64,000 nucleotides of DNA from NCBI GenBank assembly GCA_032622095.1, contig CP136067.1, forward strand, positions 122,239,030 through 122,303,029, in the 5' to 3' direction. Positions 1 through 64,000 of this stretch are shown here, one piece after another. Under the pieces are notes generated by a model. That model had not been told where the DNA came from, ran no database searches, and was given only the letters and a program-made list of their open reading frames with translations. A program made the position numbers and the translations under genes. Within the stretch, counting starts at the first letter, position 1, and the number at the start of each line of letters is the position of its first letter. The stretch is from Siphonodentalium dalli. Lineage: Eukaryota; Mollusca; Scaphopoda; Gadilida; Siphonodentaliidae.

Positions 1-1085
1 AGGAGATATCCAGGGTAAGAGATATCCAGTTACACCGGGTCAAAAAAAACCAAAAACTTTCAAAGTCGTTTTGCACAAATCGTTCTTTGATTATATCTCC
101 ACTTCTCTTATGTGTTTTTTGAAGGAAATAGACAGGCATAGATCTAGAACTTCTAAGTTCAAATCTTAGTAACTGTTAGGTGCCTATAGACACGTGATTC
201 ACTCCTTCGACAGACATTTTCATATATGGATTAATATGATCCAACTTTATCGATATGCGAGAATGTCATGCATCATCTGACCTTTGTAAACTGACAGTGC
301 CTGAAGTTTTAAGTTAGAAGGCCTCCATCTAAACCTGTTTATTGACTTTGAAATCTTTTTTATATTTTTTTTAATTTCTTTCTAAGTAAAAATAAACTTA
401 GTGTGGAAACAAGAAAATGTACCTTATTTCTCACAGATATATTAAGATACAAATTCAATTTAAAAAAAAATTAATTTGCTTCTAAAAATAGGCGCCTTGT
501 GTGTTGTATAGTCCCAGACATGTTCAAATAGAAACGCTTGGCATGTTTCGGAGACGTATATATAACATGCTACTGTGCCATATCTGCTATATATATTAAG
601 ATGGTTGTTGATTAATTCACTTCAACTTTCTGGTAATAAATATATTGTATTACAAATTTCAGTTTTACCTTAGTATCTTTCTATATTAATAATTGGAATT
701 GAATTATTACTTGTTTTCCTCATTATTTCTGCCAAAATAAATTCCACAAAAATCATCATTTATTATTAACATTGTAGATAAAAAGGGTAAGGCTAAGTAT
801 ACATCTCCTTAGGAAATTCACCTCACATAGATAACTCACATCACCTCAGTTAGAAACCGAGCACCTTATAGGTTTAATGTAAGTCAATCACACAAGGCCA
901 AGGACACAGCTGTCAATGTCAAATCACTGTCTCGTCCATGTCATCTAGATAGTAATACCTCCCTTTGTCCAGTCTGTTTGAAAAGCCAACGGTAATCTTG
1001 ATTTATCCCACCGGGTTGTTATTAATAACATTGCTGTTTACTCTACCGAATGCAACCTGGCGGCATAAATGATTCAATGCTAGCT
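1..1085. other. intron sequence, nothing recognised
   Basis: AT-rich sequence with homopolymer A and T runs. No splice-flanked open frame that reads as Ig or Fn, and no repeat shared with the rest of the window. Confidence 0.6.
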
Positions 1086-1202
1086 AGAGTAATGCCCTAA
1101 ATAATCAGCTCCTTATCCACAGCAGAATTATGGGTAATTTTTCAGGATTTAGTCGGAAATATGGCTTGTTGCCATTCATCGGAAAGCTGTCAGTGAGAAA
1201 TC
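1086..1202. mobile_element. M1 MITE, left arm only
   Basis: Begins AGTAATGCCCTAAATAATC and runs to the GGAAAGCT(G/C)TCAGTGAGA centre. The right arm of the palindrome is missing. Same family as the full copies at 25749 and 39859. Confidence 0.85.
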
Positions 1203-1685
1203 AGAGAAATCCCGAAGGCAGTGCTTTAATGAGCGCGAATTACTAAAAATAGGAACAATTCTGTACCTCACAAAACAAAATAAAATGGCTTCTCATGCTC
1301 TTTGCTCATCTTTGCTCCATGTTTTGTCGAAGATTTACGACATTAACAACTTGAAATCAGAATAATTACTGATTATAAGGAACAGCATAGTTTTATTTTA
1401 ATGGTGCGACATCACCTTGGAAAAACCCTTCAATTCCCGGAAAATAAATCTCTGACAGATCCAGAGATGTAAATCTAATGTTTATTGTCGGCTTTTCAAA
1501 GAGACTGGCCTTTGTCCTAATTTCCCAATTTCCTAAGTAATCATTGAGTGTCTACTAGAATAAAATGTGTTTGTGTATAGTGTTTCATAAAGTATGAAAT
1601 AATTGTCAATGCTTAGGTTAAAAAAAAAATAAAAAAATTATGATCTCTTGGAATTTATTCCATTTAGCTATAGTTGAACCTCCCT

Positions 1686-2121
1686 GCAAATATTGTGTCT
1701 GTCATTTGCAGAATGAGGTTCTCAGAGGGTGAATTTAGTGATGCTTTCCCACACGGTGGGCTAGTATCACCTAATTCACCCTCTGGCAACCTCATTCTGC
1801 TTAGGCTACAACTGCTATGGGAGACCTAGGATCAGGTTGAAGTTCCCCAATTGAAATTTGTGATGTTTTCCTATTAATCACCTTGTTTTGGCATTTTAAC
1901 CTCTGCAAATTAGGGGATATAGAAACTTCCCAGAAGGGAACAATTAACTAAAAAACAATGTTAATTTGAGACTATAAATACTTCCCAGAAGATAAGTCCT
2001 AAGCAGAATGAGATCCCCAGAGGGTGAATTTGGTGATGCTAGCCCGCAATGCGGGATAGCGTCACTAAATTCACCCTCGGGGACCTCATTCTGCAAATGA
2101 CAGACACTATTTACAGGCTTG
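1686..2121. mobile_element. H1 element, long form
   Basis: Two hairpins, each pairing CAGAATGAGG..GGGTGAATTT with its complement, separated by about 230 bases of middle sequence. Left end is degraded (GCAAATATTGTGTCTGTC), right end is ACTATTTACAGGCTTG. Flanks CTCCCT on both sides are compatible with a target duplication. Shows the full architecture from which the shorter hairpin copies derive. Confidence 0.85.
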
Positions 2122-2217
2122 TCTCCCTACATGTTACATAATTGATAAGTATAGATTGAAGAAAGTTAAACTTCACCATCAACAGACTTTAATACACATA
2201 TATTGCTATATTTTGGT

Positions 2218-2532
2218 AGGGGCCTCGGTGGCTCAATCGGTTAGGGGTACAACTCCAAGCCATTTCGCCCTCCAGCGCTGGCGATTAGGGTTCAAATCCA
2301 CATGTTTCCATCGTGGACTTTGTAACTCGAAATCGTTATCTGGTGGAGTTACCAGTTACTCGCCGATGGCCGGTGGTTTGCCGCACATGATTGACGAGTT
2401 TATCAGCCATTGAAATCACTGTTAGATTAGTCGCAAGTGTGCGGATTTCATCCACCACTAAAACTGGCAATGTCGTGATATGGCCTTAGTGGCTAAAGCG
2501 ACAATAAACCCCAATCAATCAATCAATCAATC
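2218..2532 (+). mobile_element. tRNA-derived SINE, family 1
   Basis: Starts with a tRNA-like head: A box TGGCTCAATCGGTTAGGG and B box GGGTTCAAATCC. Ends in a tail of AATC units. Flanked by an 11-base target duplication TATATTTTGGT at 2207-2217 and 2533-2543. Non-coding; copied by a partner LINE. Confidence 0.93.
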
Positions 2533-2543
2533 TATATTTTGGT

Positions 2544-3452
2544 TGATTATCATCTAACATTCTATATAATTATGTCCATATGTGTAAAAAAAAACAAAAA
2601 AAAAACAAAAAAAATCCATTTATGAAAGCATGAACCCAGCCAGTGGGTAGTATTTTATCACCATACACATACTATATTTAATCTGTTGATGCTTGTTGGA
2701 TGAAGTTTGATATTCCTCGATCTGAACATAGAATTATCTTTTGGGTAGTATTATTAGAATAGCAAACATAGTAAATGTCCATTACCCTTAGGTAAAATCT
2801 GTAGAAATTTGTCTCTCAAATTACATTTCTCAACAAGGAAACCTGTTGAAGGATAAATTAAATCACCAAAGTCCGCTGTTTTTAGAATAATATGCATTGA
2901 ATTTAGAAATTTTAGTCAATATTTAAATTAGAAAACAGTATTTGAAAAACTATTTTTGTTTGGGAGTTTTGATGAGTTGCAAAGCAGCTTTCATTGGTCT
3001 ATATACATGTCTCTGTGTCTCACTGTCAATGTCAATCTGTTGTGCCTCATGTTTTAACACACTCGGGAAGTCTTTTTTAATAAATGACAAGACTATATTT
3101 CTGAGATAGTTTGCATAATTTGACTTTGCATGTAATATTTTAATGAGTCCAAACTGACATTAAATATGCAAATATATCAAGTTATCATAATTATGCCAGA
3201 TTCCTCTGACTTCAGTTTCTTTGCATCAAAATTTGTCACATAATAGGCTATAATGTGACATAATTGATCACGAACTAGGTTATAATGTGACATAATTTTA
3301 GTATCTGAAATAATTATTTCAACAATAGTACAAAGTGACCTTAAAGTGCAAATATGACAATATGTCAGAAAAATTAAAAATTTCTGATGATGTCTCGATT
3401 AAAATTTATCACAATTAACTATATTGATTTGGCCAGAAGATAAGACTGATAA
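2544..3452. other. intron sequence, nothing recognised
   Basis: AT-rich, with an A-rich run near 2587-2612 and short repeated phrases such as GGCTATAATGTGACATAAT near 3245-3297. No coding frame of interest. Confidence 0.55.
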
Positions 3453-4139
3453 GGCTAATATAAATAAATTGCTAGATTTACATCCAACTTTTTTAGTAAA
3501 ATGGGGCAGGAGGACGAATTTAATTTTTTATATATTTTATTCTTCCTAACATAAATGGTCATGGACAGTTCTAGATATTGAAGTAGTATCCTATCTGATA
3601 TATTACAAGGTGATTTAGATTGTCCAATTTGATCAAAATAGACTGATTAATGGATCGTTGAAATGTAATTTGATGATTAACCCTTCCATGACGGGGGCTT
3701 CCTGATTTTTGCGAAAACCCTGTGCCAATGCATTCTCTTATATAAATGCGAGTCGCCCATAAGGCGCCTCGCATATATAAGAGAATGCATTGGTCTAACA
3801 ATATTTGCCTTGATCTTGTAAGCCAGTGCATTCTCTTATATATGCGAGGCTCCCTATGGGAGACTCGCATATATGTGAGAATGCACTGGTCTAACAATAT
3901 TTGCCTTGATCTTGTAAGCCAGGGCATTCTCTTATATATGCGAGGCTCCCTATGAGAGACTTGCATATATAAGAGAATGCACTGGCACAGGGTCTTTATT
4001 TCTGCACCAGCGCAGCTCCCGTCATGAAAGGGTAAAGGCATGAGATAAAAATTTGCATAAAAGATATAAAAAATTGAGTAGGCGACTAAAAATAGGGTCG
4101 GGAGGGGATGTAAATCAAGCAATTTTTTTGTTATTGGCC
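3453..4139. mobile_element. L-family MITE interrupted by a T4 element
   Basis: Ends GGCTAATATAAATAAATT and TTTTTTGTTATTGGCC form imperfect inverted repeats. A shorter copy lies at 11093-11428. Relative to that copy, this one carries a T4 element inserted at TTAA near 3677. Confidence 0.85.
3677..4035. mobile_element. T4 MITE with three core hairpins, inside an L element
   Basis: Begins TTAACCCTTCCATGACGGGG and ends GTCATGAAAGGGTAAA. Holds three tandem palindromes of the GCATTCTCTTATATATGCGAG type (about 3727-3797, 3822-3887, 3920-3990), one more than most T4 copies, so an internal segment was duplicated. Confidence 0.88.
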
Positions 4140-4273
4140 TAAAGGCTAATGCAGGATTTCCAAAAGGCCTTGAAAACCTGTAATAGCCCTGAATTTGACA
4201 AATGATCATTCAAGGCTGGAGAGTGCTGGAACTGTCATTGGGGGCCTTGAAATTATGTGGTATTTGCGCCACT

Positions 4274-4445
4274 CTTACCCCTTTTATGACTGGAGCTGCG
4301 TTGTGCAGCATTAAAGATCCTGTGCCAGTGCTTTGTCTCTCAATAGAGAACCTCACATATAAAAGAGAATGCACTGGCTTACAAGGTCAAAGTAAATATT
4401 TTTAAGCCAATGTATTCTATTATATATGTGAGGCTCCCTATAGAA
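4274..4445. mobile_element. degenerate T4 MITE fragment
   Basis: Contains CTTTTATGACTGGAGCTGCG, AAAGATCCTGTGCCAGTGC and decayed versions of the core hairpin arms. No clear right end. Confidence 0.65.
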
Positions 4446-4696
4446 TTGAGGGCCTTGGGAGAACCTCGAAAATTGTCTAGATATGGTTTTAATTATTATT
4501 ATTTATGCTGGAGCTCTGTAATGTGGTCTTATTTTCAGTTCACAGACAGACCAATCTTCATGTTTCATCTTAGGCGTTTAGGTTTCTCTGTGTAAAGATT
4601 ATCCCATCAGTTACGGCTTCTATATCTCACTAACTGTACACCTTTCACCTCTGATTTGCTGGGTCTTAATATTAATCTAGAAAGTATTGTTTTCAG

Positions 4697-4838
4697 CTGA
4701 CGTTAAGTTTGTGAGGAAACTGAAGGATCAGAGTCTCGTGGAGAAGGACACCATGGAGCTAGATTGTAAAGCATCTAATCCCCATAACCAGCCGATAAGA
4801 TGGTTCAAGAACGATGAACAACTGAAGTCTGGTGGAAG
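4697..4838 (+). CDS. twitchin exon 1: first half of Ig domain 1
   Basis: Starts after tttcag and ends at AAG|gtattc, phase 1 in, phase 2 out. It begins ADVKFVRKLKDQSLVEKDT, a typical Ig A/A' strand entry, has the strand-B Cys in LDCKASN and the core Trp in IRWFKNDEQL, then stops at SGG(R). Exon 2 completes the Arg codon and the domain. No upstream exon is visible in the 4.7 kb to the left, so the preceding domain lies outside the window. Confidence 0.9.
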
Positions 4839-7800
4839 GTATTCATTCTATATGATCATTTATTACACACCCATTGACGTGAGGCACATGTATTGAACGG
4901 AATCCCAGTCATTGAATACATGTTAGTGTATACCTCTAGTGGAATACAAGCCGGAACTATTCTTGTTGACGTTGTCGCCAAGAAAGATGACGTACATTAC
5001 GTCGATCATCCGCTTCCGGTGATCCCCCATAATTACTGGTTATTTGTCAGACTTAAATCACAATAAAGGTAGCTATAGTAACAATGGAGGTGACATTCAT
5101 GGATTGAACAGGTAGAATAAATACAGAACACAACTTGTATCATAATATATCCTTGGTGCGCCATCCGCAACTCATTCGATAAAAGAGTCTCGATTAAGAT
5201 GCGCGTTGTGTTCTGTCTATTTATTATAGGCTCAACAATGGATTATAGAAGAAATCGCCAACAAATAATAATCGTTATCCACCACAAGCAGTGAACATAT
5301 AGAAAATTACACTTTCGTAGTAGCTTTGACATTTCGGACGCCTATGACGTAACTGAATTTCTTGAAATAACTATCATCGAATTGTAAAATGTTAACCATA
5401 AATACAATGTAGTAGCATTAGTATAATTCTATGAATTAGATTTGAGTGTGACCCGGTTATAATGGGTATATGCACAGCACACATGAAATAAAAAGAAAAT
5501 CTAGTGTCGTGAGTGGATGCCAAAAATAATCTCCGTGACAAATGACCGTGACAAATGTTTATTTGTTGCTTGTGGCAAGCCACTCGCGAATTTTTTTTGT
5601 CTCAGTCACTCATGAGTTATTTTTTGGTATCCACTCAAAAAGAACTAGATATCCTCTATTTATTATGTGCTTGTTCCTAGAAGTACAGTGTTATTACTGT
5701 TCTATATTTACAAATCCGTCTAACATGAATTTTGCGTCAACCATGAAAACGCAACTATAAAATAAAAGCATCGTCACGCATAACAAATCAAGCCCTGTAT
5801 GTGCCTAAATAAACCTTGTAAGCCTGTATATTTTAATGGATGGATTCTATAAGGGTGACATGTAATAAACACATAACGACACTTGTGTTAATGGGTGTGT
5901 TGATACGGCACTTGTGCCTCTCGGTCTATCCTTCCGTGCTAGCACTCGTGTCGTATCAACAAACCCATTAATACTCGTGTCGTTCGGTGTATATCTCTTA
6001 TGGCGCTGTAAACAGGCACCAGTCTACAAGTTTCAAATTGCTGCTTATTAGGGAGAAATTGGACTGTTCCCAAGTAGAAGTCATAAAAGTTGAAGTTCAG
6101 TTTACACCCCAACATCACCTTTCTATAATATATATAGAATATGTAGCTTGTTTCATCACTGTTTACGTGCATGAGGGGGATTTGAGCATTTATTGGGAAA
6201 GGCCCTGCCGACACCAATAGATGCCAAATCCCCCGACTGGCAACATTAACTACATATTTTATTTATCCTTTGCGCAAAACTTGCCTTTTGTGGTGGAATT
6301 CTTCAGTTTTTCATTTGTTACTTTGATGGTGCCTTACATCTATGAGATCAAGAAAAGTAATTAGTATTCACGACGTGGGCAAACCGGAGTGCAGCATAGA
6401 GCGAAACAGATTTTTTTTTTTTTTTTTATGATAATTTTAAACTGGCCTTGTTTTAGAGCGAAAACGCATTTTGTATCAATTACGGTGAACTATGGATGAA
6501 AAAATGTCCCAAAATCAAAATGACGTCAATTAGGGTGGTTTCCTGCACAATTTGCATATAAATAATTATGTCAATAAAGATATGTTGACCTAATAAAGCT
6601 ATGTTTATCAGTCAGGCTTTATATATAGGCAATAGAGGTAGTGAGCTGTGGATAACATAAATTATTAAGCAATACAAAAGCCTATTTATAAAACCATTAT
6701 AATGAATAATTACACCATTATAATGAATAATTACACCATTATAATGAATAATTACACCATTATAATGAATAATGAATAATTACACCATTATAATGAATAA
6801 TTACACCATTATAATCAGAAAATGCACTTTACATTTTTTTTTACATTTTTCAGTCAATTTGTTTTTAACTTGGCGCAGACACCTCTAGTTTTTTTCAGAG
6901 TTATGACCTTGAAATTTCACATATATCTATGTTTATTATCTCCTAGAATAAAGATGCAGCGCAAGGGTGAAATGTTCAAATTGATCATTGACAATATGAC
7001 GGATAAAGACGCGGGTACTTACACCTGCAAGGTTGGAGAGAGACCCAGCAAATGTGAGGTCAAAGTTCAAGAGAGTAAGTACAAGTATACATTATAAAAT
7101 AAAAAAAAATTATGCATGATTTGAATGTCTGAGTTTGGTTATAATTGGTATTACATGTATATACAAAGGGAATTAAAGGGGGACTGTACACTAAATTCGG
7201 CCATTTATGGGACCATCCCCTTTTATACTCATTAGAAAATATGCAACACATGAATGAATTTGAGCCATGGATTAGTGCAAAATACACTGATGTGCTCTAT
7301 GAACGATACAAACAACATGGTAATTATAATGAAAATGAGTTTATGCCTCGAGTATGATTAAATCTCTGCATTAATATGTGGTAAGGGAAATACTTGGTAA
7401 TGACAACTGTGTTTTTATTTTTAAAATAACATGTGTTCATGAAGTTATAACTAAATAGTAAAAAAGTACCCATCTTTTTTTTTATTTGTCCTGACATGAA
7501 ACGACTGCATTATTAGTTTAGTTCACAAGGTAAAAGATCTTAATTATAGATCCCAATTTAACTGCAATAACCCTTAACTAATGGAAAAACACATGTACTT
7601 AAATTTCAAACCCCAGATGACATTATGTAAAATATATGCCATATTATATATCATTTGAAAGAGGAAGCTCCAAAACATTGTATTTTCAACTTATTCAATG
7701 TAATAAACTGTGAACATGTTGTATTTGTTAAGATATCGATGTCTGTTCTGTGCTCATGCTTCTGCACAAAGTCTATTATTTTCAATGGAAGGGGAATAAC

Positions 7801-10800
7801 TCTATTTATTTAGATATAGAGTTATTCCCCTTCCATTAAAAATAAACTATAGTTTGAATTATGTTGGATTCTGGGAGCCACAAAGGGGGAAATGTTTTTA
7901 TGATTTCAGCTATTTTCTATTACTCTTTGGGCACCCTCTGAGACACAGACTTCCAATGGTGATTAATTATAGTATTTTAATCATATTTTATGGCATAGAT
8001 TGTTATTAAAACCGTAAATCAAGTCACTATAATAAAATAATCGGTGACTCGAAAATTAAGTGGGCCTTGAATTTTAACATTAAATAACGCTGTTATGGTA
8101 TGAATTCATGAACATTTTAGAAGACAACTTAGTCAATATTGTATAAACTTTTCATAGCTTGCTAAAACTAATTAACTCCTGTTTTATTCACAGAGCCCAA
8201 ACCACCAAAGGTTGACAAGTCCAAGATACCAACGGATCTCCGTCTGAAGCGAGGCGAGAAGATCAATTTCAAGATCCCATTCACTGGTGAGTTTTGTTAC
8301 TTCTGTATTCATCAGTTCTGTAGAAGCAAAGAAAGCAGTTATTCATCCAAAGTTTTTATGCCTTCTAACCCCTGGAGAAGGTTCGAATTGATTGATTGAT
8401 TGGGGTTTGATGTCGCTTTCAGCAATTATGGCCATATCACGACATTGCCAGTTTTAATGGTGGAGGAAATTCACACACTTACGGCTAATCTAATAGCGAT
8501 TTCATCGGCTGATAAACTCACCGACCATGTGTGGCAAACCACCGGCCATCGGCGAGTAACTGGCAACTCCACCAGATAATGATTTCGAGTTACAAAGTCT
8601 GCGATGGAAACATGTGGATTTGAACCCTTATCGCCAGAGCTGGAGGGCGAAATGGCTTGGCAAGCCTTGAAATAGGGTGTCTGTCATTTGCAGAATGAGG
8701 TCCCCAGAGGGTGAATTTAGTGATGCTACCCCGCATAGTGGGCTAGCATCACCAAATTCACCCTCTGGGGACCTCATTCTGCTGAGGTGTAAGCAGAATG
8801 AGGTCCCCAGAGGGTGAATTTGGTGATGCTAGCCCGCTATGCGGGGTAGCATCACTAAATTCACCCTCTGGGGACCTCATTCTGCAAATGACAGACACAC
8901 TATTTCAAGGCTTGGTTACCCCTAACCGATTGAGCCACCGAGGCCCCTGGGAAGGTTCGGAACATAATAGTCGAGGGTTCTACTTTTCCATTATTTCTGA
9001 CTATCCTTACAAACATTTAGACTTGTAACTCTGGTTTGGATTATTTAGTACGGAAACCGAAGTGCAGATTAGAACGAAATGGTTTGTTGGTTTTTTTATT
9101 TTAATTTTAAACTGGCCTTCTGATAGTTTATAGATGTTGACCTAATAAAGCTATGTTTGTTAGTCAGGCTTTATGTAGCAATAGAGGTAGTGAGCGGTGT
9201 ATAACATAAATTATTAAGCAATTCAAAAACCTATTTATAAAACCATTATAATGAATAATTACACCATTATAATGAATAATTACACCATTATAATCAGAAA
9301 ATGCACTTTATATATGCTGTCTGCACGTATGCATACTGGTTTTTTCTAAGTTATAAGATTAGATACGTTTGATTGGTCTTTTGAAACATTAATTTTCGAC
9401 AACCTACATGTATAAAAGATAAAATAAACAAAAGGAATACATTGTATAATAATTGATATAACACATACCAGATTAACAGAATTAGTAAGATGTAGACTAT
9501 ACAATTATTACTGGGAATAGGTCACCTGCGGAAGGATGCGATATACCATATGCAAGCCTTGAAATAGTGAGCCTGTAATTTGCAGAATGAGGTTCCCAGA
9601 GGGTGAATTTGGTGATGCTAGCCCGCTGTGCGGGATAGCATCACTAAATTCACCATCTGGGGACCTCATTCTGCAAATGACAGGCTCACTATTTCAAGGC
9701 TTGACCATATGGTACACTGCCACTTCCACAGTCGTCCAATGCCTAGCATGAATATGGCCTTTATACAGGGTATGAGACTGTTAAGGAGTTGTCCGGCACT
9801 AACAGGTGACCAAAAACCATCGGGGATAGCATAAGAAAACAGTCCTAAGACCATTTATTTCCATTATGGTCCCCATATGTTGATAGCTCAATTGGGGGAA
9901 AGAATACCCACATGTTACTCATATTAACCCATTGTAGAGTATTTATAACGTCATACACATCATGAGTAAATTTAACGTCAACGTCATAGCAAAAATTATT
10001 AACAAGTTCGGGTCAAAAGGGTCCAATAATTTGTTTTAATTTATGTGCATTTTCTGTTAACGTGTGTTATCATAATCGATTGCACTTATACATTTGGGAC
10101 ATTATATTAATCAAAATAACTCCTATACCAATCATTTATAAATGAGATAATTTATTGAAGTTATTTCTGCATAAAATGACACTTCCTGAAACGACATATA
10201 TGTCGTTCTATTCCTCAACTGATAGACGACATATATGTCGTTCTACTTGCCAAAGGGTTAAGCTGTTTTACAATATAATCCTATATATTAACTCTATTTC
10301 AGGTACTCCGGAACCAACGATGATATGGAAGAAGAATGGCGAAACATTAAACGAGGCTGATTTCACTATGTATAAGGAGAATGGAGAGGCTGTGCTTACC
10401 ATTCCTGATGCCCAGACAAATGACAGTGGCACTTATGAACTCACACTTGTCAACGAACTTGGAGAAGAGAAAATTCCCATCAACGTCACTGTTATCGGTA
10501 GGTTATTAACATCACTGTTATTGGTAGGATAATAACGTTACTGTTATTGGTAGATTATTAACGTCACTGTTATTGGTAGGTTAATAACGTTACTGTTATT
10601 GGTAGATTATTAACATCACTGTTATCGGTAGGTTATTAACATCACTGTTATTGGTAGGTTAATAACGTTACTGTTATTGGTAGATTATTAACGTCACTGT
10701 TATTGGTAGGTTAATAACGTTACTGTTATTGGTAGATTATTAACATCACTGTTATTGGTAGGTTAATAACGTTACTGTTATTGGTAGATTATTAACGTCA

Positions 10801-13800
10801 CTGTTATTGGTAGATTATTAACGTCACTGTTATTGGTAGATTATTAACGTCACTGTTATTGGTAGATTATTAACGTCACTGTTATTGGTAGATTATTAAC
10901 GTCACTGTTATTGGTAGATTATTAACGTCACTGTTATTGGTAGATTATTAACGTCACTGTTATTGGTAGATTATTAACGTCACTGTTATTGGTAGATTAT
11001 TAACGTCACTGTTATTGGTAGATTATTAACGTCACTGTTATTGGTAGATTATTAACGTCACTGTTATTGGTAGATTATTAACGTCACTGTTAGGCCAATA
11101 TAAATAAATTACTAGATTTACATCCAACTTTTTCAGAGAAATGGGGCGGGAGGGCGGATTTAATTTATATTTTATTCTTTGTAACATAAATGGTCATGGA
11201 GAGTTCTAGATATAGAAGTAGTATCCTATCTTATATAATACAAGGTGATTTTGATTGTCGAATTTGATCAAAATAGATTGAATAATGGATCATTGAATTG
11301 TAATTTGACGGTTAAGGCAAGAATACAATTTACATATACATATAAAAATATATAAAAAAAAAAAAAAATTAGGGATCTAAAATATGGTCGAGAGGGGTTT
11401 AAAATCCGGCAATCTTTTTTTATTGGCCATATTGGTAGGTTATTAACTTCACTGTTATTGGTAGGTTATTAACATCATTAACGCCACTTTTATTGGTATT
11501 TTTAGACTTCCATTATTCATGCTTATCACCAACATTGCATAAAACACAGACACTTGTTCAATCACAGTTTGTAATAACAATCTAATGATCTCTATCGCTA
11601 TATGGTATCACCTGAATGTTCTGTTCTAAAAATAGAACAATAAAGTGTCCCACTTAATCATCTCATTTTATAATAAAATATTTGAAATAAAATCAATATT
11701 AATTGATAGAGACATTTCCGGACATGGGTCTTCAATTCATATTTATTATTTTGTACCCAAGAAACTATTTCAAAATTGTCATATGAAGAGATAATCCATC
11801 TTTAAAATTGTCCATTATTTCAGACAAGCCTGGCCGACCAGGAAGTCCACTTGAGATCACTGACGTCTACTCTGATCGTTGTGCACTCATGTGGAGCAAG
11901 CCAAAGGACGATGGCGGTTGTCCAATCGAGAAATACATTGTCGAAAAACTTGACCTGGACAAGAATGACTGGGAAAAAGTCTGCGATACCGAGGATCTGG
12001 AGATCGATGTTTCCGATTTGATTCCAGGAAACAAATATGCATTCAGGGTCAAGGCCGTTAACTCTGAAGGCGAGAGTGAACCTTTGGACAGTGACAGAGA
12101 AATCATCGCTAAAGACCCATGGGGTAAGTAAGAATGGGCATATTTGGCTGATTTGTTTTATTTTCGGTTGTATTTTAAATTTTTTTTTTTATCACATAAT
12201 TAACCCACAAAACCAGCTTCATAATTATTGGTAAGACACACGTGTAATATTAGCGCGTGCGATGATGTCACGCCATTATTTAAAGGACTTGCAATTGCTG
12301 AAGTTTATGATTGTTGCTTTCTATAAATACGTCGCGTTGCTTCGCGTTTATTTGATCATGTGATAAAAGGTATCTCAAACTCATTCTATTTTATACGTAA
12401 TTTATCAACCTCGTCCACTTAATTCTATTTGAGCCTCGGTAAACCTCGGCTCAAATTGAATTTAGTGAACTCGGTTGATAAATTCCGTATAAAATAGAAA
12501 CTCAAATGAGATCCTCTATTTATTGAATAAAAACAAATTGGGGTGACAGGGCTCATAAGACCATAACATGTGGATAAAATATGTTGAATATGCTGACATA
12601 ACCATGTCATTTGCTGGTGGGCATATGTTTTAACCCTTTCAGTGCCAAGTCCGATTTTTGTATCAACCCATATTTCCTTGATAATTTTTCAAATTTATTG
12701 ATTATAATAATGTGATACATCAATGTATCACATTATTATAATCAATAAATTTGAAAAATTATCAAGGAAATATGGGTTGATTCAAAAATCGGATTTGGCA
12801 CTGAAAGGGTTAACTAAGCCGATTTTGAACACAAAGGAAACTGCGAATACCAATCAAATTTCAAATTTAATAGCTCTCTATAAATTTGAAACAAATCAAA
12901 TTTCTAATCTAATATTTCACAAGTTTGGAAGTTTATAAAACATAGCTACTGTTAACATTGACTTTATCAATTCATTTAGAAATATTTTTGAAAGTATTCT
13001 TTATATTTTCCTCCTTTTTTTTCAGATCCCTCTGACCCACCAGGTGAAGTTGAGATCACCGACTTCGACAAGGATTATGTCGACCTTGCTTGGTCCCCAC
13101 CCAAGGATGATGGTGGAGCACCCATCAAGGACTATGTCATCGAGATGAAAGAGAAAGGTCAACCAGACTCGGCATTTAAGCCTGTGAGTTGCATTTTATG
13201 TTGAATATCCGATATATAATTTATTGATTATAATAATGTGATATATTGATGGAAAGAGCTCTTAGAGCTCTTTCCATCAATGTATCACATTATTATAATC
13301 AATAAATTTGAAAAATGATCAAGGAAATATGGGTTGATACAAAAATCGGACTTGGCACTGAAAGGGTTAAATATGCATAATCCGATTCGATGGTCCCAAT
13401 ATAATCAGATTCCAACATCAACCATATTTTTAGAAATGCCTCTTCAGTTATCAGAATCGATTAATTGCCCAAAAATAATTCTAACCACTATCAACTATAG
13501 TATAAAATTGCCCAAAACGTGTTATTTATCAACATGTTGTTTGATGAAATCTGGCCTTATTATTAACAGAAAGTCTCTTGATTTTAAAGTTATCCATCTC
13601 ATCCGCAATTTGGTCAGAGACCGTCGGCTCGTCAACTGTTTACTAGGCCACCAATATTTCTTGATGGTGAAAAATAATAGATTAAAAAAATTGCTATATA
13701 ATAACTCTGAGGTTTGATAGGTGGGTTCCTCGACACGAATCAGATATTTTTTACCCCTTAATCCAAATAAATAGTAATTGAGTGACACTTAATCGGATTA

Positions 13801-16800
13801 TGCATCTTTAATTTTACCCCCTCTCTCAAAGAGAACAGGTGGTTTACTGGATTGACTGTGTCCAGCAGTTCTGGCTTGATAACTCCAAAAAATCTGAACC
13901 AATTTCAATTCGTTTTTCAGAATAAGGAGGTGCCCGGTAGCGAGTGTGAAGCTCAAGTTACTGGTCTCGTGGAGGGCAAAGAGTATGAGTTCCGTGTGGT
14001 CGCCAGGAACCGAGCTGGTCCATCCGATCCAAGCGTAACATCTCCACCAGTTCTCACCAAGAACAGAAAGGGTAAAAATCTAATTATCTTGAAAAAATAC
14101 CATATATTTTAATATATGTGACCCGCCATATCAAATCCAGTCGGAAGTCGGGATTTTTTTACCATGTGCCAATGCATTCTCTTATATATGCGAGTCGACC
14201 ATAGGTCGCCTCGCATATATAAGAGAATGCATTGGCTTAACAATTTTTTATCATGTTTTATAAATAAATGTTTCTTACAATTTTTAGGACATAAAATAAA
14301 AAAGCATCCATTACCCTGCTGGGAGCCCCACACATATATAGAAGTACATAGAAAAGTATTGTCTGCTCATGTTTGTCTGGGGCTCTGTATGGGTGAAATT
14401 ATAAAATTGTTAAAGAATACAAGAAAAAATTATTAAAATTGTAAAAAATTGTTAGGCCAATGCATTCTCTTATATATGCGAGGCGACCTATGGTCGACTC
14501 GCATATATAAGAGTAAGCATTGGCACAGGGTAAAAAAAATCCCGACTTACGACTGGATTTGATATGGCGGGTCACATATCTAGATGGGCGCTGTCAGTTT
14601 TATCAACAAAATTTGTTTTAAAAAAACATGGCCGTCAGCAGCCAACTTGTTTATCTGGAAATGTGGGGTTTTTTGTCCTTCCGTGCATATATCTCAACAA
14701 ATGGTTATAGAATCTAAATGAAATTTGGTATGGAGGTTCACCATCATGACTGATTTCAAGGGGGGGGGAAATGACGTTGTTCACGTTTTCCAATTTAGAG
14801 TTATGGAAATCATTCCTTTTTGTCCGTTCGCACAAAATATCTCCACCATGGTTTATTGGATCTGACTGAAATTTCGTATGGAGATTTACCATCACGAATA
14901 CTTTCAAAAGCCCAGTGACATTTGCATTTTCATTATCAACCTTTGTCAATTTTTCAGGATTTTGGTCTGTCCGGCTTGTTTAGTTTAGATTTGGGTTCCG
15001 TCCAGTCTCTTGTTTTGTTTTATATTTGTTTGTTTTCCTTTACAGTGAAACCAAGGATTGATGACAGAGGACTGAAAGCAATCAAGGTTAAAAACGGAGC
15101 ACCGTTCACCATCCCTGTGGAATTCATCGGCTGTCCAGAACCAGAACTTACCTGGACCAAGAAAGGACTCGTGAGTTACCTTCAAGTCTGGAAATAGTGT
15201 GTCTGACATTTGCAGAATGAGGTCCGAACAGCGGGGCTACCATCGCCAAATTCACCATCTGGGGACCTCATTCTGCTTAGGCCTCATCTTCTGGGAAGTG
15301 TCTATAGTCTCAATTTAAAAACATTCCTTCTGTTTAATTGCTATATCCCCTCATTTACAGAAGATAAAATGCACAATCAAGGTGACTAACTTCAAATGGG
15401 GAATTCAATATCATTCTAGGCTTCCCATAGCAGTTGAAGCCTAAGCAGAATGAGGTTCCCAGAGAGTGAATTTGGTGATGATATCCCTCACATAGCCTCA
15501 CTAAATTCACCCTCTGGATGCCTCATTCTGCAAATGTCAGATACACTATATTCAGACTTGGTTACCTAACTTAATACCTTTGTTCCACATCAATTGACTT
15601 TAAGCATGTGTTGTTGATGGAATCACATCCAATTAATAATTAAAACTTTTGTAACTATAACAGCCATTGATGGAAATGTCATTTTGGGATAATTATGTCC
15701 GAAGAGAGCTGAAAAAAATTTGTTTATCATACTATACATTGTTTCCAACCCAAAATTGGATTATATGGAGCTACAGTAATGCTCTAAATAATTGACTCCT
15801 TAACCACAGCAGAATTATGGGTAATTTTTCAGGATTTAGTCAGAAATATGGCTTGTTGCCATTCATCAGAAAGCTCTCGGTGAGAGCTTTCCGATGAATG
15901 GCAACAAGTCATATTTCCGACTAAATCCTGTGCACACTACAGTGATCAACCCTTTTGGAAATTAAATTTAAATGCTGTAATTAAGGCATCTCCACTGATT
16001 GATCATGATATTTTGCACCAAATATAAACCAAAATGTCAACATATCCGGCCCAGCTGAGTCAACTGTCTTTCAATAGAAATGTATATGTATGCAAGATCG
16101 TCTGCTAAAATTATCCAATATTCACTGGGTCCACTCAGTGTCGACACCCTTTACCCAACAAACCGGCCAAAACCGGCCAAATAAAGCTTCAACAGCCTAA
16201 AATATCTTCGGTCTGTCTCAATAGAACCATACAAATATGGGTATCATTGGAACCGGCTCATTGACCACATTGTGATGGTTACAGTTATGCCCTGTGCCAA
16301 TGCATTCTCTTATATATGCGAGTCGACCATAGGTCGCCTCGCATATATAAGAGAATGCATTGGCCTAAACAAAATCTTTTTTTAACACTTTTTACCATTT
16401 TTTCTTACATTCTTTAACAATTTTATAATTTTTAATGTGTTAAGCCAATGCATTCTCTTATATATGCGAGGCGACCTATGGTCGACTCGCATATATAAGA
16501 GAATGCATTGGCACAGGGCCCTTCTGTTGGGTAAAGGGTTAACAACACTACATTTTGTAATATCCCAAGTGAACTTCACCCACGGCACAAAATCTCTTAT
16601 TTATGTTAATTTCCCTATTCAAAGAACCAAAAAGATGTGCCAGTCGAGGAGAGCGAGGTGTTTGAGTTCTTTGGCGTGAAGAGCAAATCAGAGAAGGAGC
16701 ACGCGACACAAATCACGAATAAGGCTTCCGTGAGGAAGGACACTGGTGTCTACACCATTAAGGCTACCAATAAACACGGATCTGACACCGCTACCATCGA

Positions 16801-19800
16801 GGTTGTCATTCTTGGTAAGTCATTCTCAAGTAAAATAATAAGTCTTGAAATAGTGTCAAGCCTTGAAATAGTGTGTCTGCCATTTGCAGAATGAGGTCCC
16901 CAGAGGGTGAATTTAGTGATGCTACCCGGTACCCCACATATCACCAAATTCACCCTCTGGGGACCTCATTCTTCTTAGACCTCAGCAGAATGAGGTTCCC
17001 AGAGGGTGAATTTGGTGATGCTGGCCTGCTATGCAGGATAGCATCACTAAATTCACCTCTGGGGACCTCATTCTGCAAATGACAGACACACTATTTCAAG
17101 GCTTGATATTATAGTGTGTCTGACATTTGCAGAATGAGGTCCCCTGAGGGTGAATTTAGTGATGCTACCCCACACAGCGGGCTAACATTACCAAACTCAC
17201 CTTCTGGGGACTTCATTCTGCTTAGGTCTCATCTTCTGTGTAGTATCCATAGTCTCAAATTAACATTGTTTTTAGTCACTTTTTCTCCTTCTGTTCAGTT
17301 TCTAATTCCCCTAATTTTCATAAGATAAAATGCATATTAATCGAGGTGACTAATGGGTGAATATCACAAACTTCAACTGGGGAACTTCAATTTTATCCTA
17401 GGACTCTCATAGCAGTTGAGGCCTAAGCAGAATGAGGTTCACACAGGGTGAATTTGGTGACATCTGAAAATCTCAGACACTCTAGTTCAAGGCTTGGTAA
17501 ATTCTTGTATAGGCAGTCTATTTGTTGATTTTAAATTTTAAGACAGATTGTACTGTTTTATACCTTGCATTTGAATAAAACGTGATTAATGAATTGTTCA
17601 TTGCGTCATCATCTAATCAATTTTAGGCAGACTTTTATTCGGTGCCAACGGTGAAATTTGCACTAACAATTTTTATTTGACAGCAAACAAATAATTTTGC
17701 ACCGGAGTTTGGCTTCAATGATAAATATTATTAAATGTCCCGCGGAATGGAAAATTTCTAATTATTCTTATGACTAACCAAAATTCTCATAACCTATAAA
17801 TACCCCAAAATGATACAGCACTTTTGGATTATACAACAAGCTCTTTAATATTGTGTTGTGGAGAGCGACAACCTTACAATTTTGTCTAATTCGATGGTCC
17901 CCGTATCATTAAATTCCAACAACATTTCTTTAAAAGACGCTTTAGTTATCAGAATTGATTAATTACCAAAAAATTATTCTAACCGCTATCAACTCCAGGG
18001 TAAAATTTCCGAAGTGTTATATATAAACATTTTGTTCAACACAATTTGGTATCGAGTGCATGTCGGTCGGCTCGTGGAATATTTGCTAGACTACCAAATA
18101 TTCCAGATGGTGAAACATAACAGATTTCAAAAATCGATATCTTATAACTCTGAGCTTTGATGGGTGGGTTCCTTGATTCAAACCAAATATGTGTTACCCC
18201 CCGAAGCCAAAGAAATAGTAATTTAGGATTGTTAATTCAGATTATGTATCTTTAATATATCATTGTGAACAGTGCTGACTTTTTACTTTTTTCTGTGTAA
18301 TATGTTTATCATTATGAACAATGGTCACCTTACGATTATCATTGTATTACAGGTCCACCAACGAGACCTGGAGGACCTTTGGAGGTCATGGACATGACCA
18401 AGGATGGCTGCACTCTCACCTGGAACAAACCAGAAGATCTTGGTGGATCTGATCTCAAGTAAGGGCCATAACTCTGTCATGGGTATCCTATGTTACAACA
18501 GGGTTCATTCATGAGTCTGGAATCCTGGAAAGTTTTGGAAATTAACCCTTCCATGACTGGAGATTCTTGAAATTTTGAGAATACATTAGCCTAACAATAT
18601 TTACATTGACCTTGTAAGCCAGCGCATTCCCTTATATATGCGAGGCTCCTTATGGGAGACTCGCATATATAAGAAAATTCACTGGCACAGGATCTTTATT
18701 GCTGCACCAGTGCAGCTCCCGTCATGAAAGGGTTAAGTTTGATCATACATTTAATTGATATTCTCCGTAGCGATGTCGGAAACGTTATGGAATTCTATCA
18801 TAGGATACAAGCCTTGAAATAGTGTGTCTAACATTTGCAGGGTGAGGTCCCCAGAGGGTGAATTTAGCAGACCTAGGATCAGATTGAAGTTCCCCAGTTG
18901 AAGTTGGTGATGTTCACCAATTATTCACCACGATTATGTATTTTATCTTCTGAAAATTAGGGGATATAGAAACTGAAGGGAAAAAGTAACAAAAAACAAT
19001 GTTAATTTGAGACCTAAGATACATCCCAGAAGATGAGGCCGAAGCAGAATGAAGTCCCCAGAGGGTGAAATTAGTGATGCTAGTCCACTGCGCTATAGCG
19101 TCACTAAATTCACCCTCTGGGGACCTCAATCTGCAAATGACAGACACACTGTATCAAGGTTTGGTTGAAGTACAAGTTTTTGGTTCTTACAGAAAAAAAA
19201 TTAATAAATTACAAAATATTCATGTTTAGTTATGTACTAGGGTTGATGTTTCACTAAAATTATATGGAGCTCCATGGTCCAGTGGTTAGCGTGTCAGACT
19301 TGTATTCGCTGTAAACACAGCGATGCTCGTTCACAGCTCTTCGCTGATTTATTGTCAGTCTTTTTTAGCTTTTAGCAATGTTCAATTTTCGGATTGTTCA
19401 CTGTTTCAAATCCCGTGCTAACTTGTGACCCTTGAGCAAGGTCACTCTTACTGTGTTGACTTTGCACCACTCATGCGTTAAACGAGTACCAGTCAGCTTG
19501 TCATACTGTTGAGTATCAGAGCATGATCAGAGAAGCAACTGCAATGGCTGCAGCCAGTTCATTGGTTGGCTTGTACAAATAACTGGGGTAATATTGTAAT
19601 GTTTAAAAGCATGTCGGAGCAAGTTATTGGTTAATCACTATATAAAACTGTCATTAATATATAAAGAGTAATCAATTGGTTCAGAGAATTACGTTTAATA
19701 ATCTCGAGAGACGTCGGTAAGAGTTTCTTACCTAAACTCTCAGAGAGAGCTTTCTGATGAATGGCAACAAGCCATATTTCCAACTAAATCCTGAAAAAGC

Positions 19801-20941
19801 CATTAATTAAAAATGGTTATGTCACTAGTGAATTATGTCATTTCTCGTGACGTCATTCTGCTGTGGTTAAGGAGTTGATTATTCAGGGCATTACTGTATT
19901 ATTATAAAATTTCTCATGTATAGGGGCTACCGAGTTGAGAAGTACGATGCTGGCAAAGGGAAATGGGAGCCCGTGGCTGATGTTGCTGGTAACAAGTGCA
20001 AGGTCGGCAAGCTGAAGGAAGGCAATGAATATAAGTTCCGTGTGGTTGCTGAGAGCTCAAACGGTGACAGCGAGCCACTCGAAACCGAAAAACCATTCAT
20101 CTGCAAGGATCCATTCGGTAAGTATCTCAATTTTGTGTGGTGTATCATCAGCACTGAAGGGAATATTTTCACCAAATTTCAAGACCAGATGGTACATAGG
20201 ATTTCGTAGTGTCCAGAACACTTTTGTGTGCCATTTAAATCTGTTCGTGGTGAGAGTAAACCCTTCAGCTTAAATATCTGTTATAACTGTTTTGATGTAC
20301 TTCAGAGAAAACTCCAGAGTTCAATGCCTTACTTCATCCTTTGAATTTTGTAATCAAGAAATTCTGTTTTAACCCTTTCAGTGCCAAGTCCGATTTTTGT
20401 ATCAACCCATATTTCCTTGAACATTTTTCAAATTTATTGTTTATAATAATGTGATCAATAAATTTGAAAAATGTTCAAGGAAATATGGGTTGATACAAAA
20501 ATCGGACTTGGCACTGAAAGGGTTAAATATTAGAAGAAAAAAACATTTGGAGTTTACACAAAAACCATACAAATCTGATAAAAGTTAAAAAGCTTTGTGT
20601 TTTCTGCCTTGAACTCATTAATTATTACCTTTATTACACTACACGCCTGTTACTGAAAAAAACACTCTTCCGTCATCTTAGCCGTGTCATCTTTTTCAAG
20701 CAATTCCACACATGTGTGGAATTGGATGACATTGATGTCATACGACGTACGTGACGTTTGCCTTTCATACACACATGTCTTTCTGTGTATTTCTCACACT
20801 TTCTTTTCGCACTCAGATATCTCAACAAACTTGTCTCTGATTTCTCAAATGCTGCCTTTCATAGCTCCAAATTTTTCAAAAAAAATTCTTTAAATTATAC
20901 TAAAATATGTAGAACTTCTTCTCAGGAAAGAATTTCTCTCC

Positions 20942-20973
<32 letters not shown>

Positions 20974-23900
20974 TTTTTCAATCTTTTCTCTCTTGGCGAA
21001 GGAACCCTGGAGTTATTTCTATACACTGATTCCATTCTATGTTGTAAAACTCAATATTGTTGTGTGGTTTTTTGGTATATCTATTTTGACTATATGTGAT
21101 CTAATCAAATGAGTGATCTATATCTATCTAGAGCGTGATCTGTAATTTATGAGTGATCTATATTTATGAGTGATCTTTTATTTATGAGTGATCCATATTG
21201 TTTATTTTATGAGTGATATATATATTATGAGTGATTTGTGTCTAACACCTGATTTTATAAAGATAGTTTTCTTCCCTGCTTAGTTTGCAAAGACACTATG
21301 TTTCAAAACTATTTTCTATAGAATCTTGTTTATAAAACAAGTCTAATTAAATAACAGTCAGTTGAAAATACAATTTTTATGGTTATTATTTAAGTGCAGG
21401 TATTCTGCTCATGTTGTGGTTTGGGTTTTTAGTCACGCCATTTAACCCTCTCATGATGGGAGCTGTGCTGGTACAGCATTAAAGATCATGTGCCAGTGCA
21501 TTCTATTATATATTCGAGTCTCCCATAGGGAGCCTTGCATATATAAGAGAATCCACTGACTTACAAGATCAAGGTAAATAATATTGTTAGGCCAATTACC
21601 TGTTTTGATGAAAAAGAAGACTGCAAACTTTTTCCATTTTAAAACTTTTTTTTATTTTATAACTTTTGTAATATCACAATTAAGACTGGTACTAGTATCC
21701 TTGTAGATATATAACACATGTTTATACTGAAGTTTCTTTTCTGGCCATTAGGAAGAGATTTGTCACAAAAATACATGAAAGTTCTGCAGTTTATTCGAAA
21801 GTACACTAATATTGGCATTGAAGTATTTAGTATTTTAGAGGATTATGGATTATGATATGTGAACTGATATTTACTAAGTATTTAGTTTTACTCAACATTA
21901 TTATGCTGGAACAAATATTTGTTAGCTATTAGACGTCATACACCTGTTGTTTTCTTCCTGCATGTGTATAATTTGTAAAAACTTTATTTTAGCTCGTTGT
22001 CTTTGTGTTTCAATTTTTCTCAGTAAGATATCCTAGGTTAACCATAAACATTTTAACCAACACAGACACAATATTTTACATCAACAGTAATGCCATAAAT
22101 AATCGACTCCTTATCCACAGCAGAATTATGGGTAACTTTTCAGGATTTAGTCGGAAATATGGCTTATTGCCATTCATCGGAAAGCTCTCAGTGAGAGCTT
22201 TCCGGTGAATGGCAACAAGCCATATTTCCGACTAATTCCTGAAAAGGTACCCATAATTTTGCTGTGGATAAGGAGTCGATTATTTTTTAGGGCATTACTA
22301 TATATGTTGTTTTATTAATGCTGTGTGGAATGACTTACAGGGAAGGATGTAGATTCAAAATCAGGTCTCAAAGGCAAGGGTAAATCAAAAGATGCCGATT
22401 CGGAAGATTTAAAGGGGAAATTGCGTGGTAAAGGTGGTCGTCATGGTGATGATGACGACACAAAAGGAGTGAATTTGAAAGGTATCCCGGGTAAAGGTGA
22501 CCGTGAATCGGGTGCAGGATTACGAGGACGACGTGGTCGTGATGGCGATGATGATGGGTCAACAGGTCGTGGCTTGAAGGGTCGTCGCCCTGGAGACGAT
22601 AAAGATGCATTTGATTTTGGAGTTAACCTGAAAGGTATTCCTCGCAAGGTTGGAGATGATGACGACTTAAAAGTAAAAAAAGTCGTCCCTGTTGAACGTC
22701 GCCCCGGAGACGATAAAGATGCATTTGATTTTGGAGTTAACCTGAAAGGTATTCCTTACAAGGTTGGAGATGATGACGACTTAAAAGTAAAAAAAGTCGT
22801 CCCTGTTGAACGTCGCCCCGGAGACGATAAAGATGCATTTGATTTTGGAGTTAACCTGAAAGGTATTCCTTACAAGGTTGGAGATGATGACGACTTAAAA
22901 GTAAAAAAAGCTGTCCCTGTTGAAGGTCGCCCCGGAGACGATAAAGATGCATTTGATTTTGGAGTTAACCTGAAAGGTATTCCTCACAAGTTTGGAGATG
23001 ATGACGACTTAAAAGGAAAAAAAGACGTCCCTGGTGAAGGCAAATCTGCCGCCATGAGCTTCCAAGATAGGTTACGCAGTAAAGATAATCAGCACGGTGA
23101 TGATGACGATGTCTCAGGCGGATTCGATTTTGGAAATAGAGGTCCAGAGACTGATGACCTAGATTCAAAAGGACAATTTCTAGGGGAAGATGGTCCAGGT
23201 ATTGACGGCCAATTTGGATTACCAAGCGGTGGATCAGATGATGGTGATGCAAAGTTCGGGTTCCCAGAACGTAGGACGTCAGATGATGCAGGTTCAAAAT
23301 TTGGCGTTCCCGGCTCGGACGGATCTGGTCTCGATGCAGTAGGTAGACTTCCTGGTGATAACGAAGATGCCGCTGCAGGCTTCGGAGTTAGAGTTCCGAG
23401 AACTGACGACACTTCTGCCGGCTTGGAGAAGAAGGGTCACCGGGCAAAGAAAGATATCAGTGAAGGTATCCCTGAAAACGACTGCCATCTTCTTCGCTGC
23501 AAGCTTGATCAGTGCATACATATGCTGGTCTTGCCTCGTTGAAACTGCCATCTTCTTCGCATCTAGTTCTATCAGTGCATATATTGGTCTGACCTTATAG
23601 AAACTGCCATCTTCTTCACTGCAAGCTCGATCAATGCATATACCAGCCTCACCTCGTTGAAACTGCCATCTTCTTTGCTGCTAGTTCTATCAATGCATAT
23701 ACTGGCCTGACCTTATAGAAACTGCAAGCATACATGGACTTTCTGCTTCAAAATCTTTACTGCAAGTCTTGACTGAAAGTAGCTTCTTAATAGAACTACA
23801 AGCCTGAATTGTATGAATTATGGAATCGTGGTTGCTAGTCTTCAGTTGAATGATCATCAATGTTTGAATGTCCACTGCTAAATCTTAACTGCAGACCTGA

Positions 23901-26900
23901 ATGATATTTACTTCTCTATGTTCTCTACATTGCAAGCTTAGCTTACCCCTTTTTTTCAAAATGGATTCACCCATTTAGTTATAAGCGCAGACATGGGAAT
24001 GGTCCATTATTCATCTGGAGGGATGTTTAGGAAACAAAATCAGACAACAGATAAATAAAACTGCAGAATTATTCCCATTTATTGGTGGGAAATGTTCAGA
24101 TAATAAGTTCATCAAACATTAGTTGAACTTACTATCTGAACATTTCCTGTGGGAACTACAGTAATGCTCAAATTAATCGACTTCTTAACCACATCAGAAT
24201 TATGGGTAACTTTTCAGGATTTAGTTGAAAATATAGCAATATTTCCTACTAAATCCTGAAAAGTTACCTATAATTCTGCTGTGGTTAACCCTTTGAGTGC
24301 CAGGTCCGATGTTTGTATCAACACATATACCCTGTGCCAACGCATATACCCTGTCGACCATAGGTCGCCTCGCATATATAAGAGAATGCATTGGTCTAAC
24401 AATTTTTCATCATTTGTTATTATTTTTTACAATTTTTTTACAATTTAAAAAAAAAAAAAAAAGTTTTTTTTTTTAATTTTTTTAGGGCCGATTTTACAGA
24501 CCGTAAATTAGGGCCGATGCGATCGGCCCCTGGCACTGAAAGGGTTAAGGAGTCGATTATTTAGGGCATTATTGTACATGGACTTTCTTCCTCGAAAGCT
24601 TTACTACAAGTCTTTACTGAACAGTAGCCTCTGAATAGAATTACAAGCCTGAATTGTATGACTTATGGAATTGTGGTTGCTAGTCTTCATTAGAATGATC
24701 ATCTTTGTTTGAATATCCGCTGCTAAATCTTTACTGCAGACCTGAATGATATTTACTTCTCTACGTTCTCTACATTTCAAGCTTACCCCTTTTTTTTACT
24801 AAATGGATTCACCCATTTAGTTATAAGAGCATACATGGGAATGGTCTATTATTCATTTGGAGGGATGTTTAGGAAACATAATCAGAAAACAGTTAAATAA
24901 AACTGCAGAAGTATTCCCATTTATTGGTCAGAAATGTTCAGATAATAAGTTCAACAAACATTAGTTGAACTTACTATCTGAACATTTCTTATGGGAACAA
25001 ATCGTCATTGGATATTTAATAAATAAAGGTTAAAGGGAGACTACTTAAATCCAGCCATTTATCAGGCCATCTCATACTACACTCAACAGAAAATAGAATT
25101 AATAATTAACCCTTTGAGTACCAGGTCGATTTTTGTATCAACCCATATACCCTGTGCCAATGCATTCTCTTATATATGCGAGTCGACCATAGGTCGCCTC
25201 GCATATATAAGAGAATGCATTGGCCTAAAAAAAATTTTTTTTTAATAATTTATTCTTATATTCTTTAACAGACTTATTTTGTAGGTTTAGGGCCGATGAG
25301 ATCGGCCCCTGGCACTCAAAGGGTTTTTAACAGAATTAATATGAGTCAAGAATGAGAGTTAAATATACTCGCGTACACAAACAACCTGATAATTATAATT
25401 GTTCCTGGAGTACATTCATGTATTTTGCATTCATCCCTGACTCAAATTCATTCATTTCTTGCATATTTTCTGTTGAATAGAGTAGGAGATGACTTAAAAA
25501 TTGGATGAATTTAGGTACAGTCTCGCTTTAAGTTGGATCATAGCCCTCAGATCTTCGCTGCAGCTCTTAATTGAATGTTAGTAGCTCTCAAATCTCTACT
25601 GCTCAGATCAAATGAATGGAACTATCTGATATTTATTGCTAGTTTTAGACTGAATCATAGCCCTCAATTGATGACTGCCATAATTACCCGAAAAGTGTTG
25701 TCTTCATAGGTTTTTCAAAGTTATCTATCCCGGCAATGCGCTAACCTACAGTAATGCCCTAAGTAATCGACTCCTTAACCACAGGAGAATTATGGGTAAC
25801 TTTTCAAGATTTAGTCGGAAATATGGCTTGTTGCCATTCTCAGTGAGAGTTTTCCGATGAATGGCAACAAACCATATTTCCGACTAAATTCTGAAAAGTT
25901 ACCCATAATTCTCCTGTGGTTAAGGAGTCGATTACTTAGGGCATTACTGTATGAGCAAAATTTTTATTTAATAGTTCCCAGTGATACATTCATTGATACA
26001 AAGTTTTGGAAGATTTGTGTATTCCTATAATTTTGCTCACTCAAACAATACATGTATGAACAGTGAGCTAGGACTTTTATAAATTATAACTAAACAAAAT
26101 GCTCGTTGTAATGAGCAGACGGTTATTTCATAGATTAGCACATTTCCAGGATAGATTACTCTTGAAAAACATACGAAAAACACTTTCAAACATAATTAAA
26201 TGTTAGGCCACACAAAGTAAATCTTTCGTACTGAGGCATTTTCTCGTAAAATGCATTTTTGATAATTTATTTTATCATATGAGACAAGCCCTAATCAGCA
26301 CTCATGAAGCGGTAATGGGCATCATACTGTAAGAAATAGATTTCTAATTCTGCAGAGAAATGTCATTAATTATAGTAGACTTTTATGTGTAATATTACAC
26401 AATTCAAGGATGTACTTGCTTGTCCAAAAAAAAAAAAAAAATTAAAAGAGGGGAAATATATAGTTTGCATTCAGTTGTTTGAGAATGATTTGGCTGGGCA
26501 AGAATTACGAAACATCAATATCGTGTGGCCTAACCTATATAATACTGAGAATACCAACCTGCTAATGTCGCCAAATTCAGCGCTAATGTCTGTACATGAA
26601 ATGCTGAATCATATTCTTCACACCACAACACTGTTAACTCTTTATAGCTTTTATGAATGGTAAGTTAATTCATGCCTCTATGAGGTATTTTGAATTTCTG
26701 CATTGTATGAATTCCAAATGTTGAAATTGTTTTTCAGGGAATGATACTTTTTGCCATATGATGCCTCATTGACAATTTTGTAAATGCCTGAGGCCGGGCT
26801 ACATTTACAGTGCCATAGATGCAACTTGCTACATAGTATTTATAACGAGGTCCCAAATTCACATGAATAACTCATTAAATACACTTACGACTTAACTAGC

Positions 26901-29900
26901 TTGTAATTCAAACAGATTTTTGGTACTACTGTGCAATTTGTATGTAGAAACAGCCATTATGGATAAATAGATGCAGTGACAGGGATGGGGCGTGGTTTGG
27001 ATAAGTCAAGGGTTTTTAGCCTATGAAAGTTGGTAATTTATCCCACTAATATGCTTCTTTTAGTGTAATCTAATGAAAATTCAGTGATTTAAAAACCTGA
27101 AAATTTCTTAATTTTTAATCTGAATTCTTAATTGGCTCTCCAAAAGTTTAATTTAAATGCTATTCAGACAGATGCTTACTGTAGAGCTGAAACAGTCACC
27201 AAAAATGTTAAAGAGTTAACAGACTTCTTTACTAAAGGAATTCCAATGTAAAATTATGATGAACATAATGTCATTGTGAAAAATGGTTCAAACTTTTAAA
27301 TATTGTAGGAGAATGGCCCGAAATTTTTTTTGGACACAAACACAGTGTAAAGTTATAACTTAATAGTTAAGTACAGTAATGCTCTAATTAATCGACCTCT
27401 TAACCAAAGCAGAATTATGGGTAACTTTTCAGGATTTAGTCGGCGAGAGCTTTCCGATGAATGGCAACAAGCCATATATTTCCGACTAAATCCTGAAAAG
27501 TTACCCATAATTCTGCTTTGGTTAAGAGGTCGATTAATTAGAGCATTACTGTACTCTGACCTTTCTGTAACTATTAAGTGGCAGGTTATATTTATGACAC
27601 TGTAAAAATAGTCACTCTGATTTTTAAAACGTTTTGGATACATGCTGACTGCTGGGTGCATTTTATGCTAATGTTGCATTCTCAGGTTTTGAACTGTTTA
27701 ATGGAGTATTGTTACATCACTTTTTCAGCATTTTCAAAAGCATGTTTCTTGCCGAAATTATCGATGCACATTTTATCAAAATAGTTCAGTGCCCATATAA
27801 TTCCACATATACATACCCCTATATGAATAGAACCTTTTTATACAAATTATACATTTTTCAATGATATTACATTTCCTAAACATTAGTTTCCAGAACAAAT
27901 TTAAATGGCCTTGTAATTTTGGCAGTATTATGATAACCTATATCAACAATCAAAATATATATATCTAAAGTAAAGTATTGTTTCGTCATTGAACATATTG
28001 ACCTGGTGTCTGGCTGTATAATAAATACTGTATAAGTGTCTGTACAGCATTATTATGTATATGCTGCAAAATTTCTTTAGAAGTGACAATTATGAAGTTC
28101 ATTAGACATGATAATTATGAAGTTCATTAGACATGATAATTATGAAGTTCATTAGACATGATAATTATGAAGTTCATTAGACATGATAATTATGAAGTTC
28201 ATTAGATGTGACTATTATGAAGTTCATTAGATGTGATATATGTAATTATGAAGTTCACTAGATGTGATTATTATGATTACATGCACTTTCTCAGCATATG
28301 ATCATAGTTTTAGTGTGTTGATTTCTTGCATATATTTGCATGTTGAAAACTCATTCAAGATATCTTACTATACATGTACACTATTGTACAAGCATTTGTT
28401 TTTCTGCTTAAACTTTCAATATAAATGTTTCACATCTATTATTGTTTTGTCTAATATTATTTACTTTTTTCTCTTGAAAATCAAATTAGCAACATTCACC
28501 TTGTGGTTCTTGAATGAAAGTCAAAATTTTAAATCTTACATTTCAACACTACAGGCTTTCAACACTGACATTTTATCATTCATATTACTCAAAATTAGAA
28601 GCAATTTTTCCAGAATAAATCAGATAGCTTTTATCAACTTATTTTCTGTTTCTTTCATGTTTCAGAACTTAACCTGTATGTCTTACCATGTAAAAGATAA
28701 ATATAACATTTGAAAATATTTCAGAAAGACCCACTTTTTTATATATTCTACTCTATTTTATGTCGTCTGTTTCTCAAAAAGTTTTATTTTGGTCAGAGTA
28801 TTTCTTGAGTTATCAGAATTGTTTACATTTATATTTTATTATACTCATCAAGCTTTCTAAATCAAACATCCAATCATTGATAAAGTTTTTAACTTTTCAG
28901 TGTCATATCAATATTTGTGCAAACTTAATAACAAGCTATATGAACTACACATATTTCTTTTACCAGAATTTCAATGTATTTTATCATCTAGTTCACATAT
29001 ACATAAATTGCTTCTTTTCTTAATTTTACAATATTTAAGTTGAATCTTAGCTGATGTTTCATATAAAATTGGAAGTGAACAATGACATAGGAATATAGTC
29101 AAAACCAAGAGATTATAAAGTGAGAATAAAACAGTTTCACCTTATTGTTACATAAAAATGCAATTTAGATGTTACTTATTTTACTCTAGACAATGTTAAC
29201 CCTTTACCCAACAGAAGGGCCCTGTGCCAATGCATTCTCTTATATATGCGAGTCGACCATAGGTCGCCTCGCATATATAAGAGAATGCATTGGCTTAACA
29301 CATTAAAAATTATAAAATTGTTAAAGAATGTAAGAAAAAATGGTAAAAAGTGTTAAAAAAAGTTTTTTTTTAGGCCAATGCATTCTCTTATATATGCGAG
29401 GCGACCTATGGTCGACTCGCATATATAAGAGAATGCATTGGCACAGGGCATAACTGTAACTATCACAATGTGGTCAAGGAGCCGGTTCCAATGATATCCA
29501 TATTTGTATGGTTCTATTGAGACAGACCGAAGATATTTTAGGCTGTTGAAGCTTTATTTGGCCGGTTTTGGCCGGTTTGTTGGGTAAAGGGTTAAAGGAT
29601 TCCTTCCCTCCATGTATGATGTATAACACAATATTAATTAATGGGTACTAAATAATGTAAACTCGTTAAAACATTTCCCTATATATTTATGCTGCAATTT
29701 AGCATTTTGTCATGCCATGTTGATGACATGGTATATGACAATTTTTTTCTGAAATAAAATCAATTTTTACAACATTTTCCAACTACTTTTGCAGAGAAAG
29801 CCACACCCCCTGGTACTCCAGAAATTGTTGATACTAACAGAGACCACATTGATCTTAAGTGGGAGGCGCCAGAGAACAACGGCGGATCTCCTATTGTTGG

Positions 29901-32900
29901 ATACGATGTCGAGAGAAAAGATGTCAAGAGCGGAAGATGGACAAAGCTCAACAGGACTCCTTTACCAGTGAGTGTTGCCGTTCTTAACCCTTCGAGTACA
30001 AAATAAGTCTGTTAATGAATATAAGAATAAATTATTAAAATTGTACAAAAAAAAACAAAAAAAAACAATAAAAAAAGGTTAGGCCAATGCATTCTCTTAT
30101 ACATTCTCTTATATATGCGAGGCGACCTATGGTCGACTCGCATATATAAGAGAATGCATTGGCACAGGGTATATGGGTTGATACAAAAATCGGACCTGGC
30201 ACTCAAAGGGTTAAATCTTAATGAATTTTTTTTTTTTTTAGTCCTTTCTTCAGTTGGGCTGGTTAAAGTATATCTATCTCTGTATACTGTATTATAATAG
30301 CACAGTGGGCTAGCTAGCTCTGGGGACCTCATTCTGCTTAGCTCTCATCTCCTCTTGAAAGTTTCTTTATTATAAAATTAACAAGTTTTTTAGTTTCATT
30401 AGAAACATCTTCAAAAAATTTCTTTTCTTTTTTGTTTAGTTTCATTATATCTCCAAATCAGCAGATGACACATTGCATAATCGAGGTGCCCAATGGGTGC
30501 ACATCACATTTTTCACCATCTGGGAACTATATCTGAGTGTATATCTCCCATAGCAGATGAAGCCATGCAGAATGAGATCTCCAGAAGGTGAATTTGGTGA
30601 TGCTAGCCTACTGTGCGGGGTAGCATCAATAAATTCACCCTCTGGGGACCTCATTCTGCAATTATCCAGCACCATATTCTCAGATCTGTTCACTGTTTCC
30701 AATCACTGGAGATGAATGAGAGGGCATTACATAACAACCAAGCCTTGAAATAGTGTGTCTCATTTGCGGGGTAGCATCACTAAATTCACCCTCTGGGGAC
30801 CTCATTCTGCAAATGACAGACACACTATTTCAAGGCTTGATAACAACTCTTTTCACAGGACATGGAATACAAAGATGAGAAGGTTCAGGATGGAAAAACT
30901 TATGAATACCGTGTCTCAGCCGTCAACCAGGCAGGACCATCAGATCCCAGCTGTGTTTCTGACAAGGCCACTGCCAAACCAACAAAAGGTATGCCTATAT
31001 ATTAAAGTCATGCGAAACACTCCAGTAGGGTTATAACATAGAAATGGAGAATAATCTTGCTCAAAGTATTTTTTTTTTACAAATATTATATCCAAATTGA
31101 CAACACGCACCGTCAATCTTATATATTAATTAATTACTGTGACACTCGAAGGTGAAATCATTTTCGTTAGTTTATCCCAGATAGTTGCGTCCCAAATCAA
31201 CACATAAATATTTACAATTGAGCTTAGTTCAAACAGTGTTTTCTATGGATAGGTAAGGTCGATTTGCTTGATATTTTCGGCGATGTTACTAAAATGCTAG
31301 ATTTCTCCAGTTGGCATAGTGCTTGAATACTAACGTATCAGTTTCACGCACCTGAACAAGTCCATAATATGCTTTAAAATTACTGCAGTCAATAGCACAA
31401 TTTCTCATTATTGTGCTGTCTTAAATCGACCTGTCTAGTTTAAACCCTTCCTATACGATAGCATCATCGATGAGTAGTTATCTCTTAGGAAATGTTCAGA
31501 TAATAAGTTCAACAAACGGCCATAGGTGATCATTTGTTGAGCTTTTTATCTGAAAATTTCCCACCAATGAATATGAATCATTCTGCTCTTGTATTATCAG
31601 TTAACTGTCTGTCATCTGCTTTTATTACCCTCCAAATGAATGATAGACCATTCCAATGTATACATTTTTAACTGAGTGGGAAAATCCATTTAATAACAAA
31701 ATGGATATTAATCTTGTGATTACAGAGGCATCTAAGTAGATCTTGATACTGTCATGACTCTAATTTTTCGATTTTGTTTATATTACAGAGGCACCTAAGT
31801 TGAATACTGATTCCTTATTTGGAGCCAAGGAGATCCGAGTCCGAGCTGGTGAACCTTTGGACATTGATCTGGGTATCTGCGGTGCTCCAAAGCCTGTGGT
31901 AGAATGGACTAATGATGGAAATATCCTTCCTGAGAGGGTCAGTATAATTCTATAGATAGTACAGCAATGCCCTAAATAATCGACTCCTTAACCACAGCAG
32001 AATTGTGGGTAACTTTTCAGTATTTAGTCGGAAATATGACTTTTTGCCATTCATCGGAAAGCTCTCACTGAGAGCTTCTGAATACCTGCAAAATACCCAT
32101 TGAAGAATTATTCGGAAATTTTCCGCATATTTATGTTTTGAGATACTTCTTACCAATTTCATAATTGTGGGGTTTAAACAAGCCATGTCCGTTTAATTAG
32201 AGATGACAAAGAAAGGGTAACTTTCGGTTATATTTTCTTTGTGCTGAAAAACATTTGCGGCTATTTTGCCTGTTGAAATCTGAATAATTATATCCCCATC
32301 CAAAAGTGGGGGGTGTACTGGAATACATGCATCCGTCCGTTCATATATCTCAACCATGGGTTATCGAATCTCAATGAAATTTGGTATGCATGTTTGGCAT
32401 CAGGAGGGCTTTCAAAAGAGGGTACAATTCTGTTGTTTGCATTTCTGTTCAACTGAAAACTTTGAATTTTTGTCGGTCCGCTCATATATCTTTTTAACTT
32501 TGGTTTCCATCTTGCCCATGTTTAACCCTTTACCCAACAAACCGGCCAAAACCGGCCAAATAAAGCTTCAACAGCCTAAAATATCTTCGGTCTGTCTCAA
32601 TAGAACCATACAAATATGGATATCATTGGAACCGGCTTCTTGACCACATTGTGATAGTTACAGTTATGCCCTGTGCCAATGCATTCTCTTATATATGCGA
32701 GTCGACCATAGGTCGCCTCGCATATATAAGAGAATGCATTGGCCTAAAAAAAATCTTTTTTTAACACTTTTTACCATTTTTTCTTACATTCTTTAACAAT
32801 TTTATAATTTTTAATGTGTTAAGCCAATGCATTCTCTTATATATGCGAGGCGACCTATGGTCGACTCGCATATATAAGAGAATGCATTGGCACAGGGCCC

Positions 32901-35900
32901 ACAGCACCCGATGTGCAACTTCTTATTGTTTGTTTTAGGCTAATCTGACTCAGTCTGAGACAGAAGCTAAGTTGCACATCCCTTGTGCAGAGAGAGGAGA
33001 CAGTGGGAAATACAAGATCAAGGTGAAGAATGCCAATGGAGAGGACGAAGTGGAGATTCCCGTCACTGTTCTAGGTATGGATTGTCTCATAGATAAATTA
33101 TGACTCAGTTTTTGTGGAAAGCTACCTTGTCACATTCTTCACTTTTCAACTGGGTTTAGGTCTATAAAGCCTTATAGTTTAACCCTTCCATGAGTGGAGC
33201 TTCCTGAAATTTTGCGAAAACCCTGTGCCAATGCATTTTCTTGTATATGCGAGTCTCCCATAGGGAGCCTCACACATATAAGAGAATACATTGACCTAAC
33301 AATATTTACCTTGACTTTTTAAGCCAGTGCATTATCTTATATATGCGAGGCTCACTGTGGAAGACTCGTTTATATAAGGGAATGCACTGGCACAGGATCT
33401 TAAACGCTGCACCAGCACATCTCCCATCATGAAAAGGTTAATGATATATTATATGTACTTATTATACTAATTTTTCCCCTTTCAGACAAGCCTGGCTCAC
33501 CAGATGGACCACTGAAGGTATCAGATATAATGGCCGATCAGGCTAAGATTGCATGGAAGGCACCCAGCGACGATGGTGGAGCTCCAATCACAGGTAAGTT
33601 TATCTATCGTTCCATCCCTTCAACTTGGAAAAAAATTATAAAAGCCTCGAAAAATAAATTGGAGAATATTCAAAAAAGCGAACTTGTTGGAAAAATCATA
33701 CAAGAAGACAAGTTGAATAAATACCTCTATTGGAAATTCATAAACTCACTAGTTCCACACAAACCGTGTGCGCAAGTTGGGTGGTGCCAAAAGCTAAATC
33801 TCGATCCAATGCAAATTAATTGGCAATTTATCTATGCAAGAGTCTTTCAAGTTACAAAAAACACAAAACTGCAAGCCTTTCAATTCCAAATAAATCATAA
33901 TACTTTGGTGACAAATGTATTCCTAGAAAAATGTAAAATTACTACATCAAATCTATGCACTTTTTGTGAGACAGAAAGGGAAAGTATACAACATTTACTT
34001 GTTACCTGTCAAAAGGTAAAACAAATATGGAACCAACTATCGGTACTGTTGGACTCAAAATGTAAATTACAACTTCCCTCAAAAACAGAAGATATACTCT
34101 TTGGGATAAGTACAGGAACAAATGTACTTGCAATAAATAGCATAATTCTGTTGACAAAGCGGTATATATACGTAACAAAATGCGGCAAAAACAATTTAAG
34201 TTTTGAAGCAGCCGTTCTTTTCTTTAACCAAGAGTATAACATTGAAAAACAAGCATGTGAATGGAATGTCTCACTTAGAAATGCATTTGTGAAAAAATGG
34301 GACAGTGTCCTAGATATGTTCCCCAAAGAGGTTTAAAAGCCCAACATTATTTATTAATCCCAATCAATATATTGTTGACATTTGTCCCAATTATGTTAAA
34401 AAAGATTATCTATTAAATCCAAAAACCATAGTGTACATAGCACAGCATAAAAGTCCATTATTACAGAACTTTGAACTTTCTTAAAAACTAATTTCCTCTG
34501 CAGATTCACAAAGTATAAGACCAAAATCATCAGACGAAAAAAAATTCTGGCAAATATCGAGTAAAACACATTTGAGTGGCATGGCGACAAATTAATTTAT
34601 ACACAGGGTCATAATACACAGTGTCTATGATTATTAATTTATGTATGAATTATGTATTTATGAAATACACCACTGTAATAATTGATAAATTGTATCAAAA
34701 ATATGAATAAATGATACTAGTAATAAAAAAAAGTTTATCTATCGTTTAAACACAAGAAATTTAGATTTCTGAAGAATACCCTATTTGGTCATCTATGAAA
34801 TAAATCCAATACGATTTATATGATGGAATAGATTACAATATTTTCTATATATTATTATCTTCATAACTAATACAAAAACTTCATTAAGAATTCAAGAAGA
34901 AAAAAGAAAATCAGCATATTGTTAAAGTGATGTGAAACACCACGGTATGGTGATCAAATAGACATTCAGAATAATCTTGCTCAAGTAGTTATTTTTTATG
35001 AATATTAGTAAAAATTGACAATATATTCTTATATCTTTATCTATATTTGCGAATATCTGTCTGTATTCTATAGAAATTCACAGGGGACCATCTAGATGGC
35101 ACCAGAGGGGTCTAACAGGGGTAACTTTTTACGAGAAAGATAATGGTGCGGGTTAGAATATTAATTAAATGCAATGACTCATGATGGCGAAATCATATGT
35201 GTTAGTTTATCGCCAACAGTTGCATCCCGAATCGAGATGTAAATATTTTCAATTGAGCATAGTTCAGATGCTGTTTTCTATGGAGTGATATAGTCGATTT
35301 TTTTGAAATTTTCATTGATGTTAGTAGAATGTTACATTCCCCAGTTTGGCATAGCACCTGAGAACTAACATCAATTTAACGCACCTGAACAGGAGGTGCA
35401 TGATATATCATAAAGAATTCTAGAATGTATTGATAGAATTCCTGAGATCTGAAAAAAAGGAAACATCATTAATAGCTTGTTTTATGTGTTTTTGTTTTTG
35501 AAAATTTGTCTTCTGTATGAAAGAGGTTTTTCTTTTGGTGAGATAATTTCTAACAGAAAAGTTGGAAGAATATATTTGACAAAGCTCAATTTTAGAGAGG
35601 GAGGTACCTGAAAAGTTGAGAACATAGAATTGTATTATTTGCCATGGCGTATATGTGACGTTTTGGTGGAATTATTTTAGGATATGTTATTGAGAAACGT
35701 GAGAAGGGAGACACCTACTGGGACAAGGTACCTGGTGTTGTAAATGGAACACAGCATTTGGTCAAAGGTCTGAAGGACGGCAAAGAATACGAGTTCCGTG
35801 TGAAGGCTGAGAATATGTTCGGAGTCGGAGAGCCACTCGTGTCTGATCTCACCCTGGCAAAGAATCCGTTCGGTAAGTTTAGATCTACTTATTATACACA

Positions 35901-38900
35901 GTGTACATTTATTAGCCTATAATTTAATCATAAGCTGTCAATTCACGAATACTGTAAAACAATTGGTTGCCACTTATTTAGCTATTAAGGTTATCGTCTG
36001 TCACACTTCCAGAAAACTTTTTTGTTTGGACTTGTTTGGCAATTGTTGATTGCAATTGGGCAACCAACGAAAATGATCAAAATGAAATTTCTCTTCAACT
36101 GGATGCATGATTGACATGCATTTATTCTCAAGATATATACACAGAACGACACGATGTGTAAACGGGTTTGTCGATACGGCACGAGTGCTGTCGCGGAAGG
36201 ATCGAACGAGAGGCAAGTGCCTCGAGTTCTATCCTTCCGCGACAGCACAAGTGCCATATCGACAAACCCACTTACATATCGTGTCGTTCTGTGTTTATTA
36301 CATGCTTCGCGTCCTAGAATCCGTGTATTAAAAATACAGGATTAATAGAAGGTTTATTTAGGCCCATACAGGGCAAGTATATAGTTCCAGTAAATAGTTC
36401 CAGTTTCATGGTTGAGGTAAACGTCATGTACATCATTTTTCGTCAACGAGATGCGTATGGAACATATGTTCCATACGGATTTCTAGGAACAAGCGTGTAA
36501 TAAAAATGTTTATAGTGGGGCATGTATGAATTTTATGTAAATATATTGGTGATTTCTCGACTTTTTTTTTACCAATGCTGGAATTAAGAGTTTACTATAA
36601 CGCACTATTTACATTATAGAATTTGTCTTAAAACATTTCGCTTATACAGTACTGAGAGCTTTCCGATGAATGGCAACAAGCCACATTTCCGACTAAATCC
36701 TGAAAAGTTACCCATAATTCTGCTGTGGTTAAGAAGTCGATTATTTCGATAGTCGATAGGGCATTACTGTAACTGTATAACCTTAATTGAAACAAGAATT
36801 ATTTATTAAATAACGTTACATATAGACACATGAATAATCATTGTGCTAGCAATTTACTCCTTAAAGACAAGGCATGAATTTGCTAAACATGTGAGATTGT
36901 AGCATTAATTTGTGGAGCCATAATTGTCATCACCTGCAACATTAATATCTGGGTGTCTCTTTTTTAACACTATGGGTCCACCTCAGGTCTTGAAATCCAC
37001 AAACTGGTGTCAACATTTTGTGTACCTCTGATCTTCCTGCACATGATATCTAATATGGAATGAATTAATGAATGATGTTGGTTTTCCAGAATTGATTAAT
37101 GAATATTTTGTTCCATTTCAGATACCCCCGATTCTCCAAAAGATTTGGAAATTGATAAATACGACAAATATTCTGTCGGTCTCAAATGGAAGGCCCCAAT
37201 CGGTGATGGTGGCAACCCAATCAAAGGTCAGTTAGTTATCTTAAGTTCTTGCATTATCACGGCTATAAAAGATTATTACTAGAATTTTCAATACTTGCCC
37301 GAAACAATTTGAACAACATTGAACATTGGTTGTACTCTTTCCTAAAACATGACATCAGAATTATGAAAACATATAAATATTTACTGTCAATGAGAGTCAC
37401 TACATATGATTTAGGCCATTAAAAAGAAAACCTCTGTTAAAATTTGCAGGCATTACGTATGGGGAATTGAATGAGGGAAGAATACTTATTATTTTTATTT
37501 TTTCCAATAATTTGAGAAATTAATGGATATATAGATAATATAATAATTTGATCTGATTTTCTGTCTGTCGTCTGCTTTTATTACCTGAACACATACAAGC
37601 CTTGAAATAGTGTGTCTGTCATTTGCAGAATGAGGTCCCCAGAGGGTGAATTTAGTGATGCTACCCTGCATAGCGGGCTAGCATCACCAAATTCACCCTC
37701 TGGGGACCTCATTCTGCAAATGACAGACAAGCTATTTCAAGGCTTGGACACATCTTCAAATGAATAATAATGGTTCCAATATATACTTTTGTAACTGGGT
37801 GGGAGATTCCATTTAGTTTAGATAGGGTTAACCCTTTCAGTGCCAGGGGCCGATCTTATCGGCCCTAATTTACGGTCTGTAAAATCGGCCCTAAAAAAAT
37901 TGATTTTTTTTGTGTTGAATTTGTTTTGGGTATGCTTAAGCATGCTATAGCGAATTTAAAAAACAAACTGGATAAAACCTTAGGGGCATGTTATAACTCA
38001 AAACTATCACCAAGTATTCATAGTAATAATTTTGACGCCCATGAAAAACGTAAGATTCCCTGGCACTAAACCTACAAAATAAGTCTGTTAAAGAATATAA
38101 GAAAAAATTATTAAAATTGTAAAAAATTGTAAAAAATAATAACAAATGATGAAAAATTGTTAGGCCAATGCATTCTCTTATATATGCGAGGCGACCTATG
38201 GTCGACTCGCATATATAAGAGAATACATTGGCACAGGGTATATGGGTTGATACAAAAATCGGACCTGGCACTGAAAGGGTTAAGCAATTGATTTGTATAC
38301 CCCATGTAACTTTACCTTTGTACATAATATCATGGTGCCTAACAGTATTTGCGCTGAACCGAAAAATATTCTGGTAAAAAAAAGTGACCAAATGAAATTT
38401 TTAATGGCCAAATACAAAAAAAATTGGCCAAATGTTTTTGGGCCAAACTAAAAAAAACTTTGGCCAAATTAAATCCTCATTTTCTGGGTTCACAGTTGAT
38501 GACTAAATTATATTTTTTAAATATATAACTCTGTGACTTCGTCGCATTGCTGACACTATACGCCAACTGATATAGTAATGAGGTGTTTTAGTTGTCATCG
38601 CTATTTTCACCGAAATAAAACTACAGTTCATTTGCTTATTATTGTGAGGTGATAACTGTTGAATACCTATTATTATATTAATAACCTTTATGGTGTTAAG
38701 CTCGGTTGTTGTTATAGGACGGGGGGGGGGGGGGGGGGGGGGGGGCAGTTTATGACACATTACGTAACTGACATGTCTTCGCTGGTACATCAAATTATAG
38801 GACAATGCATTTACGTGTTTCATCTTACAGACCGCCTAATCAACAAAATATATATGATATAATTAGTGCAGAGATTAAGGTTTTTGGCAATTAGAATCGT

Positions 38901-41900
38901 CTTTTTTCCAACAACCATCACCATTCAATCAACGCTTCCCTTAACAAAATAAATTTGGGTTGTCATCGTATGATGTATCCAAAGTACGAAACCCGCTTTT
39001 CCAAACCAGCGATAATTTGTTGTCTAACTTCGTCGATCTATTCAGCGCTTTTGAATTAGATTTCTGTCTCCATTTGTGGTGAAAAAAAGTTTGGCCAAAT
39101 GAAATATTTTGTGGCCACTTTCGAAAACAAAAGTGGCCATTGGTCACTCAGGACACCAACAACGCGAACACTGGTTCCTAAAAAAGCATTCTGTTTAATT
39201 TTTTCAGGTTACATCATTGAAAAGAAGGACAAGAAGAGTCCAGACTGGGTGAAGGTCACTAACTACCCCATCACAGATACACAATTCACAGTGATGGATC
39301 TTAGACCGGGATCTGTGTGCGAGTTCCGAGTTAGCGCTGTCAATGATGGTGGACCGGGAACCCCATCAAAAGCAACAGAGCCACACACTGTCAGGGACCC
39401 AATATGTAAGCAGGGTCCGCACTGGACTGAAATTTATTTTTACCAAATAATTTGCCAAATGAAACTATTTTTTGCCAATTTATTTTAGCATTTGCCAAAT
39501 GCTATCCTGCATGATAGTATCATTTTCTGTAACCTTAAGTTTTATTTTCGACACTCGCTTTTTGAATGATGTATGATATCGGTAGAAAAGCAGTTAGATA
39601 ATAATTAATCATACAACAATAAGCCGATAACCGAACAATACATTGGTAGAAGGGTTGCTTCATCAAAGGGGCGCATCACAGGGGAATTAGTAATCCCTCC
39701 AACCATCAGTACTAATGCTATGAGATTAACTGCATCTTAATAGAGGTGTTAACATTTCCTAAACCTTATAAAACACCACTAATATAATTATGTTGTAAGA
39801 GTTTCCTGAAATGAATGGTATTGATTGAAGAATATTTTCTGTTCTGTCTACCTATCTACAGTAATGCCCTAATTAATCAACTCCCTTAACCACAGCGGAA
39901 TTATGGGTAACTTTTCAGGATTTAGTCGGAAATATGGCTTGTTGCCATTCATCGGAAAGCTCTCGGGGAGAGCTTTCCTATGAATGGCAACAAGCCATAT
40001 TTCCGACTAAATCCTGAAAAGTTACCCATAATTCTGCTGTGGTTAAGGGAGTCGATTAATTAGGGCATTACTGTATCTACCAAAATAATCACCCTTTCAA
40101 CTTTATTATTATAGTCCCTGCTGGTGCACCACCCGCTCCAACTGTCGAGAAAATCACCAAGAAAGGAGTCGACCTCGCGTGGACAAAACCAACAGACGAC
40201 GGTGGATCAAAGATCAAGGGCTACGTTGTAGAGAAGAAGAAGAAGGACGGAGAGTGGGAGGAAGCTATGACTGTTCCTGCCAATGCCACGACTGCTCACG
40301 TTGCTGGTCTCGATGATGGAGAGGAGTACCAGTTCCGTATCGCTGCCGAGAATGCTGCCGGCATAGGCGAACCCAGTCGACCAACCAACAAGGTCAAGGT
40401 TGAGGATCAGCCAGGTATGTGGACTAACATTCTGTTACTCATCAGTGATGTCGCCACTTGTTTACTGTGGTTTAACTCTTTGAGTGCCAAGTCCAATTAG
40501 ATCGTCCCTAAAAAAACAAATTTTTGGGGCTTAAATAAGCATGTCATAGATGATATAAAAGGAACCTGGATCAATTATTTTGGGCATTTTAAGACCCAGA
40601 ACCACCACATGGAATTTATAGTAACATTTTCTGAAAAGTGAAAACTTAGGAATCTCTGGCACTGAAAGAGTTAAATTAATATTTCACGCATTTTGACGTT
40701 TCCAGAGAGTGAATTTAGTGATGGTAGCCCTCCGTGTGGATAGCATCACTATATTCACCCCCTGGAGACCTCATTCTATAAATGTCAGACACAACTATTT
40801 TCAGGCTTGTATAGGACAGAACAAATTCTGATTCAAAATATGGAGATTTGTTTTGAGGGAGTGGGAGTGTTTCATGTAGAGGTCTCGGACAGTCACAACA
40901 GAGTTTCAAATACAATTAAAGGGGTACTGTACACTAAATCCGGCTAGTTATGGGACCATCTCCCCTTATACTCAACAGATTATATGCAACAAATAATTGA
41001 ATTTGAGCCATGGATTAGTGCAAAATATACTCGTGCGCTCTATAAAACAGGAAAAAACATGGTAATTATAATGAAAATGATTTTATGACTGGAGTAATAA
41101 ATTTATTTTCATTATAATTACCATGTTGTTTGCATTGTTGATAGAAAACACAAGTGTATTTTGCACTAATCCATGGCTCTAAATTCATTCATTTGTTGCA
41201 TATATTCTGTGGAGTATAAAAGGAGATGGTCCCATAAATGACCAAATTTAGTGTACAGTACCCCTTTAAGTGAATTGACAAATCACCACAACCACCCCCG
41301 GATATGAACCACATGCCTGATCTAAGATTAAAATTATAATTTCATATTTGTTGATTATGCATATAAATTGTAATATTTGTGTGGGGAGAGAGTTGAATAA
41401 CTTGTGTCTCAATCTCTTAGCGATGTTTATAATTGCAATAAAATATGTTTTCACTAACAGAGTTGATGACCTGCAAATTTTTTCTATTCACAGAGAAGCC
41501 GAATATGGATATGACTGGTATTCGTGACATAACTGTTAAAGCTGGTCAGGATTTCACCATCAAAATTCCTTACGTCGCTGTCCCAAAACCATCAGCCACC
41601 TGGTCTCTAGGTGACACTGATGTTGAACCATCAGCGAAGAAATCGGTCTCACAGCCAGATGATGAATGCATTCTGAAATGCACCAAAGCTAGCCGAGAAG
41701 ATGCTGGGCCATACACACTGACGCTCAGGAATCCATCAGGAACTACATCAGCTACTGTCAACGTCAATGTTCTCGGTGAGTAAATTTCCAGTAGCTATCA
41801 TAAGCCGTCATACAATAGCACAGCTCATGCAGGGACCCGCTTAGAGTATTAAAATTGGGAGAAGTCACTTCTCCACAGATTATTAGGGAGAAACAGACTG

Positions 41901-44900
41901 TTATTAGGGAGAAACAGACTGTTATTAGGGAGAAGTCATATTGGCCGAAGTTTGATTTTATGATTTAGTCTCTAAGATCAAAGAAATGCTTAGATAATAA
42001 TTCCAACGCATGGCCATAGGTCATTTGTGACCCGCCATATCAAATCCAGTCGGAAGTCGGCATTTTTTTACCCTGTGCCAATGCATTCTCTTATATATGC
42101 GAGTCGACCATAGGTCGCCTCGCATATATAAGAGAATGCATTGGCCTAACAATTTTTTACAATTTTAATAATTTTTTCTTGTATTCTTTAACAATTTTAT
42201 AATTTCACCCATACAGAGCCCCAGACAAACATGAGCAGACGACACGCTTCTATATGCTTCTATATATGTGTGGGGCTCCCTGCAGGGTAGTGGATGTTTT
42301 TTATTTTATGTCCTAAAAATTGTAAGAAACATTTATTTAAAAAAAATGATAAAAAATTGTTAGGCCAATGCATTCTCTTATATATGCGAGGCGACCTATG
42401 GTCGACTCGCATATATAAGAGAATGCATTGGCACAGGGTAAAAAAATCCCGACTTACAGCTGGATTTGATATGGCGGGTCACATTTGTTGTACTTATTAT
42501 CTAATCCGTTAATTAATATGAATCATTCTGCACTTGTTTTATCTGCTGTCTGCTTTTATTTCCTTAGCATCCCTCCAGATTATTAAACAGTGATATTCTA
42601 ACCATGAAGTGTTAGCCACCAAACCCATCATTGTTTTTATGCGCCATTACTTGAGTATGTTTTTTTGTATTCAGATAAGCCATTTGCTCCTGAGGGCCCA
42701 CTGACCGCATCAGACATCAACGGTGATACTCTCACCCTGAAGTGGCAGCCACCAAAAGACACTGGTGGTGAACCCGTCAGCAATTACATCGTCGAGAAGA
42801 AGAAGAAGGGAGCACCCAAATGGACGAAAGTCAGCAGTCTGCTCTCATCGCCCGAGTGCAACGTCAGAAATTTGGAGGTCGGAGAGGAATATGAGTTCCG
42901 TGTCATGGCCGAGAATTCCCAGGGTGTCAGCGTACCACTGGAAACAGATACGGCAGTCCTGGCTAAACTGCCATGGGGTAAGTATGGTTATATCCATACT
43001 TTTCAATGAGAAATTGTGGTATATTGGATTGACTTTGTCTGTCTGGACATATATATCTCAGCTGTACAGTAATGCCCTAAATAATTGACTCCTTAACCAC
43101 AGCAGAATTATGGGTAACTTTTCAGTCGGAAAATATGGCTTGTTCAATGTTGCCATTCATCGGAAATAAATCATGAAAAGTTACCCATAATTCTGCTGTG
43201 GTTAAGGAGTGGATTATTTAGGGTATTACTGTACTTAATATAATGACAGAAGATTGTCCAGTTTTAGTGACTGTACACAAAATTATAAATTCCATCGATG
43301 TGGCAGGCTTCATTGCTGTACATCATCACATGAAGTTGGCAAGTTTTTGTTGATTATTATCACAGAACATCGCACATGATATACTGGCTAATAATTGATG
43401 GCCTCGGTAATGTATTTATTTCATGATTTATTGGCCAATGAGATATGATTGTGGTTGTGTTTATTTTTTGTCACAGGTTACTTGAAATGAATAGTATTAA
43501 ATTTCATAATTAAACTCTTCTAGATCCACCAAGTGCCCCAAGTTCACCAAAGGCCGTCGGAACCACGGAGGATTCGATTACAATAGAATGGGAGCCCCCA
43601 CTCAAAGATGGTGGCGCTCCTATCAAGGGCTACATTGTTGAGAAGAGGCCAAGGGGAGAGAAGAAATGGGTGAAGTAAGTGATCACATCTACTTGAAAAT
43701 AGTGTTGAAATGACTAGGGTTTTTCGTAGTCGACTAATAGACAGTCATAAATCGGGTCGAAGTCGACAATCCCCTATTCCCATGGAAAACATCCCTTTTA
43801 CTATGTGACATTGAGTACTAAATAAAATAACGAGAAATTTACCTAATGATAATGTCTTTTGATCTACCCAACATTGTCAACAAATGTAGTAAGTATCTAC
43901 CTTTAACCCTTTGAGTGCCAGGTCAGATTTTTGTAACGACCCATATACCCTGTGCCAGTGCATTCTCTTATATATGCGAGTCGACCATAGGTCGCCTCGC
44001 ATATATAAGAGAATGCATATGATGAAAAATAACAAATGATGAAAAATTGTTAGGCCAATGCATTCACTTATATATGCGAGGCAACCTATGGTCGACTCGC
44101 ATATATAAGAGAATGCATTGGCACAGGGTATATGGGTTGTTACAAAAATCGGACCTGGCACTCAAAGGGTTAAATCAAACTGATTGAGCCAAAATATAAT
44201 ATTTAAATCATCATCCTTCTCTCCATTTTATGGGTGTGATTTTCATGATTTGTTTCCTGCAGAGCTAACATCGGGGAGGTTCTGGATCCAGAATACACCG
44301 TCAGGGGCCTCAAGGAGGGTCAGGCATACGAGTTCAGAGTGGCAGCCGTCAATAAGGCTGGACCTGGCGAATACGCCGAGACAGAGGAGTCTATCAAAGC
44401 ATTACCTCCACCAGGTCAGAATATTTCATCTTTCTTAACCCTTCCAAGACTGGAGCTTTTTGAAATTTTGTGAAAACCCTGTGCCAATGCATTCTCTTAT
44501 ATATGTGAGTCTCCACATTGGCCTAACAATATTTACCTTGACCTTGCAGGCCAGTGTATTCTCTTATATTTTATATGCGAGGCTTCCTATGGGAGTCTTG
44601 TATATATAAGAGAATGCACTGGCACAGGATATTTAATGCTGCACCAGCGCAGCTCCCATCATGAAAGGGTTAATCCTTTCTATACTACAGCATCATTGAC
44701 AAGTGGTTCCCTTAGGAAATGTTCAGATATTAAGTTCAACAAATGATCATTTCCCTCCAATGAATCATTCTGCTCTTGTATTATCTGTTTTTCTGTCTGT
44801 TGTCTGCTTTTATTACCCGAAGACCCCTCTAAATGAATAATAGACTGTTCCAATATATACTTTTATAACTGAGTGGGAAAATCCATTTAGTATAGAAAGG

Positions 44901-47900
44901 GTTAAGGTGGCAATGAGTATTTATAAAAAATTTGTTTACTAGTAATAGCATTTTTTAGCATAAAAATGTGAGGTCAATTCATTCAGCAGTTTAGACCAAG
45001 ATTTATATTCTAAATCATGATATAGTTTGCAGTTTTAAATTGATATTCATGATTTGTAATATAATTTGTACATGTAAACTTCTTTCCAGAAAATTTAAAA
45101 CAATTGGATGAAATACGCCAGGTTTGAAAACGTATTAGTGGACTGATGCCCAAAAAAGTTGTTTGATTTGAAATTTAACCCTTTCAGTGCCAAGTCCGAT
45201 TTTTGTATCAACCCATATTTCCTTGATCATTTTTCAAATTTATTGATTATAATAATGTGATAAATTGATGGAAAGAGCTCTAAGAGCTCTTTCCATCAAT
45301 GTATCACATTATTATAATCAATAATAAGTAACGAGGGCTTTGTTGTTTATTTCGAGGAATAATACCGCATCAGATGAATTCAGCCCAAATATATTGACAT
45401 GTGTCGAGGGTCCAGCCCCCTTCATAAGAGCTCTTTCCATCAATGTATCACATTATTATAATCAATAAATTTGAAAAATGATCAAGGAAATATGGGTTGA
45501 TACAAAAATCAGACTTGGCACTGAAAGGGTTAATGAATACATGAGCCAATAAGTCATATGTAGTGATTACTTTGAAATAACATGCTCAATTTTCATTATT
45601 TCAGTTGCACCTAAGATACCATCTGACTTCACTGGCAGAGAAGTTGTTGCTAAAGTTGGTGAAAAATTCAAGATTGAGATTCCGTTCTCAGCTGGAAACC
45701 CAACGCCAACTGCAACCTGGACTCGGGTACGTGGACTCATGTTTGTACATACTTGGAGAGATCTTTGAACCTAAACCCCTGTTTCAATTTTTATATGGCT
45801 GTTATGTTTTGCACTGTCAGTGACCAAAGGAAATTACATTTGTCAGTGAGCAAAGTAATTTTAAATAACAGCTCAGTGTTCCAGTGGTTAGCATGTCAGA
45901 CTTGTATTCGCTGTAAACGCATCGATATGGATTCGCAGCGCGTCGCCGGTCATTGAGTTTTCACACAGCAGTGGTTTGGCCGCTTTGAGCGACGTGCAAT
46001 TGTCGGATTGCTCGCTGTTTCAAAAAACCTCCACCAAGTCGTGACCCTTGAGCAAAGTCGCTCGCACTGTGTCGGCTTCGCATCACTCATGCGTTAAACG
46101 AGTACCAGTCAGCTTGTCATACTGATGAGTATCAGAGCATGTTCTGATCAAACTAGAGCAGCGCCTGCAATGGCTGCAGCCGGTTCATTGGCTGGCTAGT
46201 GCAAATGACTGGGGTAATATTGTACCAAGCGTGTTAGAGCAAGAAATTTGTTAATCGCTATATAAAACTGGTCATTATTATTAATATTGTCAGTGACCAA
46301 AGAAAATTACATTTGGCCAAAACGCAACTAAACTTTCAATGCTATGCAAGCAATTACCTAACAATTTTTTATCATTTTTTTTAATAAATGTTTCTTACAT
46401 TTTTTAGGACATAAAATAAAAAACATCCATTACCCTGCAGGGAGCCCCACACATATATAGCAGCATATAGAAGAGTGTTGTCTGCTAATGTTTGTCTGGG
46501 GCTCTGTATGGGTAAAATTATAAAATTGTTAAAGAATACAAGAAAAAATTATTAAAATTGTAAAAAATTGTTAGGCCAATGCATTCTCTTATATATGCGA
46601 GGCGACCTATTGTCGACTCACATATATAAGAGAATGCATTGGCACAGGGTAAAAAAATTACCTCTCGGCATATTACCATATCTCACGTAAAGATGCATAA
46701 TCGATTCGATGGTCCCCATATCATCCAGGTACAACAGCCTAATTTCACAAAAACCTTTCTTGATATATATCCCCTAATTTGCAGAAATTAAATTGAATAA
46801 TCCAGGTGACTAATGGGTGAACATCACTAACTTTAACTGGGAAACTTCAATCTGATCATAGGTCTCCCATATCAGTTGAGGTCCCCAGAGGGGGGATTTG
46901 GCTAAATTCACCCTCTGGGGACCTCATTCTGCAAATGTCAGACACACTAAATCCAGGCTTGTTTATCTAATTCTTTTTTTTTCTTCAAATCAATGAGGGA
47001 GGGAGGGTTTTATTTTTATTTTTTTCTGCGCATAGTAAGCATGGTACCTTCCTCTGTCTAGTAATAACCAGAAAGGTAGAGGGAACTGTTATGCATATAA
47101 ACTCATTTAGTCTTATATAAAAATGACATTGTACTACCAGTGTATGACTGGGATTACCTAACATTATATAATGCCCCTGACATTAACTACTGTTATTGTT
47201 GTCTAGAAACTGATACCTCCCCATTCTAATATGTGATCCTGAATTTAGTCCTGTGCCTTTCAATTGTATAAAGTTACAATTAGTGTAAGTTGTTCACAAT
47301 GACTAATTGTAAGAAGAGCATGAGGATCAGCTAATCATTTTCTTAATTGTAGTCATCTACTTCATGATGTAAGCCTGCAAGTCACTTTTTAACACATTAC
47401 ATGTTAGAGCTCAATGCACACTAATATTCAACACATATCTGCTATGGACATGTTGATAAAATAAAAAAAATAAAAAAATAAAATTCAATGCGGCGGGGCC
47501 TGAGAACCAAAACCTTTTTTTTTTTGGCCTTATCTTCTAAATGTGTCATTTTCTTTCTAGGGTGGAGTGACTGTGAATGCAGATGATCGAATCAAGTTCG
47601 ATGCTCAGTCTGATAGATATGTTCTAGATTGCAAATCGGCGGTAAAGGATGATGCTGGAAAATACACCCTCACCCTACACAACGATAAGGGAACCGACTC
47701 TGCTTCAGTCAACCTTGTTGTACATGGTAAGTTTTTTCAGTAGCAATTAACCCTTTACCCAACAGAACGGCCCTGTGCCAATGCATTCTCTTGTATATGC
47801 GAGTCGACCATAGGTCGCCTCGCATATATAAGAGAATGCATTGGCTTAACACATATTAAATAGATAAAATTGTCAAAGAATGTAGAAAAATATTATACAA

Positions 47901-50900
47901 ATTATTAAAAAATGTAAGAAAAAATTATAAAATTGTTAAAGAATGTAAGAAAAAATGGTAAAAAGTGTTAAGGCCAATGCATAGGCCATAGGTCGCCTCG
48001 CATATATAAGAGAATGTATTGGCATAACTGTAACCATCACAATGTGGTCAATGAACCGGTTCCAATGATATCCATATTTGTATGTTGTTATTGAGACAGA
48101 CCGAAGATATTTTAGGCTGTTGAAGCTTTTTTTGGGCGTTTTTTGCCGTTTTGTTGGGTAAAGGGTTAATACTTGGATTTCTATTCACTTTCAAAAATTA
48201 ATTTAGATTAATCCAGACAATCTTCTCTTGTTCTTAACTTCCATATATTTTTTCACCACCAATATTTAATGTGTGTTATACTTAGGCATTTTATTTTTTA
48301 TTACACGCTTGTTCCTAGAATTACAGTGTTATTGCTGTTCCATATTTACAAATCTGTATGGAACGTACGTTCCATACGCATATGGAACGTACGTTCCATA
48401 CGCATCTCGTTGACGTAAAATGACGTACATGACGTTCGCTTCAACCATGAAACTGGAACTATTTAAATAAAAGAATCATCACACATGACAAACATGCCCT
48501 GTATGAGCCTAAATAAACCTTCTGATCCTGTATTTTTAATGCACGGATTCTCATTCTATCCTTCCGCGACAGCACTCGTGCCGTATCGACAAACCCATTT
48601 ACACATCGTGTCGTTCTGTGTATGTATTACTTGGTTTACAGCTTTCCCTACCCAAACAAAAGCTGATTGTCAAAAAAAATAAAATTTGAATTTTCGGTCC
48701 ACTGGGAATATTAATCCAGACATATTAAAAAACATTGAAGAAAGTATAAGTTTGCTAAGATATACAACATCAATTGAACAGCGAAGCCTACTAGCGATCA
48801 TTATGGTATTGAATGTCAATGACAACAAGACAGTCTTTGATATTGGCGATATTTTTTTATCTATCAATAGTCTTGCTTTAAACACATCCAAATAAAAAAA
48901 ATATATTTGCCTATGCAAGTGGACAGGCCAAACATAGCTATAGGTGATATGGTGGCTTGTTTTAGATGAGGAGATTATTATACAGCAAGTATTTTATTTC
49001 TCCCGACCCTATTGTTTGACAATTGAATTTTTTTTTTTAATTATACAGATTTTTTTATTATTATTTTTCCTCCAACCTCCCCTACCTTTTAGCCAAAACA
49101 ATCCGTAAGCCAAGTAATAAAAAATGTGTTTTAAGCCAGTTTTTTTTTTACTAAAACATTTTTTAACTAAATAAAAGGCCTTCTAGATCAATCTGCCAGA
49201 AAAACTTCTCAACCCACGTTCTATTTTGTTACAATAGATGTTCCTGCTAAACCCGAGGGCCCCTTGGATGTCAGCAGTGTGACACCAGATGGCTGTGTGC
49301 TTAACTGGACACCACCACGTGTAAGTATGTCAAATATCTGGTGCTAACGTCGATCTAACACTGGATTGGAAGATCGCTTAATGAGTCTACAATCTTATAT
49401 CAGAGTTTTAATGCTTTTCATATTTACCTAAAAACTGTTGCCATGAAGTTTGGCAGCAGATATAGAAAAGGATTTTGTCCGTAAGTCTGTCTGTCTGTAA
49501 CAATTTTGACTTTGGAGCTCTTTATCTCCGTTGTTATAGGTCATATTTGAATTTTCTTTCGTATACTTATGAACATCCATTGGGGATGGAATGGGTTTCT
49601 TCCATACATTTGATGCAAGCCTGAGGTTAGTGTGCCTGTCATATACAGAATGAGGTCCCCTGAGGGTGAATTTAGTAATGCTATCCCGCATAGCAGGCTA
49701 GCATCACTAAATTCAACCCCTGGGGACCTCATTCTGCATGGCATCATCAGCTATGGGAGACATAGAATCAAATTGAAGTTCCCAAATATGAATATTGTGA
49801 TGTACACCCATTGAGAACCTCGATTATGCCATGTGTCATCTGCCAATTTGGGGATATGGAGAAACTAAACTAAAAAAGAAATAGAATCTATGTGAAGAAG
49901 TTTCTGAAGAAATTTGATAATAGAGAAACATTCAAGAGAAGATGAGGCCAAAGCAGAATGAGGTCCCCAGACGGTGAATTTAGCGATGCTATCCCACTAT
50001 GTGGGACAGCGTCACTAAATTCACCCTCTGGGGACCTCATTCTACAAATGACAGGCACACTATGACTTAACTTAATTCAGCATTTGATTCTTAAAAAATT
50101 AAATGGATTTTAAGCCCTGAAGTTCAAAATATCTGGAACAAACCACCGGAGCTTTTTCAACTGTAAATAATGTATATACGTTTTCTTATGTCCCATGAAT
50201 ATTCACTCAGAATAAAGCATCACTTATTTGCTTAAATCGTTTTCTCATTGATCAATATCTTGACTGGAATGTATGTATGACAAATGAAACATGTTTGTAT
50301 TACACGTACAATGTCTCTTCATTTATAGGATAATGGCGGCTCTCCGGTTTCCAACTACCTTGTTGAGAAACAGGATTTGGCAACTGGTAAATGGGAGCCA
50401 TGTAGCAAGTTTGTGCGTAACATCCCGTACGAGGTTATGGGTCTCAATGAGGGTCATGAGTACAAGTTCCGAGTATCAGCCGAGAACGAGCATGGTCTGA
50501 GTGAACCACTGGAGACAACAATGCCCACCGTAGCTCAGCATGCTTACAGTAAGTATCTTATTACACGCAGCCGATGTGCCACTCATATTCATTCAACTTT
50601 AACCCTTTTCCCAACAGAAGGGCCCTGTGCCAATGCATTCTCTTATATATGCGAGTCGACCATAGGTCGCCTCGCATATATAAGAGAATGCATTGGCTTA
50701 ACACATTAAAAGTTATAAAATTGTTAAAGAATGTAAGAAAAATTGGTAAAAACAGATTTTTATTAGGCCAATGCATTCTCTTATATATGCGAGGCGACCT
50801 ATGGTCGACTCGCATTTATAAGAGAATGCATTGGCACAGGGCATAACTGTAACCATCACAATGTGGTCAATGAACCGGTTCCGATGATATCCATATTTGT

Positions 50901-53900
50901 ATGGTGTTATTGAGACAGACCGAAGATATTTTAGGCTGTTGAAGCTTTATATTGGCGTTTTTGGCCGGTTTGTTGGGTAAAGGGCTAAGGCTATTTATTC
51001 AACTTATTCTAATTCCTGCAATTTATCCACTGGGAATCAAATAACAACTAAAAGATAGTCTTTGGATATAAAATTTTATTAAAGATGCATTCATGGTTCT
51101 AGACCTTATGATGATATATTAGTACAGTAATGCCCTAAGTAATCGACTCCTTAAACACAGAAGAATTATGGGTAATTTTTCAGGATTTAGTCAGAAATAT
51201 GAGAGCTTTCCGATGAATGGCAACAAGCCATGTTCCTGAAAAATTACCCATAATTCTGCTGTGGTTAAGGAGTCGATTATTTAGGGCATTACTGTATAAC
51301 GGTTTTATCATTCAATTCCTGTCATCTTATGTTATTTTCAGGGTTCGCGCTGCCACTTGCCAAATTTGCCAATGGCAAAAATAATTTACATTTGGCAAAA
51401 TATATTTTCATTTGGCAAAAGATTTGGCAAGTCACTTTCTAAATTCTCAAGAATGAAAACTGTTGGTCACCATGGCATTTATTTCAGGAAAGCATTGTTA
51501 TTAGGCCATTAAAAATTGAAGTCTGGGTTCACGGGCGCTGCCCGCATCACTAAAAGTCTGCCACATCAAAACTATTTATCGCAATCTCAATTTCCCCCCC
51601 CCCCTCCTTACGCTAGTGATAGGGACTTATTTTTGGATCACCGGTCACATTTTTAAGAGCACCGGGGACTGGTCATATTTCTAAGAGCACCGGTTATATT
51701 TACTTCCGTTGACAAAGCACATGCTCTAATATTATCGTTTGTCTATTTTCCGCAATTTTGGACTAATTAAAATGGGAAAATGAGTTTGTTTTCTGTGTGC
51801 ATTACGTCAGGGATCACAGTTATCCTGCAGTGGAGTGTATATGGAGGATTAACTGAAGGAACATCTGTTGGTGAACTTTATGAGACAATAAAAATTAAAA
51901 TTTAATAAATCTGATGATTTTGGCGAAATCCCGAAAATTCCAAACGATTTGAAAGACATGTTTTGATAGCAATGGTGGGTTAGTACCAGGGATACCAGTT
52001 ATCTTTTTGTTAATTAAAAAATAAAAATGAAGTTATTCACAATTACTTTCTTCTTCTTGAAGTTACTCCCAATGAATTCAACCAATTTATCAGAACTGTC
52101 ACTTTGACACCACATGCACAGACATGTACCCACATCAGCAGCCATCAGTACAAAAGTATAATGGTATAAACCTGTTTATAGGATTCTTGTGGAACACTAG
52201 AAAAATAACTTCAGTGTCACTGAGAATTGTTCCCGATGGTGGATATTCATGGGCGTTGCAGTAAATAAATACATGCAGAGAACAATTTATGGCACTGCTA
52301 CATTTGAATCAGCTTTCTCAGAATTCCTAATTCAATTGTCAGAATTTTTTGTAATTTGAGTGGTGTGTGTTTCTCTACATGTGTGGTTACATTGTACAGT
52401 TCTGATATTTGGTGGGAGACATTGAGCGGTTCTGACTTTATAAACCATATCCCTCACCCTATCATGAATAGAACCAGACAAAACTCATGCTATGCCTTTC
52501 CTCAAATTTGGCTCAATAGCCATTTAGAGCCATGCTTTGGGAATTAGGGCAACAGAGGTGTCAGAATATTCCCAAGTATTGAGCCATACATGTGATTTAA
52601 TACACAGAGACAAGTTGTATTACCTGGAATCATGAAAAAAGATTATTCGATTTTGAGGTATGTTTTGAAGAATTTAAAATAAATAATAAATATAAAAAGC
52701 CTCCCTCCCTCATCAAAAAATTTAGACATAATTGCCCGTGAACCCAGACTTTAATTTGTAATGGCCTTAGTGGTGGTCTATAAGGTTAGGAAATGTTAAC
52801 ATCTTTATCAAGATGCAGTTAATCTGATAGCATTACTATCGATGAGATTACTATATTATTTATTGTTGTGGTGTTTACATATAGATAATCCTCTTTTGTA
52901 TTTGCCCTTCTGGCAAAGCAAACCTTCAATAATCGTATTGGTCGATATATGGTTTGTTGTTCTAGATAAATGACAGTAGAGAAGCGAGAATTATTAATTA
53001 TTAACTGCTTTTCTATCTATCTATAACAAAAGTTTTTTTGAAACAGCGCTTGTCGAAATATAAGACTCAATTTTGGAGAAACTTATAGCAATTTGTAAAA
53101 GAATTTGGCAAAAAATATTTTCATTTGGCCAAAAAATTGCAGTCCAGCGCGAACCCTTGTTATTTTATACAATAGAATCTAAAAAAAAGTTAAACAGTTT
53201 TCGAAAAATTGATCTGAAACCCTGAACACATCTTTATATATTTATTTCCTCATTTTAGCCAGTCCTGACGCACCTGGAGAACTTGCGGTCACGGATGTTG
53301 ACGAGAGTTCCGTGACCCTCGGATGGAGTGCACCTAAGAGCGATGGTGGCAAGAAGCTGCAAGGGTACATGATAGAATACAAGGAAGCCGACAGCAATAG
53401 ATGGATACCATTCAATGATCTGCCCAACAGAGACACTCAGTGTAAAGGTGTGTGTCTTTAACATCTTATTACATAATGGATTCTCCCATTCAGTTATAAA
53501 AGTATACAATGGAATGGTCTATTGTTCATTTGGAGGAGTGTTTAGGAAATATGAGCAGACGACAGACAGAACACATATAATATTATTGCAGAAGGAGTCC
53601 TATTAATTGGTGGAAAAAGTTCAGATAATAAGTTCAACAAATGACATATTCCTAAATATCTACATGTTAAAGACATATTATGGACTTGTTCAGGTTTGTG
53701 AAACTGATAAGTTAGTATTCAGGCGATATGTTAACTGGAGGAATGTAGCATTTTAGTAACATCACCCAAAATTTCAAGCAAATCGACCGTATCACTCCAT
53801 AGAAATCATCGTCTGAACTACCCTCAATTGTAAATATTTACTTCTCGATTCGGGATGCAACTATCTGCGATAAACTAACGAAAACGATTTCACCTTCGAA

Positions 53901-56900
53901 AATCACTGCAATTAATTTATATATAAGAATGACGGTGTGTGTTGCAAATTTGGATATATTATTTGTAAAAATAACTACTTTGAGCAAGATTATTCTCCAT
54001 TTCTATTTGATCACCTACCGCAGTGTTTCACATCACTTGAGAATTTAGTGAAGAAAGTGTTGATGTGCACATTGCAATGGTATATTCTTTATTTGTGAGG
54101 AAGTACAGATAATTAGGGCAGACAACGAACAGGCATAGAAAACCCTTTTTGATTCATTTGGAATTTGCCTTCCACCAATGTAGTGGGGGGGTCAAAATGT
54201 GTTTAATTAACCCTTTACCCAACAGAACGGCCCTGTGCCAATGCATTCTCTTATATATGCGAGTCGACCATAGGTCGCCTCGCATATATAAGAGAATGCA
54301 TTGGCTTAACACATTAAAAATGATAAAATTGTTAAAGAATGTAAGAAAAAATGGTAAAAAGTGTTAAAAAAAGATTTGTTTAGGCCAATGCATTCTCTTA
54401 TATATGCGAGGCGACCTATGGTCGACTCGCATATATAAGAGAATGCATTGGCACAGGGCATAACTGTAACTATCACAATGTGGTCAAGGAGCCGGTTCCA
54501 ATGATATCCATATTTGTATGGTTCTATTGAGACAGACGGAAGATATTTTAGGCTGTTGAAGCTTTATTTGGCCGGTTTGTTGGGTAAAGGGTTAACCCAT
54601 TCTATAAAACTAAATACTCATTGACGAGTAGTTATCCATTAGGAGATTTTCAGATAATAAGTTCAGCTAACGACTATAAATCATTCGTTGAACTTATTAT
54701 CTAAACATTTCTCACCAATGAATATGAATTCTTCTGCAGTTGTATTCGGCGTGCTATTGTCTGCTCATATATCCTAAGATCCCTCCAAATGAATAATAGA
54801 CCATTCCAATGTATACTTTTGTAACTGAATGGGAGAATCCATTTAGTATAGAAAGGGTTAAATGGTAAGAAACATCTGAAATATCAACTGAAACAGAACT
54901 GTTATATTGTCATGACCCCCCCCCCCCCCAATTTCATAGTACTATGTCTTTATATGATGTTTCTTTGAGATACAATACTACCTGTCCATCAGACCTGTTA
55001 CTTCTCACGGATTCGCCGTGAGACTCCCGCTTTCACCATGCATCTCACGGTGTCACGGCGACACCTCCTAATCTCACGGTTTGAAACAATCTGATCAAAC
55101 AAAAAAATAATAAAAAGTTACTTTCGTTTTCATTGTATTATAACGCGGTAAGCGAGAATATGCGAGACTACCTGCCCGGGTGTGATTGTTTAGCATCCGG
55201 TGCAGACACTGCTGTTACACGATAGCTTGGAGTAGCTGCCATTTGAATGTGCCGCGGGTAATTAGTATGGCAATAAATGGTTTGTCACCCACATGTTTTA
55301 ACAAACAAAGGATGAATGAACCTCACGTTATAAAACTAATATTAACTATGCCAGACTGTTTTCATATATGGTCATTTATAATTATATATGTCTCAGTAAA
55401 TTGGCGACAATACATTATATTTTTTAAATGTCTGATTCTGCGGAAAGACAGGCAAAATGCCGACGATATGATTCAAAGTTGAAGGACTCGTGGTCTCTTG
55501 TAATGGTATGATAAAAATCAAAAGAAACATGCGTTCTAGATTTTAAACTTTACAAGTCCGTTCCTGAATTGTACTTTTTAACATGACAGTTGAAATCTCG
55601 TGAGATGTAAATGAAACCGAAAGTAGTTTATCGTTGTTGATACGTCGTGGCCTGCAATGTTTTCTCTATAAATGAGACAAATTCAGACAATAAAATGTAT
55701 AACTGCACAATAACTGTTTTCCTGAAGAATACTTTGTTAATTGTTATCAAACTTGCATGTTTCTGTGTGATAGATAATAAGAAATTTTGTTGAATTTTTT
55801 CGTTATTGAAATTAAAAAATGCAAAAGGAGTCCAATGTAAAAAATCTCCCGGACGGTGACCCCAATCTCATGGAAACGAGTGACCAATCTCCCGGAAAAT
55901 ATTTTTTGAAGGTAACAGGTCTGCTGTCCATAGTAAATATAATATGAATTAAAAAACAAAATTGTCATGTAAGAAAAATATATTCACTCTAATATAGAGA
56001 TTATTAAAACCTTGGTCTCTGCAAGTGGCAGAAAATATTGTTTAGTGAGACAGTTTCTGTCATTTCAGTTCTTATGTATTACCTCCGATGAAAAAGAAGC
56101 TTGCCCTGTTCTGAAAGTTCTGCTCCCTCCACTTTGTTTTTTCTGAAACCACTTGGAAATTATTTCATAGAAATACAGTAATGCCCTAAATAATCGGAAA
56201 TAAGGCTTGTTGCCATTCATCGGAAAGCTCTCAGTGAGAGCTTTCCGATGAATGGCAATATGGCTTGTCGCCATTATCGGAAAGCTCTCAGTGACAGCTT
56301 TCCGATGAATGGCAATATGGCTTGTCGCCATTATCGGAAAGCTCTCACTGAGAGCTTTCCGATGAATGGCAACAAGCCATATTTCAGACTAAATCCTGAA
56401 AAGTTACCCATAATTATGCTTTGGAGTGAATATCTTGTCTATCTATTGCTTAACATGTACTTCTATTGCGTATTTCAGTTGACAAGCTTAAGAAGGACAA
56501 GGAATACGACTTCCGTGTGCGAGCCAAGAACATTGCTGGTGTTAGCAAGCCAATAGAGACAGCTATTCCAGTACTTGTCAAACCAAAATATTGTAAGTAT
56601 TGATAACAGGCCTTTATATTCCCAAGCCTTGAAATAGTGTGTCTGTCATTTGCAGAATGAGGTTCCCAGAGGGTGAATTTAGTGATGCTACCCCGCATAG
56701 TGGGCTAGCATCACCAAATTCACCCTCTGGGAACCTCATTCTGCTGAGGTGTAAGCAGAATGAGGTCCCCAGAGGGTGAATTTGGAGATGCTAGCCCGCT
56801 ATGCGGGGTAGCATCACTAAATTCACCCTCTGGGGACCTCATTCTGCAAATGACAGACACACTATTTCAAGGCTTGTATATTCCCCCAAATTCAAGTCGG

Positions 56901-59900
56901 TAAACGCTGTTCCCAAAATACGAAAATGTGCCCAAATTAAAAATTTTAGTGCAGTATTTCTCACTGCATATCTATTTTGTACATATTACTGAGAAATAAA
57001 GAACTTCCTCCACGTTTATAATATGCTTGGGGATTGCCCGTGAAATATGATGGATTTTCATGATGACATCGATATCGGTATGCGCAATTAATTGTGTTCA
57101 CCCGATCCAAGCGTAGTAACTCTAAAATTGCAACTGGACATTGTCGCAATCGGACATCAGGGTCATATATATTTAAATGCGCCAAAATCGTTATAGACAC
57201 AAACACAGAAACACTTGGCTTTTATATAGATAGATTACTGAGAAATAATGATATCACTCCACATTTATATCAATGAAATATTATCCGGCTTTAAGCCTTC
57301 ATTCACTGAAATTGAATGCAAGGATTTATGGTCTAAATTTTGAATTATTCTCTTACTTGTCAAATCATGGTTCTCCATGATGTACCCAAATTACACCAAT
57401 CTATAGACCCGATTTACAGAATTCTTCGGCTAGAAATATTTGTTTCAAGGCAATCCTTTACTCACTAGTAAGTCATCATTGATCTTTTTATTGGGACAGG
57501 GACCTGTCTAGAAGGCGACTTGGGAGAAATGTGCCACTTTTCCATATTTTTGTCTCTGGGAGGACTGACTTTTCTCTCAAATACCAGTATGCATATGTCC
57601 CAACAACATATTTAATGTATATTTACTGATTATAATGGTGTTCTTCCTCACTATAATGGTTTTATAAATTTTCTCTTGTGTTGCATAATACTTTGGATCA
57701 TAGAATGGTGATTTTGAGGTGTAAATTGAACAGCAGCAATTACTTGTTACTTCTCCCTGATAACAGTCCACTTCTCCTAATAACCAATCAGGGAGAAGTG
57801 ACTTCTTCCAAGTTGATACCTCTAGGATGGTCACTGTGTTGGGGTCACATGTAATTCAAGTTTCTTAACCCTTTCAGTGCCAAGTCCGATTTTTGTATCA
57901 ACCCATATTTCCTTGATCATTTTTCAAATTTATTGATTATAATAATGTGATACATTGATGGAAAGAGCTCTTAGAGCTCTTTCCATCAATGTATCACATT
58001 ATTATAATCAATAAATTTGAAAAATGATCAAGGAAATATGGGTTGATACAAAAATCGGACTTGGCACTGAAAGGGTTAATGTTTAGCGAAGACCTTGCCT
58101 AATCTATAGGTTGTAGGTAATAAGATTTGTATTTGATGTTTCTGAAAACAGTCTGTATGAATCTAATGAGCTTCAAATTGTATAATTAAAAGTCATATTA
58201 AAAATTAAAACCAGTAATCTATCTTTTGTTGGAAGCTAAATTGAATTTTGTAAAATCTTTTCAGCTAAACCACAGATGCCTGGAACGCCAGAGGTGACTC
58301 ACGTTGGCAAGACCTTTGCTGACTTATCCTGGGATAAACCACGAAGTGATGGTGGAAACAAAATTAAAGGTAAGAAAAATAAACAACATGGGATTTTTGT
58401 GTTGTACCTCATGGCATATGATAATAGATAAGAACAGGTCCCATATTTATTAAAGATGGTCTATCTCTTTCTATAACTAGTTATATATAGATTCCTGGGT
58501 ATAAAATTATAAATATGAATTGAAGACACCTGTCAGGAAACAAGTCGTAGACGAGTTGTGAATCAAATTTATCAAACGAGTTTCATAAATTCTTATATCC
58601 CAACATAACGAGTTGAAGATCTTGTATATCACATGAAAAAAACTAGAGCTTTATGACTTTTTAACAAATCAAAATCTGTAAAAGAAGCTGAAAAATGAAT
58701 GTAAAATGCATGCATGCACAGCGTTGGATGAGACGCTTCACAACCATATACAACAGTATTGTGTGCTCTGCCTTGGGATCAAATATATAGTCCCCCAATT
58801 TGCCTCTTTGTTTTTTTGCCTTTTTTTGTTTGTGCAACGAAGTTGGACAATAATTGAACTTTTATGAACAAAGCAATAATTTTCCAATGTCTGGTATTGG
58901 TGTCAAGCGCAGCTTTTCTAAATAATATTAATCCGTGCGGTAATTTACTTGGCGTGATGACAAGTATCCCGGGAAGCACGCGGCGATTAGACACTAGTGA
59001 GAGATAAGAATATATCTAATGGATTTTTCAATGATATTATAGGGGTTTCATGTGATATAATTGTATTCAACATGTTTTTAACAGGATATCTGGTCGAGAA
59101 GAAAGATAAGAATAGCCCCATGTGGACTCCAGTGAACAGCGGCCCATCTTTAGAAACAACCATGCATATTCCTGACCTGATCGAGAATAGTGAGATGGAA
59201 TTCAGGGTCATGGCTGTCAACGCTGCTGGACCAAGCGACCCCTCATCTACACTCTCACCAATCAAAATTAAAGAGAAAGTCAGTAAGTAATATCAGTGAA
59301 TAACAAAAGCCCAATTTCCCATTACTCAGGCCCTGACACATGTCCCGAAACCCTGTGCGTGCAAAATTTTTATTCATGTACAATTTGTCAGGGATATTTT
59401 TAATCAGTACAAAATAATTGCGTGAATTTTTTTATACAAACACGCACGGAAGTGAGATAGGACAGACCCATTTCCCGGTCCAGTTTTTCGATTCATTAAT
59501 ATAATTTGTAACCATGTTCAAACGTGTTAACACTTTCATGACTGGAGCTTCCTGAAATTTTGCAAAAAACCCTGCGCCAATGCATTCTCTTATATATGCG
59601 AGTCTCCCACAGCCTTGAAGTGTCCAAAAGCACCTAGCATTTTATTATCAATCGGTACGTGATTTAATAATTATATGTTATCTGAACGTGTATAGGCCTA
59701 TGTGTGCCCTATTTTCGCAAAGTGCACATCCGTGGTTGTGCATGTAAATGGATTCCTATAGTTAGTGTAATGTGATCAAGATTATGCATGATATCAACTC
59801 ACATCAAGATTATAATGATTAACTGCAAACTGCGTGATAATTTTGAACACAACCATACACTGAGACAGTTCAGTTTAAATACTAAACCTCAATTGCAACG

Positions 59901-61223: not shown

Positions 61224-61245
61224 GTAAGAGCAATTTGACATTTTA

Positions 61246-61432
61246 ACCCTTCCTATACTAAATGGATTCTCCCATCAGTTATAAAAGTATTCATTGGAAG
61301 GGTCTATTATTCATATGGAGGGGCATTCTGGAAGTGTGAACAGACAAAATTACTGATAATACAAGTGCAGAATGAGTCCTATTTTTTATGGGAAAAGTTC
61401 AGATAAAGTTCAGATAAAGTTCAGCTAATGGT
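61246..61432. mobile_element. T6 MITE, left part
   Basis: AACCCTTCCTATACTAAATG, TTATAAAAGTATTCATTGG, ending in triplicated AGTTCAGATAA. Right part missing. Confidence 0.83.
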
Positions 61433-62042
61433 TGTGTCAATGTGTAGTTAGATTAGAAAGCTGCAGAAGGTTAAAAATTCCCCATTTGACTTGAATTGAT
61501 TAAACTATTATTAGCCCTTTCTATACTGAATGGATTCTCCCATTCAGTTATAAAAGTATACATTGGAACAGTCTATTATTTATTTGGAGGGTTTAGGTAA
61601 TACAGTAAAACCTCTCCAAAGATGAACACCCTTCGGACCAGCCCTTATGTTCGGATTAGAGAGGTGTTCGGTTTGTAGAAAATAGCACTATGATCGGAAT
61701 GTATTGACGTCGTTGTTGAAGCACATCCGATTCATTATTGATTAATTAAAATTTATTCAATAAAGTACCGCATCAAATATAAATAACAATAGATAAAACA
61801 TCATGTTATAATAAGAATTAAAAACATGGTATATTAAGAATAATACATGTATAGATAAGACAGGAAACATGGAAACGCAAATGTTACGGTGATTGAAAAT
61901 ATCGCTTAAAATTGTCGCATCGTTAGTATGGTTGATTCGTACTCTTGAATAATCGTACCGATTAATTAGCGGTGTTTTGTTCGGGGACCGCTTTGAACTG
62001 GATGATAACAACAGGTGTCTGATTAGATAACTGAATGCTTAT

Positions 62043-62442
62043 TTAACCCTTTACCCAACAAACCGGCCAAAACCGGCCAAATAAAGCTTCAACAGCCTAA
62101 AATATCTTCGGACTGTCTCATTAGAACCATACAAATATGGATATCATTGGAACCGGCTCCTTGACCACATTGTGATAGTTACAGTTATGCCTTGTGCCAA
62201 TGCATTCTCTTATATATGCGAGTCGACCATAGGTCGCCTCGCATATATAAGAGAATGCATTGGCCTAAAAAAAATCTTTTTTTAACACTTTTTACCATTT
62301 TTTCTTACATTCTTTAACAATTTTATAATTTTTAATGTGTTAAGCCAATGCATTCTCTTATATATGCGAGGCGACCTATGGTCGACTCGCATATATAAGA
62401 GAATGCATTGGCACAGGGCCGTTCTGTTGGGTAAAGGGTTAA
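62043..62442. mobile_element. T1 MITE, reverse form, inside the TA-flanked element
   Basis: TTAACCCTTTACCCAACAAA to TGTTGGGTAAAGGGTTAA, two intact core hairpins. TTAA on both sides. Confidence 0.94.
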
Positions 62443-62778
62443 TGAGGTTTTGTCAATTATTGAGATAAATTGAAAACAAATCTCGAGCAGGTTACCAAAT
62501 TGACGGCAGTTATTAGTACTCATCTCGAGCAATTAACAAATTTCAAAAATCAATATCTAATAACTCTGAGCTTTGTTTGATGGGTTCCTCGACTCGAATC
62601 AAATATGTTTTACCCCCAAAGCCAAAGAAATAGTAATATAGGACCCTCTGATCGGATTGTTGTTGTTGGAATCTGTTGAGATGGGGACCCTGTTTACGGA
62701 TTGAGTACCTTTAAGCGGAATTTTATTTATCAATCATTTGTTTTCAATTTATCTCAATAATTGACAAAACCTCATTAA
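62440..62778. repeat. inverted repeat between two T1 copies
   Basis: TTAATGAGGTTTTGTCAATT.. (62439-62481) is repeated in inverted form at 62736-62778 (..AATTGACAAAACCTCATTAA). The enclosed 250 bases contain P-family sequence. Confidence 0.85.
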
Positions 62779-63051
62779 CCCTTTACCCAACAGAACGGCC
62801 CTGTGCCAATGCATTCTCTTATATATGCGAGTCGACCATAGGTCGCCTCGCATATATAAGAGAATGCATTGGCTTAACACATTAAAACTTATAAAATTGT
62901 TAAAGAATGTAAGAAAAAATGGTAAAAAGTGTTAAAAAAAGATTTTTTTTAAGCCAATGCATTCTCTTATATATGCGAGGCGACCTATGGTCGACTCGCA
63001 TATATAAGAGAATGCATTGGCACAGGGCCCTTCTGTTGGGTAAAGGGTTAA
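62775..63051. mobile_element. T1 MITE, symmetric short form
   Basis: TTAACCCTTTACCCAACAGA to TCTGTTGGGTAAAGGGTTAA: both ends are the hairpin-proximal end, so the long right tail with GGTCAAGGAGCC is missing and the element is a full palindrome-like foldback. Confidence 0.93.
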
Positions 63052-63720
63052 CACAATTGAGTGAACAATGGTGACTTCACAGAGATTACAGCACTGACAT
63101 TTTGTTTTCACATCAATCTTTGTGCTGAATTGGACTCTTATTTTTACGATCACTGTCAAGACTAAACACTAATTAGATAAACGTACAAGATGGTAGTGTA
63201 TTGTCACCAGTACAGTTTTAATCAACATGTCAGAACGAATGAGCCGTTAACGAAAATGGCCACTCAGATTTGAATGTATAGACTAGAAATTTAAACTTGT
63301 AAAGGATCTCCAGTCTATACACCTTAAGCCAACACGAGTTCAGCATCATTCAAGTTTGTCCAATCTACCGCACGTGCGTTCAGTTGGTATCGCTTTCCTT
63401 GTTCGTATTTTGGTGGTAAAAATTAATGTAATCGTTCACTTGTGGACAAGAAAAACTGTCCGATGTTCGGAATATAGAGTTTCCGGATTACAGAGGTAAT
63501 TTTTAGTGAGAATGCACTTGGGTGACAATTTGTTCGGTTTGGAGAGGGATTCGGTTTATAGAGGGTCCGGGTTGGAGAGGTTTTACTGTACAAGCATGCA
63601 ATCTTGAGCATAATGATTCATGTTCAATTGTGTGAAAAATTCAGATAATAAGTTCAACAAACGGCCATAGGTTCTAAGGGAACTACAATTTCAATGAGTA
63701 TATAGTATAGAAAGTATTAA

Positions 63721-64000
63721 TATTGTTTCTTTTCATGAATATAATCATCAGGATGACCTATGAACCCAGTCATCTTATGTTTTGACAGTCTGATATTGGC
63801 TTTCAAATGAAGTAATTTTACTTGGTTATGATTTTATAACTGAATGGGAGAATCCATTTAGATTTGAAGGGTTTAAATTTGGTTGCCCGATTGCCGTAAA
63901 TAATATAAGATCATTCTCAATATTATGTTTTCATACTTATATTTGATTTTGGATGTCGCAACATGAATATGACTCATGAACTTGGCTTTTCCTGAATAAA
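63721..64000. other. intron sequence to the window edge
   Basis: Contains AACTGAATGGGAGAATCCA..TTTAG (63838-63861), a further T6 end fragment; otherwise nothing recognised. No exon found. Confidence 0.55.

Follow-up and report, generated by a model that had tools for sequence, protein, structure and literature searches.

Disordered inserts are already known from the chains of titin-family proteins, with N2B-us and the PEVK segments as examples. The N2B-us of titin, a stretch of 572 residues within the Ig chain, is thought to be without stable tertiary structure (PMC11530556), and the N2B exon is given as 2781 bases, a multiple of 3, in the first column (presumably human) of a table in PMC5852582. 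According to PMC3835035, the PEVK segment of insect projectin lies between two N-terminal Ig tracts, measures 34-624 residues, is alternatively spliced and has a P+E+V+K content of 42-100%. The same source places PEVK repeats in titin, TTN-1 and Sallimus and describes them as absent from projectin save for a short one in honeybee. Mytilus twitchin is described with 15 Fn3 domains, a PEVK-like domain that is called small, and two regions with PKA sites, D1, which separates Ig 7 from Ig 8, and D2, which separates Ig 21 from Ig 22 (PMC12040844). In scallop catch muscle, three twitchin mRNA variants are reported to arise by alternative splicing (PMC5963113).

We analyzed a stretch of 64,000 nucleotides from the scaphopod Siphonodentalium dalli (the window), together with stretches upstream and downstream of it, which are designated by L numbers. 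The joined kinase pieces of the gene that runs through the window scored 442.9 bits to 1kob, 307.8 bits to 1koa and 307.3 bits to 3uto; 1kob and 1koa are the twitchin kinases of Aplysia and C. elegans, respectively. The best non-twitchin match was 2x4f (MLCK family member 4, 254.4 bits), and the titin kinase 1tki reached 193.7 bits. The MLCK-like kinase is nearest twitchin, as is characteristic of twitchin/projectin. Profiles for the two domain types were self-trained from seeds taken in the window and in L002. They detected 21 Fn3 matches in the window, which correspond to 12 domains after the pairing of halves, plus a series of Ig domains, all of them on the + strand. Three further Fn3 domains (in L002/L003, identified by eye), more Ig domains and the kinase exons are found in the downstream stretches, and no Fn3 was seen upstream of the window among the open reading frames examined there (at least 45 or at least 55 amino acids). 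In total, 15 Fn3 domains (12 in the window and three downstream) were counted for the gene, in an Ig/Fn3 array of the twitchin type. Two Arg/Ser-rich linkers were also observed, one upstream, before the Fn3 array, with the motifs RRSS, RRAS and RRPS (L009:1452-1661), and one 3′ of the kinase with RRTKS (L005:8749-9018). They resemble D1 and D2 of Mytilus twitchin by place and PKA-type motif alone. Taking together the kinase scores and the 15 Fn3 domains, the gene is, as judged from its sequence, a molluscan-type twitchin. The twitchin assignment proposed by an earlier, sequence-only reading of this DNA thus holds, with 442.9 bits to the twitchin kinase 1kob and an Fn3 count equal to that of Mytilus.

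The feature of interest is a predicted exon at 22341-23465 (+ strand), referred to as the insert, which consists of 1125 bases with phase 1 at both ends and would add 375 residues to the protein. It sits between Fn3 number 3 (18353-20117, +, encoded by exons 18353-18458 and 19924-20117) and Fn3 number 4 (29795-30988, +, encoded by exons 29795-29967 and 30859-30988) of the 15. An intron of 2223 bases (20118-22340, +) separates it from the former and one of 6329 bases (23466-29794, +) from the latter, and the exons that flank it, joined on each side, match fn3 and I-set. The insert is bounded by an AG at 22339-22340 and a GT at 23466-23467, and its phases match the phase-1 ends of the flanking exons at 20117 and 29795. 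The 28 other domain exons (Ig and Fn3, 11824-59282, +), with boundaries chosen by generic splice matrices, were joined into a chain. One of its acceptors, at 16682, is uncertain, and it does not include the Ig exons that lie before 11824 and beyond 59282. This chain encodes 1580 amino acids when the insert is skipped and 1955 when it is included, with 0 stops either way, in agreement with the frame-neutral placement between two Fn domains that had been claimed. Since 16 of 16 domain ends in the reconstructed chain are in phase 1, the symmetry of the insert exon is a requirement of the layout and no separate surprise.

Several observations indicate that the insert is more than a fortuitously open stretch. 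Its frame contains 374 open codons (22343-23464) within a stop-to-stop run of 402 codons (22334-23542). When 20118-29794 was resampled 300 times (first-order Markov), no frame of the six stayed free of stops for more than 222 codons, and resampling of the insert alone (1000 times) produced a maximum open run of 266 codons; the insert frame is longer than every resampled frame. When diverged parts of the insert were compared with one another at E up to 1, all 15 distinct internal matches were in frame (five would be expected at random); two distinct out-of-frame matches appeared when E was allowed to reach 10. The 96 mismatches in the 15 internal matches fell on third positions in 44 cases and on first and second positions in 26 cases each, an excess with a p of 0.006 that is only approximate because the internal matches share their origin and are not independent. 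The internal register and the third-position excess point to past constraint on the insert protein. The insert-type residue composition stops at 23455, 10 bases 5′ of the predicted donor, and the last codons are unlike the rest of the insert.

The encoded segment can be divided into three parts, all on the + strand. The first, of 80 codons (22343-22582), is rich in K, G and D and includes an early, diverged version of the GVNLKGIP motif. It is followed by four tandem 114-base (38-residue) repeats (22583-23038; period 114, 4.0 copies, 96% matches) and by a last part of 142 codons (23039-23464) in which FGxP occurs three times and RRTS once, at 23270. The latter motif may be due to chance, since RRx[ST] was present in 10.8% of 5000 shuffles of the insert. 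The open frame, the AG and GT, the four repeat copies and the six DDDD runs of the insert conform to the earlier description of a 1125-base phase 1-1 exon with 38-residue repeats and Asp runs. The GC content of the insert is 46%, that of the flanking introns 32-33%. Asp accounts for 19% of the encoded residues, Gly for 18% and Lys for 12%; charged residues amount to 41%, the net charge is near zero and neither Cys nor Trp is present. Charges are more clustered than in shuffled versions of the insert, with 3 of 300 shuffles as high.

Pfam detected no Ig or Fn3 domain in the insert at E up to 1, as anticipated from the sequence alone, and the comparison with PDB sequences produced no match at E up to 1. 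AlphaFold2 models made without an alignment had a mean pLDDT of 41.9 for the insert, none of whose 374 residues reached 70, and of 39.1 for the four repeats alone, although such single-sequence models are weak evidence. The AFDFGV of the repeats was modelled as short strands at low confidence. Charge-hydropathy and TOP-IDP scores did not cleanly separate the insert from the four domains of this gene used for comparison, three Fn3 and one Ig. The disorder prediction that had been suggested earlier gave a divided answer: no residue reached a pLDDT of 70, and the simple scores were not discriminating. On the basis of its composition and of the alignment-free models, we infer that the insert encodes a disordered polyampholyte.

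Other origins of the insert were considered and rejected. The Pfam family DUF7601 (PF24547) matched at 22892-22975 (insert residues 184-211) with 31.9 bits, above its cut-off of 27, and the match covered 26 of the 116 positions. Nine repeat-order shuffles were made and two of them scanned; the match was lost in both, so it may depend on residue order. With only 26/116 positions covered, no confident fold and no relative confirmed in bacterial or archaeal genomes, it was considered a chance likeness rather than membership in the family. NCBIfam gave two insert matches far below the cut-off, and PHROGs gave none. A bacterial or viral origin was discarded on the partial nature of the DUF7601 match, on 105 bacterial/archaeal pattern matches that came without a confirmed relative, and on viral contigs that yielded no match. 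The insert was also rejected as a mobile element, as no further copy was found in the genome among the best candidates scored; one stray genome match had an E of 4.95 and lies in C2.

Compared with the systems described above, the insert is like titin N2B-us in being a long, putatively disordered segment within the chain of a giant muscle protein. The statement of the sequence-only reading that no described counterpart is known was too strong for the general idea, since N2B-us is comparable (PMC11530556). They differ in that N2B-us is described as a spring that gives titin elasticity and does not lie between twitchin Fn3 domains, and in the structural domain within it that the title of PMC11530556 announces, while none is predicted in the insert. 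The PEVK segment of projectin, unique and lineage-variable as presented in PMC3835035, shares with the insert a biased composition; the insert differs in being D/G-rich, in bearing repeats and in its location among Fn3 domains. Its P+E+V+K content is 27.8%, compared to 42-100% in insect projectin (PMC3835035), and the observation that it is unlike PEVK in composition was correct. Given this content and a position between Fn3 3 and Fn3 4 instead of the N-terminal Ig tracts described for projectin, the insert was not classified as a PEVK segment. The PEVK-like domain, D1 and D2 of Mytilus twitchin, as described, are non-domain linkers of the same gene family, and the D1-like and D2-like linkers of the insert's own gene occur at other places than the insert. 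No comparable insert was found described in the open-licence literature (titles and abstract starts, among the matches listed). What appears to be new here is the place, the composition and the apparent youth of such a segment in a molluscan twitchin.

The splice sites and the codon use of the insert set it apart from the other exons of the gene. Sites were scored by generic matrices in 29 exons, i.e., the insert and the 28 other domain exons. With a score of 1.86 against a median of 8.52, the donor of the insert ranks last among the 29, and of the 297 GTs in the intron after it, 21% are at least as good. The acceptor is moderate (6.05, median 7.73) and is equalled or surpassed by 5.4% of 314 intronic AGs. 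The sum of donor and acceptor and the pyrimidine content 5′ of the acceptor (0.50) are both the lowest among the 29 exons. The insert is thus a symmetric exon with a weak donor and a moderate acceptor, a combination of the kind expected from an optional cassette, and its donor, weakest among 29 exons, is consistent with an exon that is probably optional. The GC3 of the insert, 0.304, is also the lowest of the 29, compared to 0.486 for the other 28 exons pooled (n=1580; p 1e-10), and it is 0.312 when only one repeat copy is counted (p 1e-7). The synonymous codon use of the insert, given its amino acids, scored -0.166 bits per codon, closer to the 140 intron-region ORFs used as controls (-0.296, sd 0.143) than to 26 exon stretches (+0.198, sd 0.106, leave-one-out); the intron-region control and the background include the first 11.7 kb of the window, where a few Ig exons are located. 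Among the four repeats there are 9 variable columns, and 7 of the 9 are residue-changing, about what is expected under no selection. The low GC3, the weak donor, the codon use and the repeat differences argue against a highly expressed exon that strong selection has preserved for long, and the insert exon is probably young. An open, register-keeping frame combined with intron-like third positions makes it a candidate young exon still under recruitment.

The explanation that we prefer, with moderate confidence, is that the insert is a real coding exon of molluscan-type twitchin, probably an optional and fairly young cassette, whose inclusion would add a disordered leash at the joint between Fn3 3 and Fn3 4. 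The open frame, phases, position, repeats, composition, weak donor and low GC3 were observed directly, while inclusion in the mRNA, disorder of the protein and a function are inferred. Counted against this explanation are a donor of a common grade, an intron-like codon use, repeats that look neutral, and the out-of-frame matches at E up to 10.

The strongest rival, which we consider unlikely, is that the insert belongs to an alternative last exon. Read-through past 23465 to the stop at 23540-23542, followed by poly(A) addition, would produce a short, kinase-less twitchin. The precedent is novex 3 of titin, whose exon 48 adds a stop that results in a titin of about 700 kDa, as described in PMC5852582. 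Like novex-3, the insert would be an alternative exon of a giant Ig/Fn3 gene, but the stop of novex-3 ends the protein while the insert has a phase-matched predicted donor before its stop. The frame of the insert, open to 23542, its donor, the weakest of the 29 compared, and an AATAAA at 24054 would suit a last exon. However, an equally early AATAAA was present in 132 of 300 resamplings, and AATAAA/ATTAAA occur 12 times in the following intron, compared to a resampled mean of 16.0. Furthermore, the composition break at 23455, with final codons unlike the insert, and a donor phase that fits the next exon argue for an exon that ends where predicted.

A constitutive linker, i.e., an exon that is always included and lengthens one joint of twitchin in S. 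dalli, appears distinctly unlikely. Neither the sites nor the phases conflict with such use, but the weakest donor, the lowest site sum of the 29 exons and the low GC3 are not what such an exon would be expected to have. We regard as very improbable that the insert is no exon at all, being either an open tandem-repeat stretch of intron or a decayed former exon. While intron-like third positions, neutral-looking repeat differences and a weak donor could be accommodated in this way, the frame length is beyond all resamplings, and the 15/15 in-frame internal matches (E up to 1), the third-position excess and the boundary match all speak for coding. Least credible is a gene nested in the twitchin intron, for example one for a secreted Asp/Gly-rich protein with the insert as its main exon: the composition and codon use, which set the insert apart from the remainder of twitchin, and a signal-peptide-exon-like hydrophobic ATG frame of 20 codons at 21962-22022 that leads to a consensus-like phase-1 donor GTAAGA (one of 17 ATG frames of at least 14 codons between 20118 and 22340), would agree with it, but strand and phase fit twitchin, and since the sole Met of the insert is residue 238 of 374, such a gene would require a start exon and a promoter of its own.

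If the insert is an optional twitchin exon, as we prefer, its inclusion would place a 375-residue, near-neutral polyampholyte (41% charged) in the Fn3 3/Fn3 4 joint. The otherwise stiff array would then be interrupted by a hinge or leash that connects the N-terminal Ig tract with the part that bears the kinase. Such a leash would uncouple the N-terminal Ig tract, which bears a PKA-type linker, from the remaining Ig/Fn3 core on the thick filament and would let the N-terminal end reach farther. Skipping of the exon would leave the short, stiff form of twitchin, and inclusion or skipping would set that reach. From assumed chain constants, the contour of the leash would be ~135 nm and its free end-to-end distance ~10-15 nm. 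According to PMC12198301, arthropod and C. elegans projectin/twitchin are the counterpart of the A-band portion of titin, and PMC12040844 places mussel twitchin directly on the thick filaments. A hinge, a leash or a docking site is therefore more natural than a spring in series, and of the elastic or docking linker proposed by the sequence-only reading, the elastic part is weak for an A-band-type, thick-filament protein while docking, together with hinge or leash, fits more naturally. The N-terminal twitchin region binds "thick and thin", presumably filaments, according to a title cited in PMC5963113. A further idea, which we find quite improbable, is that this exon is new and lineage-restricted and provides a switchable leash, a charge-patterned disordered segment in which the RRTS at 23270 would serve as a third cAMP-controlled linker beside the catch-release D1 and D2. 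If the exon is used, the thick-filament Ig/Fn3 core of twitchin, usually deemed tight, would accept a long flexible insert by exon gain, and muscle type or stage might decide between a stiff and a loose N-terminal tie to the thick filament.

The introns on both sides of the insert contain repeated sequences. In the 5′ intron, a MITE-like, near-perfect palindromic mobile element occupies 22100-22282 (folding z -26; 87 pairs in 183 bases) and ends 58 bases 5′ of the insert. The window holds 15 occurrences of the core of this element, which may influence the use of the insert exon. In the 3′ intron, a 59-base tandem repeat of 4.1 copies is located at 23481-23725, just 3′ of the predicted donor; among the best candidates scored in the genome at E up to 0.001, this was the sole locus. 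Farther upstream in the window, a 26-base minisatellite of 23.5 copies (10482-11092) starts at the end of an Ig exon (match 10281-10499). Near the 5′ part of twitchin, an open frame of 586 residues on the opposite strand (L008:1388-3148, -) is possibly an intronless gene. An intron of the kinase region includes transposase-like open frames (L004:5861-6553 and 6783-7118, +), which look hAT-like by eye.
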